Source: Sphingobacteriia bacterium (lineage in GTDB: Bacteria > Bacteroidota > Bacteroidia > Chitinophagales > Chitinophagaceae). From it: a DNA stretch of 64,000 nucleotides. The stretch is from contig CANGTR010000005.1 in the NCBI GenBank assembly GCA_947456855.1, positions 1 through 64,000 of the forward strand. The letters run 5' to 3'. Numbering within the stretch: the stretch's first letter is position 1; each line of letters starts with the position of its first letter. The notes beneath the pieces were generated by a model. The model did no database searches. It was not told the origin of the DNA and worked only from the letters and a program-made list of their open reading frames with translations. The position numbers and the translations under genes are program-made. Positions 1 to 64,000 of the stretch are shown here, piece by piece.

Positions 1-45
1 GCAACAGGTTGGGCCAAAGCAGTTGGCGCGGCAATGAGTTATTAA
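1..45 (+). CDS. glpK: C-terminal end of a CDS cut by the window edge, probably glycerol kinase
   Basis: Open frame ATGWAKAVGAAMSY* from base 1 to TAA at 45, directly upstream of glpD; identity inferred from operon context. Confidence 0.5.
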   Translation, partial: ATGWAKAVGAAMSY

Positions 46-58
46 TAATGAGTTTTGA

Positions 59-1579
59 ATGAACAGAGATGCTATGCTTGCTCAATTAAAAGAGCAACAA
101 ATATTTGATATCGTAATTATTGGTGGAGGTGCCACTGGTCTGGGAGCGGCTGTTGATGCAGCTTCGCGGGGTTATCGCACGCTATTGATTGAACAATACG
201 ATTTTGGCAAAGGCACTTCTAGCAGGTCTACTAAATTGGTGCATGGTGGTGTGAGGTATTTAGCGCAGGGAAATATTAAATTGGTAAAAGAAGCGTTGCG
301 AGAAAGAGGATGGTTACTAAAAAATGCACCACATCTTACAAGTGTTCAACCATTTATTGTTCCAGTATTTAGTTGGTGGGAGAAAATATATTATAGTGTT
401 GGATTGAAAATGTACGATCTTTTAGCTGGCAAATTAAGTTTAGGAAACACGCTTATTCTTAATAAAAAAGAAACCCTTGCATATCTGCCATCCATCAATC
501 CTCAAAAACTGGTTGGTGGTATTCTGTATTATGATGGTCAGTTTAATGATAGTGCTTTATGTACTTCTTTAGCAATAACCGCTGCTAAACATGGTGCGGT
601 AATCTTGAATTATGTTAAAGCAACTGGATTTATTAAGGAGAAAGAAATAATCACCGGTGTTGAATTAGAAGATACACTGGCCAATGATCAATATGCTGTA
701 AAAGCAAAATCTGTTATCAATGCTACCGGCGTTTTTACCGATGCTATTCTACATATGGATCAACCCACCCACGAACTGTTGGTAACTCCTTCTCAAGGAA
801 TTCATTTAGTAATAGACGCATCTCATTTTAAAGGAAATCATGCCATGATGATTCCTAAAACAGATGATGGTCGTGTGTTGTTTGCAGTTCCATGGCAGCA
901 TAAAATTGTAGTGGGAACAACCGATACGCCAATTCATGTTATTGATATAGAACCAAAGCCACTTGCCGAAGAGATCGAATTTGTTATAGAACATTTCAAT
1001 CGGTATACCAATGCATCAATAACTCGGCAAGATGTTAAAACTGTTTTCGTTGGTCTCCGCCCACTGGTAAAATCCAACAATATTGGCTCTACTGCTTTGC
1101 TTTCTAGAGATCATACGTTGGTGGTATCGCCTAGTAGGTTAGTGACTATTACTGGGGGCAAGTGGACAACATATAGAAAAATGGGGCAAGATGCAGTGGA
1201 TAACGCCATTTTTGTTTCTAAACAAACGCATAAAAATGCTTGCAGAACACAAACACTTGCCATTGGAAATGAATTAGAAAAGCAAAGGGCTATTGAATCA
1301 ATCATTAAAGATTGCCCAGCATTAGCTGAACTGTTGCACCCGCAATATCCTTATATAAAAGCAGAAGTTGTGTATGCAACTCGATATGAGATGGCTATTA
1401 CCGTAGAAGATTTTTTAGCCAGAAGAATTCGATTGCTTTTTTTAGATGCAAAAGCAGCCATTGAGATGATTGATCTGGTAGCAGTATTGATGGCAAATGA
1501 ACTTCATAAAGACAGCAATTGGGTGCTGTCTCAAAAACATTCTTTCGAAACACTTGCACAGCAATATTTACTAACGTAA
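59..1579 (+). CDS. glpD: Glycerol-3-phosphate dehydrogenase (FAD)
   Basis: FAD-binding IIGGGATGLGAAVDAASRG, TSSRSTKLVHGGVRYL and ITGGKWTTYRKM motifs. Confidence 0.93.
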   Translation: MNRDAMLAQLKEQQIFDIVIIGGGATGLGAAVDAASRGYRTLLIEQYDFGKGTSSRSTKLVHGGVRYLAQGNIKLVKEALRERGWLLKNAPHLTSVQPFIVPVFSWWEKIYYSVGLKMYDLLAGKLSLGNTLILNKKETLAYLPSINPQKLVGGILYYDGQFNDSALCTSLAITAAKHGAVILNYVKATGFIKEKEIITGVELEDTLANDQYAVKAKSVINATGVFTDAILHMDQPTHELLVTPSQGIHLVIDASHFKGNHAMMIPKTDDGRVLFAVPWQHKIVVGTTDTPIHVIDIEPKPLAEEIEFVIEHFNRYTNASITRQDVKTVFVGLRPLVKSNNIGSTALLSRDHTLVVSPSRLVTITGGKWTTYRKMGQDAVDNAIFVSKQTHKNACRTQTLAIGNELEKQRAIESIIKDCPALAELLHPQYPYIKAEVVYATRYEMAITVEDFLARRIRLLFLDAKAAIEMIDLVAVLMANELHKDSNWVLSQKHSFETLAQQYLLT

Positions 1580-1612
1580 ATTAGAGAAAGATTGAACCTT
1601 TAAATTGTTTGT

Positions 1613-2326
1613 ATGAATGTTTATGTAGCAGAAATACTCGGCACAGCTCTTGTAATTACTTTGGGAAATGGAGTTGTAGCCAATGTGATATTGCATAAAA
1701 CCAAAGGGAATAATGGCGGCTTAATAGCTATTACATTGGGTTGGGCAATGGCAGTTTTTGTTGGCGTACTTGCATCGGCAAATATAAGTGGCGCTCATTT
1801 GAATCCTGCAGTAACAGTGGGTTTGGCTGTTATTGGAAAATTTGAATGGTTGCTGGTGCCAGGATATATACTCTCGCAATTGATTGGATCTATGATTGGT
1901 GCATTGTTGGTTTGGATTATTTATCGCCAACATTTTGATGAAACAAAAGATGCTGCTATTAATTTGGCAGTTTTTAGCACCGCGCCTTCTATTCGCAATG
2001 CACAACACAATTTTACTGCAGAGTTTTTGGCCACATTTATTTTCATGCTAACTATTTTGTTGATCACCAAATCTTCCAATAGCTTGGGCTCACTTGATGC
2101 TTTGCCAGTTGCGTTGGTAGTATTGGGCGTAGGTTTAGGCTTAGGAGGTCCAACCGGTTATGCCATTAATCCGGTAAGAGATTTAGGCCCAAGAATCATG
2201 CACAGTATTTTGCCCATAAAGCATAAAGGAACTAGCGATTGGCAATACAGTTGGGTGCCTGTATTTGCTCCTTTGGCTGGAGCGATTACTGCAGCAGTTT
2301 TTTATCAACTATTGCTCACTTCATAA
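1613..2326 (+). CDS. glpF: Aquaporin / glycerol uptake facilitator (MIP family)
   Basis: NPA-type motif SGAHLNPAVTVG and second motif GYAINPVRDLGPR. Confidence 0.92.
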   Translation: MNVYVAEILGTALVITLGNGVVANVILHKTKGNNGGLIAITLGWAMAVFVGVLASANISGAHLNPAVTVGLAVIGKFEWLLVPGYILSQLIGSMIGALLVWIIYRQHFDETKDAAINLAVFSTAPSIRNAQHNFTAEFLATFIFMLTILLITKSSNSLGSLDALPVALVVLGVGLGLGGPTGYAINPVRDLGPRIMHSILPIKHKGTSDWQYSWVPVFAPLAGAITAAVFYQLLLTS

Positions 2327-3398
2327 AGGGTAGTTTAAAACCACTTGTAATTGTTCTAGGTTTTTTTATTACCATAGAAGGTTTTTGAAATTCGGTGTAA
2401 TACATTTTAAGCAGTATGAAAAAATAAGAAATTAGCAAGGGCCCAAAAATCAGTCCTGTAATGCCAAAATATTTTAATCCCATTATTACACCTAATACTG
2501 TTACAATAGGATGCACGTCTGCCATTTTTTTGGCAAGCACAAATCGGATGATATTATCAATTGTTCCTAAAAATAGAAAGCCCCAAAGCAAAACCGCCAT
2601 ACCCTGCCAGTGTTGTCCGTTGGCCAATTGATAAATGGCAATAGGTACCCAAATTAATCCGGTTCCTACAATTGGAATAATTGAAGCAAATCCTGTTAAT
2701 ACAGCCCAAAAACCAGCTTCGGGCACACCTGTAACTAAAAATGCCAAATAGGCAAATAATCCTTGAGCTACTGCAATTAATGGAACCCCCAAGGCATTGC
2801 TTACGGTTTGTGCTTTTAGCTCGGCTCCAAAAACTTTTATTTTTTCACTTTTGAATGGCAGGTACAATAAAATAGCCGCTTCCATTCTATTTATATTCAT
2901 AATCATGAAGTATAAAAAGAAATACATCATTGCTATAGAACTCAATAAGCTCAACCCCTGACCTAATAAAGAAGAAACAAAATCGGTTAATAAAGTTTGT
3001 ACCTGTGCAAGATTTTTTTCTGATAAAATAGTAAAGTGAAATTGCTCCCTGATTTCAACATCCAAATGTTTGAGTGGATCAAAAATTTGATTGGTATTTT
3101 GGGATACCAACAACGCTTTTTTGTACAACATAGATGCCATGAATGAAATTGGCATCAGGATAATAAAAAAAGAAACAATAATGATTAAGGTTGCCGCAGC
3201 ACCTTTACTCCATTTTTTTTTCTTAATCAACCAATTAACAGGCTGCTTGCTCAATACATAAAACATGGTAGCAGCAAGAAATGCTGTGGTGAATGCAGAA
3301 AGACTGTACAGTAGAAAAGCGCCTATGATTAATATGATAAGCAGAAATATATATCGATTTATTTTATTTTCTTGTACCATTTTCGTAGCTTGTAACAA
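2316..3398 (-). CDS. AI-2E family transporter (YdiK/PerM-like)
   Basis: 360-aa polytopic protein with GLIFGPLLISYF-type C-terminal motif. Confidence 0.8.
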   Translation of the reverse strand: MLQATKMVQENKINRYIFLLIILIIGAFLLYSLSAFTTAFLAATMFYVLSKQPVNWLIKKKKWSKGAAATLIIIVSFFIILMPISFMASMLYKKALLVSQNTNQIFDPLKHLDVEIREQFHFTILSEKNLAQVQTLLTDFVSSLLGQGLSLLSSIAMMYFFLYFMIMNINRMEAAILLYLPFKSEKIKVFGAELKAQTVSNALGVPLIAVAQGLFAYLAFLVTGVPEAGFWAVLTGFASIIPIVGTGLIWVPIAIYQLANGQHWQGMAVLLWGFLFLGTIDNIIRFVLAKKMADVHPIVTVLGVIMGLKYFGITGLIFGPLLISYFFILLKMYYTEFQKPSMVIKKPRTITSGFKLPFMK

Positions 3399-3409
3399 AT
3401 GTAAAGATT

Positions 3410-3661
3410 ATGAACGATAATCATAAATTCATTGCTGGATTGCTTTTAGGTGCTCTAGCAGGAACAGCTTTGGCATTGTACTTGAATAGCGAAAAAGGCA
3501 AACAGCTGTTAAGCGATATTCAGTTAAATGCAAGTGGTCTAAAATCCGATTTAGATGCAGGAATAGACAAAGTAGATGAATCATTACAAGATATGTTGAA
3601 TAAAGCTAGAAATTTGGTGGCAGAACTTGAGCAAAAATTAGGAGACGAACAAACCGTATAA
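3410..3661 (+). CDS. YtxH domain-containing protein
   Basis: GLLLGALAGTALALYLNSEKGKQLLSDI N-terminal TM/YtxH motif. Confidence 0.8.
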   Translation: MNDNHKFIAGLLLGALAGTALALYLNSEKGKQLLSDIQLNASGLKSDLDAGIDKVDESLQDMLNKARNLVAELEQKLGDEQTV

Positions 3662-3662
3662 T

Positions 3663-4010
3663 ATGGCAGACTCAAATCAATTTTTCAGTGAAACCAAAAA
3701 AGAGATCGAAAGTTACTTAGAGAACAGGGCGCTTCTTTTGAAAATGCAAGTAATTGATAAAACGGCTCGTTTGGGAGCTAAACTAGTACTTGGTATGACG
3801 CTTGGTGTTTTAGGGTTTTGCTTGGTCTTCTTTTTAAGTGTATTGGCTGGTTATTTTTTCGCCGACCTAACAGGAAGCTTGTACATTGGGTTCGGAATTG
3901 TTGTATTTGGATATTTTTTATTAATTCTATTGATTTATTGGAATCGAAAATCAATAGGCAACAGCATTGCTAATACAATCATTCAAATTTTATTCGATAA
4001 AGATGAATAA
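3663..4010 (+). CDS. Phage-holin superfamily III-like two-TM membrane protein
   Basis: Two TM segments with amphipathic N-terminus; follows YtxH gene. Confidence 0.55.
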   Translation: MADSNQFFSETKKEIESYLENRALLLKMQVIDKTARLGAKLVLGMTLGVLGFCLVFFLSVLAGYFFADLTGSLYIGFGIVVFGYFLLILLIYWNRKSIGNSIANTIIQILFDKDE

Positions 4011-4269
4011 GCATCCATTACCCAATATTCAGTCTAAGGAATCCCTTCAATTGGCCATAGAATTGCTTAAAGAAAGGATTGATTTGCAAGAAAAAGCAAT
4101 AGTAAATAGGGTTCATCAATTGCCTTCCGAACTCTTTAAATCGGCATCTGGGGCCATTCTTCCGGCAATAATCAACCAAACTTCTGTGTCCGGAATATGG
4201 AATTTGATGAAGTTGGTGCCCGTTGTTCAGTCCTTGTTTTCATTGTTTAGAAAAAAAAGGCAAGATTAG
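4003..4269 (+). CDS. Hypothetical protein translationally coupled to the upstream gene
   Basis: In-frame ATG at 4003 overlaps the upstream stop by 8 nt (ATGAATAA); upstream start in the ORF track (3967) is less likely. Confidence 0.55.
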   Translation: MNKHPLPNIQSKESLQLAIELLKERIDLQEKAIVNRVHQLPSELFKSASGAILPAIINQTSVSGIWNLMKLVPVVQSLFSLFRKKRQD

Positions 4270-4294
4270 CCTCCTTTTTTTAGCTCCATCCCCT

Positions 4295-4302
4295 TACCTT
4301 TG
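4295..4302 (+). promoter_or_regulatory. Candidate Bacteroidetes -7 box (TACCTTTG) for atpDC
   Basis: Matches TAnnTTTG about 60 bp upstream of the atpD ATG; no clear -33 TTTG. Confidence 0.4.
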
Positions 4303-4340
4303 CCGCCAAAACGGGACCTTTTGGGTCTAGTACATTTTAA

Positions 4341-5867
<1,527 letters not shown>

Positions 5868-5870
5868 TTT

Positions 5871-6122
5871 ATGATTCTAGAAATATTAACACCTGAAAAA
5901 AAATTGTACAGTGGCGAAGTATATGGTGTGCAATTACCAGGAACAAGCGGTTTATTTGAAGTATTAGACAAGCATGCTCCAATGGTAAGTGCTTTGGGGA
6001 AAGGAAATGTAAAAATTCTGGTTGATAAAAAAGAAACCAGCTCTTATACTATCCAAAGTGGTTTTGTGGAAGTACTCAATAACAAAGCTACTGTATTGGT
6101 GGAAGGTGCAACCGAATTATAA
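5871..6122 (+). CDS. atpC: F0F1 ATP synthase subunit epsilon (short form)
   Basis: Epsilon beta-sandwich domain LEILTPEKKLYSGEV...; adjacent to atpD. Confidence 0.92.
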   Translation: MILEILTPEKKLYSGEVYGVQLPGTSGLFEVLDKHAPMVSALGKGNVKILVDKKETSSYTIQSGFVEVLNNKATVLVEGATEL

Positions 6123-6145
6123 TTGCTGAATTTTTATATAGTTAG

Positions 6146-6174
6146 ACGGCTCCGAATTTCGGGGCCGTTTTTTT
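6146..6174 (+). terminator. Rho-independent terminator after atpC
   Basis: ACGGCTCCGAA/TTCGGGGCCGT stem followed by T-run. Confidence 0.85.
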
Positions 6175-6351
6175 ATGTATATACCCTTTAGCAAACTACC
6201 GTTTAGAAACGATGAAAATTGGGTACTAACGACCTTGCTTTTACGCTTTAGCTTTTATTCCTTCGTATTGTTCGAATAAAATCTTGTTGCAACAAGTCGA
6301 AGTATCCTGATGTCGAATATTTAAGTTCAGGGCTGTTTTAAATTTTAATCT

Positions 6352-7197
6352 ATGAAAACTTCAATAAAATCCATCATGGCTATTGCCTTGAATTTAATGG
6401 TGCTCTTCTCTTGTAAAAAAGCGGATCAAATACAACCTGTAGATCAGCTACAATTAGTAAATAATCAGGAGTTCAGAAGATATGTGGCGAATGATATGTA
6501 CTTAATTATTCAAAATACACTTCAAAATGTAAGTAATTTGAATAAAAAGCAAACACTACAATTTAAGGAAGCATTGAAATCTGCAAATGAAGCAAACTTA
6601 CCTGTTGTTTTTGCTCAGCATAATTTGAGCTATTCATCTTTTCAAGCATTTCATTTAAAAAGACATATTAATAAGGTAAAAATTTTACACGCTTTGCCTG
6701 AGATATCCAAACTTCCGGAAAATGAAATCAATCAGCTATTCAAATCGGCATATGAAATCATTTCCAGTAAAGTGATCAACCAAATAATGACACAATCAGC
6801 CATGAATAAATCGGCAAAAATGTCAAAAACCTTGAATACACCCAAAAGTTTAGGTATAAATACGCATTCTTCGAATGGGGATTTCATGTATTTTAGTTCT
6901 GAAGATGATCAGCCAATGAGCGAAGAAGCTGCCATTGAGCTAATGAATGGATTAGTTCAATCATATGCAGAGGCACATGATATTACTGTTGTTGAAGCTA
7001 TGAATTGCTTGAAACAAGCAGTGGGCTGGGGTTCTGTTACTATGGTGGGAATTGTAGGATGGTCCAAGGGAATTGCCGGGCATGCCATTCAAGAAGCTGT
7101 AATAACCGCAACTAGATTTGCAATGCGATATATTGGATGGATTGGTTTGGCAGTTACTATGTATACATTAACTTCTTGTTTATTAGAGGCTTTTTAA
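6352..7197 (+). CDS. Hypothetical lipoprotein with hydrophobic Gly-rich C-terminal region
   Basis: Signal peptide with lipobox LFSC; C-terminal GWGSVTMVGIVGWSKGIAGHAIQ...YIGWIGLAVTMYTLTSCLL. Confidence 0.7.
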   Translation: MKTSIKSIMAIALNLMVLFSCKKADQIQPVDQLQLVNNQEFRRYVANDMYLIIQNTLQNVSNLNKKQTLQFKEALKSANEANLPVVFAQHNLSYSSFQAFHLKRHINKVKILHALPEISKLPENEINQLFKSAYEIISSKVINQIMTQSAMNKSAKMSKTLNTPKSLGINTHSSNGDFMYFSSEDDQPMSEEAAIELMNGLVQSYAEAHDITVVEAMNCLKQAVGWGSVTMVGIVGWSKGIAGHAIQEAVITATRFAMRYIGWIGLAVTMYTLTSCLLEAF

Positions 7198-7214
7198 ACT
7201 GAACTTTTAATATT

Positions 7215-7751
7215 ATGAAAAAGGTACAGATTTGGATTAATATCCTAATAATGCATGGTATTGTTTTTAATCTAGTTATTGCGCCAGTTTTGGTTGTTAT
7301 AACAATGATGAAAAACCAAGATATTTTCACTTATAATGAATGGGTTTATTCAATAGGAATCAATATTTTTTTCTGGCAATTATTAAGCATAAAGATTCGG
7401 GAAAATAAAATTGCTATGAATAGAATTAACCTTTTCTCGGAAGTCAAAAAAAATCCAATGCTGCATTGGATCCATAATAGAATTTATACCATTTATCGGC
7501 TGCTTAGTCCTAGTATGAATAATTTCATCATATCAGGAGCAGTTTTTTGCAGCTTTGCTTTTATTGTTTTGTATTTAATTATAACGAAGAATAGTGTATT
7601 ATTTATAATTGTTGAGTGGGTAGTTTTTTTACAATGTTGGAGAATTTTATTTATTTATGCTGATTATTTATCCAATCAAAAGCAATCTGTAAATGCAAAT
7701 AAAACATATACCTTCTGGATATCAGATGTATTTTTTAGTAAAACAATATAG
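7215..7751 (+). CDS. Hypothetical multi-pass membrane protein
   Basis: About four hydrophobic segments; 17 nt after the lipoprotein gene, same strand. Confidence 0.65.
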   Translation: MKKVQIWINILIMHGIVFNLVIAPVLVVITMMKNQDIFTYNEWVYSIGINIFFWQLLSIKIRENKIAMNRINLFSEVKKNPMLHWIHNRIYTIYRLLSPSMNNFIISGAVFCSFAFIVLYLIITKNSVLFIIVEWVVFLQCWRILFIYADYLSNQKQSVNANKTYTFWISDVFFSKTI

Positions 7752-7770
7752 AAGCATTACAATTCAATCA

Positions 7771-7815
7771 ACAAGAAATAAATCAGCATATGCTGATTTA
7801 TTTCTTGTTTTTATA
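7771..7815 (+). terminator. 40-bp perfect palindrome plus T-run, terminator between convergent genes
   Basis: AACAAGAAATAAATCAGCAT|ATGCTGATTTATTTCTTGTT followed by TTTAT. Confidence 0.8.
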
Positions 7816-7837
7816 AACAATGATTGAAGCAACTAAT

Positions 7838-8386
7838 TTAATTCAATTGAGGATCACTTGGGTAATTACTCATTTGTGCATATTCTCCTCCAAGGGTATG
7901 TAAATTTTTTTTCCAAATCATTTCATCTTTCGGTAAAAAAATTAATGAAGGTTTTGCTGGTGCTATGATCCAACTTTTGCTTTCATATTCTTCTGATAAT
8001 TGCCCATTGCTCCAACCACTATATCCAACAAAAAAGCGAATATCATTAGTAGATAATCTACCATCTCTTAATAATTGGATGATGGTTTTAAAATGACCTC
8101 CCCAATAAATACCTTTTGCTACTTCTACACTCTCCGGAATGAGAAGGGGGTGTTGATGAATAAAGTGCAATGTATTTTGCTGCACAGGCCCCCCATCGTA
8201 TACAATGATGTCTAAATCAAAGGCCATCTCTACCAAATCGCTTAATACATGAGTACTTTTTTTATTCAATACAAGACCAAAACTACCGTCTGTATTGTGT
8301 TCGCAGAGTAAAATAACCGAGCGTGCAAAATTTGGGTCCTTTAAAAAAGGATCAGACAACAGTAATATACCTTGATTCAGTTCCAT
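7838..8386 (-). CDS. YqgE/AlgH family protein
   Basis: GILLLSDPFLKDPNFARSVILLCEHN..GSFGLVLNK; likely start at MELNQG (8386) rather than ORF-track start 8467. Confidence 0.85.
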   Translation of the reverse strand: MELNQGILLLSDPFLKDPNFARSVILLCEHNTDGSFGLVLNKKSTHVLSDLVEMAFDLDIIVYDGGPVQQNTLHFIHQHPLLIPESVEVAKGIYWGGHFKTIIQLLRDGRLSTNDIRFFVGYSGWSNGQLSEEYESKSWIIAPAKPSLIFLPKDEMIWKKNLHTLGGEYAQMSNYPSDPQLN

Positions 8387-8486
8387 TTGACAACTAAAAG
8401 ATAAATAAAAGTATTTATTTGTTAAAAAAAAGCTTTCCAGTAATAAGAAACTCAAAAAGACTACCAAAAAAGTATATTTGTGCCTG

Positions 8487-9815
8487 ATGAAGAGAACTTT
8501 CCCCGTAATTATTGTATTGATATCGCTCTCCTTACTGGGGCTTATTTTGCTGCAAGTGTCTTGGTTTCAAAACTTATTAGAGCTTACCAAAACCCAATTA
8601 AATACCAAAATCAATGAGGCAGGTTTTAGCGTAGCTACCGATTTGGGAAAATCTACCTACTCAGGTCAAGTGCTTCGATTGAATAAAAGAGGTGGGTTGA
8701 GCCTGGGTTCCGATTTTCAATTGCGCGTATTCAAATCTCCCACGGTAGAAGAAAAATTCACTGTAGGAGACATTCAATCAAAAATTAGAAAATCATTCGA
8801 TCGTTTAAATTTAGATAAATTAAAATTTGAATTTGCAATTACCAATACCAACGACGATTATGAAATGATGTCGAAGGGTTACGAAAGAGAATTTTGGGAT
8901 ACGGTAAATAATAAACGCGGATATTATGTGATACTTCCAGAAAATACCGATATAGAAGCTTTTCCTTCATTGGAAAAATTAATCATCATTGTTCCGGATA
9001 TTGAAAAACAAGTTTGGCAATCTTTGAGGTGGATTATTATGGGGGCAATTATATTTATGTTGGTTATTATTGCTGCATTTTATGTTACCGTAAAAACATT
9101 GTTGAATCAGAAAAAACTCAGTCAAATTAAAAGTGATTTCATTAATAATATGACGCACGAATTTAAAACACCATTGGCCACAATATCACTTGCTGTGGAT
9201 GCTTTAAATAACGAAAAAGTTCAGAATAATACAGAGAAGTCGGGATATTTTAGAACGATCATTAAAGAAGAAAATACAAGAATGAATAAGCATGTAGAAA
9301 CCATTCTGCAAGCAGCATTCATGGAAAAGCAAGAATTGAAATTGAATCTGTCTGTTATCAATGTAAATGAAATGATAGAGCAGGTAATGGATAATTATAA
9401 ATTGCAATTGCAAGAAAAAAATGCTTCTTTTCAATTATTGTTAAATGCCAAAAATGACTCCATCAATGGAGACGAAGTTCATTTTGCCAACTTGCTTTCT
9501 AATTTAGTAGACAATGCAATTAAATATTCAACCGATCATTTATTGATTAAAATTTCAACGCACAGTACTCGAAACTATTTGGTAATTAGAATTGAAGACA
9601 ATGGAATTGGAATGTCTAAAGAAAGTACTAAGCGAATCTTTGAAAAATTCTACAGAGCCCATACAGGTAATTTGCACAATGTAAAAGGATTTGGATTAGG
9701 TATGAGTTATGTTAAAACAGTTATTGATGCACATAAGGGTAGAATTAAAGTAGAAAGTGTATTGGGAAAAGGTACTTCATTTACCATGGAAGTGCCTGTT
9801 GCTCAAGTGGATTAA
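8487..9815 (+). CDS. Membrane sensor histidine kinase
   Basis: HisKA MTHEFKTPLATISLAVDAL, N-box LVDNAIKYS, DNGIGM, GFGLGMSYVK. Confidence 0.9.
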   Translation: MKRTFPVIIVLISLSLLGLILLQVSWFQNLLELTKTQLNTKINEAGFSVATDLGKSTYSGQVLRLNKRGGLSLGSDFQLRVFKSPTVEEKFTVGDIQSKIRKSFDRLNLDKLKFEFAITNTNDDYEMMSKGYEREFWDTVNNKRGYYVILPENTDIEAFPSLEKLIIIVPDIEKQVWQSLRWIIMGAIIFMLVIIAAFYVTVKTLLNQKKLSQIKSDFINNMTHEFKTPLATISLAVDALNNEKVQNNTEKSGYFRTIIKEENTRMNKHVETILQAAFMEKQELKLNLSVINVNEMIEQVMDNYKLQLQEKNASFQLLLNAKNDSINGDEVHFANLLSNLVDNAIKYSTDHLLIKISTHSTRNYLVIRIEDNGIGMSKESTKRIFEKFYRAHTGNLHNVKGFGLGMSYVKTVIDAHKGRIKVESVLGKGTSFTMEVPVAQVD

Positions 9816-10660
9816 GGATTACAACGGTCGCAGTACATTGGATCTTCTGTGGTTTTTCCCAACGGATATTTTTTTTCTTCTTGCTGTTTACATTTTTGAC
9901 ATTCATAAACATAAGCAATGGTAGATTTGGTTGGGCAACCACACAAACTGCAAATTAGCCCTGGAATAACATCAACAACATCAAATCCGGGACTGCCACA
10001 GTTGGTACACAATTGCTGCATTTTTTCTATCAATTTTAAACATACTTTTTCAATTACCTTAAGCCTACTTGGATTATGCATAGCACGCATATCTGTTTCT
10101 AGATAAACCTGTGGATATTTTTGTAAGAATCTGGTAACATGTTTTTCCAACATCTCCCAACTATTAATGCCCTTTATTATTTCATCGCTTTCTTCTTTGG
10201 CATTTCTTATGATCAAAGCATGAGAAGGAAAAAGAGCCTGTTCTGCAAATGCTTTCGCAGCTTCTAAGCTGTTAACTTGTTTTCCAGCAAAATTGGTTTC
10301 GGTACTTAATTCTTTTGCTTTGATTTCTATTTCATTTTCATAATCAATGAAAACCAATATTTCTTCATCTGCTGCAACAAAGCCAATAATTGGATGAGGC
10401 CCAAATGATCCTTCGCTTGCAATGGCCAGTGTTGCTCCTGTAATTGCTGCAGCTTTTGCGCATTTTAATTTGGCAGTTGCTATTGGATCAAGTGTTCTGT
10501 TGATTTCTCCTGAAAAAGTACCCCATTGATCGGTATTCAACTCTTCGGCAATAATTACCTCTACACCCAGTGCTGTTTTAAGTAAAGGCGCTAGCACTTT
10601 TTCTTTACCATGCATAGTAGCAATAACCAATTTTCTTTTATTAAAAATTGAATTAGTCAT
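9812..10660 (-). CDS. DUF6671-like protein with C-terminal zinc ribbons
   Basis: CxxC pairs CTNCGSPG..CSLCGC..CQKCK..CDRC; family assignment from memory. Confidence 0.55.
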   Translation of the reverse strand: MTNSIFNKRKLVIATMHGKEKVLAPLLKTALGVEVIIAEELNTDQWGTFSGEINRTLDPIATAKLKCAKAAAITGATLAIASEGSFGPHPIIGFVAADEEILVFIDYENEIEIKAKELSTETNFAGKQVNSLEAAKAFAEQALFPSHALIIRNAKEESDEIIKGINSWEMLEKHVTRFLQKYPQVYLETDMRAMHNPSRLKVIEKVCLKLIEKMQQLCTNCGSPGFDVVDVIPGLICSLCGCPTKSTIAYVYECQKCKQQEEKKYPLGKTTEDPMYCDRCNP

Positions 10661-11885
10661 TTGTCCAAATTAACGATCCATCACCATAACTTAAAAATCT
10701 AAAATCGTTGTCTAGTGCATATTGGTAAACCCTTTTCCATTCATCCCCAATAATTGCAGCAACCAATAAAAGCAAAGTGGATTGTGGCTGATGAAAATTG
10801 GTAATCAACCCTTTCATGATTTTAAATTCATATCCTGGTGCAATAATGATTTGCGTTTTTGTAATAATTTTCTGCAGATTATTGCTATCCATCCAATTCA
10901 ATAATGCATCAAGTGCCATTTCAGCAGATATATGATCTGCATTTATCTCGTAGGGTTCCCATTGCAAAACAGTAAATTCATTCATACTTAAATGCTTGTT
11001 TAAATATGTTTTAACTCCCAGCCAATATAAGCTTTCAATGGTTCTTAACGAAGTGGTTCCAACTGCTATGATTCCATTCTCTAGTTTATCTATAATATGT
11101 TGAATGGTTGTTTTATTTACATCAATGAATTCTGCATGCATTTCATGATCCTTCATGGTAGCCGATTTCACAGGTTTAAATGTGCCAGCACCTACATGTA
11201 AAGTAACATAAGCCGGTTCAATATTTTTTCTAATCAATTCCTTAAATACATGATCAGTAAAATGCAAACCAGCTGTTGGCGCAGCTACAGAACCATCATG
11301 TTTTGCATAAATGGTTTGGTATCTTTCTTTATCTGAGGCTTCTGTTTTTCTATTTAAATAAGGCGGCAAAGGAATTGAGCCTGCTAAATGCAATATCTCT
11401 GCAAAACAAATACTTATATCAGACCAACTTAGTTCAATAACAAATGCATCGTTGATTTGCTTTATTTTTTTTGCTTCGATAATAATATTGGATCCATTAT
11501 TTTTTGTTTCACATCTAATGATTCCATCTTTCCATTTTTTTGCCCCTCCAATTAAACACTTCCAATATACTTTGCCCTGTTGAAGCATTGCCGAAGTAAT
11601 ATCTTCATATTGATCATCGGGTTCTAAACAAAAAATTTCTATTGTTCCGCCAGTTTCCTTTTGAAAATGAAGTCTTGCTTCTACTACTTTGGTATTATTA
11701 AAAATCAATAAACAATCTTGATTCAATTGTTCAGCCAAGTTTTTATAAATATGCTGGCCAATTTGCCCTGATTGGTATACCAATAATTTACTCTGATCCC
11801 TTTCTGCAAGCGGGTATTTAGCAATCCTTTGATCTGGTAAATGATAGTTGAAATCTTCAATTGAAATAGTTGATGGGTGTTTCAT
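10653..11885 (-). CDS. queA: S-adenosylmethionine:tRNA ribosyltransferase-isomerase
   Basis: GSVAAPTAGLHFT, HVGAGTFKPV, NFHQPQSTLLLLVAA motifs. Confidence 0.95.
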   Translation of the reverse strand: MKHPSTISIEDFNYHLPDQRIAKYPLAERDQSKLLVYQSGQIGQHIYKNLAEQLNQDCLLIFNNTKVVEARLHFQKETGGTIEIFCLEPDDQYEDITSAMLQQGKVYWKCLIGGAKKWKDGIIRCETKNNGSNIIIEAKKIKQINDAFVIELSWSDISICFAEILHLAGSIPLPPYLNRKTEASDKERYQTIYAKHDGSVAAPTAGLHFTDHVFKELIRKNIEPAYVTLHVGAGTFKPVKSATMKDHEMHAEFIDVNKTTIQHIIDKLENGIIAVGTTSLRTIESLYWLGVKTYLNKHLSMNEFTVLQWEPYEINADHISAEMALDALLNWMDSNNLQKIITKTQIIIAPGYEFKIMKGLITNFHQPQSTLLLLVAAIIGDEWKRVYQYALDNDFRFLSYGDGSLIWTND

Positions 11886-11910
11886 GCTTGATTTTATTGG
11901 CTTTCAAGGG

Positions 11911-11919
11911 TTATCCACA
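11911..11919 (+). promoter_or_regulatory. Perfect DnaA box TTATCCACA
   Basis: Exact match to the consensus DnaA box. Confidence 0.6.
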
Positions 11920-12001
11920 GGTATTAACAGGTTATACAGTGCCTTTTTCTAAATTTTTGAGCAAAGTTAAGCTGCAATTGAATCATAGCCATAGTATAAT
12001 C

Positions 12002-12010
12002 TGTGGATAA
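12002..12010 (-). promoter_or_regulatory. Perfect DnaA box (TGTGGATAA on +)
   Basis: Reverse complement of TTATCCACA; inverted relative to 11911-11919. Confidence 0.6.
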
Positions 12011-12035
12011 ATACAACCCTCCTAAAGTGAGGTCA

Positions 12036-12072
12036 AAAGTGGGAAAAAGTGTTATTTTGTGTCAACAAGTGG
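12036..12072 (+). promoter_or_regulatory. Candidate MraZ-box array
   Basis: AAAGTGG-GAA-AAAGTGT-TAT-TTTGTGT-CAA-CAAGTGG, exact 10-bp period, upstream of mraZ. Confidence 0.7.
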
Positions 12073-12097
12073 CAAACTTTAATTTATTTATACACTT

Positions 12098-12565
12098 ATG
12101 ATCGGATTTCACGGAGAATATGAATCAACGGTAGACGCAAAAGGGCGTTTTCTGCTACCTGGCGGACTGAAAAAGCAGTTGCCAGAAGGAGAAGGCCGTT
12201 TTATTCTAAGCCGTGGTTTCGAAAAATGCCTCACGTTGTATCCGATTAAAAGTTGGGAAATAATAATTGCCAAGATAAGCCAGTTGAATGATTTTGATCC
12301 AAAAGTACGAGAATTCAGGCGTCAGTTTTTAGGTGGAGCCACAGAAGTTGAATTGGATGGAGCAGGGAGGATGTTATTGCCTGCTTCGCTGAAAGAATTT
12401 GCTGGCTTGCAAAAAGACATTGTTTTGGCAGCGGCTTTAGATCGTTTTGAGATTTGGGATGCAACTAAGTACAAACAGCTCTTTGAGAATTTTTCACCTG
12501 AGGCATTTAGTAGCCTAGCGCAGGAAGTAATGGCGGAAGCAGAAAAAAAATCAACGCAATTGTAA
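12098..12565 (+). CDS. mraZ: Division/cell wall cluster transcriptional repressor MraZ
   Basis: ESTVDAKGRFLLPGGLKK and ELDGAGRMLLPASLKEFAGL AbrB-like repeats. Confidence 0.96.
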   Translation: MIGFHGEYESTVDAKGRFLLPGGLKKQLPEGEGRFILSRGFEKCLTLYPIKSWEIIIAKISQLNDFDPKVREFRRQFLGGATEVELDGAGRMLLPASLKEFAGLQKDIVLAAALDRFEIWDATKYKQLFENFSPEAFSSLAQEVMAEAEKKSTQL

Positions 12566-12566
12566 A

Positions 12567-13514
12567 ATGGGAAAACAATCTCCAGTTGATAACCCCCATT
12601 CTACATTAAAGGCCGATGATTATCATATTCCGGTATTGTTCAATGAGTCATTGGAAGGATTGGCTATTCAACCAAATGGAATTTATGTGGATTGCACTTT
12701 TGGCGGAGGTGGACATAGCGGCGGTATTTTAAATAAGCTAGATAAAAAAGGTCGTTTGATTGCATTTGATCAAGATGCTGATGCCGAAAGAAATTTACCA
12801 AAAGATGAACGGGTATTGTTTATACCCCAAAACTTTCGCTACATCCATCGCTTTTTGCGTTTACATGGAATTGATCAGGTAGATGGAGTATTGGCAGATT
12901 TAGGAGTAAGCAGTCATCAATTCGACGAAGGAGACCGTGGTTTTTCGATTCGTTTTGCTGGTCCTATGGATATGCGAATGGATCAACGTCAAACAACTAC
13001 TGCAGCTACTATTGTTAAAACCTATTCGGAGCAACAATTGCACAAAATTTTTGAACAATTTGGCGAAGTAACCAATTCTAAAACTTTGGCAAAACACATT
13101 GTTCAACAAAGAATGCATTTGCCTTTTTCTACAATAGAGCAATTTAAAGCAATGATTAGCCCTGTTGTAAAAGGCAATCCGAATAAATATTTGGCGCAAG
13201 TGTTTCAGGCATTAAGAATAGAAGTTAATGACGAAATGGGAGCGCTGAAAACACTTTTAGAGCAATTAACACTTGTTTTAAAACCTGGAGGAAGAGCCGC
13301 TATCATTACATTTCATTCGATAGAAGATAGAATGGTGAAAAATTTTTTTAAGCAAGGAAGTTTTGAAGAAGTAGCAGAAAATCCTTTTGAAATGAATAAA
13401 AAGGAAAATCTTTTTCATGTGATAAATAAAAAGCCAATCATGGCTGGAGAAATTGAATTGAAACAGAATAAACGAAGCAGAAGTGCCAAGTTGAGAGTAG
13501 CAGAGAGAATCTGA
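12567..13514 (+). CDS. rsmH: 16S rRNA (cytosine1402-N4)-methyltransferase
   Basis: HIPVLFNESLEGL, VDCTFGGGGHSGGIL, FHSIEDRMVKNFFK. Confidence 0.96.
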   Translation: MGKQSPVDNPHSTLKADDYHIPVLFNESLEGLAIQPNGIYVDCTFGGGGHSGGILNKLDKKGRLIAFDQDADAERNLPKDERVLFIPQNFRYIHRFLRLHGIDQVDGVLADLGVSSHQFDEGDRGFSIRFAGPMDMRMDQRQTTTAATIVKTYSEQQLHKIFEQFGEVTNSKTLAKHIVQQRMHLPFSTIEQFKAMISPVVKGNPNKYLAQVFQALRIEVNDEMGALKTLLEQLTLVLKPGGRAAIITFHSIEDRMVKNFFKQGSFEEVAENPFEMNKKENLFHVINKKPIMAGEIELKQNKRSRSAKLRVAERI

Positions 13515-13569
13515 ATTTGGGTGCTAATGATGGAATTGAATATCAATTGTAAAGTGTAAAAATAACCCG

Positions 13570-13884
13570 GTGACCGAAAACAAAACACCACAAAAAAATC
13601 CACTGAAAGCCTTGCTCAATTATGAGTGGGTTTTAAAGAATATCTCTTTTTTTCTATTCCTATCATTATTGGCGGTACTCTATATCGCAAATGGTCATTT
13701 GGCTGATAGAACAATTAGACAAATCAATTCAATTAACAACGATTTGAAAGAATTGCAATATGTATACAAAACGTTGAAAAGCGAAGTAATGTATAAAACA
13801 GAAGAGGCGCAGATTGTAAAAGCTGCCGAACCCCTTGGATTAAAAGTGAGCAAAGACATGCCAGAACGGATTAAAAATAATTAA
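13570..13884 (+). CDS. FtsL-like cell division protein
   Basis: Single-TM bitopic protein between rsmH and ftsI; GTG start. Confidence 0.75.
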   Translation: MTENKTPQKNPLKALLNYEWVLKNISFFLFLSLLAVLYIANGHLADRTIRQINSINNDLKELQYVYKTLKSEVMYKTEEAQIVKAAEPLGLKVSKDMPERIKNN

Positions 13885-15995
13885 TGGAAGTAAAACGCGA
13901 TATATTATGGAGAGTGTACCTCAGTTATATACTGGTGGTAATTGCTTGTATCGCCATTATTGGAAAAGCTGTATACATTCAACAATTTGAAGGTGCTAAG
14001 TGGAGAAGTATGAGTGATAGTTTGCACCAACGCATTGATGAAATTGAAGCAGAGCGCGGTACCATTTATAGCGAAGACGGACAGATGTTGAGTACCAGCA
14101 TACCTCAATTTGATATCTATATGGATTTTCGTGTAGCTGCTCTAAGAGAAAAAAATGGATTGAGGTTTAGAGAGAATATCGATTCGTTGAGTATTTGTTT
14201 GGCCAATTTATTTAAAGATCAAACTGCTGCTGAGTATAAAACCATTTTACAACAAGGATATAAAGCAGCAGAAAGTTATTTTCTTTTAAAGAAAAAAATC
14301 TCTTTTAGAGAATATGATGAGCTAAGAAGATTTCCATTATTCAAATTAGGAAGGTACAAGAGTGGATTGATTGCCAATGAAAGAACCATTCGACTAAATC
14401 CATACAAAATGTTGGCATTCAGAACAATTGGATTAGCCCGAGATTCCAATAAAGTTGGTTTAGAAAAAACTTATGACAGCTTGTTGAAAGGTAGAAATGG
14501 CAAGCAAACTGTTCGGTCTATTGCTGGTGGAGTTGGAGTTCCTGTTGATGATACTTATTTAATTGAACCTGAAACCGGAAAAGACATTGTAAGTACAATC
14601 GATGTATTCATTCAGGATATAACGGAGTCTGCTTTAATGAAAATGATGGTTAAAAATGACGCAGATCACGGATGTGCTATAGTAATTGAAACCAAAACTG
14701 GTAAGGTAAAAGCCATTGCTAATTTGGGTAAAAGAAGTGCAGGCGTTTATTGGGAAGATTTGAATTATGCCATAAGCCCTAGCGAACCTGGTTCTACTTT
14801 TAAGTTGGCTACAATGATGGCATTGTTGGAAGACAAAAAAGTAGCACTCAATCAACTTATTACATTAGAGCATGGTGCTTGGAAAATTGCAGGTCAAACA
14901 GTATATGATTCTGAAGTGCATAAAGAAAATGAAGTAACTGTAAAACATGCTTTTGAATTGAGTTCTAATGTTGCAATGGCAAAGATGGCTGTAACGCATT
15001 ATGGTTCAAAACCCCAATTGTTTTTAAAGCATTTGAATAAAATGCGCATGGATACGGTTACAGGTATAGACTTAGTTGGAGAAAGAAGTCCTGTAATATA
15101 TAAGCCGGGAGGTAAATATTGGGGCCCTACTACATTGCCATGGATGGCTTTTGGTTATAACCTTTCAATAAGCCCATTACAAACTGCCATGTTGTACAAT
15201 GCCATCGCCAATAACGGTGTAATGTTAAAGCCATATTTAGTAAGTAGCGTAAAAGAAGAAGGCATTTTATTGAAAGAATTTTTACCAAAAGTGTTGGATC
15301 CTAAAATTTGTAGTGATGCAACATTGGCTCAATTAAAATCTTGTTTAGAAGGGGTATGTATAGAGGGCACTGCGAGAGAATTGTTTAAAACTGCTCCCTA
15401 TAAAGTTGCTGGTAAAACAGGAACAGCATTGGTTGCTGATGGCAATAAAGGGTATGCATCTAAAATATATCAATCTTCTTTTGCTGGCTATTTTCCAGCT
15501 GAGAATCCCCAGTATACTTGCATTGTAGTAATCAAGAATAAACCATTTGCACCTGTATTTTATGGTGCATCAGTAGCCGGTCCAGTGTTTAGGGAGATTG
15601 CAGACCGACTTTATAGTACTTATACCAGAGGTATAAAATCAACTATTGCAGCGAATAAAAAATCAGATAGTATTTCTTATCAATATGCTGGATATAAATC
15701 GGATATCGCTTATTTATCCAATCAATTGAAGTTGAAATACCAAGATTCAACTGGAAGGGCCGATCAATGGAGCAGTATTCAAAATACCAATGCAACACTG
15801 GTATTGCAGAGAAGGCCGATTGATGATAAATCAATGCCCATTTTAAAAGGGATGGGTTTAAAGGATGCATTGTTTCTATGTGAAGAAATGGGTTTATCTG
15901 TAAGTGTAAAAGGAAAGGGAAAAGTAGAAGAACAATCGATTATGCCGGGTCAGTTTATTGTAAAAGGGCAACAAATATTTTTATCACTCAATTAA
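13884..15995 (+). CDS. ftsI: Penicillin-binding protein (transpeptidase, FtsI) with C-terminal PASTA-like domain
   Basis: SEPGSTFKLATMMALLED (SxxK), SSN, KTGTA motifs; C-terminal PILKGMGLKDAL... Confidence 0.93.
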   Translation: MEVKRDILWRVYLSYILVVIACIAIIGKAVYIQQFEGAKWRSMSDSLHQRIDEIEAERGTIYSEDGQMLSTSIPQFDIYMDFRVAALREKNGLRFRENIDSLSICLANLFKDQTAAEYKTILQQGYKAAESYFLLKKKISFREYDELRRFPLFKLGRYKSGLIANERTIRLNPYKMLAFRTIGLARDSNKVGLEKTYDSLLKGRNGKQTVRSIAGGVGVPVDDTYLIEPETGKDIVSTIDVFIQDITESALMKMMVKNDADHGCAIVIETKTGKVKAIANLGKRSAGVYWEDLNYAISPSEPGSTFKLATMMALLEDKKVALNQLITLEHGAWKIAGQTVYDSEVHKENEVTVKHAFELSSNVAMAKMAVTHYGSKPQLFLKHLNKMRMDTVTGIDLVGERSPVIYKPGGKYWGPTTLPWMAFGYNLSISPLQTAMLYNAIANNGVMLKPYLVSSVKEEGILLKEFLPKVLDPKICSDATLAQLKSCLEGVCIEGTARELFKTAPYKVAGKTGTALVADGNKGYASKIYQSSFAGYFPAENPQYTCIVVIKNKPFAPVFYGASVAGPVFREIADRLYSTYTRGIKSTIAANKKSDSISYQYAGYKSDIAYLSNQLKLKYQDSTGRADQWSSIQNTNATLVLQRRPIDDKSMPILKGMGLKDALFLCEEMGLSVSVKGKGKVEEQSIMPGQFIVKGQQIFLSLN

Positions 15996-15999
15996 GTAT

Positions 16000-17487
16000 T
16001 TGAGCAACATGAAAACCATACATACTTTAATCAACTCAATTCAAACAATAAAACTGATTGGAGATCTGTCTACTTCAGTTATTGGAATTGAGATTGATTC
16101 TCGCAAAGTGGTAGTTGGTTCTATATTTGTTGCCATCAATGGCGTACAATCAGATGGTCATTTATTTATTAATAAAGCCATTGAGTCGGGTGCTGTTGCA
16201 ATTGTATGTGAATCTTTACCAGAAGAGCTGATCAATGGAGTAGCTTATATCCAAGTTGCTAATTCTTCGGAAGCAGTAGCACTAATGGCGGCTTCTTTTT
16301 ATAATCATCCTTCTTCGCTTATTAAATTAGTGGGCGTAACTGGTACAAATGGAAAAACCACTATTGCTACCCTCTTGTTTAAATTATTCCGTCAATTGGG
16401 TTATACCTGTGGACTAATCAGTACGGTTCAAAATCAAATCAATGATCTAGTAATTCCTGCAACCCATACTACACCTGATGTAATCAGTTTAAATGCTTTA
16501 TTGCAAAGAATGGTGAATGAAGGATGTACACATGTTTTTATGGAATGCAGCAGTCATGCAATTCATCAACATAGAATTACCGGACTTTCATTTGCAGGAG
16601 CCATTTTTAGTAATATCACACATGATCATTTAGATTACCACAAAACCTTTGAAGAATATATTCGCGTAAAGAAAAGTTTTTTTGATCATCTTTCTTCATC
16701 GGCATTTGCTATTTCAAATGCAGATGATAAAAGGGGTGAAGTAGTACTGCAAAATACGAAAGCCAATAAATATTTATACAGTTTAAAAACTTTAGCTGCA
16801 TTTAAGGGAAAAATTTTAGAAAATGCCTTAACTGGTTTGGTCATGTTGGTAAATGAACAAGAAGTTCATTTTAGATTGATTGGAGAATTTAATGCGTATA
16901 ATCTTTTAGCTGTTTACGGAGCTGCCATTTGTTTGGGAGAAGAAAGCAATAGGGTTTTAACTGCGTTGACTTTATTAACTGGTGCAGAAGGAAGATTTGA
17001 TTATATCATTAGCAATAACGGGGTGATTGGAATTGTGGATTATGCGCATACCCCCGATGCTTTAGAAAATGTGCTAACAACTATTAAAAAGTTAAGAAAA
17101 GGTCATGAGCAAATTATTACAGTAGTTGGCTGCGGCGGTGATAGAGATAAAACCAAAAGACCCATTATGGCTCAATCTGCTTGTGATTTAAGTGATCGTG
17201 TAATTCTTACAAGTGATAACCCAAGAACAGAAGATCCTTTAGCTATTTTAAAAGATATGGAAACAGGGTTAACCAGTTCTGCAAAAAGAAAATACATCAC
17301 TATTGAAGATAGAAAGGAAGCAATTGTTGCTGCAGTAAATTTTGCCAAGTCCGAAGATATTGTTTTAGTTGCTGGCAAAGGGCATGAAAAATATCAGGAA
17401 ATCAATGGTGTAAAATATCCTTTTGATGATAAGCAATTATTATTAGAAGCTTTTGGAAAAATCAATACAACTTCAAATATTCAATAA
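16000..17487 (+). CDS. murE: UDP-N-acetylmuramoyl-tripeptide synthetase (MurE)
   Basis: [27 protein letters not shown] motifs. Confidence 0.95.
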
Positions 17488-17489
17488 CC

Positions 17490-18806
17490 ATGCTGTATCA
17501 ATTATTTAATTGGCTAAAACAACATTTTGATATACCAGGTGCAGGTGTTTTTCAATTCCTCACTTTTAGGATTGCAATGGCTATTTTATTATCACTGGTG
17601 ATTGCAACAGTATATGGAAAACGAATTATTTCGTTTTTACAAAAAAAACAAATTGGAGAATCTGTTAGAGAATTGGGTTTACAAGGCGAGCAGCAGAAGA
17701 AGGGTACACCTACCATGGGAGGCATCATTATTTTATTGAGTATTTTAATTCCCACAATATTATTTGCCAATCTAGATAAAGTATATATCCGATTGATGAT
17801 CCTTTGTACAGTATGGTTGGGCATTATTGGGTTTTTGGATGATTTGTTTAAAATCAGAGCAAGAAAAGCGGCTCTTCAAGCAGGGCAATTGTATAAAAAG
17901 AAAGACAGCGACGGATTAGCGGGTATTTCAAAAATAATCGGACAGGTTGGCTTAGGGATAATCATTGGCGTTACATTGTATTTTAGTAATGCAGTTACTG
18001 TTGAAAGAGAAATTATTGGATCGGAAAGAAAAATTGCGTTGCTTCAAAAAGGCGAAAGATTTGCAAAAGACACAGCGATCATTGTTCGTCAAATGGATGG
18101 GATTGAAAGAAGTTTTGTAAAAGTAAAAACACCTATAACTACTATTCCCTTTGTTAAAAATCATGAGTTTAATTATAGTAAACTCATCAGTTGGATGGGC
18201 GAAGGGGCAGAAAAATATACTTGGATAGTTTATATATTAATTGTTACACTCATTATTACTGCCGTAAGTAATGGAGCCAATCTTACCGATGGTTTGGATG
18301 GTCTTGCAGCTGGAGTAAGTGCTATCATAGGCGCAGGCTTACTCATTTTTATTTATGTGAGTGGTAATTATAAGTTTGCCGATTACCTCAATATCATGTA
18401 CATACCCAATTTGGGAGAGTTGTCCATTTTTGCAGGCGCATTTGTTGGAGCATGTATTGGATTCTTGTGGTACAATGCTTACCCTGCTCAAGTTTTCATG
18501 GGCGACACAGGCAGCTTGGCTCTAGGTGGCATCATTGCTTCACTTGCAATTATTGTAAGAAAAGAATGGTTGATTCCTATTTTTTGTGGAGTTTTTTTAG
18601 TGGAGAATTTAAGTGTGATGATTCAAGTTGGGTATTTTAAATACACCAAGAAAAAATATGGCGAAGGGAAACGTGTATTGCTGATGAGTCCTTTGCACCA
18701 TCATTATCAAAAGAAAGGATTTCACGAAAGTAAGATTGCAGTTAGGTTTTGGATTGTTACCGTTTTATTAGTGGTATTATCAATTATTACTTTAAAAATA
18801 AGATAA
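17490..18806 (+). CDS. mraY: Phospho-N-acetylmuramoyl-pentapeptide-transferase
   Basis: [34 protein letters not shown]. Confidence 0.95.
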
Positions 18807-18812
18807 GGTCTT

Positions 18813-20153
18813 TTGAGTAAACATATAGTCATATTAGGTGGAGGAGAAAGTGGAGTAGGTGCTGCATTGTTGGCAAAGCAGCAAGGCTATGCTGTTTTCT
18901 TAAGTGACGGCGGAAAATTAAAAGATAAGTATAAAAAAGAATTGGCAATAGCGGGAATTGACTTTGAAGAAGGTGGGCATAGTTCTGATATCGTATTGCA
19001 AGCAGATGAAGTAGTGAAAAGCCCTGGAATACCTGAAAACAATGAATTGGTGAAAGCCATCCGATTAAAAGGCATTGCGGTGATCAGCGAAATAGAATTG
19101 GCGTACCGTTTTAAAGGAGACAGTAAAATTATAGCAATAACAGGAAGTAATGGAAAAAGCACAACCACTTCTTTGATTTATCATATATGCGAAACAGCAG
19201 GATTGGATTGTGCTTTGGTAGGCAATATTGGTTACTCTTTTGCAAAACAAGTTGCAGAGGATCCCAAAGAATGGTATATCGCTGAAATCAGTTCTTTTCA
19301 GTTGGATGATATTAAAACATTTAAAGCCGATGTAGCCATTTTATTAAATATTACCGAAGATCACTTAGATCGATATGAATACAAATTTGAAAATTATATC
19401 AATAGTAAGTTTAGAATTATAGAAAATCAAACAATCAATGATTTTTTCATCTATTGCGACGATGATGAAATTATCACCCAAAAACTCCCATTACTAACCA
19501 TTCATACTAACCCATTACCATTCTCTATGAAACACGAAGTAAAAAAAGGCGGCTACATCAAGGGCGATCAAATGATGCTAAGAATCCAAGAAGAAAGAGT
19601 AAGCATGAGTATTTATGACTTTGCTCTTAAAGGCAAGCACAATCAGTACAACACTATGGCTGCAGGAATAGCTGCTACAACTATCGGTATCCGAAAGGAA
19701 AAAATCAGAGAAGCAGTTAACAATTTTCACAACCTCGAACATCGAATGGAATTTGTTGCCATGGTAAGGGGTATTGAGTTTATCAACGATAGCAAAGCCA
19801 CCAATGTTAACAGCACTTGGTATGCTTTGGAAAGTATGAACAAGCCTACTGTGTTGATATTAGGCGGCACCGATAAGGGCAATGACTATTCATTAATTGC
19901 AGACTTAGTAAAAGATAAAGTAAAAGCAATTATTTGTATGGGCATAGACAATAAAAAAATTATTGAAACTTTCAAAGGGTTAGTTCCTGTTATCATTGAA
20001 ACAGATTCGGCAAAGAAAGCAGTAAATGCGGCTTTTAGATCTGCCGATAAGGATGATGTAGTGTTGTTAAGCCCTGCATGCGCCAGTTTTGATTTGTTTA
20101 AAAATTATGAAGATAGAGGCAAACAATTTAAAGAAGCGGTAAAAGAATTATAG
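18813..20153 (+). CDS. murD: UDP-N-acetylmuramoylalanine--D-glutamate ligase
   Basis: ITGSNGKSTTTSLI, ILGGTDKGNDY, LLSPACASFDLFKNYEDRG. Confidence 0.95.
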   Translation: MSKHIVILGGGESGVGAALLAKQQGYAVFLSDGGKLKDKYKKELAIAGIDFEEGGHSSDIVLQADEVVKSPGIPENNELVKAIRLKGIAVISEIELAYRFKGDSKIIAITGSNGKSTTTSLIYHICETAGLDCALVGNIGYSFAKQVAEDPKEWYIAEISSFQLDDIKTFKADVAILLNITEDHLDRYEYKFENYINSKFRIIENQTINDFFIYCDDDEIITQKLPLLTIHTNPLPFSMKHEVKKGGYIKGDQMMLRIQEERVSMSIYDFALKGKHNQYNTMAAGIAATTIGIRKEKIREAVNNFHNLEHRMEFVAMVRGIEFINDSKATNVNSTWYALESMNKPTVLILGGTDKGNDYSLIADLVKDKVKAIICMGIDNKKIIETFKGLVPVIIETDSAKKAVNAAFRSADKDDVVLLSPACASFDLFKNYEDRGKQFKEAVKEL

Positions 20154-20154
20154 T

Positions 20155-21447
20155 ATGCCTGAAATCAATGATACATTGTTTTCGCAAATTCCTACTGTTG
20201 AAGGAATGCGAAGCCAACTAATAGAAAGAACAAGGGGAGATAAATATATATGGGGTATTGTGGTACTACTCTCATTGGTTTCTATTTTAGTTGTATACAG
20301 TGCAACCGGATCGCTTGCATATAAAATGTATAAAGGGAACGCTAATATTTATCTCTTTAAGCAGTTGGCGTTTACCATCATTGGTTTATTGGTGATATAT
20401 TTTTTACATAGAGTTAATTATTCTTTCTTTTCTAAAGTGGCAACAATACTTTTTTTAATTTCTGTTCCACTATTATTATATACTTTATTTTTTGGAGCTA
20501 AAATTAATGATGGAAGTAGGTGGATCAAATTGCCTATTATCAACCTGACTATTCAAACCAGTGATTTTGCCAAATTGGCCCTGTTTATGTACATATCAAA
20601 AATGTTGAGTAAAAAGCAGGAAGTAATCAAAGATTTTAAAAAAGGGTTTATTCCTATTGTTACTCCTGTATTAATTATTTGCGCTTTGATTATGCCTGCA
20701 AACTTGTCCAATGCATTGTTGACAGGCGCAACATCTCTATTGTTGATGTTCATTGGTAGAGTGAGTATGAAACATATATTGCTTACTGTATTCATTGCAA
20801 TGATTCCTGTTACTTTTATTATTGCAGTTGCTATGCTAACCTATGATGGTAAAGTAAAGGATGATATTACTAAGCCAATTGCTGCAGAGAAAATGAAATC
20901 GGTTGGAAGATTTGGCACTTGGGTTAAAAGAGTGCAAGACTTTATGTATGCAAATGATTCGGAAACGCCATATCAAGTGCAGCAAGCAAAGATTGCCATT
21001 TCTAATGGAAGTATATTATTTGGTCTAGGACCCGGCAATAGCCAACAAAGAAATTTCTTGCCACAAGCCTATAACGACTTTATTTATTCCATCATTATAG
21101 AGGAGTATGGATTATTGGGTGGGGTATTTATGGTTTTCATCTACTTGATTTTCTTATTTAGGTGTATTAAAATATTTCGACGATGTCCCTATGCTTTTGG
21201 AGCGTTTTTGGCCCTGGGATTGAGTTTTACATTGGTTATTCAAGCAGTTGCTAATATGGCTGTAAATGTAAATCTTGTTCCAGTAACTGGAGTAACACTT
21301 CCATTGGTAAGTATGGGGGGTAGTTCTTTTCTGTTTACTTGTGCAGCAATAGGAATTGTATTAAGTGTTGCCAGAAATGTTGAACAGTTAGAAGGAAAAG
21401 CGGAAGCCATTGGTAACGTAGATAAATCAGTTTCAGTTCCACAATAA
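20155..21447 (+). CDS. ftsW: FtsW/RodA/SpoVE family cell division protein
   Basis: DGSRWIKLP, polytopic SEDS protein, VPVTGVTLPLVSMGGSS. Confidence 0.94.
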   Translation: MPEINDTLFSQIPTVEGMRSQLIERTRGDKYIWGIVVLLSLVSILVVYSATGSLAYKMYKGNANIYLFKQLAFTIIGLLVIYFLHRVNYSFFSKVATILFLISVPLLLYTLFFGAKINDGSRWIKLPIINLTIQTSDFAKLALFMYISKMLSKKQEVIKDFKKGFIPIVTPVLIICALIMPANLSNALLTGATSLLLMFIGRVSMKHILLTVFIAMIPVTFIIAVAMLTYDGKVKDDITKPIAAEKMKSVGRFGTWVKRVQDFMYANDSETPYQVQQAKIAISNGSILFGLGPGNSQQRNFLPQAYNDFIYSIIIEEYGLLGGVFMVFIYLIFLFRCIKIFRRCPYAFGAFLALGLSFTLVIQAVANMAVNVNLVPVTGVTLPLVSMGGSSFLFTCAAIGIVLSVARNVEQLEGKAEAIGNVDKSVSVPQ

Positions 21448-21483
21448 AAAACAATAACCCATAAAAGGTAAACAGTAAAAAAA

Positions 21484-22575
21484 TTGAGTAAAAAATTTAT
21501 CATAGCAGGAGGTGGAACTGGAGGACATATTTTCCCAGCCATTGCCATTGCAAATGCAATCAAAGACATCATGCCAAATGCGGAGTTTTTGTTTGTAGGT
21601 GCAAAAGGTAAAATGGAAATGGAAAAAGTACCTAAAGCGGGCTATGCAATTGTGGGATTAGATATAGCAGGGTTTAATAGAACTTCCTTGTTGAAAAACA
21701 TCAACCTCCCATTTAAATTGTTGTTGAGTTTTATTCAAGTCTTTAATATTTTTAGAAAGTTTAAACCAGATGCGGTTATTGGAGTAGGTGGCTATTCCTC
21801 TTTTCCGGTATTGCGTTTTGCACAAACCCATGGAATTAAAACCTTTATTCATGAGAGCAATTCTTTTGCAGGTAAATCCAATATACTTCTAGGTAAAAAA
21901 GCCACAAGAATTTTTGTAGCTACAAAAGGGATGGAATCTTTTTTCCCAGAAGAAAAAATATTGATTAGCGGAAATCCAATTCGAAAGTTGATTGCCGAAT
22001 GTGCTATTACAAAGGAAAATGCGAGTGCTTTTTTTGGATTGGATGCCTCCAAAAAAACAATTTTAGTAGTTGGAGGAAGTTTAGGGGCAAAATCCATTAA
22101 TGAAGCATTGTTAAACGGGTTGCTGTTGTTTGAACAACAAGACATTCAACTGATTTGGCAAACGGGAAAGGTAAATGCTGCAAAGTATCATGAAGCAGCA
22201 AAAGGGAAAAGCAATATTTGGATAAATGATTTTATTCAAGAAATGGAATTTGGATATGCGGCAGCTGATCTAGTTATTAGTAGGGCAGGTGCAATGGCAG
22301 TTACAGAACTTTCTGTTGCTGGTAAGCCTGCCGTTTTAGTGCCCTTTCCATTAGCGGCAGAAGACCATCAAACAGCCAATGCTTTACAATTGGTAAATGA
22401 AGAGGCCGCTATGATTGTTAGAGATGCTGAAGCCAATACAGATCTAGTTCAAACAGTTATTGATTTAGTGAAGAACGAAGAAAAATTAAATCGATTAAAG
22501 CATAATATTAAAAAACTGGCAAAACTGGATGCCGATCAAATAATTGCTCAAGAAATTTTGAAAATAGTTGCATGA
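21484..22575 (+). CDS. murG: UDP-GlcNAc:lipid I N-acetylglucosaminyltransferase
   Basis: GGGTGGHIFPAIAIA, VVGGSLGAKSINEAL, AAEDHQTANA. Confidence 0.96.
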   Translation: MSKKFIIAGGGTGGHIFPAIAIANAIKDIMPNAEFLFVGAKGKMEMEKVPKAGYAIVGLDIAGFNRTSLLKNINLPFKLLLSFIQVFNIFRKFKPDAVIGVGGYSSFPVLRFAQTHGIKTFIHESNSFAGKSNILLGKKATRIFVATKGMESFFPEEKILISGNPIRKLIAECAITKENASAFFGLDASKKTILVVGGSLGAKSINEALLNGLLLFEQQDIQLIWQTGKVNAAKYHEAAKGKSNIWINDFIQEMEFGYAAADLVISRAGAMAVTELSVAGKPAVLVPFPLAAEDHQTANALQLVNEEAAMIVRDAEANTDLVQTVIDLVKNEEKLNRLKHNIKKLAKLDADQIIAQEILKIVA

Positions 22576-23933
22576 ATCAAATAACAACCATTAATAAAAT
22601 TTATTTCATTGGCATTGGCGGCATCGGCATGAGCGCACTTGCAAGGTATTTTTTATCGAAAGGTGTTGAAGTGAGTGGATATGATAAAACGGCAACTGTA
22701 CTTACTTCAACTTTAGAAAAAGAAGGTATTCCCATTCATTACATAGAAGATATTTCATTAGCGCCTAAAGAGGTAGATGCAGTTGTTTATACACCAGCAA
22801 TCCCGGCTAGTAATATTGAACTAATATACTATCAAACAAACGGCTTTCCGGTAGTTAAACGCAGCGATATACTTCAATGGATTACGCAACATTCATTTAA
22901 TATTTGTGTTGCAGGTACTCATGGTAAAACTACGGTTACTTCAATGGCAGCTCATATTTTGCGGCATGCCGAATATGGTTGTAATGCTTTTTTAGGTGGG
23001 ATTGCAGCCAATTACAACACCAATTTTTGGAGCCATGAAAGAAATGTAGTTGTAGTGGAAGCGGATGAATATGATAGGAGTTTTTTAAAGTTGTTTCCTG
23101 ATATTGCTGTTATTACTTCTATGGATGCAGATCATTTAGATATTTATGGAACAGCAGAAGAAGTAGAAAATGCATTTATTCAATTTTCGCAAAAATTAAA
23201 ACCAGGCGGTTGCTTAATTACCAAATATGGGTTAAGTAAATCTGCGGAATTAAAAGCGGCCCATCATTTTTCGTATGATTACCAAAATCAATTGGCAGAT
23301 ATTAGTATTAATGATTTAAAAGTACTAGATGGCAGCTATTATTTTAATGTTAAAGGACCTAGCTGGAACTTAGATCATATGGTACTAAATATGGGTGGGC
23401 TACACAATATTGATAATATCCTTGCGGCAATTACTGTTGCAAAACAACTGGGAATTGAAGACCATAAAATAAGGGCTGCTGTTGCTGATTTCAAAGGGGT
23501 AAGAAGAAGATTTGAATATGCTTTGAAGACCAATCAACATGTTTTGATTGATGATTACGCACATCATCCGGAGGAGCTGAATGCATTGATTACAGGTGTT
23601 AGAAGTATTTTTCCCAATGAGCAATTAACCATTGTTTTTCAACCACATTTGTTTAGTAGAACCAAAGACCAAGCCGATGCATTTGCAAAAAGTTTAGATC
23701 AGGCAGATCAAGTATTGCTTTTACCCATTTATCCAGCCAGGGAGTTGCCGATGGAAGGTGTTACCAGTGAGCTGTTAATCGGTAAAATGAATCTTACCAA
23801 TAAACAAGTAATTGATAAGGCCGAATTAATTGAATGGGTAAAAAAGCATCAGCCAACATTGTTGGTGATGGCAGGAGCAGGTGATATTGATACATTGGTA
23901 CAGCCAATAAAAACAGTTTTAGAAAATAATTGA
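22572..23933 (+). CDS. murC: UDP-N-acetylmuramate--L-alanine ligase
   Basis: FIGIGGIGMSALA, AGTHGKTTVTSM, DDYAHHPEEL. Confidence 0.95.
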   Translation: MNQITTINKIYFIGIGGIGMSALARYFLSKGVEVSGYDKTATVLTSTLEKEGIPIHYIEDISLAPKEVDAVVYTPAIPASNIELIYYQTNGFPVVKRSDILQWITQHSFNICVAGTHGKTTVTSMAAHILRHAEYGCNAFLGGIAANYNTNFWSHERNVVVVEADEYDRSFLKLFPDIAVITSMDADHLDIYGTAEEVENAFIQFSQKLKPGGCLITKYGLSKSAELKAAHHFSYDYQNQLADISINDLKVLDGSYYFNVKGPSWNLDHMVLNMGGLHNIDNILAAITVAKQLGIEDHKIRAAVADFKGVRRRFEYALKTNQHVLIDDYAHHPEELNALITGVRSIFPNEQLTIVFQPHLFSRTKDQADAFAKSLDQADQVLLLPIYPARELPMEGVTSELLIGKMNLTNKQVIDKAELIEWVKKHQPTLLVMAGAGDIDTLVQPIKTVLENN

Positions 23934-24928
23934 TGAAAAAACCGATCAACTGGAAAAAAATATGGTGGACTTCATGCTGGATTATCTTCAGTATTGGGTT
24001 GATTGTATTATTTGGTGCTTCTATTCAAAGGAAAAACAATCAAAAATGCAGTGCCATTAAAATTGAAATAACAGGTGCAGAAAAGCATATGTTTATTGAT
24101 GAGAAAGATGTTTTGGATTTGCTGTTGGTGAATGGGCCCATTGAAGGCACAATGATTCATTCTCTTTCACTGAGAAAAATGGAGACTTTGGTAGAACAAG
24201 ATAAATGGGTTAAAAATGCAGAAATGTTTTTTGACAACAATCAAGTACTCCAAATTAATATTGAAGAAAGGCAACCTGTTGCTCGACTGTTTCAAACAGA
24301 TGGGAATTCTTTTTATTTGGATACAGCAGCAGTAATGTTGCCCTTGAGTAATAAATTAAGTGTTCGGGTTCCTGTTTTTACCGGATTTAAAAAAGAATTG
24401 ATTGGTGATACACCATTGATTCGCGAAATGATTGACCTGTCTACATACATTGGAGCAGATTCTTTTTTTAATGCACAAATAGCACAAATAGATATTCGTG
24501 AGGATAAAAGGTTTGAATTAATTCCATTGATTGGCGACCATCGGATTGTTTTTGGTGATGCTTCGGAGTTAACTATTAAATTCAAAAAACTAAAAGCATT
24601 TTACAAAACTGCTTGGCTTCAAAATGGGATGAATACCTATGAAATCCTCGATTTGCAATATAAAAATCAACTGGTAGCGGTAAAAAAAGGGATGGCAAAA
24701 GCAGCAGCAGACTCTGCAGCAGCAATGCGTTTATTAAAAAACGGAGCAATGTTTCCGTCTTTAACGGATTCTGTAGCTCCTAAAAAAATTGACACAACTG
24801 CAGTTAAACTGTTAGGCGCTTCCCCAAAAAAGGCAAACACTGCCACTAAAGTTGCTAATAGTTCTGTAAAGTTGAGTAGTAAAAAAAGTAAAAAAGACAA
24901 GAAAAAAAGCAAAGACAAAAAACAATAA
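23930..24928 (+). CDS. ftsQ: Cell division protein FtsQ with Lys/Ser-rich C-terminal tail
   Basis: Position between murC and ftsA; N-terminal TM plus POTRA/FtsQ-like domain. Confidence 0.85.
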   Translation: MMKKPINWKKIWWTSCWIIFSIGLIVLFGASIQRKNNQKCSAIKIEITGAEKHMFIDEKDVLDLLLVNGPIEGTMIHSLSLRKMETLVEQDKWVKNAEMFFDNNQVLQINIEERQPVARLFQTDGNSFYLDTAAVMLPLSNKLSVRVPVFTGFKKELIGDTPLIREMIDLSTYIGADSFFNAQIAQIDIREDKRFELIPLIGDHRIVFGDASELTIKFKKLKAFYKTAWLQNGMNTYEILDLQYKNQLVAVKKGMAKAAADSAAAMRLLKNGAMFPSLTDSVAPKKIDTTAVKLLGASPKKANTATKVANSSVKLSSKKSKKDKKKSKDKKQ

Positions 24929-24968
24929 TACCATTCAAAAACCGTTAAGAACTTAAATACATACCCTT

Positions 24969-26339
24969 ATGAATCACAATGAAGCACCTATCATTGTTGG
25001 TCTGGACATCGGAACCACAAAAATTGCAGCAATTGCCGGTCGGAAAAACGAATTTGGCAAATTAGAAATCTTGGGCTTTGGCCGTGCCAATAGCAATGGA
25101 GTTCAACATGGCCAAGTGTTGAACATAGACCAAACCATTAAAGCCATTCAAGCTGCGTTAGAAAATTGCGCGCAAAGCAACCCAGACTTAGAAATTTCTG
25201 AAGTATACGTAGGAATAGCTGGCCATCACATTAAAAGCTTACAAACCCGAGGTGATATTGTGCGTCAAGACCCTGATATTGAAATCCAAAGTTGGGAGAT
25301 TGATCAATTATTGAATAATCAGCGTAAAACTTTTATACCTGCAGGCGATCAAATTATTGATGTGATATCGCAAGATTTTCATGTTGATAGTATTCAAAAC
25401 ATCAAGGATCCGGTAGGATACAATGGTGTAAAAGTGGGAGCCAATTTTCACATCATTACCGGAGATAGAAATGCAATACGCAATATACATAGAGCAGTAG
25501 ATAGAAGCGGACTAAAAACCAAAGACTTGGTATTACAACCATTGGCTTCTGCAAGTGCTGTGATGAGCGATATTGATATGGAAGCTGGGGTAGCTATTTT
25601 AGATATTGGTGGTGGAACCAGCGATTTAGCCGTTTTCTATGAAGGTATTTTAAAACATACTGCTGTTATACCTTTTGGTGGTGAAAATATTACCAATGAT
25701 ATCCGAATGGGATTGGGCGTGTTAAAAAGCCAAGCAGAAGCGATGAAAGTACAGTTTGGTAGTGCATTGGCCGATGAAGCAAAAGCAAATGCCTATATCA
25801 CCATCCCTGGTTTAAAAGGTATGCCAGCAAAAGAAATCAGTGTTAAAAATTTAGCTGCAATCATACAAGCTAGAATGGGTGAAATTTTGGATTTTGTAAC
25901 CTATCATTTAAAGCAAGTTGGTTTAGATCATCGTGCATTGAATGGAGGAATCATTTTAACTGGTGGTGGATCTCAGTTAAAGCACTTAATTCAATTAACT
26001 GAATATACAACAGGTTTAAATGCAAGAATCGGATTACCAAACGAACACCTTGCTGCCAATCATATTGATGAATTGAAGAAACCAATGTATGCAACATGTA
26101 TTGGTTTGATTTTAAAAGGATACAACGACTACGATCATAAGTACAAAGAATTCAATGAGAAATTTGTGAAAGTGTCTGTACCAGCTGGTTTAACCAAGCA
26201 AGTTGAAACGCAAAACGAAGAACCCATATTGCCTGTTTCTACGGTTGATGTAACCATCAGAAAAGAGCGTTTCTGGGATAAGTTTAAAAACAATTTAATT
26301 GATTTATTTAAAGAAGAAGAAGACCAAGTAATTGGTTAA
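24969..26339 (+). CDS. ftsA: Cell division protein FtsA
   Basis: IVGLDIGTTKIAAIAG, LDIGGGTSDLAVF, LTGGGSQLKH. Confidence 0.96.
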   Translation: MNHNEAPIIVGLDIGTTKIAAIAGRKNEFGKLEILGFGRANSNGVQHGQVLNIDQTIKAIQAALENCAQSNPDLEISEVYVGIAGHHIKSLQTRGDIVRQDPDIEIQSWEIDQLLNNQRKTFIPAGDQIIDVISQDFHVDSIQNIKDPVGYNGVKVGANFHIITGDRNAIRNIHRAVDRSGLKTKDLVLQPLASASAVMSDIDMEAGVAILDIGGGTSDLAVFYEGILKHTAVIPFGGENITNDIRMGLGVLKSQAEAMKVQFGSALADEAKANAYITIPGLKGMPAKEISVKNLAAIIQARMGEILDFVTYHLKQVGLDHRALNGGIILTGGGSQLKHLIQLTEYTTGLNARIGLPNEHLAANHIDELKKPMYATCIGLILKGYNDYDHKYKEFNEKFVKVSVPAGLTKQVETQNEEPILPVSTVDVTIRKERFWDKFKNNLIDLFKEEEDQVIG

Positions 26340-26415
26340 AAATTACAAGTTATCCGTTAATAAAATAAATATTAGTACCCATCCGTTTCTAATATACTAA
26401 CCCTAAAACAACTCT

Positions 26416-28368
26416 ATGATTCATTTTGATCTTCCCAAGCAAAAATCATCCATTATTAAGGTATTGGGTGTTGGAGGCGGAGGGAGCAATGCTGTAAACT
26501 TCATGTTTGCTCAGGATATTGAAGGCGTTGATTTCATCATTTGCAATACCGACGCTAAAGCAATAGAACAAAGTAAAATTCCCAATAAAATTCAACTAGG
26601 GCCCCATCTTACCCAAGGGCTAGGTGCAGGCGCTAATCCAGAAGTTGGAAAGAAAGCAACTGAAGAATCTTTAGAAGAAATCAAAAGAATTTTGGAAGTA
26701 AATACCAAAATGGCTTTCATTACTGTTGGTATGGGTGGAGGAACAGGAACCGGTGGAGCACCTATTATTGCACAAATCTGTAAAGAATTGGGAATTCTTA
26801 CAGTAGGTATCGTAACCACACCTTTTGGTTTTGAAGGGCCAAGAAGATTAAAGCAAGCCGAAGAAGGAATTGCAGCATTAAAACCTTATGTAGATACCTT
26901 ATTGGTTATCAGTAATGATAAACTCAGAATGCAATATGGTAATTTGAAAATGAAAGAAGCATTTTCGAAAGCAGATAATGTATTAGCAACTGCTGCAAAA
27001 TGTATTACCGATGTCATTAATAGTCGTGGACATATCATTGTAGACTTTGCTGATGTATGCACTGTAATGAAAAATGGAGGTGTTGCCATTTTAGGAAAAG
27101 CAGAAGTTGAAGGAGAGAATAGAGCACAAATGGCAATAGAAGAAGCATTGAATTCTCCTTTGTTAAATGATAGTGATATTAAAGGTGCAAAATGGATCTT
27201 GATTAATATCAATAGTGCAGAAGGTGAACATGAATGCACTATGGATGAATTGGAGATTATCAATAACCATTTACGCATGCAAGCCGGAGAAGATACGGAT
27301 GTGATTGTGGGTATGGGGTACGACCCAACATTGGATAAAAAAATTGGCATCACTTTAATTGCTACTGGTTTTGAACACAAAGATCCTTTTGCAAAACCAC
27401 AAGCCATCAAAGCATCTCAAGTTAAGCCAGAAAAAGAAGTGGTTACTTTAGATATGAATGTATTGGAGCAAATACCGGCTACAGTAAATATAGCGCCAGT
27501 TCAACCTGTTGCTCCAGTTCATCCGTTGGAAGAAGTTAGCGCTCCTCTTCAGTCGGATGTTCATGTGTTTGATCCAATGGAGGAATTAACACCAACCATG
27601 CAAGCGCCTATGATGGAACTTGCTTCAATGGAAGAAATCAGTCATCATCAAATTGAAGAAAGGGAATCATTGGTTTTACAATTTGAATTAAGTACTGAAA
27701 TTACTGAACCAGTTGTTGCACCAACTATTGAAGAAACAATTAATCAAGTTGACCATCAAATTGTAGCCGAAATAGTTGAAGCCCACTTAGATTTTCAAAT
27801 AAATGATCAACCTTCGTTGGCAGTTCCAACAGGATTAATGAGCAAACCATCCAATATTTATGCAGATGAAGCTCCTGTTGAACCTGTTGCAGTAACTGTT
27901 ATTGCGCCTGCTCAATTCATTGCTCCTGTTACGGCGCCAACTGCTGTTACGGTGGCAACTCCTGTCATGGCGCCAACTCCTGTTGAAATGCCAATTGTTG
28001 AAGAAAATCTATTCGACATGCAACTGGTTGAAAAATCAGCAGAAATGATGCAGCAAGCACAGTCAGTTCCAGAGCAATCAGCATATACTGATGATGGATT
28101 CATGGATGATATAGAAGAACAAAAAAGAAGGGCAGCAGAAAGAATTCAAAAATTGAGGAATCTTTCATTCAATATGAATAATTCAACAGATACAAGCGGA
28201 GAATTTGATGCTGTTCCGGCTTATATCAGAAGAAATATGGAATTATTTGGCAACACCCTTACTTCTGTAGAGAATTTTTATAGCAAGTATACTGTTGGCA
28301 AAGATGAAAATGACCAAACGCAAATATCTTCTATCAATAAATTTTTTGATGGTAAGAAACCAGACTAA
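26416..28368 (+). CDS. ftsZ: Cell division protein FtsZ (650 aa, long C-terminal linker)
   Basis: GVGGGGSNAVNFM, GMGGGTGTGGAPIIA tubulin signature; C-terminal VPAYIRR. Confidence 0.97.
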   Translation: MIHFDLPKQKSSIIKVLGVGGGGSNAVNFMFAQDIEGVDFIICNTDAKAIEQSKIPNKIQLGPHLTQGLGAGANPEVGKKATEESLEEIKRILEVNTKMAFITVGMGGGTGTGGAPIIAQICKELGILTVGIVTTPFGFEGPRRLKQAEEGIAALKPYVDTLLVISNDKLRMQYGNLKMKEAFSKADNVLATAAKCITDVINSRGHIIVDFADVCTVMKNGGVAILGKAEVEGENRAQMAIEEALNSPLLNDSDIKGAKWILININSAEGEHECTMDELEIINNHLRMQAGEDTDVIVGMGYDPTLDKKIGITLIATGFEHKDPFAKPQAIKASQVKPEKEVVTLDMNVLEQIPATVNIAPVQPVAPVHPLEEVSAPLQSDVHVFDPMEELTPTMQAPMMELASMEEISHHQIEERESLVLQFELSTEITEPVVAPTIEETINQVDHQIVAEIVEAHLDFQINDQPSLAVPTGLMSKPSNIYADEAPVEPVAVTVIAPAQFIAPVTAPTAVTVATPVMAPTPVEMPIVEENLFDMQLVEKSAEMMQQAQSVPEQSAYTDDGFMDDIEEQKRRAAERIQKLRNLSFNMNNSTDTSGEFDAVPAYIRRNMELFGNTLTSVENFYSKYTVGKDENDQTQISSINKFFDGKKPD

Positions 28369-28409
28369 CCCAGAGTCTCTATAGATCTGTTTTAATTGTG
28401 ATTTAAATG

Positions 28410-28442
28410 AAAACCTTTCCGGTATGCTGGGAAGGTTTTTTT
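28410..28442 (+). terminator. Rho-independent terminator after ftsZ
   Basis: AAACCTTTCC / GGGAAGGTTT stem followed by T-run. Confidence 0.8.
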
Positions 28443-28486
28443 ATTCAACTTTTTATGTTCTACCTTGTTATTATAAAAAACACAAA

Positions 28487-29461
28487 ATGCCCACAGTATT
28501 AATCACAGGAGGTACAGGAACCGTAGGCAAAAGGCTTACCCAATTACTAATTGAAAAGGGCTATGATGTAAATATTCTTTCAAGATCTCATTCAAAACCA
28601 ATCCATGGAATTAATAAGGATAGGGAGGATACTATTGCTTTAGAAAACAATGCTCATGGAAAGCTTGCTTATTATAAATGGGATTTAGCCAATCAATACA
28701 TAGACCCTGCTGCAATTGGTTCTGCTGATTTTATTGTTCATTTGGCAGGAGCGGGGGTAGCCGACAAGCGCTGGACTGAAGCGAGAAAAAAAGAAATTGC
28801 CAATAGCAGAACCCAAAGCAGTGCATTAATTGTATCGGCATTAAAAGAAAATCCAAATCATGTAAAAGCAGTTATAAGTGCATCTGCTATTGGTTGGTAT
28901 GGACCGGATGGTTCCAATACAACAGCAAAGAAATTTGTTGAAACTGATTTGCATTGCCATGATTTTCTTGGCGAAACTTGCCGAGTTTGGGAAGCAAGTA
29001 TTGAGCCTGTTACTCAGTTAAATAAAAGACTGGTGATTTTAAGAACTGGCATTGTTTTAAGCAATGAAGGAGGTGCTTTGGTTGAATTTAAGAAACCTCT
29101 TTTGTTTAAAACAGCTGCTATTCTTGGAAACGGCAAGCAAATCATTAGCTGGATTCATATAGATGATTTGTGTAATCAATATATATATGCAATAGAAAAT
29201 CAAGCCATGAATGGGGTTTATAATGCTGTTGCCCCCATTCCGGTAACTAATGCAATTCTAACCAAAGCATTGGCAAGAAAAGTTTGCGGTTCATTTTTTA
29301 TCACAATAAACATTCCAGCCTTCATGCTAAAAATATTACTTGGTGAAATGAGCATTGAAATTTTAAAAAGCACAACAGTGTCTTCTAATAAAATCGAAAC
29401 TGCCGGTTTCCATTTCAAGTTCCCTGATATCAATAAAGCAGTTGATGAACTAGTTGGTTAA
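28487..29461 (+). CDS. TIGR01777 family SDR / NAD-dependent epimerase
   Basis: VLITGGTGTVGKRLTQLL, SASAIGWYG; ORF-track start 28424 lies in the ftsZ terminator, ATG at 28487 preferred. Confidence 0.85.
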   Translation: MPTVLITGGTGTVGKRLTQLLIEKGYDVNILSRSHSKPIHGINKDREDTIALENNAHGKLAYYKWDLANQYIDPAAIGSADFIVHLAGAGVADKRWTEARKKEIANSRTQSSALIVSALKENPNHVKAVISASAIGWYGPDGSNTTAKKFVETDLHCHDFLGETCRVWEASIEPVTQLNKRLVILRTGIVLSNEGGALVEFKKPLLFKTAAILGNGKQIISWIHIDDLCNQYIYAIENQAMNGVYNAVAPIPVTNAILTKALARKVCGSFFITINIPAFMLKILLGEMSIEILKSTTVSSNKIETAGFHFKFPDINKAVDELVG

Positions 29462-29465
29462 AAAA

Positions 29466-30293
29466 TTATACAATATCTCTTTTATTGTTAACCCTATAAC
29501 ATATCATCCAAATAATTGCAGTAAAAGCAATGGTTAATAGTACTTGTTGAGGCACTAAACTCAGTTGCAATTCATAATCGGCTTTGGCTGCTGCTCCAAA
29601 GGTTCTTTGTAAGGCCGGTTTGACAATTAGGTTGTTCGACATGCGAATGGGTAAGAATCTATCGATAGGAATTTTTTTCCATTTTAATAACCCTACTGCA
29701 ATGTTTTCTAAAATGACATAATAAAATAGAAATATGCCTAAAGCGATAAACGCTTTCTTTACTAGATATCCCAATATAAAAGCAATAGACAGTTGTGCAA
29801 AAGTTTGCAAGAAAAATAAGGGAATATACTCCAATTGCTCTGCCCATCTTCCCCAACTAATACTGTCTGCATAAATTCCGAAACCTATAGCAACAACTAT
29901 ATATACAAGCGTTACTATAGAGGAAATAATGCTTACATCCACAAGCTTGCTATTGATAAATTGGGTTCGACTCCAACCATCAATAATATTTTGCCGATGT
30001 GTTCTATAATTGTATTCATTGGTAACCAACATAATTACTAGAATTGCAGGAAGCAAAACAAAAAAGGACGACAAATAGGCCACTGAATGCCAGGTTTCAG
30101 GAAATGCAAATGGATTGCCCAAAACCATTTTAGCCACCTGATTTACCATGTCTTTGCCACTGATCACTTCCATATAGCCATAATACACCATGCTATTAAT
30201 TCCTGGATAAGTAAGCATTACGATAATCAACATTCCCCAAAAAGCAGGATATTTTTTTATTTTAAGCCATTCTATATTAATCAAGTTTTTCAT
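29466..30293 (-). CDS. ABC-2 type transporter permease
   Basis: Six-TM ABC-2 protein; adjacent to its ATPase. Confidence 0.8.
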   Translation of the reverse strand: MKNLINIEWLKIKKYPAFWGMLIIVMLTYPGINSMVYYGYMEVISGKDMVNQVAKMVLGNPFAFPETWHSVAYLSSFFVLLPAILVIMLVTNEYNYRTHRQNIIDGWSRTQFINSKLVDVSIISSIVTLVYIVVAIGFGIYADSISWGRWAEQLEYIPLFFLQTFAQLSIAFILGYLVKKAFIALGIFLFYYVILENIAVGLLKWKKIPIDRFLPIRMSNNLIVKPALQRTFGAAAKADYELQLSLVPQQVLLTIAFTAIIWMICYRVNNKRDIV

Positions 30294-30354
30294 GTATTTG
30301 TGTTTATTTTTTTTGGCCCATCCGAATGAACCCCAAAAATCGTTACTATAATTT

Positions 30355-31251
30355 TTAATCGTTGGTTAGTTCAAAAAATTTGGACTCCAAACTTTTTTTC
30401 TTGCTAAGTAACAATTGTAATGTGATGCCGTTATTAAAACAATGGCTGTTAATCATTTCCAAATTGGATCTGCCAATAGGATAATGTATTTGTATTCGAT
30501 CATTTTCTTCTTTAATGGAGGTAAAACCTCCCATATTAGCAATACACTTTTTTAATTGCTCCATATTGGCTGCAGCAACTTCTACAATATCCTCATTAGA
30601 TAATACTTCGTCTACAGGGCCTGAAGTTAGTAGCGTACCCTTTTTTAAAATGGCTACATGGGTACAAATTTTTTCAACTTCATCTAATAAATGGCTGGCA
30701 ATGATAATTGTGATTCCTTTCTGGGCCAAAGACTTTATAAGCTCCCTGATTTCTGCAATACCTACTGGATCCAAGCCATTTGTGGGCTCATCCAATAACA
30801 GTACTTCTGGATTTCCCATCAAAGCAGCTCCAATAGCTAGTCTTTGTTTCATGCCCAAACTATATGCACTGAATTTACTGTTTTTTCTTTCGGTTAATTT
30901 TACAATTTCTAATACTTCATCAATAGCTGCATCGTTGCCTCTTCCGCTAATGGCTTGTGTTACTTTTAAATTATCAACTGCTGATAAATAATGATAAAAG
31001 TTTGGGGTTTCTAAAAGAGAACCAATTCTTTTTCTTTCTTCATGCGAATTGGGTAATCCAAACCAACTGTACGATCCCGTATCTGCTTTTAAAATGTCTA
31101 AAACAATACTCATCATGGTTGTTTTACCACTTCCATTTGGTCCAAGAATTCCAAATACACTTCCTTTTGGGATCGTTAATGTTAAGTTTTTGAGGGCCTT
31201 GATTTTTTTGTAAGATTTGCTTACTCCTTCAATTGATAAAATGGTTTCCAT
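30355..31251 (-). CDS. ABC transporter ATP-binding protein
   Basis: GILGPNGSGKTTMMS, YSLGMKQRLAIGAAL, LLLDEPTNGLDP. Confidence 0.93.
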   Translation of the reverse strand: METILSIEGVSKSYKKIKALKNLTLTIPKGSVFGILGPNGSGKTTMMSIVLDILKADTGSYSWFGLPNSHEERKRIGSLLETPNFYHYLSAVDNLKVTQAISGRGNDAAIDEVLEIVKLTERKNSKFSAYSLGMKQRLAIGAALMGNPEVLLLDEPTNGLDPVGIAEIRELIKSLAQKGITIIIASHLLDEVEKICTHVAILKKGTLLTSGPVDEVLSNEDIVEVAAANMEQLKKCIANMGGFTSIKEENDRIQIHYPIGRSNLEMINSHCFNNGITLQLLLSKKKSLESKFFELTND

Positions 31252-31271
31252 ATTGTATTTTTTACATCCGA

Positions 31272-31508
31272 TTAATTTTTTAGCAACCTATCAACTAATC
31301 GGATATGATTGTTTCTTTTATAAACAGTAAACTGCTCATTATAACCACAATGGATTATTGATAAACCAACTTGTTGCAACATAATTAGATCAACTCTAAG
31401 GTAAGCATAGCTGGATTTTTTATCAGTAAATTTGATTACCCCCATTTCTGAGCATATGAGCGGTAATTTTAACCTTTCAGCTTCTTTACTGATTGCCTTT
31501 ATAAAATT
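31272..31508 (-). pseudogene. Decayed reading frame; possible C-terminal remnant of a glycoside hydrolase family 5-like protein
   Basis: Stop-to-stop frame reads NFIKAISKEAERLKLPLICSEMGVIKFTDKKSSYAYLRVDLIMLQQVGLSIIHCGYNEQFTVYKRNNHIRLVDRLLKN*; preceded by an in-frame stop; not in the ORF track. Confidence 0.4.
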
Positions 31509-31586
31509 TTATCGAATAATCAATTAGCTGTTGCATATTTGTATACCTGATCGTCTAAACAATTTTTTAAATCAACTTAAGCGGAT

Positions 31587-32063
31587 ATGCATAAAATAGA
31601 ATGCCGTTACCAGCAATTTGATATCATTCCTGAAATTGAACAAGTGGCAATTGCATTGTTTGATAGAGCTCAAATTAAACAAGTTGATATACAGGCGCAT
31701 CTGTCTCCAGCTAAAATCATTGTTAATGTAGATAAATTTTTTTTCAGGTATATTTTATCTAACCTTCTCTCAGATGTCCTAAGGTTTATACAGAATGGAT
31801 CTGTATTGAGTATTCATGCTGCTGATTCTGAAGGAATGTGTATCATTGAGATCATTAATAACGCTACACCTATTGGGAAAGAGCTTTTAGATCAATATTT
31901 TAATCAGTTAAGTAATTTCAATCTGTCTGTATTGGCCAACACACAATCTGGTAGGGGCTTTTCAATTGCGGAAAAACTAACCGTTGAAATGGATGGTGTT
32001 TTAACCTATAAAACTGATTTAGCTATAGGGAACTATTTTAAATTGAAATTCAAACTTGCTTAA
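31587..32063 (+). CDS. Stand-alone, degenerate histidine-kinase ATPase (HATPase_c)-like domain
   Basis: N-box-like RYILSNLLSDVLRFI, degenerate G1 (INNATPIGKEL), G2-like SGRGFSIAEKL; no HisKA. Confidence 0.55.
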   Translation: MHKIECRYQQFDIIPEIEQVAIALFDRAQIKQVDIQAHLSPAKIIVNVDKFFFRYILSNLLSDVLRFIQNGSVLSIHAADSEGMCIIEIINNATPIGKELLDQYFNQLSNFNLSVLANTQSGRGFSIAEKLTVEMDGVLTYKTDLAIGNYFKLKFKLA

Positions 32064-32107
32064 ATTGAAAGTCATGAAACTGAAAACTGGATTGCTTGTA
32101 GCATCTC

Positions 32108-34483
32108 TTAATTCCTGATTGGTCTTCCGGACTTCAAAACACTTTGTATTCTTTCCAAGGTTTTCTTTTCTCCACACAAACTCAAAAATGCTTCTCTTTC
32201 TAAATCCAATAAGTATTGCTCACTTACAATAGTTTGCTCGCTTAAATCTCCTCCACAAAGTACAAAAGCCAGTTTACGAGCAATAAGTGCATCATGATCA
32301 GTAGCATAACCACCACGCCACATTCCATTGATACCCGCTAGCATAGCACCTAAGCCAGATCTTCCGAGTACTTTAATATCTGTTCTTGGCATTGGAGTAT
32401 TATATCCCTGCTCGTATAATTCTAAAACTGATTTTTTTGCTTCAGCAATTCTTCTTCCAACATTCATGATTATTTCATCGGTGCCATGTCTGAGCACGCC
32501 CATTTCAAATGCTTCTGCAGCGGATGTAGCTACTTTGGCTGTTGCAATAGAAAAGAATCGCTTTTTTAAAGTATTGGTTTCTGGTTCATCTTCATGCAAC
32601 TCATCTGATGCACGTAAGGCAAACTCTTTGGTGCCTCCTCCTCCTGGAATCAAGCCAACGCCCAATTCTACCAAACCAATATAGGTTTCTGCAGCAGCAC
32701 AAACTTTATCGGCATGTAAATTCATTTCGCATCCCCCACCCAATGTTAATCCATGCGGTGCGGTAACTACCGGAATGGAAGAATACCTCAAACGCATCAT
32801 GCTATTTTGAAACATTCTAATAGCCATATCCAATTCATCGTATTCTTGCTCAATGGCCAGCATGAAAATCATTCCCACATTGGCTCCTGCGCTGAAATTA
32901 GCACCTTCATTGGCTATCACCAATCCTTTGTAATCTTTTTCTGCAAGTGTAATTGCTTTGTTCAGTCCTTCTAAAACTTCTCCGCCAATACTATTCATTT
33001 TGGTACTCCATTCAAATCCTGCAACACCATCTCCAATATCGTACATTTTGCAGGCACTGTTTTTCCAAATGGTTTTATCGGAATGATTTTTTAAAATCAA
33101 GAAAGCATCTCCCCCCGGGACAGCAATATATTTTTTAGAAGCAAGATCATAATACATTTTTTTGCCTTGCTCTACTTTATAGAAACTGGTAAATCCTGCT
33201 GCAATCATTTCATCAATCCATGGGGCAACTGCAACACCAGCGGTTTTCATGGCTTCTACCGTTTTTACCAATCCAACCGTATCCCAACTTTCAAAAGCGC
33301 CAATTTCCCAGCCAAAGCCTGCCATCATAGCATCGTCTAGGCGATATATTTCATCGCTGATTTCTGGAATGCGAAAAGAAATATAGGAAAACAAAGAAAA
33401 ATGAAATGCCCTGTAAAAATCTCCTGCTTTATCTTTTGCAGCACTTAACAATTGAATTCTTTGATGCAGGTCTTCTATTGGTTTTGCAGCCTCAATGCTT
33501 GCAAATTTTGGTTTTACTCGAGCACCATACTCCATGGTACTTAAATTCAACGTTTGTATTTCTTTGCCTGCGGCAGATTTGATTTTTTTGAAAAAACCCT
33601 GACCAGTTTTATCACCCAACCAATTGTTGGCAATTAGTTTTTCCAACCATGCAGGAATGTTAAAAATTAATTTTGCTTCATCATTGGGGCAATTGTCTGC
33701 AACACCCTTGGCTACTTTAACCAATGTATCAATGCCTACTACATCAGCAGTTCTAAATGTAGCAGATTTAGGTCTTCCAATGATTGGTCCAGTTAATGCA
33801 TCAATTTCATCGATCGACAATTTTTGTTGATCCATAATATGAAAAATACTCATGATGCTGTATACCCCAATTCTATTGGCTATAAATGCTGGCGTGTCTT
33901 TGCATAAAACGGTGGTTTTTCCTAAATGAAGGTCGCCGTAATGCATTAAAAAATCAACAACTTCGGCCTTGGTATCTGGAGTAGGAATAATTTCTAGTAA
34001 GCGTAAATACCTAGGTGGATTAAAGAAATGTGTTCCACAAAAATGGGCTTTGAAATCTGCAGATCTTCCTTCTGCCATTAAATGGATTGGAATTCCAGAA
34101 GTATTTGATGAGATTAAAGTTCCTGGGGTTCTAAACTGCTCTACTTTATCGTAAATAATTTTTTTGATATCCAATCTTTCAACAACCACTTCGATGATCC
34201 AATCGCAACTTGCAATCTCCTTCATGTTGTCATCAAAGTTGCCGGTTTTAATACGGTTGATGGCAGATTTAGTATATACTGGAGATGGATTGCTTTTTAC
34301 AGCAGCTTGTAATGCATCATTCACTAATTTGTTTCTTTCTCCCGGCTTTTTGCTTTCTGCAGCAGCAGTTGGCACCATATCCAAAAGCAAAACTTGTAAG
34401 CCTATCCCTGCAAAATGGCAAGCAATTCTCGATCCCATAACACCACTTCCTAATACCGCAACTTTTTTGATAGAACGTTTCAT
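32108..34483 (-). CDS. 3-hydroxyacyl-CoA dehydrogenase / enoyl-CoA hydratase fusion (FadB-like)
   Basis: VAVLGSGVMGSRIACHFAGIG, CGTHFFNPPRYLRLLEI, C-terminal crotonase GLTLGGGCEMNLHAD. Confidence 0.93.
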   Translation of the reverse strand: MKRSIKKVAVLGSGVMGSRIACHFAGIGLQVLLLDMVPTAAAESKKPGERNKLVNDALQAAVKSNPSPVYTKSAINRIKTGNFDDNMKEIASCDWIIEVVVERLDIKKIIYDKVEQFRTPGTLISSNTSGIPIHLMAEGRSADFKAHFCGTHFFNPPRYLRLLEIIPTPDTKAEVVDFLMHYGDLHLGKTTVLCKDTPAFIANRIGVYSIMSIFHIMDQQKLSIDEIDALTGPIIGRPKSATFRTADVVGIDTLVKVAKGVADNCPNDEAKLIFNIPAWLEKLIANNWLGDKTGQGFFKKIKSAAGKEIQTLNLSTMEYGARVKPKFASIEAAKPIEDLHQRIQLLSAAKDKAGDFYRAFHFSLFSYISFRIPEISDEIYRLDDAMMAGFGWEIGAFESWDTVGLVKTVEAMKTAGVAVAPWIDEMIAAGFTSFYKVEQGKKMYYDLASKKYIAVPGGDAFLILKNHSDKTIWKNSACKMYDIGDGVAGFEWSTKMNSIGGEVLEGLNKAITLAEKDYKGLVIANEGANFSAGANVGMIFMLAIEQEYDELDMAIRMFQNSMMRLRYSSIPVVTAPHGLTLGGGCEMNLHADKVCAAAETYIGLVELGVGLIPGGGGTKEFALRASDELHEDEPETNTLKKRFFSIATAKVATSAAEAFEMGVLRHGTDEIIMNVGRRIAEAKKSVLELYEQGYNTPMPRTDIKVLGRSGLGAMLAGINGMWRGGYATDHDALIARKLAFVLCGGDLSEQTIVSEQYLLDLEREAFLSLCGEKKTLERIQSVLKSGRPIRN

Positions 34484-34614
34484 TTGATTCTTTTTATTGA
34501 ATAAAATAGTTAGTTATGCAACTATTTTAATCGAAGATAGTATAATCACATAAAAAATTATCAAACTTTTACAATGAAAAAGTTAATATAGATAATGGGC
34601 TGAAGAATTCAGGT

Positions 34615-34695
34615 TTATTCTTCCAATACCGAAGTGCTTCTATAAGCGAGGTATAAGCTGACCAAGTAAACCAACAAAACAATATAAACTAACAT
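34615..34695 (-). CDS. Candidate 26-aa hydrophobic small membrane protein
   Basis: ATG..TAA reads MLVYIVLLVYLVSLYLAYRSTSVLEE*; one TM segment; below the ORF-track length cutoff. Confidence 0.35.
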   Translation of the reverse strand: MLVYIVLLVYLVSLYLAYRSTSVLEE

Positions 34696-34912
34696 AATAG
34701 GGGGATTTTATGATTACAATTTATAAATAATAGTGTATTCTGTTTGTTAAAAAATACCCACACAATGTTAATAATAGCATGCTATATCGCTTAAAAAGAC
34801 TTCTCTAAAAGAAACCCCTCATCCTAACCAAATTGTACAAATGGCAAAATAACCGCTGCTTTTGAATAATTGCCATTTAAAATTTAGCCTCCTTTGTTGA
34901 CCAGCTTTGGGT

Positions 34913-34920
34913 TAAATTTG
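34913..34920 (+). promoter_or_regulatory. Candidate -7 box TAAATTTG for gatC
   Basis: Matches TAnnTTTG; upstream TTTG at 34893-34896. Confidence 0.45.
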
Positions 34921-34926
34921 TTCATT

Positions 34927-35217
34927 ATGGAAATTACCCCCAAAATGATTGACCATTTAGCAGCTCTTTCAAGATTGGAATTTGATCTTGAAAAGAAAGA
35001 AAATATCCGAAATGATGTTGAGCGGATGGTGGGCTTTATCGAAAAATTACAAGAACTCAATACCGATGGTGTTGAACCTTTATTATTTATGAGCGATACC
35101 CAAAATGTATGGAGAGCCGATGAAGTTAAAGGGTCCATTAGCAGGAAAGATGCATTGAGCAATGCGCCTGTGAAAGATGAACATTTTTTTAAAGTTCCAA
35201 AAGTGATTAAAAAGTAA
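34927..35217 (+). CDS. gatC: Asp-tRNA(Asn)/Glu-tRNA(Gln) amidotransferase subunit C
   Basis: [32 protein letters not shown] at 34927 preferred over 34894. Confidence 0.88.
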
Positions 35218-35227
35218 AATAAATTAT

Positions 35228-35944
35228 ATGGGTTTGAATGATTCTGTTATTCATTTAGAAGGTATTGAAAAAAATTATTACATGGGTTCGCAAGCAATCC
35301 CAGTATTAAAGGGTATTTCATTGGATATATTCAGAAATGAATACGTTGCATTAATGGGCCCTTCTGGAAGTGGTAAGAGTACATTAATGAATATTTTAGG
35401 TTGCCTAGATTCACCAACTGGTGGCAGATACATATTAAATGGGAAAGATGTAAGTAAAATGCCGGATGATGATTTGGCTGAAGTAAGGAACACAGAAATT
35501 GGATTCGTTTTTCAACAATTTAACCTATTGCCTCGTCTTTCTGCTGCTGAAAATGTAGCGCTTCCTTTAATTTATGCTGGGGTACCTAAAAAAGAAAGAA
35601 TAGAGCGTTCTATGGAGGCTTTGAAAAAAGTAGGATTGGCAGACAGGTCTCATCATAAATCCAATGAATTAAGTGGTGGACAGATTCAAAGAGTAGCTAT
35701 TGCTAGGGCATTGGTAAATAATCCTTCTATACTATTGGCTGATGAACCTACTGGTAACCTCGACTCCAAAACATCAGTAGAAGTAATGCAGATTTTTGGA
35801 AAAATACAGGAAGCAGGAAATACGGTTATCTTGGTTACCCATGAAGAAGATATCGCATCCTATGCGCATCGGATTGTTCGATTAAGAGATGGGCTTATTG
35901 AATCGGATAAAACCAAGGAGCAATACATTATTCATCCAGTTTAG
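35228..35944 (+). CDS. ABC transporter ATP-binding protein (MacB/LolD-like)
   Basis: [43 protein letters not shown]. Confidence 0.93.
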
Positions 35945-35995
35945 CCATCTTTGAACAAATCTATTTTAGTTTTGTATTTAGATTAAAGCAATAAG

Positions 35996-36556
35996 ATGTC
36001 GCTAAAAATTTATACAAAAACAGGTGATTTAGGTAAAACCTCTCTCATTGGTGGAACCAAAGTGCCCAAGAGTCATATTCGTATTGATACTTACGGAACA
36101 GTAGATGAATTGAATTCCTGGATAGGGGTTATTGGTGATTATGCTACAGAAGCTCATTCTAAATTGATTCTAAAAGAAATTCAAGATCGTTTATTTACTG
36201 TTGGATCTTCTTTGGCATGTGATCCAGACAAAGAGCCTTTGATGAAAATTCCTGACTTGAAGGAATCGGATATTGGTTTATTGGAGAACGAGATTGATTT
36301 GATGAATGAAGTTTTAGCCCCAATGAAATTTTTTGTTTTGCCAGGCGGACATTTAGCAGTTTCCCAAACTCATATTGCCCGTTGTGTTTGCAGAAGAGCA
36401 GAAAGATGCTGTGTGAATATGCAAGAACAAGCAATTTTTGTAGACCCCTTGGTGATAAAATACTTAAATCGCTTGAGTGATTATTTATTTGTATTGTCTC
36501 GCTATTTTAGTCATCAATTAGAAGTGCCAGAAATACCTTGGAAGCCCCGTGTTTAA
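35996..36556 (+). CDS. Cob(I)yrinic acid a,c-diamide adenosyltransferase (PduO type)
   Basis: KIYTKTGDLGKTSLIGG, DELNSWIG, RCVCRRAER. Confidence 0.93.
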   Translation: MSLKIYTKTGDLGKTSLIGGTKVPKSHIRIDTYGTVDELNSWIGVIGDYATEAHSKLILKEIQDRLFTVGSSLACDPDKEPLMKIPDLKESDIGLLENEIDLMNEVLAPMKFFVLPGGHLAVSQTHIARCVCRRAERCCVNMQEQAIFVDPLVIKYLNRLSDYLFVLSRYFSHQLEVPEIPWKPRV

Positions 36557-36566
36557 TGGTTTGAAT

Positions 36567-37223
36567 CTATTGATCTACCATTAATCCATCTTTCATATGC
36601 AGGGTTCGGCCACTTAAAGCAGCCAATTCTAGATTATGTGTTACAATTAAAAAAGAAGTGCCTGTTTGTTGATTTAAATCTACAAATACTTGATGCAAGT
36701 CTCGGGCATTGTTACTGTCTAGGTTTCCTGTTGGTTCGTCTGCAAATACAATCTTTGGTTGATTGATTAAAGCCCTTGCAACAGCAACACGTTGTTGTTC
36801 TCCACCTGATAGTTGATTTGGCTTGTGCAATATTCTATCTTTTAAACCAAGGCTAGTGAGTAATTCAATAGCGCGTTCTTTTACGAATGTTTTATTGTTA
36901 CCAGCAATCCAACCAGGAATAGAAACATTTTCTAAAGCATCAAATTCTGGTAACAAATGATGAAATTGAAAGATAAAACCAATGTTTTTATTTCTAAATG
37001 CCGCCAGCTTTTTTGGAGAAAGTGCTTGTATTGGCTGGTTGTCTAACAGAATTGTTCCAGCATCAGGTTGATCTAAACTACCCAAAATATGCAATAAAGT
37101 GCTTTTTCCTGCGCCAGAAGACCCTACAATACTAACCATCTCACCCGATTCAATGGTTATGTCAACGCCTTTTAACACTTCTAAGTCCCCAAATTTCCGC
37201 GTAATTTTTTCTGCTTTTAGCAT
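36567..37223 (-). CDS. ABC transporter ATP-binding protein (LolD-like)
   Basis: [49 protein letters not shown]. Confidence 0.92.
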   Translation of the reverse strand: MLKAEKITRKFGDLEVLKGVDITIESGEMVSIVGSSGAGKSTLLHILGSLDQPDAGTILLDNQPIQALSPKKLAAFRNKNIGFIFQFHHLLPEFDALENVSIPGWIAGNNKTFVKERAIELLTSLGLKDRILHKPNQLSGGEQQRVAVARALINQPKIVFADEPTGNLDSNNARDLHQVFVDLNQQTGTSFLIVTHNLELAALSGRTLHMKDGLMVDQ

Positions 37224-37365
37224 TGAAAGCTCTGATTATAGCTACAAACCTACAAAACCATGCTGCTAAAATGGCAAATTTTAAACATTTCTTTACAGAA
37301 GGTGCTAAACTCGCATTTGGTGGTATCATTTATACGGTTACATTTGCAAAAAATAATCGGAAACT

Positions 37366-37587
37366 ATGTTTTGGACTTTAGAATTAGCAAGTTACCTAGA
37401 AGAAGCTCCTTGGCCTGCTACCAAGGATGAGTTAATCGATTATTCCATTAGAAGTGGAGCTCCTTTGGAAGTAGTAGAAAACTTACAAGAATTAGAAGAC
37501 GAAGGAGAAGTGTATGAAAGCATTGAAGATATTTGGCCAGACTATCCTAGCCAAGAAGATTTCATGTTCAATGAAGACGAGTATTAA
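37366..37587 (+). CDS. DUF2795 domain-containing protein
   Basis: MFWTLELASYLEEAPWPATKDELIDYSIRSGAPLEVVENLQEL. Confidence 0.75.
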   Translation: MFWTLELASYLEEAPWPATKDELIDYSIRSGAPLEVVENLQELEDEGEVYESIEDIWPDYPSQEDFMFNEDEY

Positions 37588-37621
37588 TTGATCGATTAAA
37601 ATTTATTCGCAATAAGCAAAA

Positions 37622-37659
37622 TAAAAATGGCTAACTGTATTTTCAGTTAGCCATTTTTA
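37622..37659. terminator. Bidirectional hairpin terminator
   Basis: TAAAAATGGCTAACTG tatttt CAGTTAGCCATTTTTA between convergent genes. Confidence 0.85.
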
Positions 37660-37673
37660 GATGAATCAATCAT

Positions 37674-37937
37674 CTATTTATTGGGCTTAAAACTAAGTTT
37701 GAAATAAAACAACAACAACGCCAATATCAATACGATTGTATTTGCAGCAATTATTGGTCTACTATCAATATTAAATGCGTAAATCAACCAAACAATGGTG
37801 CTGGTAATTACAATCAGTATCATCCAGATACTTAGATCACCTACACTCTTTGTTTTCCATGCTTGCCATACTTGTGGAATAAAAGTTATAGCACTTAAGA
37901 AAGCGCCAAAATAGCCTAAGAGTTCATTTAAATTCAT
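37674..37937 (-). CDS. SemiSWEET-family transporter
   Basis: 87-aa three-TM, GAFLSAITFIPQVWQAWKTKSVGDLSIWM. Confidence 0.9.
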   Translation of the reverse strand: MNLNELLGYFGAFLSAITFIPQVWQAWKTKSVGDLSIWMILIVITSTIVWLIYAFNIDSRPIIAANTIVLILALLLFYFKLSFKPNK

Positions 37938-37953
37938 CGTCGTTTTTTTAAAA

Positions 37954-38775
37954 CTATTGATTTGCGATACCTAATTTTTCCATTACTTCATTGCTAACTC
38001 CAGTAGTAGAATAACCACCATCATGAAATAAATTCTGCATGGTAACCATTCTTGTTAAGTCGGAAAATAAAGTGATGCAATAATTGGCACAGTCTTCTGC
38101 AGTAGCATTTCCCAATGGAGCTACTGCATTGGCAAAATCATAAAAATCTCCAAATCCTTTGATACCAGTGCCTGCTGTGGTTTTTGTAGGAGACTGAGAA
38201 ACGGTATTGATTCTTACTTTCTTCTCTAATCCATAGTGGTATCCAAAACTTCTTGCTATCGATTCTAACATTGCTTTGATATCTGCCATATCGGTATAAA
38301 AAGGAAAAGTTCTTTGTGCAGCCATATAGGTTAGTGCTACAACACTTCCCCATTCATTAATAGCATCTAATTTTTTTGCAACTGCCAACATTTTATGAAA
38401 AGACATAGCAGACACGTCAATTCCTTTCATAAAATATTCATAATTGGATTCGGTGTAAGGAATTTTTTTACGAATATTTACACTCATTCCAATTGAATGT
38501 AAAACGAAATCGAGTTTACCTCCTAATATTTCTTGTGATTGCGTGAAAAGGTTAGTGAGTTCGTCAACATTGGTTGCGTCAGCAGGAATAATTTTAGACC
38601 CTGTTTTTTCGGCCAATTTATTTATTTCTCCCATACGCATAGCGATTGGGGCATTTGTTAATACAAATGTGGCTCCCTCCTCATGTGCTTTTTCTGCCAC
38701 TTTCCATGCAATTGAATTTTCATCCAATGCACCAGTAATGATACCTCTTTTGCCTTTTAATAAGTTGTACGCCAT
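37954..38775 (-). CDS. fabI: Enoyl-[acyl-carrier-protein] reductase (NADH)
   Basis: KGKRGIITGALDENSIAWKVA, VLHSIGMS, GVSNEVMEKLG. Confidence 0.92.
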   Translation of the reverse strand: MAYNLLKGKRGIITGALDENSIAWKVAEKAHEEGATFVLTNAPIAMRMGEINKLAEKTGSKIIPADATNVDELTNLFTQSQEILGGKLDFVLHSIGMSVNIRKKIPYTESNYEYFMKGIDVSAMSFHKMLAVAKKLDAINEWGSVVALTYMAAQRTFPFYTDMADIKAMLESIARSFGYHYGLEKKVRINTVSQSPTKTTAGTGIKGFGDFYDFANAVAPLGNATAEDCANYCITLFSDLTRMVTMQNLFHDGGYSTTGVSNEVMEKLGIANQ

Positions 38776-38887
38776 ATAATCTGTTTAATCATTTTTAAAT
38801 AGAAATTGAATTATTCAAATTGAAATTCGAATATACGAATTCAAGGTTGATAATTTCAAATTCCAAGGTTAAATAAGGAGTCTGGAC

Positions 38888-40543
38888 TTAACCAAAAATC
38901 ATTTCTCTGGCATTTTCTAATGCAGCAGGCGTAGGTTTTTCGCCACTTAACATTTTCGCAATGGCATCAATTCGTTCTTCTTGCTCTAGCAATTTAATGG
39001 TTGTTTGCATTTGTTCTTTTTCCATTGCTTTGTAAACATAAAAATGCGCATCGGCTTTTCCCGCAATTTGCGGTTGATGGGTGATGCAAATGATTTGACG
39101 TTGATCGGCCATTTTTTTCATAATTAACCCAACTTGCTTTGCTGCTTCACCGGAAATACCCGTATCGATTTCATCAAAAATTAATGTAGGAAGATTAATG
39201 TATTCGGCAACCAACGATTTAATACTCAACATGAGCCTGCTCAATTCTCCACCACTTGCTACCTTTTTAATCGATTCAAATTTATTGGTATTATTTGCAT
39301 CAAATAAGATGGCTACATTTTCTAACCCAAATTCATACAAATTAGTAGGGGTTAATTTAACTTGAATACTGGCATTTGGCATACCAACTTGCTTTAATAA
39401 GCCATTTACTTTTTTCTCAAAATCAGGTATAATTTTACTTCTTGATGCGCTGATTTTTTTTGCTTGTAATTCAGCAAGAACCAATATTTCAGCTGCTTCT
39501 TTTTCTAAGCCAATAATGGAATCGTCTAAATGAAGCACTTGTTCCAATTTTTTGGCTAAATCATTTTTGATGGCGATTAATTCTGGAGTGGTTTTAACTC
39601 CATGTTTTTTAAGTAATTTGAATCCATCATTCAATCGCTGACTAATCCATTCAATTCTTTTCTCATCAAAGTGAATATGATTATTGATTTGGGCCAATTC
39701 ATCGGCAATATCCTGTAATTCTACCTGTGCCGATTTCAGTCTATTGCATAATGCTGGAATCGATTTATTGTATTCTTGGAAGGGAACCAACTGTTGATAC
39801 AATGATTTCAGCTGAACAACAATTGGTTGGTCAGCATCATTTAAAGCAGCATTAATGCTGTCTAAACTCGACTTAATGTTTTCGGCATTGCTCAACAATT
39901 TTAATTCTTCCTCCAAATCCTCTAATTCATTTTCACTTAAATTTAGTTGGTCTATTTCATCGAATAAAAATTGATGGTAATCTGCTTCTTTAACAAAATT
40001 ATTTTTTTCGGTTTTTAAATGAGCAAGTTCTTTGGTTATAGTTTGCCATTTAAAGAAACTTGCTTTAAAAATTTGAACAGGTTCTTCATTCCCTGCCAAT
40101 GCATCAATCACTTGTCTTTGAAAATCACTTTCTCCTAATTCCAACGTGTCGAACTGTTGGTGAAGGTCTACCAATAAACCTGCTAATTGTTTTAGTTGTA
40201 TTAAAGATGCTGGGCTATCATTGATAAAAGCCCTCGACTTTCCGTTGCTGCCTATTTCTCTTCTAAGAATCAATTCGTCTTCTGTATCTAAATCATTTTC
40301 TTTTAAAAAGGCAACTACCGCCGGTTTTTGATCGGTGCTAAAATAACCTTCAATAAAACATTTTTGTTGCTTATTTACAAGAACGCTACTATCTGCCCTT
40401 TCGCCAAGTATTAAGCTCAGCGCACCCATTAAAATACTTTTACCTGCACCTGTTTCACCGGTAATAATATTGAGCTTTCCCGAAAAATCAATATTGATTT
40501 CGTTAATAATTGCGTAGTTCTGAATGAGCAGTTTTCGAAGCAC
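38888..40543 (-). CDS. recN: DNA repair protein RecN
   Basis: NIITGETGAGKSILMGALSLILG, VASGGELSRLMLSIK, LIFDEIDTGISGEAA. Confidence 0.96.
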   Translation of the reverse strand: MLRKLLIQNYAIINEINIDFSGKLNIITGETGAGKSILMGALSLILGERADSSVLVNKQQKCFIEGYFSTDQKPAVVAFLKENDLDTEDELILRREIGSNGKSRAFINDSPASLIQLKQLAGLLVDLHQQFDTLELGESDFQRQVIDALAGNEEPVQIFKASFFKWQTITKELAHLKTEKNNFVKEADYHQFLFDEIDQLNLSENELEDLEEELKLLSNAENIKSSLDSINAALNDADQPIVVQLKSLYQQLVPFQEYNKSIPALCNRLKSAQVELQDIADELAQINNHIHFDEKRIEWISQRLNDGFKLLKKHGVKTTPELIAIKNDLAKKLEQVLHLDDSIIGLEKEAAEILVLAELQAKKISASRSKIIPDFEKKVNGLLKQVGMPNASIQVKLTPTNLYEFGLENVAILFDANNTNKFESIKKVASGGELSRLMLSIKSLVAEYINLPTLIFDEIDTGISGEAAKQVGLIMKKMADQRQIICITHQPQIAGKADAHFYVYKAMEKEQMQTTIKLLEQEERIDAIAKMLSGEKPTPAALENAREMIFG

Positions 40544-40641
40544 TTTATAAAACGATTTAGCGTATGTTAAGTTTAAACTATTTTAGAGCAAGTTAGTAAA
40601 GCTTGATTATATGATTAGCAGACTTTTTTCTAATCCTTTAA

Positions 40642-42129
40642 TTATTCACCTTTACATCTAGCAATACCTGCTTTTGCCTTTTGGTCGATTGAGTTTTTAT
40701 ATTCATGATCTTCCATATCAAGGCATTTTTGATAAAATGTTATGGCCAATTTAATTTGCCCTCTTTGTTCATAAATCTGGCCAATTTGCAAGGCTGATCT
40801 TGCAGCAAAATAGGCGCTTCTATTTTGGCCAATTTTGATGGCAACCCAATAGTTTTTGATGGCCTCATCGGATTTGCCCAGATCATCATAAATTCTAGCT
40901 GCCCGATAGGCAAATTCCAGTTTATCGTCTATTTTTTCAAAATCATTGGTTGATTTTCCTGCTAATAATTTAAATGCTTCCAAATGGTATCCGCCATCAT
41001 TCAATAAGCGGGCTTTTAGTAATAATGGGTTGGGCCAATAATTATTCTTGGCATCTTTGAAAGCTTGCTTATCTGCATCTGATTGAGCGCTGCCTTTTTT
41101 AAGTACCTGTTTTCTGGCTTCTTCGGCCGATTTTAAATTTCCTTGTAAATAATCAATCCAACTTATTTTTTGAAATACATCTTTAATGTAAAAATTGCCT
41201 TTGAAATTTTGCGTATACAATTCAAAATGATTTTTGGCTTCCTTGTATTCTAAGTGGTATAATTTTATAAAACCCAATTGATAATCCCAAACACTCATGG
41301 TAAGGTATTCATCCGATTTATTTCTATTAAGAATAATGGATTTTGATAACTCATTTTGTTTATTGCTTAAAGCCAAATTTGCAGCCATAAAAGCATGTAA
41401 ATGGTTATTGACTATGTCTAACTTTTTTTGCTGAACAAACGCTAAGGCATCTTCTTTTTTATTCTCAATTAAGTACAAGAGGTAAGGGTAAATAAATGCA
41501 GCTTGATTAAAGAAAAGCTTTGCCCATGGATCAGAGCTATTGCAAAACAGGTTCACTCTTTTCATGCCATTTGTAATAGATCCCTGCATACCCAAGATAT
41601 TTGCCAACCATTTGTAACCCTTTGGAACAGTCCCTATTAATGCTTCTAAAGAACCATACATGAGTTCGTTCGGTGAGAAGTTGGGAAATTTTTTCTTGTT
41701 TTCTTTTAACAACAAGTAGGCTTTCCTGAAATCCCAAGCTGCATCCCAAGTATGGCCAAACTTTACAGCAACCAAGGCTCTTTGTAATCTAATGGTTGCT
41801 AAGGCAAACAAATAAAAGGGAGATGAACGATTGCCTTCTTCTATGCTATTGAGCCTTTCTTGAAAAATAGGGAATAGTAAATCATAGTCTGTGGAACTTT
41901 CATTTAGGAATAAAAGATAAAAGTCTGCATGGCTCTCTAAAAAAAGGGGGATTAAGTTTTCTTGATTTAACTGTTTTGCTTTTAAAGCAAGTGTTTTGCC
42001 CGACTTGATTTTTAACTGTAGGATTTCTTGAAAAGATTGTACACATGTTGCATTGAAATCAAATACTTTCTGCCCCTGGGCACAAAAACTACAAAGTAGT
42101 AAAATAAGTAGAGAGAAAATTGGCTTCAT
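40642..42129 (-). CDS. Exported TPR-repeat protein
   Basis: Signal peptide MKPIFSLLILLLCSFCAQGQ (start at 42129 preferred over 42168), C-terminal TPR-like repeats. Confidence 0.7.
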   Translation of the reverse strand: MKPIFSLLILLLCSFCAQGQKVFDFNATCVQSFQEILQLKIKSGKTLALKAKQLNQENLIPLFLESHADFYLLFLNESSTDYDLLFPIFQERLNSIEEGNRSSPFYLFALATIRLQRALVAVKFGHTWDAAWDFRKAYLLLKENKKKFPNFSPNELMYGSLEALIGTVPKGYKWLANILGMQGSITNGMKRVNLFCNSSDPWAKLFFNQAAFIYPYLLYLIENKKEDALAFVQQKKLDIVNNHLHAFMAANLALSNKQNELSKSIILNRNKSDEYLTMSVWDYQLGFIKLYHLEYKEAKNHFELYTQNFKGNFYIKDVFQKISWIDYLQGNLKSAEEARKQVLKKGSAQSDADKQAFKDAKNNYWPNPLLLKARLLNDGGYHLEAFKLLAGKSTNDFEKIDDKLEFAYRAARIYDDLGKSDEAIKNYWVAIKIGQNRSAYFAARSALQIGQIYEQRGQIKLAITFYQKCLDMEDHEYKNSIDQKAKAGIARCKGE

Positions 42130-42138
42130 CAGGTACCG

Positions 42139-42178
42139 AAAATAAGAAAGGGTATCCAAATTGAACACCCTTTTCTTA
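42139..42178 (-). terminator. Hairpin terminator of the zinc-ribbon gene
   Basis: TAAGAAAGGGT / ACCCTTTTCTTA near-perfect stem with T-rich tail on the minus strand. Confidence 0.6.
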
Positions 42179-42196
42179 TAGGTTATTTTTATACGT

Positions 42197-42952
42197 CTAT
42201 TTAGCTTCTACAGTATCGTTTAAATCGGAGTCTACCAGTATACGGCCGCAGTTTTCGCAAACAATGATTTTTTTATGCAAACGAATTTCACTCTGGCGTT
42301 GAGGCGGAATTGAGTTAAAACATCCCCCACATGCATCTCTTTCTACTGGAACTACAGCCAATCCGTTTCTGTAACTTTTACGAATACGGTCGTAGCTATA
42401 GATTAAACGCTCATCTATATGACTTCTTGCATCAACACTTACTTTGTTTAAAGCAGTTTCTTCTTTTTCGGTGTCAGCAATAATTTTTTCTAGTTCTCCT
42501 TTTTTATGAGTGAGTACGCCTTCTTTAACACTTACTTGCTTTTTTGCAATTTCCAAAGCTTTCACCTTTTCAGCCAACTCCTCATTTGCATCACGAATGT
42601 GTTTTTCCGCCAATTTCACTTCGAGTTGTTGCATTTCAACTTCTTTGTTAATTGCCTCGAACTCTCTATTGTTTTTAACGTTATCGCTTTGCTTTTCATA
42701 CTTTGCAATAAGGGCTTCACTGTCTTTGATGGTATTTTTCTTACCTTCTATAAACTCGGTGATACCATTGATTTCTTCTTCAATACGTGTTTGGCGATTG
42801 GTCAATCCTTGAATTTCGTCTTCTAAATCGCTTACTTCCATCGGAAGCTCGCCCTTGAGCACTTGAATTTCATCCAACTTGCTATCGATCTTTTGTAAAC
42901 GCAGTAGGTTTACCAATTTTTCTTCAACTGAGAAATCTTTTACAGATGCCAT
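42197..42952 (-). CDS. C4-type zinc ribbon coiled-coil protein (CdsZ/YacP-like)
   Basis: Coiled coil plus CGGCFNSIPPQRQSEI..ICENCGRIL. Confidence 0.88.
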   Translation of the reverse strand: MASVKDFSVEEKLVNLLRLQKIDSKLDEIQVLKGELPMEVSDLEDEIQGLTNRQTRIEEEINGITEFIEGKKNTIKDSEALIAKYEKQSDNVKNNREFEAINKEVEMQQLEVKLAEKHIRDANEELAEKVKALEIAKKQVSVKEGVLTHKKGELEKIIADTEKEETALNKVSVDARSHIDERLIYSYDRIRKSYRNGLAVVPVERDACGGCFNSIPPQRQSEIRLHKKIIVCENCGRILVDSDLNDTVEAK

Positions 42953-42972
42953 ATATAGTTTGTAGTTTGAGA

Positions 42973-44079
42973 TTATCCTAAAAAATAGCTTACCGGATTG
43001 GTATAATTAGCCGTTTTTAGGACGGCAAAGTTAGGGAATTTAGTGGTTAATTCAGCAAAAACCAGGTCAACTGTAAATTGTTCGCTTTCCCAATGCCCAA
43101 TATCGGCAATAACCAGCGTGTTATCTGCTTCAAAAAAATCGTGGTATTTGATGTCGGCACTCACAAAAAAGTCGGCCTTTGCTGCTTTTGCTTGCGGGAT
43201 TAAAAAACTCCCAGCACCCCCACAAAAAGCAATTTTTTGTACTTTTTCTTGAATAATTGGCGAATGCTTAATTACACTCAAACCAAATTTTGCTTTTAAT
43301 AATTCTAGGAACGCAATCGAACTGATTGGACTAGGTAAATACCCTATCATTCCGCTTCCAACTAGTTGATTTTCATTGCTTAATGGATAAAAGTCGTAAG
43401 CAACTTCTTCATATGGATGTGCATTTTTCAGGGCGAATAATACCGCTGATTGCAAAAAATTGGGTAAAATCACTTCAATCCTTTCTTCCTTTACCAATTC
43501 CTTTATTGTTCTTTGTCCGATTCTGGGGTTGGCTTTTTCGGAAGGTTTAAAAGATCCAATTCCAACCGAACTGAAACTAGTTTCACTGTATTCTCCAATA
43601 TTGCCAGCACCGGCTTTGAACAATGCTTCTTTTACCATTTCTGCTGATTCAATTGGAACAAAACTGACCAATTTCATCAGTCCATTTTTCTTTGGTGCTA
43701 ATATTTGGGTATTGGTTATGCCTAATTGTTGAGCAATGGCAGCATTCACTCCGTTTGAAACATTGTCTAAATTGGTGTGTATGGCATATATGGCAATATC
43801 ATTTTTAATGGCTTGGATAACAATACGTTCTACAAAATTTTTGCCATTTATTTTGGTCAATCCCTTAAAAACAATGGGATGATGAGCAATGATTAAATTG
43901 CATTTTTTTTCTATTGATTCCTGCAAAATGGCCTCTGTAACATCCAGCGTACAAAGGATTCCGGTGCAATCCATTTGCTCCTTGCCGGTAATTAAACCAG
44001 CATTGTCGTATGATTCTTGGTAAGAAAGAGGGGCCATTTCCTCAAGCACTGAAATAATTTCTTTGACGGTCATAAACAT
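42973..44079 (-). CDS. Nif3-like dinuclear metal center hexameric protein
   Basis: ESYDNAGLITG, LIIAHHPIVFKGL, AFCGGAGSFL, DIGHWESEQF. Confidence 0.92.
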   Translation of the reverse strand: MFMTVKEIISVLEEMAPLSYQESYDNAGLITGKEQMDCTGILCTLDVTEAILQESIEKKCNLIIAHHPIVFKGLTKINGKNFVERIVIQAIKNDIAIYAIHTNLDNVSNGVNAAIAQQLGITNTQILAPKKNGLMKLVSFVPIESAEMVKEALFKAGAGNIGEYSETSFSSVGIGSFKPSEKANPRIGQRTIKELVKEERIEVILPNFLQSAVLFALKNAHPYEEVAYDFYPLSNENQLVGSGMIGYLPSPISSIAFLELLKAKFGLSVIKHSPIIQEKVQKIAFCGGAGSFLIPQAKAAKADFFVSADIKYHDFFEADNTLVIADIGHWESEQFTVDLVFAELTTKFPNFAVLKTANYTNPVSYFLG

Positions 44080-44122
44080 TAATTTGCAATTGCGAATGTA
44101 GCTTCATTCTATCTTTGTTGCT

Positions 44123-44968
44123 ATGGCAGATAGCTTATTTCTTTTTAGTGATGGTCAATTTCTAAGAACAGGGAAACCACTTATTTCACCCGATAATAGG
44201 TCTTTCCGTTATGGAGATGGTTTTTTTGAAACAATGAAATGGAAGTCTGGAGAGCTTCTTCTCACAAAATACCATATGGAACGGCTGTTTTATTCATTGG
44301 AAATATTGAAATTTAAACCCCCTGTTTTTTTTACACCCAGTTATATTATTGAGGCTGTTAATGCATTGATTAAAAAAAACCAACACCATCATTTAGCTAG
44401 GGTAAGAATAACTGTTTACAGGGGTGATGGAGGAATTTATGACCATCAAAACCATTTCCCACACCTTTTAATACAAACATGGGAACTCAATGAAAGCAAT
44501 AACCGGCTTAATGAAAACGGTTTAGAGTTGGGCATTTTTTCAAAAGCCATTAAAGCGGCCGATCATTTTTCTATGATCAAAAGCAATAATTACCTTCCTT
44601 ATGTAATGGCGGCTATTTGGGCTAAAGAAGAGAAGTTAAATGATGCCATTTTATTGAACCAAAATGGTGATATAGTTGATTCAACCATCGCCAATATTTT
44701 TATTGTTTCCAACGGGATAATTAAAACCCCGCCAATAACAGATGGTCCGGTTGATGGAGTAATGCGAAAGCATATTATTGATCAACTAAAAAAGTTGGAA
44801 TATGAAATTGAAGAAAAATCCATTTCATTAGAGGATTTAGCCAATGCGTCGGCCGTTTTTCTAACCAATGCCATTTATGGAATCCGTTGGGTGAAAAAAA
44901 TTGGGGAAACCCATTATTCTCCAGATTTTATAAGAGCGATTTTTTATAAAACAGCAAGTATTACCTGA
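44123..44968 (+). CDS. Aminotransferase class IV (branched-chain aminotransferase / ADC lyase-like)
   Basis: RYGDGFFETMKWKSGELLLTKYHMERL, STIANIFIVSNG. Confidence 0.85.
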   Translation: MADSLFLFSDGQFLRTGKPLISPDNRSFRYGDGFFETMKWKSGELLLTKYHMERLFYSLEILKFKPPVFFTPSYIIEAVNALIKKNQHHHLARVRITVYRGDGGIYDHQNHFPHLLIQTWELNESNNRLNENGLELGIFSKAIKAADHFSMIKSNNYLPYVMAAIWAKEEKLNDAILLNQNGDIVDSTIANIFIVSNGIIKTPPITDGPVDGVMRKHIIDQLKKLEYEIEEKSISLEDLANASAVFLTNAIYGIRWVKKIGETHYSPDFIRAIFYKTASIT

Positions 44969-44971
44969 ACT

Positions 44972-45005
44972 TTTGAACACATTTCGGAATAATTATATAT
45001 ATTTG
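44972..45005 (+). promoter_or_regulatory. Bacteroidetes-type promoter: TTTG-N22-TATATTTG
   Basis: -33 TTTG at 44972-44975 and -7 TAnnTTTG at 44998-45005, upstream of the OmpA gene. Confidence 0.6.
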
Positions 45006-45073
45006 CAAAGCTTTATAACTCGCAGTGTTTTGTAGTTATTATCTAAGCAAATAATCGTTTAAAATTCAATCAA

Positions 45074-46459
45074 ATGAAATCATTAAAGTTGGTGCTGCTA
45101 ATGGCAGTAATCGGTCTTTTTTCTTCGCAAGTTTTTGCGCAAGCCAAAAAAACCAAACCAGGCATAAGTGCTGGCGTTTTAGGAGCAGTTAATTTAACCC
45201 AATTTCGCATGGGTAACCCTAAAGGTATAGACTATAAAACCGGAACAGGATGGGCTGCTGGCGTTTGGTTTAACCTTCCATTAACTCAAAAATTATCTTT
45301 TGAGCCACAAGCACAATGGTCTGTTTTAAAATATGTTGGCAACAATAACCCTCCGAGACAATTTGCAGGAACCATACAGTATCAATCTTTTCCTTTATTG
45401 TTCAAATATACATTTAGTAAAGATTTCTCTGTTATTGCTGGTCCACAAATTGATTTCAACAACTCATTAAAAAACGACAATACCAGTGTTTATTATAAAA
45501 GAGATTTTCTAGCCATAAGTACTGCAGCAACTGCAGGTGTTGAATTATTTACGCAAAGAAAAGTTCAGTTATATGGTCGTTATATCTATGGGATCACAGA
45601 CATGAAAACAACGCAGAATTTCAACGCAAATAAGGGCAATATTCAGTTTTATAATACTGGATTCCAATTTGGTTTGAAAGTGAAGTTGTACGAAAAGAAA
45701 ATAGCTCCACCTCCACCACCTCCACCACCACCAGCTCCAGTTGTTGTAGTGCCTAAAGATACAGATGGTGATGGTGTAATCGATGACAATGATAAGTGTC
45801 CTTCGGTAAAAGGATTGGCTAAATACCAAGGATGCCCAATCCCTGATACTGATAAAGATGGTATCAACGATGAGCAAGACAAATGCCCTACTGTAGCTGG
45901 ATTGGCAAAATACCAAGGATGCCCAATTCCTGATACCGATAAAGATGCTATCAATGATGAAGAAGACAAATGTGCTACAGTGGCTGGTTTAGCTCGCTAC
46001 CAAGGATGTCCTATTCCTGATACCGATCAAGATGGTGTTAATGACGAAGAAGACAAGTGTCCTACAGTAAAAGGAACTGTTGAAAACAATGGTTGTCCGG
46101 AATTGAAAAAGCAATACAATTTTGACAATAAAAAAATATTGTTTGTAACGGGTAGTTCTGTATTAACAAAAGCATCTAAAGTTGAATTAGGGAAAGTGAT
46201 TAAAGCAATGAATGATTACCCTTCTTTGAAATTGTATGTAGATGGTTATACCGACAATACAGGCTCTGATAAAATCAACAAAGCATTGTCTTTAAAAAGA
46301 GCAACTTCAGTTAAGTCTTACTTATTTGCAAAGAAAATTGCTGCTGATAGATTGTTAACAGAAGGCAAGGGAAGCGAAAGTCCAATTGCAGACAATAAAA
46401 CTGTAAAAGGTAGAGCAGAGAACAGAAGAGTTGAATTTAGGGTTCGTGAAATTGATTAG
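45074..46459 (+). CDS. OmpA family outer membrane protein with thrombospondin type 3-like repeats
   Basis: Signal peptide, beta-barrel N-terminus, Pro-rich hinge, DTDGDGVxDxxDKCP repeats, OmpA domain VDGYTDNTGS...GRAENRRVEFR. Confidence 0.93.
   Translation: MKSLKLVLLMAVIGLFSSQVFAQAKKTKPGISAGVLGAVNLTQFRMGNPKGIDYKTGTGWAAGVWFNLPLTQKLSFEPQAQWSVLKYVGNNNPPRQFAGTIQYQSFPLLFKYTFSKDFSVIAGPQIDFNNSLKNDNTSVYYKRDFLAISTAATAGVELFTQRKVQLYGRYIYGITDMKTTQNFNANKGNIQFYNTGFQFGLKVKLYEKKIAPPPPPPPPPAPVVVVPKDTDGDGVIDDNDKCPSVKGLAKYQGCPIPDTDKDGINDEQDKCPTVAGLAKYQGCPIPDTDKDAINDEEDKCATVAGLARYQGCPIPDTDQDGVNDEEDKCPTVKGTVENNGCPELKKQYNFDNKKILFVTGSSVLTKASKVELGKVIKAMNDYPSLKLYVDGYTDNTGSDKINKALSLKRATSVKSYLFAKKIAADRLLTEGKGSESPIADNKTVKGRAENRRVEFRVREID
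45812..46072 (+). repeat. Three 87-bp in-frame TSP3 repeats
   Basis: 29-aa unit GL(A)KYQGCPIPDTDKDGINDEQDKCPTVA repeated at 45812, 45899, 45986. Confidence 0.9.
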
Positions 46460-46483
46460 TATTTTCTCTATACCAGAATAATT

Positions 46484-46522
46484 CAAAAATCCCATCACGA
46501 TTCAATTCTGATGGGATTTTTG
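46484..46522. terminator. Hairpin terminator after OmpA gene
   Basis: CAAAAATCCCATCA / TGATGGGATTTTTG 14-bp stem. Confidence 0.85.
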
Positions 46523-46568
46523 CTTACTAAGGCCTAAACATTTTTTTACAATTGATTGTTACACTCTT

Positions 46569-47888
46569 ATGAAAAAGCATCTTAACTCAATCAATATAAT
46601 GTGGTTCAGGCGCGACTTGCGATTATCGGATAACCACGCCTTGTACGCAGCTTTAAAATCAGGGATATCTGTACTGCCTATTTTTATTTTTGATAAATCG
46701 ATATTGGATCAATTAGAAGAGAAAAATGATGCGCGCGTTACATTTATTCATGCAACAATTAGTTCCCTTCAAGAACAATTAAAGCAATTGGGTAGTAGTT
46801 TAGATGTGCGATATGGATTTCCGGAAGACGTGTTTAAGCAACTATTAGAAGAATATTCCATAGCACAGGTTTTTACCAATCATGATTATGAACCATATGC
46901 CAAAGAAAGAGATGAGCGTATATCTGGGCTACTTGATTCACATGGGGTTAAATTCATTACTTATAAAGACCAGGTTATTTTTGAAAAGCAGGAGATTGTA
47001 AAAGATGACGGCAAACCCTACACCGTTTTTACGCCGTATAGTAAAAAATGGAAAGCTAAACTAACTGATGCAGATTGTGTTGCTTTTCCGAGTGAAAAAC
47101 TCATACATGGTTTTCTTCCGCAAGCACCATTAGCTCTGCCTAGTTTGAAATCGATGGGCTTCGAACATTCCTCCATCGTATTTCCTGCTCAGGATCTAAA
47201 TGAGTCTATTGTTCGTCATTATTCCGATCAAAGAAACTTTCCTGCAAACAATAATGGAACTTCTAAAATGGGTCTTCATTTGCGTTTTGGAACAATAAGT
47301 ATACGTTCACTAACCAAAACAACGAGGGTATTAAACGAAACTTTTTTAAACGAGTTGATTTGGAGAGATTTTTACCATGCTATACTTTGGCATTTTCCTA
47401 AAGTTGGCAAAGGAGCTTCTTTTAAAAAGGAATATGATCAAATTGAATGGAGGAACAATGAAACTGAATTCAAAGCTTGGTGTGATGGCAAAACTGGATA
47501 CCCAATTGTAGATGCTGGTATGCGCGAGTTGAATACAACTGGATTCATGCACAATCGGGTAAGAATGATCGTAGCTTCTTTTTTAACCAAACATTTGTTG
47601 ATTGATTGGAGATGGGGAGAAGCTTATTTTGCCCAAAAATTATTGGATTTTGATTTAGCCGCAAATAATGGAGGATGGCAATGGGCAAGTGGAAGTGGTT
47701 GCGATGCTGCTCCGTATTTCCGCGTTTTTAATCCTTATTTACAAACTGAAAAATTTGATCCTCAATTTACATACATCAAAAAATGGGTGCCAGAATTTCA
47801 AGAATTGACTTACCCCAAGCCAATAGTTAATCATGAATTTGCACGTAAGCGCGTGTTAGAAGTGTATGCAAAAGCGTTGAAGAAATAA
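46569..47888 (+). CDS. phr: Deoxyribodipyrimidine photolyase
   Basis: WFRRDLRLSDNHAL, LIWRDFYHAILW, DFDLAANNGGWQWASGSGCDAAPYFRVFNP. Confidence 0.94.
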   Translation: MKKHLNSINIMWFRRDLRLSDNHALYAALKSGISVLPIFIFDKSILDQLEEKNDARVTFIHATISSLQEQLKQLGSSLDVRYGFPEDVFKQLLEEYSIAQVFTNHDYEPYAKERDERISGLLDSHGVKFITYKDQVIFEKQEIVKDDGKPYTVFTPYSKKWKAKLTDADCVAFPSEKLIHGFLPQAPLALPSLKSMGFEHSSIVFPAQDLNESIVRHYSDQRNFPANNNGTSKMGLHLRFGTISIRSLTKTTRVLNETFLNELIWRDFYHAILWHFPKVGKGASFKKEYDQIEWRNNETEFKAWCDGKTGYPIVDAGMRELNTTGFMHNRVRMIVASFLTKHLLIDWRWGEAYFAQKLLDFDLAANNGGWQWASGSGCDAAPYFRVFNPYLQTEKFDPQFTYIKKWVPEFQELTYPKPIVNHEFARKRVLEVYAKALKK

Positions 47889-47900
47889 AACAGAAAAAGA

Positions 47901-48007
47901 AAGCCTTAAAAAACAAAAATTCTACTGCATCCACGTTGCTGAATTTTGCAAGCAAAATTCAAAGCTCGCAACGCGTCTTAAGGTATCATTTTTGTTTTTT
48001 AAGGCTT
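47901..48007. repeat. Nested inverted repeat / long hairpin at the head of the 77-bp array
   Basis: 20-nt perfect arms AAGCCTTAAAAAACAAAAAT (47901-47920) and ATTTTTGTTTTTTAAGGCTT (47988-48007); inner CGTTGC/GCAACG and GAATTTTGC-AA-GCAAAATTC. Confidence 0.9.
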
Positions 48008-48209
48008 ACTATGTTAATGTTTTTGCAAGCAAAATTCAAAGCGCGCAACGCGTCTTAAGGTATCATTTTTGTTTTTTAAGGCTTACTATGTTAATGTTTT
48101 TGCAAGCAAAATTCAAAGTGCGCAACGCGTCTTAAGGTATCATTTTTGTTTTTTAAGGCTTACTATGTTAATGTTTTTGCAAGCAAAATTCAAAGCTCGC
48201 AACGCGTCT
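47944..48209 (+). repeat. Tandem array: three 77-bp units plus a 35-bp partial fourth
   Basis: Units start at 47944, 48021, 48098, 48175; near-identical apart from a variable dinucleotide (CT/CG/TG/CT). Confidence 0.95.
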
Positions 48210-48242
48210 AAATGTACAATTGTTGATGTGATTAGGAAATCA

Positions 48243-49028
48243 TTATTTATTGCTTGCTTTCATAAGCACTTCAATAGCACGCCTGCCTTCAATTCCTAGA
48301 TCTAGTGAATAATTGTTAACATACAAATCTATGTGTTGCCTCATCACATCTTCACTCATTTCTTGAGAATGCTCTTTTACATAAGGTGCTATAGTTGGAT
48401 AGTTGGAGAATGCATATTCAATACTTTTTTTGATCAGTTGGTCTACTTGATCAATCAAGATTGGGTCTATTGATTTTTTTGCAATGATTCCCCCTAAAGG
48501 AATAGGTACTTTTTGTGTATTTTCCCAATGCGCTCCTAAATCATTTAACAGTTTCAATCCTTTATCTTGATAGGTAAATCGGTTCTCGTGAATGATTACT
48601 CCTGCATCTACATCGCCTGAAAGTACAGCATCTTCTATTTCATGAAAAACAGAAAAGATTTTGTTTTTAGCCTGAGGATAGGCCAATGAAAACAATAAAT
48701 GTGCAGTTGTGTTTAATCCAGGAATAGCAACCCTCATATCGTTTTCAAAGGATTCAATATTTTTTTTTGCTATCAACAAAGGGCCTACTCCTTTTCCAAG
48801 GGCACTTCCGCTATTCAATAACTGATAGGTTGATTGCACTTTATGTAGAACACCATAACTGATTTTTGTAAAATCCATTTTCTTTTCTAAAGCCCATTGA
48901 TTTAATGTTTCTACATCTTCTAAATGAACAGAAAATGAATGCCCTAGTGTATCAATTTTTTTATTCACTAAAGCGTCAAAAATAAAAGTATCATTCGGGC
49001 ATGGAGAAAAAGCTAATGAGAAATGCAT
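48243..49028 (-). CDS. mqnD: 1,4-dihydroxy-6-naphthoate synthase (futalosine pathway)
   Basis: LAFSPCPNDTFIFDALVN, GPLLIAKK, GVIIHENRFTY. Confidence 0.92.
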   Translation of the reverse strand: MHFSLAFSPCPNDTFIFDALVNKKIDTLGHSFSVHLEDVETLNQWALEKKMDFTKISYGVLHKVQSTYQLLNSGSALGKGVGPLLIAKKNIESFENDMRVAIPGLNTTAHLLFSLAYPQAKNKIFSVFHEIEDAVLSGDVDAGVIIHENRFTYQDKGLKLLNDLGAHWENTQKVPIPLGGIIAKKSIDPILIDQVDQLIKKSIEYAFSNYPTIAPYVKEHSQEMSEDVMRQHIDLYVNNYSLDLGIEGRRAIEVLMKASNK

Positions 49029-49041
49029 GAGTGGTGCTACT

Positions 49042-49710
49042 TTATTTAATTGAGTATAATTTTTCGAGATACGCTAAAACAGTTTTGTTTAATTGTTCAA
49101 TCGAATGGTTGATTTTCCATTTTGACTTATCTCTTTCTCCAACATAATTGGAGATTGACCTAATTTGTAAAAATGGAATATTGGTTTCTCTACAAACATA
49201 ATGGAGAGCTGCCCCTTCCATTGTTTCGATGGTTGGTTTATACTTTTTACTAAGTACTTCTATTCTCTGCTTATTGGTACTAATCTCATTGACCGATATG
49301 GCATTTACTTCTGGCAGTTTTAATAAATTGTATTTTGAAAGCCAAGGGTTGGGTAATTTTCTTTTTTCGAAAGGGTGGTAGCTGCTTTTTTCTAATTTAA
49401 GATCAAAAATATCTTTCCAGTTTCCATCCTCTTCCACACCTATATCTCCCAATATTTCTTCATTTACCACCACCACTTTGCCCAATGCTAATTTTTTATT
49501 GAAAGCGCCTGCAATGCCAATTTGAATAACCAAATCTGGCTTATCTTCCAATGCTAGTCGGGTAAAAGCTACTGCACTGGAAAGCATACCAACGCCTGAT
49601 TGATAAAATTGCACTTTCAAACGCTCGCTTTCTCCAGTGTATAATTTGTTTAACTGAACAAATGTTGGCATCCATTCACCAACGGTAGAAGCAGTAATAA
49701 TTACTCTCAT
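49042..49710 (-). CDS. mqnB: Futalosine hydrolase
   Basis: Nucleosidase fold, VIQIGIAGAFNKKLALGKVVVV, ETMEGAALHYVC, RSISNYVGERDKSKW; beside mqnD. Confidence 0.88.
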   Translation of the reverse strand: MRVIITASTVGEWMPTFVQLNKLYTGESERLKVQFYQSGVGMLSSAVAFTRLALEDKPDLVIQIGIAGAFNKKLALGKVVVVNEEILGDIGVEEDGNWKDIFDLKLEKSSYHPFEKRKLPNPWLSKYNLLKLPEVNAISVNEISTNKQRIEVLSKKYKPTIETMEGAALHYVCRETNIPFLQIRSISNYVGERDKSKWKINHSIEQLNKTVLAYLEKLYSIK

Positions 49711-49753
49711 AAATGTAAAGTTGATGAAAAACGGTCAACTTTCTCCATTTTTG

Positions 49754-49761
49754 TACCTTTG
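49754..49761 (+). promoter_or_regulatory. Candidate -7 box TACCTTTG
   Basis: Matches TAnnTTTG, 18 bp upstream of ATG 49780. Confidence 0.4.
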
Positions 49762-49779
49762 TCAAAATTCAAGGGTAGG

Positions 49780-50190
49780 ATGGTTTATTTAACTAGGCAG
49801 GAACATTTTAATGCAGCGCATAAATTGTATAATCCAAATTGGACAAAAGAGCGCAATGAAGCTGTTTTTGGCGTTTGTGCCAATGAAAACTGGCATGGCC
49901 ATAATTATGATTTATTTGTAACTATAAAGGGTGTTCCTGATGCTGACACTGGTTTTCTTTTTGATGTAAAAGTGCTTAGTAAAATTATTAAGCAGCATGT
50001 AATTGATCAATTGGACCATAAAAACCTAAATATGGATGTGCCTTTTATGAAAGATAAAATGTGCAGTACAGAAAACCTGGCTATGGCAATATGGCAACAA
50101 ATTCTCCCTCATTTGCCAGCATCTGTTTCGCTTCATTGCATAAAACTCTATGAAACTGCTCGTATTTATGTAGAATATTTTGGCGATTAG
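49780..50190 (+). CDS. 6-carboxytetrahydropterin synthase / PTPS family, copy 1
   Basis: EHFNAAHKL, CANENWHGHNY, LDHKNLN, STENLA, LYET; ATG 49780 preferred over TTG 49759. Confidence 0.9.
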   Translation: MVYLTRQEHFNAAHKLYNPNWTKERNEAVFGVCANENWHGHNYDLFVTIKGVPDADTGFLFDVKVLSKIIKQHVIDQLDHKNLNMDVPFMKDKMCSTENLAMAIWQQILPHLPASVSLHCIKLYETARIYVEYFGD

Positions 50191-50502
50191 TACCATTTTG
50201 TTCCTTTCAACAACTGTTTTTAGCTATTTTGTTTAATTATTTTCCGAAACTGTTAAACAAATTAATGGTTACTGTGTTATTATTGGGTATTGTTAAAAAG
50301 CGGTGCTTTCTTTAAACTGGCACAGATTTGGTTAATAATACTCAATATTGATGTTCTGTTGTTAATTTTACGGCTCTCATAGATTTGGCCACTTGATCAG
50401 CACACTTCTGAAACAGTGCCAAATAACAACTGAATCCATTGAAATTGAAGATACCATGCTTAAATAAACAAACATGTAAGTGTACATGTTAAGAGAACAA
50501 GA

Positions 50503-50919
50503 ATGAATAACAATAAAGTCAGTGTTTTTCGTAAGGAGCACTTTAATGCCGCTCACCGTTTGCACAACCCTACTTGGACAGTTGAGCGAAACAAAGCAGT
50601 ATTTGGATTGTGCAACAATGAAAATTACCACGGCCATAATTACGAATTAATAGTTCAGGTAACTGGAGAAATTGATAAAGAAACTGGTTATGTAATAGAT
50701 ATGAAACTATTGAGCGATTTAATCAAAGAAGAAATACTGAATAAGTTCGATCATAAAAACCTGAACTTAGATACACAAGAATTTCAATCCTTGATTCCAT
50801 CTGCTGAAAATATAGCAGTGGTTTGTTATGAATTATTAAGAAAAAAATTAGATCAACATTTAGACTTAAAAATTAGATTATATGAAACAGAGCGAAATTT
50901 TGTCGAATATCCGTCTTAA
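50503..50919 (+). CDS. 6-carboxytetrahydropterin synthase / PTPS family, copy 2
   Basis: EHFNAAHRL, CNNENYHGHNY, FDHKNLN, SAENIA, LYETERNFVEY. Confidence 0.9.
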   Translation: MNNNKVSVFRKEHFNAAHRLHNPTWTVERNKAVFGLCNNENYHGHNYELIVQVTGEIDKETGYVIDMKLLSDLIKEEILNKFDHKNLNLDTQEFQSLIPSAENIAVVCYELLRKKLDQHLDLKIRLYETERNFVEYPS

Positions 50920-51601
50920 AGGAGATAAAATCGAATTCACTGAAGAAATGATTGAAGACATGGGAGATAGCCATATCAGTACATCTATAGATACACCTAT
51001 GGTTGAAACTGCTTTTGATAAAACGGATGAAGAAAAAATGTTGCTTATACAAGAACATTTTAAAGCCATTATGGAAACAATGGGCTTAGACCTCTCCGAC
51101 GATAGTTTGAAAGGAACGCCTAAACGTGTTGCAAAAATGTTTATTAAAGAAATATTCAGCGGCTTGAATCCAGCCAATAAACCATCTATTGCACTCTTCG
51201 AAAATAAATACAAGTACAATGAAATGTTGGTAGAAAAAAACATTTCATTTTACAGCAATTGCGAACATCATTTTGTACCAATTATTGGAAAAGCACATCT
51301 TGCTTATATTAGTAATGGTAAGGTTATTGGATTGAGTAAGTTAAATCGTTTGGTAGAGTTTTTTGCAAAAAGACCCCAGGTTCAGGAGCGTTTAACTGTT
51401 CAAATAGCTAAAGAGTTGCAAACTGCATTAGGCACCGAAGATGTTGCCATTGTAATTGATGCAAAACATTTATGCGTTGCAAGCAGAGGTGTAGAAGATG
51501 ATACTTCTTCTACCATCACGGCTTTTTATGGCGGTAAATTTAAAGAGGAGAAAAGAAAAGAAGAATTTTTAAGGTATTTAGAATTGAAAACGGAATTCTA
51601 A
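50882..51601 (+). CDS. folE: GTP cyclohydrolase I
   Basis: YSNCEHHFVPIIGKAHLAYI, GLSKLNRLVEFFAKRPQVQERLT; start could be downstream of 50882. Confidence 0.95.
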   Translation: MKQSEILSNIRLKGDKIEFTEEMIEDMGDSHISTSIDTPMVETAFDKTDEEKMLLIQEHFKAIMETMGLDLSDDSLKGTPKRVAKMFIKEIFSGLNPANKPSIALFENKYKYNEMLVEKNISFYSNCEHHFVPIIGKAHLAYISNGKVIGLSKLNRLVEFFAKRPQVQERLTVQIAKELQTALGTEDVAIVIDAKHLCVASRGVEDDTSSTITAFYGGKFKEEKRKEEFLRYLELKTEF

Positions 51602-51645
51602 AATATATTTAAAAACACTTACTTTGCTGCATAAATTATCTGTTT

Positions 51646-52539
51646 ATGATGCATGCGTTTGTTTTTCCTGGACAAGGTGCTCAGTTTTCCGGTATGGGAA
51701 AATCCCTTTATGATTCTAGTGTATTGGTTAAAGAATTATTTGAACAAGCCAACGAAATATTGGGTTTTAGGATTAGTGATACCATGTTCTCGGGATCTGA
51801 TGAAGCATTGAAACAAACCAATATTACTCAACCAGCCATTTTCTTACATTCTATTGCAGCATATAGAACCATCGTAAATGCAAAGCCAGCAATGGTTGCA
51901 GGGCATTCATTGGGTGAGTTTTCTGCATTGGTGGCCAATGGTGTTTTAAGTTTTGAAGATGCGCTTAAATTGGTAAGCATAAGGGCAAAAGCAATGCAAA
52001 AAGCATGTGAATTAAACCCTTCAACAATGGCTGCTGTGTTGAATTTAGCAGATGATAAAGTAGCTGAAATTTGTTTGGCTATTCAAAATGAAACAGGTGA
52101 ACTTGTTGTACCTGCAAATTACAATTGCCCGGGTCAGTTGGTAATTAGCGGTTCAATAAAAGGCATCGACATTGCATGTGCAAAAATGAAAGAAGCTGGT
52201 GCTAAACGCGCATTGGTTTTACCTGTTGGCGGAGCATTTCACTCTCCATTGATGTCTCCAGCAAAAGAAGAATTAGCTGCGGCAATTCAATCAACTAATT
52301 TTAATATACCAACATGTGCAGTTTATCAAAATGTAGTTGCAACAGCAGTAACAGATCCAACCGCAATAAAAAATAATTTAATAGAACAATTAACTGGTCC
52401 TGTGAAATGGACACAATCTGTTCAACAAATGGTAGCAGATGGAGCAACTCATTTCACAGAATGTGGTCCAGGAAAAGTATTGCAAGGGTTAATTGGTAAA
52501 ATTGCCGGAAACAATGTTTCTGTTGACGGAGTCAATTGA
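51646..52539 (+). CDS. fabD: Malonyl CoA-acyl carrier protein transacylase
   Basis: FVFPGQGAQFSGMGKSL, AGHSLGEFSAL, GGAFHSPLM. Confidence 0.95.
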   Translation: MMHAFVFPGQGAQFSGMGKSLYDSSVLVKELFEQANEILGFRISDTMFSGSDEALKQTNITQPAIFLHSIAAYRTIVNAKPAMVAGHSLGEFSALVANGVLSFEDALKLVSIRAKAMQKACELNPSTMAAVLNLADDKVAEICLAIQNETGELVVPANYNCPGQLVISGSIKGIDIACAKMKEAGAKRALVLPVGGAFHSPLMSPAKEELAAAIQSTNFNIPTCAVYQNVVATAVTDPTAIKNNLIEQLTGPVKWTQSVQQMVADGATHFTECGPGKVLQGLIGKIAGNNVSVDGVN

Positions 52540-52993
52540 TACTACAATTGATCCATTCTCCATCAAAACTGGCATTGAATTTTTTATAAAATTCGATTGC
52601 GGGTGTATTCCAATCAAGTACCTGCCATACGATACCCTTTAGGTTTCTTTCTTTAGCTTCAACCATTAATCGTTCAAACAGTTGTTTGCCGATATGTTGT
52701 CCGCGCATTTTTTTTGTTACCAATATGTCTTCTAGGTACATCCTCTGACCTTTCCAAGTACTATATCGAATATAATAAAGTGCAAATCCTTGGATAATTG
52801 GTTGACTATCTGTTGAATCTTTTTCTTCAGCTACAAATGCCCACCAAACTGGGTTTTGGCCAAATCCGCTATCAATAAAATGGTCTAAACTTACAGTTAC
52901 TTCTTCTGGAGCTTTTTCATACTCGGCCAATTCTTGAATTAATTCAAGAATTCTGGAACAATCTTTTTTTTCTGCTCTTCTAATGGTAATCAT
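52532..52993 (-). CDS. GNAT family N-acetyltransferase
   Basis: IRRAEKKDCSRILELI, YLEDILVTKKMRGQHIGKQLFERL. Confidence 0.9.
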   Translation of the reverse strand: MITIRRAEKKDCSRILELIQELAEYEKAPEEVTVSLDHFIDSGFGQNPVWWAFVAEEKDSTDSQPIIQGFALYYIRYSTWKGQRMYLEDILVTKKMRGQHIGKQLFERLMVEAKERNLKGIVWQVLDWNTPAIEFYKKFNASFDGEWINCSIN

Positions 52994-53040
52994 TATTAAG
53001 AATTTTGTTCAACCTTGATGCTTAACAATACTTTTATTTG

Positions 53041-54264
53041 TCAGCTTAATGCTTGACTGAAATCATTGATAATATCTTCAATATTCTCAATTCCTACACT
53101 TAAACGAATGAGGCCATCTGTAATACCTGATTGTATTCTTTCTTCTCTTGGAATACCCATATGACTCATGCTTGCAGGGTGCGATAACAATGTGTCAGGC
53201 GTTCCAAATGAAATGGCTTTAACACACATTTGTAATCGGTTGATAAATTGTTGCCCAGCTTCAATTCCACCTTTTAGTTCAAAACTCATCAATGCTCCTG
53301 CATGCCTCATTTGTTTCATTGCAATGGAATAATCAGGGTGAGAAGGCAAGCCACTATAATTTACTTTTTCTACAGCTGGATGTTGATCTAAAAAAACAGC
53401 AAGGTCCATTGCATTATGACAATGACGTTCCATTCTTAATTCTAAGGTTTTCATTCCTTGAGTAAGTAAATAGGCGTCAAAAGGATTGGTGTTTCCTCCT
53501 AATAAAACATGCCATTTCCAAATTGGACCATTCATTTTATCTAAATCTTTTCCTAGCAGAACACCGCCAATTGCTGTACCGTGACCATTTAAAAACTTGG
53601 TAGTAGAATGCATTACAAAGTCTGCACCAAATGCAAAAGGTTGCTGTAAATAAGGCGTTGCAGCAGTATTATCAACTGAAACAAGTACATTGAATTTTTT
53701 TGCAACGGTACAAACCATTTCTATATCAATGCAGCGCAATGTAGGATTAGAAGGTGTTTCAATATGAATCAGTTTGATGTTTGTATTATTCTTTAAACTG
53801 CTTTCTATTGTTGCGGCATCTACTAAATCAATCATAATGGTATTGATGCCTGTGCCCGCTAACACTTTTAACAATAATTCATGTGTGCCCCCATATAAAG
53901 CATGATGAGTTAGAATGGCATCACCTGATTGTAAATTGCCTAAAAACAAAGTGGTAAGAGCAGCTTGGCCACTTGAATGCAATAAGGCTTTTAATTGCAA
54001 TGGTTGATTTTGTTCGTCTCTTATGCCGAAAGATTCCAATGCAGCAATTGTTTCTGCTGCTGTTGTAAAGCTTGGGTTACCCCATCTACTATAAAGTTTT
54101 GATTTGTCTTTGCCTGCAAAACGCTCGCTACCTTCCTGTGCAGTATCAAATGTAAAAGTAGAACTTGCATAAATAGGCGTAAGGTGTGCATGGTCTGCAT
54201 TATCATGACCAGAGGCATGAATGGCTGTAGACCCCATCCCTGTTAATTTTTGTTGACTACTCAT
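53041..54264 (-). CDS. PLP-dependent methionine gamma-lyase / cystathionine gamma-synthase-type protein
   Basis: YSRWGNPSFTTAAETIAALE, SVDNTAATPYLQQPFAFGADFVMHSTTKFLNGHG. Confidence 0.9.
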   Translation of the reverse strand: MSSQQKLTGMGSTAIHASGHDNADHAHLTPIYASSTFTFDTAQEGSERFAGKDKSKLYSRWGNPSFTTAAETIAALESFGIRDEQNQPLQLKALLHSSGQAALTTLFLGNLQSGDAILTHHALYGGTHELLLKVLAGTGINTIMIDLVDAATIESSLKNNTNIKLIHIETPSNPTLRCIDIEMVCTVAKKFNVLVSVDNTAATPYLQQPFAFGADFVMHSTTKFLNGHGTAIGGVLLGKDLDKMNGPIWKWHVLLGGNTNPFDAYLLTQGMKTLELRMERHCHNAMDLAVFLDQHPAVEKVNYSGLPSHPDYSIAMKQMRHAGALMSFELKGGIEAGQQFINRLQMCVKAISFGTPDTLLSHPASMSHMGIPREERIQSGITDGLIRLSVGIENIEDIINDFSQALS

Positions 54265-54283
54265 AATTCAAATCTTTTTTTGT

Positions 54284-54374
54284 ATCTCATATCTCTTATC
54301 TCATATCTCATATCTCATATCTTGTATCTCATATCTCATATCTCATATCTCATATCTCTTATCTCATATCTCTT
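54284..54374. repeat. Heptanucleotide microsatellite, 13 x ATCTCAT (with ATCTCTT/ATCTTGT variants)
   Basis: Thirteen contiguous 7-bp units. Confidence 0.95.
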
Positions 54375-54378
54375 AATT

Positions 54379-55368
54379 CTAATACGCCCATTTTACCAAA
54401 GTAGCGCCCCAAGTAAATCCTCCACCAAAAGCAGCTAGTACCAGGTTGTCTCCTTTTTTTAGTTTGCTTTCCCAGTCCCATAAACACAATGGAAGTGTTG
54501 CCGCTGTTGTGTTTCCGTATTTTTGAATATTAATCATTACTTTTTCTTTAGACAATCCCATTCTATTTGCTGTTGCATCAATGATTCTTAAATTGGCTTG
54601 ATGCGGCACTAACCATGCAATGTCTTCGCCTGTTAATTGATTTCGTTCTAATAATTCGGCGCTAACATCGGCCATTCCTTTTACTGCAAATTTAAATACG
54701 GCCTGCCCCTCTTGATATGCAAAATGTTCTTTGGCCAAAACTGTTTCTACAGTTGCTGGTTTAAGAGAACCTCCCGCTTTCATGTGTAGGTATTCTCTTC
54801 CACTGCCATCACTTCTAAGAATACTGTCTTTTACTCCATTTTCATCAGTTGAAGGTTCTAATAATAAAGCACCTGCACCATCACCAAATATAATACAAGT
54901 TGCACGATCGGTATAATCTATGATCGCGCTCATTTTATCAACTCCAACCACAATTACTTTTTTATAACGTCCACTCTCAATGTACATAGCGCCCGTTGTT
55001 AGAGCATATAAAAAACCACTACATGCAGCACTCATATCATATCCCCATGCATTGGTTGCCCCAATTTTATCTGCAATGATATTGGCTGTTGCAGGAAATA
55101 CCATATCAGGTGTAACTGTAGCACAAATGATACAATCAATCTCTTTCGCATCCATGTTTTTTTTCCTCAAGATTTCTTGAATCGCCGGAACTGCCATATC
55201 GCTGCTTCCTTTGCCAGATTCTTTCAAAATTCTTCTTTCTTCAATTCCAGTTCTAGATCTAATCCATTCATCATTTGTGTCTACCATTTTCTCCAAATCG
55301 AAATTGGTAAGCTTGGTTTCAGGAACATATCCTCCAACTGCAGTAATTGCTGCTGTAATTTTCTCCAT
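54379..55368 (-). CDS. fabH: Beta-ketoacyl-ACP synthase III
   Basis: [51 protein letters not shown]. Confidence 0.95.
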
Positions 55369-55467
55369 TTTTCTTCTAATTAGTTGATATTATTGGGATT
55401 TTTATTATTATATAAAACCCTAAAGATACAGCTAATTGCATTCTTTTTACTAATTTAGTGGTCATTT

Positions 55468-56052
55468 ATGATAGCATTTGTTAGAGGTCATTTTGCAGTT
55501 AAAACACCCGCTCGTATAGTGGTTGATGTAAATGGTATTGGTTATGAATTGCATATTAGTTTAAATACCTATTCTGCTATCAGTAATAAAGATAGTGGGC
55601 AGCTTTTTACTTATTTGCACATTACCGAAAACGCGCAAAGCTTATTTGGGTTTGCAGATTTAGCAGAAAAAGAATTGTTTATGCAATTGATTAGCGTTTC
55701 TGGTGTGGGTGCTTCAACTGCTAGGATGATGTTGTCTGGATTAAAGCCAGCAGAAATAACAAGGGCCATTGTGCAGGGGAATACAAAACAGTTGGAAGGA
55801 ATTAAGGGAATTGGTAAAAAATCTGCGGAAAGATTAATTGTAGAATTGAGGGATAAATTGGGCAAACAATCAAACGATTCGATTTTAGCCGGATTTAATG
55901 AACCTCAAAAAGATACAGATGCTGTAAATGCATTAATTTCATTGGGAATTGGAAGAGTAATGGCAGAGCAAGCAGTAAAAAAAGTAGTACAAATGCAGCC
56001 AGACAATAACTCATTAGAAGATATCATTAAATTAGCACTTAAAAACTTATAA
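55468..56052 (+). CDS. ruvA: Holliday junction DNA helicase subunit RuvA
   Basis: MIAFVRGHFAVKTPARIVVDVNGIGYEL, GIGKKSAERLIVELRDKL. Confidence 0.95.
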   Translation: MIAFVRGHFAVKTPARIVVDVNGIGYELHISLNTYSAISNKDSGQLFTYLHITENAQSLFGFADLAEKELFMQLISVSGVGASTARMMLSGLKPAEITRAIVQGNTKQLEGIKGIGKKSAERLIVELRDKLGKQSNDSILAGFNEPQKDTDAVNALISLGIGRVMAEQAVKKVVQMQPDNNSLEDIIKLALKNL

Positions 56053-56091
56053 GCGATCGCATAGAGCTCTACTTCACCAAGTTTCCGGTTT

Positions 56092-59000
56092 TTGCATTAT
56101 TCAAGGATTTTTCTGTCCATTATTAATTTACTGCTATGTGCTCAATTAGTTGCACAACAGAAGGACAGTTTGCGTTTTCCAATTAGCGATCGCAGAGGCG
56201 ACCCGTTTACCAGTACTACTAAAAATCCTTTTGATTTAAACGATACCGCGCTCATCAAAAAATCAATCGAATACGATCCAAAAACAAAATCTTATTTCAT
56301 CAAAGAAAAAATCGGATCAACCATTTATAGAAAACCTACAACCGTTCAATTTGATGAATATTGGCGCCTGCAAAATCAACAAGCAGAAAAAGACTATTTT
56401 AAAAAAAGAGCAGATGCGTTAACGCAACTCAATAAAAAAGTTGCTCGCCCTCCAATGCGCGTATACGATAAATTATTCGATCGGATTTTTGGCATGAGTG
56501 GTGACAATTTAAAAGTGGATATTCGTCCAAGTGGCGAAGTGAATATTTTGGCCGGTTATCAAGGACAAAATATTAAAAATCCAACACTTCCAGAACGCGC
56601 AAGAAAAAATGGCGGCTTTGATTTTGATATGAATGCCAATCTTAATCTCAACGCAAATATTGGAGATAAGTTAAAATTCCCCATCAATTACAATACTTTA
56701 TCTAATCTGGGTTTTGATAATCAATTGAAACTGGATTACAAGGGTATGGATGATGAAATCATCAAGAGTATAGAAGCGGGTAATATCTCTTTTCAATCAA
56801 GAGGAACTTTAATTCCTAGTGCGCAAAATTTATTCGGAATTAAAACGCAATTGCAATTTGGAAAATTATTTGTTACAGCTGCATTGGCCAATCAACGATC
56901 TACCAGACAAACATTGTCCTTACAGGGAGGAGCTGCTACTCAATCTTTTCAAAAAAGATTAGATGATTACGAAGAGAATAGACACTTTTTGATGGGTAAT
57001 TTCTTTCGAGCCAATTTTAATAAAACAATGCGCAATTTACCTGTTGTAAATTCGCAAGTACAAGTTCAGCGAGTAGAAGTATGGGTAACCAATAGAACGG
57101 GAGCCACTACCGAAGCCCGTGATATTGTGGGACTAATGGACTTAGGAGAATCTAGGCCTTACAATCCATCTGTTCAATCATTAAGTATAAATCCATTGCC
57201 TGCAAATGGTGCCAATAATTTATTTAGTTCTTTGGTTGGAGATCCGAATGCGCGTAATCCAGCATTTATTAATAGTTTATTATTGAGTAAAGGGCTTCGA
57301 CCAGTTGATGATTACGAAAAAACTTTTGCAAGAAAGCTTACCAGCAATGAATACTATTTTAATCCCCAGGCAGGTTTCATTTCTGTAAATACACAATTGC
57401 AAGCAGATGAAGTATTGGCAATTGCATATCAGTATACCTACAATGGTCGCGTATTTCAAGTGGGTGAATTTTCGCAGGATATTGCATTGGACTCTAATCA
57501 GGGTGTGCAAAAAGTATTGTTCTTAAAATTATTAAAAGCAACATCACAAAGGCCTGAATTGCCGCTTTGGGGTTTGATGATGAAGAATGTATATTCTTTG
57601 GATTTGTTTGGAGGTATACAAAGAGAGGATTTTAAATTAAATGTTTTATACGAAGAACCAAGTGGTGGATTAAAACGATTTTTGCCGGAAACTGCTCAGG
57701 CTGTAGAAGGGCAACCATTGTTGCGTTTACTGAATTTAGACCGGCTTAATAATCGAAACGATCCGCAACCAGATGGTGTGTTTGATTATATCGAAGGATT
57801 CACCATTTTGCCCCAAATGGGTAGGGTTGTTTTTCCTGTACTTGAACCATTCGGAAGAGATTTAGATACATTGGCATTTGCTGGTTTACCTGTTACTACT
57901 AAGAATAAATACATCTATTATCAATTGTATGATTCTATCAAAGCAATTGCTCAAACTTATGCGAATTTAAATCGATTCGTAATGCAAGGTCAAGTAAAGG
58001 GAAGCACAGGAGGATCGGAAATTTATTTAAATACGTTTAATATTCCACCAGGTTCGGTTGCTGTATCTGCAGGAGGTCAGGTGTTAAGGGAAGGATCAGA
58101 TTTTATTGTTGATTATAATTTAGGGACAGTAAAAATCATCAATCAAGGAATCTTAAGTTCCAATCTGCCTGTTAGTGTTTCATTTGAAAACAATATAGGT
58201 TTTGGTGTTCAGCAAAGAGGATTTACCGGACTTAGATTGGATTATGTTGCGAGTAAAAAATTAAGTATCGGAACAAGTTTTGTAAAATTAGGTGAACGAC
58301 CTTTTTTTACTAAAATGGGATATGGCGATGATCCAATTAGAAATACCATGTATGGATTTGATTTTAATTATAGATCTGACTTGCCAGGATTAACGAGGTT
58401 GCTCAATAAGTTGCCTTACTACGATACTAAAGCAAAGTCTTCTATCAACGCGTATGGGGAAGCTGCATTTTTACAGCCTGGTCATCCACCTCAAATTGGT
58501 AAAGGAGATCAGGGTTTAATTTTTATTGATGATTTTGAAGGTACAAGGGCAACCATTGATTTGCGCTTTCCTTTTGTATCATGGGCAATGGCATCTACAC
58601 CACAAGGGAATGTCAAATTCCCAGAATCAACTTTAACCGATAGTATAGATTATAATAAGAACAGGGCTAAATTGGCTTGGTACAATATTGAACCCAATTT
58701 GCAAGATAAGAATAGCCCTAATAATCCTTTGCGAAGAAATTTAGCTGAGTTAAGTGATCCCAGGGTTAGGCAAGTATTTACCAATGAATTATTTCCACAG
58801 CGCACAACCAATATAACAGATGTGCAAGCTGCAACTTTCGACTTAGCGTATTATCCAACCGATAAAGGTCAATATAATTTTGAATCTTCTCCTACACAAA
58901 TCAACGCTCAGGGAAAATTAAATAATCCAGCTGCAAGGTGGGGAGGAGTTATGCGCTCCATTGATCAAACAGATTTTGAAACCAACAATATTGAGTTTGT

Positions 59001-62000
59001 AGAATTTTGGATGCAGAACCCTTTTATTACCAATCCTACAAGTAAGGGTGGTAAACTGTTTTTAAATTTTGGTAATATCAGTGAAGATGTACTTAAAGAC
59101 GGTAAAAGATTTTATGAAAATGGAATGAACACTCCTACTATTCCTGCTGCAGTTGACAGTAGCAATACCTGGGGCAAAACGCCGGTAAATCCAATTCAAA
59201 TAACACAGGCATTTAGCAACGATCCTAATGATCGACCTTTTCAGGATGTTGGTTATGATGGATTGGATGATAATGGAGAGCGAAGAAAAAAAGGATATGT
59301 ATTGAATCGATTGGCTAACAATTTTGGAGCAGGTTCTGCATTGTATCAAAGAACTTTACGAGATCCTTCTAATGACAATTATTTATGGTATAGAGATCCA
59401 TCATTTGATGCATCGGGAACAGGTATTTTAGGCAGGTACAAAAATTTTAATAATCAACAAGGTAATTCTCCTGTTGCAACTACTGAGGGACAATTTACTT
59501 CTGCTGCTACTTTGTTTCCAGACAATGAAGATTTGAATAGAGACAATACACTGAATGAAACGGAGTCTTATTATGAATACGAAGTACAATTAAGACCTGG
59601 TATGGATGTTGGATCTGCACAGTTTCCATATATCACCGATAAAAGAAGGGTTACTGTTAATTCTGCCGACGGTATTACCAGAACAGAAGATTGGTTTTTA
59701 TTCAGAGTGCCTATCAGAAATTTTTCTAGAAAAGTAGGTAACATTCCAGATTTCAAATCCATTCGTTTTGCAAGAATGTACCTCACCGATTTTGAAGACT
59801 CTGTTGTACTTCGTTTGGCAAGATTGGATTTGGTAAGAAACCAATGGCGACAATTTATTTACAATATCGATACCACGGGGTCTTATACTCCAATCAATAA
59901 TGCAGGAACCAATACATCATTCAATACTTTGGCAGTTAACTTAGAAGAAAATAGCAGCAGACAACCTGTTAATTACATCATGCCGCCGAATGTTGAAAGA
60001 GTTCAATTGTTAAGTAATAATGGCGTGAACTTACAACAGAATGAACAAGCTTTAAGTTTGCGTGTAAATAATTTACAAACTGGGGGTACCAGAGGAGTTT
60101 TTAAAACCCTCAACTTAGACATACGGCGATACGCAAAAATGTCGATGTATTTACATGCAGAATCAATTGTTGGACAAGCTCCGATAAAAGACGATCAATT
60201 AAATGCAATTATTCGCATTGGGCAAGATTTTTTAAACAATTATTATGAAATAAAAATTCCACTAAAAATTACTCCACCAGGTCAATACCCCAGAGGGCAA
60301 GAAGAAAAAGTATGGCCTGATGCCAATAATATAGATTTTAGTTTGCGTGAATTAATTGATTTGAAGTTAGCAAGAAATAATAGCGGGGCATCGGTAACCA
60401 CTATTTTCAGAAAATTAATTGGCAATAAAACTTTCTCCATCATGGGTAATCCAAATATGGGAGAAGTAAGGGGAATTTTAGTAGGGGTAGAAAATCCATT
60501 TATGGGTGATGGCCAATCGATTAGTACAGAAGTTTGGATGAATGAACTGCGCTTATCTGGTATTGATGAAAATGGAGGATGGGCAGCACTCGGAAGAGTA
60601 GATTTGGTATTGGCCGATTTGGGTACATTGTCTGTTTCTGCCAATAAATATACTCAAGGATTTGGTACAATTGAGCAAAGGGTAAATGAGCGGGCTAAAG
60701 ATAATTTAACGCAATTTGATATAGCAGCAAATATTGATGCTGGAAAATTGATGCCCAAAAAAGCAAAATTGTCTATACCTGTTTATGCTAGTTTAAATAG
60801 AAGTATTCGAACTCCTGAATTCGATCCCTATGATTTAGATATTCGTTACAAAGAAAAATTAAGCAATAGTCCTTTGGCATTTAGAGATTCTATTGCAGAT
60901 GCTGCGGCTGATCAAACAACCATTCAAACCTTGAATTTTACCAATGTAAGGGTGATGCCAAGTAATGGAAAACCAGGATTATTGAAGTTGAGTAATTTTG
61001 ATTTGAGTTATGCATTTTCTCAAACGGATCATGCAAGTCCTGTAATCAAACAAAACAAAATAATCAGGCATCGAGCTGGCTTTGGATATACTTATATTGG
61101 TCAGAGTCAATTTCAAGAGCCTTTCAAAAAAATCATCAAAGGTAAATCGCCATGGCTTGCATGGATTAGAGACGCCAATTATAACTTAAAACCATCTTTT
61201 TTAAATTTTAGGGCCGACATCAATCGACAGTTTGGAGAATTTATACCGCGAATTGTAAATAACAATAATAGCAAAGTGGACAGAGTGGATACTACCTATG
61301 ACAAGTATTTCACCTTTGATCGGTTTTATAACATGCGTTGGGATTTAACACGATCAATCAATTTTGATTTTAATGCAACCAATAATGCTAGGGTAGACGA
61401 ACCTTTCGGTAGAATTGACAATGGCTTTAAGAAAGATTCAGTGCGCAATAATTTTTTAAATGGGGGCAGAAATACTTTGTATACCCAAAAGGCATTGCTC
61501 AATTATAATATTCCTTTAAACAAATTTCCCCTCTCCGATTGGATTACTGCAAGATATAGTTATGGAACTTCTTATGGTTGGATAGGGGCTAGTAGAATTG
61601 CTTTTAACCTTGGTAATACAATAGAAAATTCTCAAGAGAATAATTTTAATGCACAATTAAATTTTGGTAATTTATATACAAAATCTAAGTGGTTAAGAGC
61701 ACTTGATAATATTCCAGTACCTAAATCTAAAAACGATCAGCTCTCTAATAAAGCCATCAATTCTTTGGGTGCTTCCTTGCCATCGAAAGATGAAGTATTA
61801 AAAGGATTAGAGGGCAAAGACAAAACTGCGGCCTTGCAAAAATGGCGACAACAAAGAAGAGATATCAGAATAGCAGACAAATTAAGCAGGGCCAATCAAA
61901 CCCCAGAGCTAACCAGTTTTGAAAGAACTTTAGGGAAATTTATTACCATGTTTCGGCAGGCGTCTATCAATTATAGCGAAAATTTTAGAAGTAGGCTACC

Positions 62001-63354
62001 AGGTTATATGGATAGTGCGCAGTTTATTGGACAAAATTTTAAATCGATGGCTCCAGGTCTGGATTATGTATTCGGTAAACAGCCAGATAATGACTGGATC
62101 AACAATAAAATAGCTAGAGGATTATTATCCAAAGACAGTACATTTAATTTCATTTTTAGACAAAGCTTCGAACAAAGATTGAGTATCACTGCACAATTAG
62201 AACCAATTAGGGAATTCATCATTGATTTAAATTTAGATAAAACTTTTACCAAAGATTATACTTCTCTGATAAAAGATACAACTGGTTCTGGAAATAATTT
62301 TGGGCAATTAAATCCATTGTATAACGGAGGGTTTAGTATTTCTTATATTGCTTTTAGTACTTTATTTAAAAGTCAAAATCCGAATGAAATCTCTACCACT
62401 TTTAAAGCGTTTGAGAATAATAGAATCATTGTTTCTAAACGAATTGCAGAAGACAATCCATACTGGCAGGCATTGCCCAATAACCAGAAATTTACAGCAG
62501 ATGGATACGCCCGCGGATATGGGCGCTATGCTCAAAGTGTTATTCTGCCGGCATTTTTAGCTGCCTATACCAATGAAAGCCCTAATTCGATTGCTTTAAT
62601 AAAAGATGGTGCAAATAAAATAAGCACCAATCCTTTTAGGGGAATCTTGCCAAAACCAAATTGGAAAATTACCTATGCTGGCTTAAGTAAAATACCTTCT
62701 TTGGCCGCTTCATTCACTAATATCACCATCAGCCATGGATACAATGGGCAATTAAGTATGAACAGCTTTAATAGTGCTTTGCTCTATCAAGATCCTTTCC
62801 GATTGAATGCGCCAGGCTTTATTGATACCACAAGTGGCAATTTTATCCCTTTCTTTTTAATACCGAATGTGAGTATTTCTGAGCGATTTGAACCGCTTAT
62901 AAAAATTGATATCACCACCATTAGTCAGTTTAATTTTAATTTTGAATACCGAAAGAGTCGTCAATTGAGTATGAGTTTGATTGATTATCAATTGAGTGAA
63001 AGTAGAAGTACAGAGTGGATACTTGGAATCAATTGGCGCAAACGAGGATTTAATCTTCCATTTAAATTACCGGGAGGTAAAGGCAAGAAATTGGAAAATG
63101 ATTTAAATTTTAAATTGGATGTTTCTGTTCGTGATGTTTCAATCAGTAATAGTAGGCTCGATCAAAGCAATGCTTATGGAACAGGCGGACAAAAGGAAAT
63201 TAGCATACAACCTGCTATTGATTATGTGCTGAATAATCGCATCAACATTAAATTCTTCTTCGATCAAAGAAGGGTTACTCCGTATATTTCTACATCAGCA
63301 CCTATAACCAATACCAGGGCAGGTGTAAATGTGCGCATATCATTGGCGCAATAA
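56092..63354 (+). CDS. sprA: Type IX secretion outer-membrane translocon protein SprA (2420 aa)
   Basis: Signal peptide, FIDDFEGTR motif, very large beta-barrel protein; TTG start. Confidence 0.92.
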   Translation: MHYSRIFLSIINLLLCAQLVAQQKDSLRFPISDRRGDPFTSTTKNPFDLNDTALIKKSIEYDPKTKSYFIKEKIGSTIYRKPTTVQFDEYWRLQNQQAEKDYFKKRADALTQLNKKVARPPMRVYDKLFDRIFGMSGDNLKVDIRPSGEVNILAGYQGQNIKNPTLPERARKNGGFDFDMNANLNLNANIGDKLKFPINYNTLSNLGFDNQLKLDYKGMDDEIIKSIEAGNISFQSRGTLIPSAQNLFGIKTQLQFGKLFVTAALANQRSTRQTLSLQGGAATQSFQKRLDDYEENRHFLMGNFFRANFNKTMRNLPVVNSQVQVQRVEVWVTNRTGATTEARDIVGLMDLGESRPYNPSVQSLSINPLPANGANNLFSSLVGDPNARNPAFINSLLLSKGLRPVDDYEKTFARKLTSNEYYFNPQAGFISVNTQLQADEVLAIAYQYTYNGRVFQVGEFSQDIALDSNQGVQKVLFLKLLKATSQRPELPLWGLMMKNVYSLDLFGGIQREDFKLNVLYEEPSGGLKRFLPETAQAVEGQPLLRLLNLDRLNNRNDPQPDGVFDYIEGFTILPQMGRVVFPVLEPFGRDLDTLAFAGLPVTTKNKYIYYQLYDSIKAIAQTYANLNRFVMQGQVKGSTGGSEIYLNTFNIPPGSVAVSAGGQVLREGSDFIVDYNLGTVKIINQGILSSNLPVSVSFENNIGFGVQQRGFTGLRLDYVASKKLSIGTSFVKLGERPFFTKMGYGDDPIRNTMYGFDFNYRSDLPGLTRLLNKLPYYDTKAKSSINAYGEAAFLQPGHPPQIGKGDQGLIFIDDFEGTRATIDLRFPFVSWAMASTPQGNVKFPESTLTDSIDYNKNRAKLAWYNIEPNLQDKNSPNNPLRRNLAELSDPRVRQVFTNELFPQRTTNITDVQAATFDLAYYPTDKGQYNFESSPTQINAQGKLNNPAARWGGVMRSIDQTDFETNNIEFVEFWMQNPFITNPTSKGGKLFLNFGNISEDVLKDGKRFYENGMNTPTIPAAVDSSNTWGKTPVNPIQITQAFSNDPNDRPFQDVGYDGLDDNGERRKKGYVLNRLANNFGAGSALYQRTLRDPSNDNYLWYRDPSFDASGTGILGRYKNFNNQQGNSPVATTEGQFTSAATLFPDNEDLNRDNTLNETESYYEYEVQLRPGMDVGSAQFPYITDKRRVTVNSADGITRTEDWFLFRVPIRNFSRKVGNIPDFKSIRFARMYLTDFEDSVVLRLARLDLVRNQWRQFIYNIDTTGSYTPINNAGTNTSFNTLAVNLEENSSRQPVNYIMPPNVERVQLLSNNGVNLQQNEQALSLRVNNLQTGGTRGVFKTLNLDIRRYAKMSMYLHAESIVGQAPIKDDQLNAIIRIGQDFLNNYYEIKIPLKITPPGQYPRGQEEKVWPDANNIDFSLRELIDLKLARNNSGASVTTIFRKLIGNKTFSIMGNPNMGEVRGILVGVENPFMGDGQSISTEVWMNELRLSGIDENGGWAALGRVDLVLADLGTLSVSANKYTQGFGTIEQRVNERAKDNLTQFDIAANIDAGKLMPKKAKLSIPVYASLNRSIRTPEFDPYDLDIRYKEKLSNSPLAFRDSIADAAADQTTIQTLNFTNVRVMPSNGKPGLLKLSNFDLSYAFSQTDHASPVIKQNKIIRHRAGFGYTYIGQSQFQEPFKKIIKGKSPWLAWIRDANYNLKPSFLNFRADINRQFGEFIPRIVNNNNSKVDRVDTTYDKYFTFDRFYNMRWDLTRSINFDFNATNNARVDEPFGRIDNGFKKDSVRNNFLNGGRNTLYTQKALLNYNIPLNKFPLSDWITARYSYGTSYGWIGASRIAFNLGNTIENSQENNFNAQLNFGNLYTKSKWLRALDNIPVPKSKNDQLSNKAINSLGASLPSKDEVLKGLEGKDKTAALQKWRQQRRDIRIADKLSRANQTPELTSFERTLGKFITMFRQASINYSENFRSRLPGYMDSAQFIGQNFKSMAPGLDYVFGKQPDNDWINNKIARGLLSKDSTFNFIFRQSFEQRLSITAQLEPIREFIIDLNLDKTFTKDYTSLIKDTTGSGNNFGQLNPLYNGGFSISYIAFSTLFKSQNPNEISTTFKAFENNRIIVSKRIAEDNPYWQALPNNQKFTADGYARGYGRYAQSVILPAFLAAYTNESPNSIALIKDGANKISTNPFRGILPKPNWKITYAGLSKIPSLAASFTNITISHGYNGQLSMNSFNSALLYQDPFRLNAPGFIDTTSGNFIPFFLIPNVSISERFEPLIKIDITTISQFNFNFEYRKSRQLSMSLIDYQLSESRSTEWILGINWRKRGFNLPFKLPGGKGKKLENDLNFKLDVSVRDVSISNSRLDQSNAYGTGGQKEISIQPAIDYVLNNRINIKFFFDQRRVTPYISTSAPITNTRAGVNVRISLAQ

Positions 63355-63386
63355 AAAACGCTGGATCAATTCCCCAGCGTTTTCAC
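63355..63386. terminator. Hairpin terminator after sprA
   Basis: AAAACGCTGG atcaattcc CCAGCGTTTT. Confidence 0.8.
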
Positions 63387-63406
63387 AAACCATTGTGTAT
63401 TTACAA

Positions 63407-64000
63407 CTATTGGTTTTTTCTAAAAGCCCACTTGCTCAATTCTTTCCAACTCACTTTTTTACCATACATGAGTATGCCTGTTCTATAAATTTTTCCACTT
63501 AACCAAGTAGTTAATATAAAGCCGCCAATTAGGCTTAGCATACTTGCTGCTAGTTGCCAATACGGAACAGTTCCTGGAATTCCATAAGCAATTCTGGCCA
63601 TCATCACCATTGGAGAACTGAAAGGAATAATACTTGCCCAAGTTGCAATAGAAGTGCTTGGGTCTTGTACAGCATTGGTCATAATGATAAAAGAGAAAAT
63701 AATGGGCATTGTTATTGGTAGCATTAAGCTTTGCGCATCTTGAGGATCTTCGTTAACCACACTGCCCACTGCTGCAAATAATGAAGAATAAAATAAATAG
63801 CCACCTAAAAAATAAAAAAGAAAGCAACCAATGATAACAGGCCAATTGGCAGTACTCATGGTATGTTGAAATTTATAAATCTTTTGAGCCGCATCTCCTG
63901 CCTGTACCATCGACCCACCTGGCATTTGGCCATTGTATTGCTGTAAAGTGCTTACTTGTTGCATAACATCCTGCGGAATTAAAAACTGTGCTGCAGTGGA
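63407..64000 (-). CDS. ABC-2 type permease (NatB-like), N-terminus beyond window edge
   Basis: Frame stays open past 63964 (STAAQFLIPQDVMQQ...); C-terminal TM region SLIGGFILTTWLSGKIYRTGILMYGKK. Confidence 0.8.
   Translation of the reverse strand, partial: STAAQFLIPQDVMQQVSTLQQYNGQMPGGSMVQAGDAAQKIYKFQHTMSTANWPVIIGCFLFYFLGGYLFYSSLFAAVGSVVNEDPQDAQSLMLPITMPIIFSFIIMTNAVQDPSTSIATWASIIPFSSPMVMMARIAYGIPGTVPYWQLAASMLSLIGGFILTTWLSGKIYRTGILMYGKKVSWKELSKWAFRKNQ

Follow-up and report, generated by a model that had tools for sequence, protein, structure and literature searches.

ERIC and YPAL elements are imperfect palindromes of ~100 bp in intergenic DNA, with a sequence conserved over the whole element and a higher copy number than that of the hairpin family described here. 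The family resembles them in length and in intergenic palindromy, and is set apart from them by these descriptions. REP/BIME elements are likewise intergenic palindromes, sometimes arranged in opposite-orientation pairs or arrays, in which one strand is preferred (PMC3733652). A reading of the locus from sequence alone (the sequence-only reading) had suggested a REP/BIME-like identity, which did not hold: the family shares the above traits, but its members are longer (45-110 bp vs 20-40 bp), low in copy number and bounded by locus-specific arms, and have neither a conserved GTAG/CGTC tag nor a Y1 transposase (PMC3733652). The family is similar to bidirectional intrinsic terminators in its convergent gaps, palindromy and compensatory stem evolution, and also in an AAGCC/GGCTT-like stem base and a T-rich flank on one side (PMC5381666). 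Unlike these terminators, it has a much longer hairpin and a conserved core with internal loops, and no GC-rich short-loop stem with a T-run on both strands was found around the window copy (PMC5381666). Template switching between the arms of inverted repeats homogenises the arms and inverts the spacer (PMC8604942, PMC8794818). The family shows the same arm homogenisation, paired arm changes and inversion of the enclosed sequence, but in intergenic elements of bacteria whose enclosed core is conserved, and its inverted cores (~65-75 bp) greatly exceed in length the loops described for template-switch hairpins (PMC8794818, PMC8604942). We found no description of such a hairpin family in the open-access literature, which is weak evidence of novelty. 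Searches of Rfam (release 15) gave no match to a curated model, only weak sub-threshold matches to sRNA or microRNA.

The window analysed here is a stretch of 64 kb, and the repeat in it is an amplified member of a family of long hairpins, low in copy number and not named before, in Sediminibacterium-like bacteria. The genus of the members is probably Sediminibacterium in the GTDB taxonomy. Tandem Repeats Finder reported the array at 47944-48216 (period 77, 3.5 copies, 96% matches), with the highest score (511) of all tandem arrays in the window. This agrees with the sequence-only reading, whose unit starts (Table 1) and variable dinucleotide (CT, CG, TG and CT across the units) were also recovered by reading the sequence. 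The array had been regarded as non-coding because 77 is not divisible by 3, and we concur: the 76-aa ORF that overlaps it was rejected as a coding sequence for want of support. Two other tandem repeats were noted in the window. One, of 87 bp, is in frame (87 = 3 x 29; 45812-46098) and coding, within a 461-aa OmpA-like gene with calcium-binding repeats (TSP3-like DTDKDGINDEEDKC). The other is the 7-bp repeat TATCTCA in 12.9 copies (54283-54372); AGATAAGAGATA-type tracts resembling it occur in further gaps of the host genome (L344, L384).

The palindromic intergenic element itself was confirmed as a 107-bp nested hairpin, with a 20-bp outer stem, the pairing CGTTGC/GCAACG and an inner GAATTTTGC-AA-GCAAAATTC. 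It lies in the convergent gap between phr and mqnD, which it fills together with the units. The arm that precedes the units is indeed in the opposite orientation, but it is the left arm of the full-length element and not, as had been thought, a separate diverged copy. Each unit consists of the right half of the hairpin and 13 bp of flank. The proposed tandem amplification of the 3' arm was borne out by the sister species G023, which has a single copy at the same locus (L143); the amplification of the 77-bp unit is therefore lineage-specific. The unit starts at the apex of the hairpin (TTTTGC) and ends in T-rich flank, which leaves a TTTT microhomology at the repeat junction, as read from the sequence. 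RNA folding of 47895-48012 gave -42.3 kcal/mol (z = -7.85), a stability reached by none of 200 shuffles, and no other inverted repeat scores as high in the 657 gaps of 40-500 bp scanned over 1.69 Mb of host sequence. Covariance models matched it at 47922-47986 (R1, 82.9 bits, the window copy being a seed of this model) and at 47915-47993 on the minus strand (R3, 39.9 bits, with a shortened form of the window copy as a seed). A 40-bp near-perfect palindrome in the convergent gap at 7752-7837 (AACAAGAAATAAATCAGC-ATAT-GCTGATTTATTTCTTGTT) falls outside the hairpin family.

Table 1. Features of the hairpin locus in the window
Feature	Position	Strand	Basis or remark
Full-length palindromic element, 107-bp nested hairpin	47901..48007	-	Minus strand is structural, judged by loop types and energy
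Left outer arm AAGCCTTAAAAAACAAAAAT	47901..47920	+	Locus-specific; complementary to 47988-48007
Right outer arm	47988..48007	+	Complement of left arm
Conserved core	47922..47986	-	Alignments, covariation; internal loop CTTAAGAC / GGATGCA (minus strand)
Core helices	47922..47986	-	Inner stem CGTTGC/GCAACG, 6-nt bulge, apical helix
Asymmetric 6-nt bulge AAGCTC	47962..47967	+	Alignment
77-bp unit 1	47944..48020	+	Sequence reading, Tandem Repeats Finder
77-bp unit 2	48021..48097	+	Sequence reading, Tandem Repeats Finder
77-bp unit 3	48098..48174	+	Sequence reading, Tandem Repeats Finder
Partial unit 4	48175..48225	+	Exact as far as 48209, degraded to about 48225
phr, deoxyribodipyrimidine photolyase family, convergent neighbour	46569..47888	+	Name from the sequence-only reading and homology
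mqnD, menaquinone biosynthesis, convergent neighbour	48243..49028	-	Name from the sequence-only reading

The members of the family share an anatomy, described here inwards along the structural strand, which in the window is the minus strand. They begin with locus-specific arms of 14-28 bp, often followed by a tandem G.A/A.G step (GA/GA in the window) and then by a short helix. Next comes an internal loop whose two sides, (A)UUWAGMC and GGRU(U)GCA, are conserved, and within it lies an inner stem of variable length. Long forms have a further helix beyond a bulge of 6 nt; the bulge reads AAKCNC in several members, ACCCAC at the TBDR locus and AATCTC in the mqnD-locus copy of G451. The apical loop is GAA, GNRA or similar in most members, with the window copy as an exception. 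In the window copy a GTAG stands beside the loop (GCAGTAGA), and its paralogues have instead GCAGTTGA, GCAGAGGA and GCAGCGAA (by inspection). The core spans ~45-75 nt and its conserved part is the internal loop, not the arms. In every case where the two halves of the motif were both found, positions M and R co-vary, GAC going with GGA and GCC with GGG. The mqnD-locus copy of G451 has other helices (AGCATTTTC/GAAAATGCT) and the same loops. The expected stem pairing and co-variation were found in the long-core alignment (seven related rows), with 90.2% of the cells paired and six pairs changed on both sides. The covariation score was reached by none of 500 shuffles and by no slid register, and sliding the register dropped the pairing to 27-45%. 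The structural strand folded better than the opposite one in all 25 members (which are related and not independent) with both RNA and DNA parameters, a preference that would suit RNA and single-stranded DNA alike.

Relatives of the element had been anticipated elsewhere, and at least three more sites were found in the host genome (G000, a draft of 132 contigs), in addition to those of related genomes. DNA and pattern searches identified three near-identical full hairpins, on contigs C3 (141-249), C101 (122-230) and C110 (2565-2673). The gene ends on both sides overlap between C3 and C101, which carry the element in opposite orientations and differ also in flank and arm sequence; the two contigs are probably two versions of one junction, owing to a strain mixture in the draft assembly. 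C3 and C110 have arms and core in common right up to the arm ends, which implies at least one event of copying of the whole hairpin. On contig C100, which starts partway through a tandem array, right half-hairpins of a different sequence recur with a period of about 70 and a short hairpin comes after them; this array is independent of that of the window. The host copy number is thus set at ~4 loci. Direct covariance-model scans of 1.69 of the 2.48 Mb of the host genome revealed no further convincing copies; a weak R1 match at C10:30286 was set aside, being within apparent coding DNA. On C110 (L114), a 21-bp stretch of the 3' end of pdhC (CAGTTAGAATGTTGGTTTAAT) recurs as an inverted duplicate across the element from the gene, so that the palindrome reaches into the gene end. 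At C57:13079-13109 (L006), 31 bp match the left outer arm (AAAGAAAGCAGTAAAAAACAAATTCTAC) at 88%, without the remaining hairpin.

Combining R1 and R3, we detected members in 14 of the 147 genomes of the genus and in one genome of a sister genus (G691); these counts are lower bounds, given the strict filters applied when many genomes were scanned. The long-core model R1 found members in G023, G003 and G451 among the 147 genomes. The phr/mqnD gap of relatives holds short forms (e.g., CATTTAGCCGAAGGGTGCAG in G003 and CATTTAAGACCCTGAAAGGGGATTGCAG in G017), and a pattern search identified close short-form variants, such as TGCAATCCTTCTTCGAAGTCTTAAA, in several more genomes. The seeds of R3 were natural short forms together with artificially shortened long forms. 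It matched clearly in G440, G308, G441, G011, G443, G260, G467, G017, G480 and G344, as well as in the host and G003, and its match in G691 (another genus of the same family) adjoins phr. We rejected G518 as a fifteenth genome of the genus, its match being weak and its sequence not looking real. There are about 1-5 copies per genome, with 1-4 R3 matches per relative (lower bounds). In G260, G308, G441 and G011 all detected members lie on one contig (C15, C4, C9 and C23, respectively), at most ~65 kb from phr, which may reflect a regional cluster or a detection bias. The phr-mqnD gap at L032 has sequence in common with the family member of G480. A pattern search of the whole order gave scattered matches, and those read outside the host genome had no paired hairpin in the matched string. 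A phage or plasmid origin was rejected after searches of phages and plasmids gave no match; 15 viral matches from one search were also discarded, the five inspected having no paired arms.

Copies at syntenic positions are often inverted relative to the genes, and this was the case for at least one pair of copies at each of the four loci compared. The element is inverted at mqnD/phr between the host and G023, at the traR-like/ABC junction between C3 and C101 (C3 and contig C177 of G023 have the same orientation), at the pdhC/protease locus between the host and G451, and at TBDR/esterase between G003 and G451. The arms changed in pairs. At mqnD/phr a C:G pair became A:T (GCC/GGC in the host, GCA/TGC in G023); GCTTGATAC became GCTTTATAC between C3 and C101 at the traR-like locus, and GATAC became GATTC between C110 and G451 at the pdhC locus, the partner arm changing too in both cases. 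In its own frame the element is 96.3% identical at mqnD/phr, compared with 78-80% for the genes, and it is 91.7% identical at the traR-like locus, where the flanks reach 85-89%. The pattern of arm homogenisation with spacer inversion between close relatives, as left by template switching, occurs at the four syntenic loci. Half-hairpin arrays were found at three sites: the window, C100 of the host and the mqnD gap of G451, which contains one full element together with left halves and a number of right halves. Judging from this pattern, template switching between the two arms during replication would repair mismatches, making the arms co-vary, and the same process would flip the enclosed core. 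It would explain both the paired changes and the flips, so that no recombinase is needed. The TTTT microhomology between the T-rich flank and the hairpin apex may have let replication slip, multiplying the half-hairpin.

The gene context points to the ends of converging genes. Members lie mostly in convergent gaps, namely mqnD/phr, traR-like/ABC, pdhC, TBDR/esterase, queA/HK and dut/isomerase, with co-directional exceptions in the MFS/rarA gap and in that between phr and a gene of 186 aa. Strong inverted repeats occur in 7 of 100 convergent gaps of the host genome and in 9 of 557 others (Fisher p = 0.005, with ORF-based gene calls). Unrelated long palindromes occupy the phr-mqnD gap of other Chitinophagaceae (L068, L039, L062); the 165-nt gap of Chitinophaga eiseniae (L068) folds at -122 kcal/mol. 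The convergent bias and the unrelated palindromes in the same gap favour a generic, putative role as a 3'-end hairpin. A scan for canonical terminators, allowing loops of 3-8 only, gave no site at 47700-48400; no T-run directly follows the stem on the plus strand, and a T-rich flank is present on the minus strand only. In many relatives the ends of phr and mqnD are 0-40 bp apart without the element, which is therefore not required. The hairpin would act as an orientation-independent 3'-end element for both converging genes, putatively as a transcription barrier or terminator and as a protector of mRNA 3' ends.

The explanation to which we lean, giving it slightly less than an even chance, is thus a putative bidirectional 3'-end hairpin, with a palindrome and flips maintained by template switching and an array produced by lineage-specific slippage. 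It sits less well with the common orientation of C3 and C177 of G023 in the traR-like region, and with the elements between co-directional genes, where the structural strand can be antisense to the genes, as in the phr region. The conserved loop sequence also exceeds the needs of a terminator, and the core is unexplained by a 3'-end role. The main rival is a REP-like non-autonomous mobile element, of which one strand folds and is copied to new sites by an enzyme other than Y1/RAYT, convergent gaps being merely tolerated landing places. We regard it as rather unlikely, and it stands mainly because C3 and C110 share the whole hairpin to the arm ends. The better folding of the same strand in all 25 members, the GAA/GNRA-like loops and the variable gene orientation also suit a role at the DNA level, and elements sometimes occur in nearby opposite-orientation pairs. 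Yet the few copies (about 1-5) and the several syntenic positions indicate vertical inheritance, and the arms, which differ between loci, provide no fixed terminal repeats; as they differ wholly, we also rejected a MITE. No target-site duplication is evident by eye at C3 and C110. The sequence-only reading had proposed to look for a RAYT-type transposase, but PF01797 is absent from the host, G023 and G003 (the latter two incomplete), with control genomes as expected. It is doubtful, if conceivable, that we face a new class of intergenic hairpins in which some protein recognises the strand-specific core as single-stranded DNA or RNA and copies or maintains the element through this recognition, flips being free since the function would not depend on orientation.

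Other explanations have less in their favour. A structured non-coding or regulatory RNA, with a core that binds a protein or a metabolite, is improbable. It would account for the conserved noncanonical internal loop with its M/R co-variation, the compensatory stems, the GNRA-like loops and the change of helices around constant loops in the mqnD copy of G451. However, the element is not tied in position to promoters or to any one gene class, its orientation flips relative to the host transcript, its neighbours are unrelated (phr/mqnD, pdhC, TBDR/esterase, queA, rarA, dut), many relatives lack it and Rfam does not match it. That inversions recur between arms ~14-28 bp long could also suggest an invertible DNA switch, with a site-specific recombinase acting on the arms, and the alternative assemblies C3 and C101 of one junction in the same MAG fit a mixed population. 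We consider this very unlikely: arms wholly different between loci leave no shared recombination site, flipping in a convergent gap brings no promoter-specific gain, and C3 and C101, which differ in flank and arm too, do not represent a simple switch of one template. Most improbable of all is that the 77-bp array arose as an error of assembly or is a strain-specific duplication without meaning. The draft state of the host genome and the single copy of the sister species would allow it, but the units differ from one another, half-hairpin arrays arose independently at C100 and in G451, and the underlying hairpin is a conserved family regardless.

As orthologues that retain their core, change both arms together and flip between species, these hairpins record template switching in bacteria cleanly and in a natural setting; short enclosed sequences usually make the process hard to detect. 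The family is thus a natural test case for the creation and upkeep of DNA hairpins by replication template switching. Its conserved, strand-specific core raises the question of what recognises the hairpin. If the mobile reading were true, the family would represent a REP-like system with a different enzyme. If the 3'-end role were true, it would describe how converging transcripts are separated in this bacterial group.
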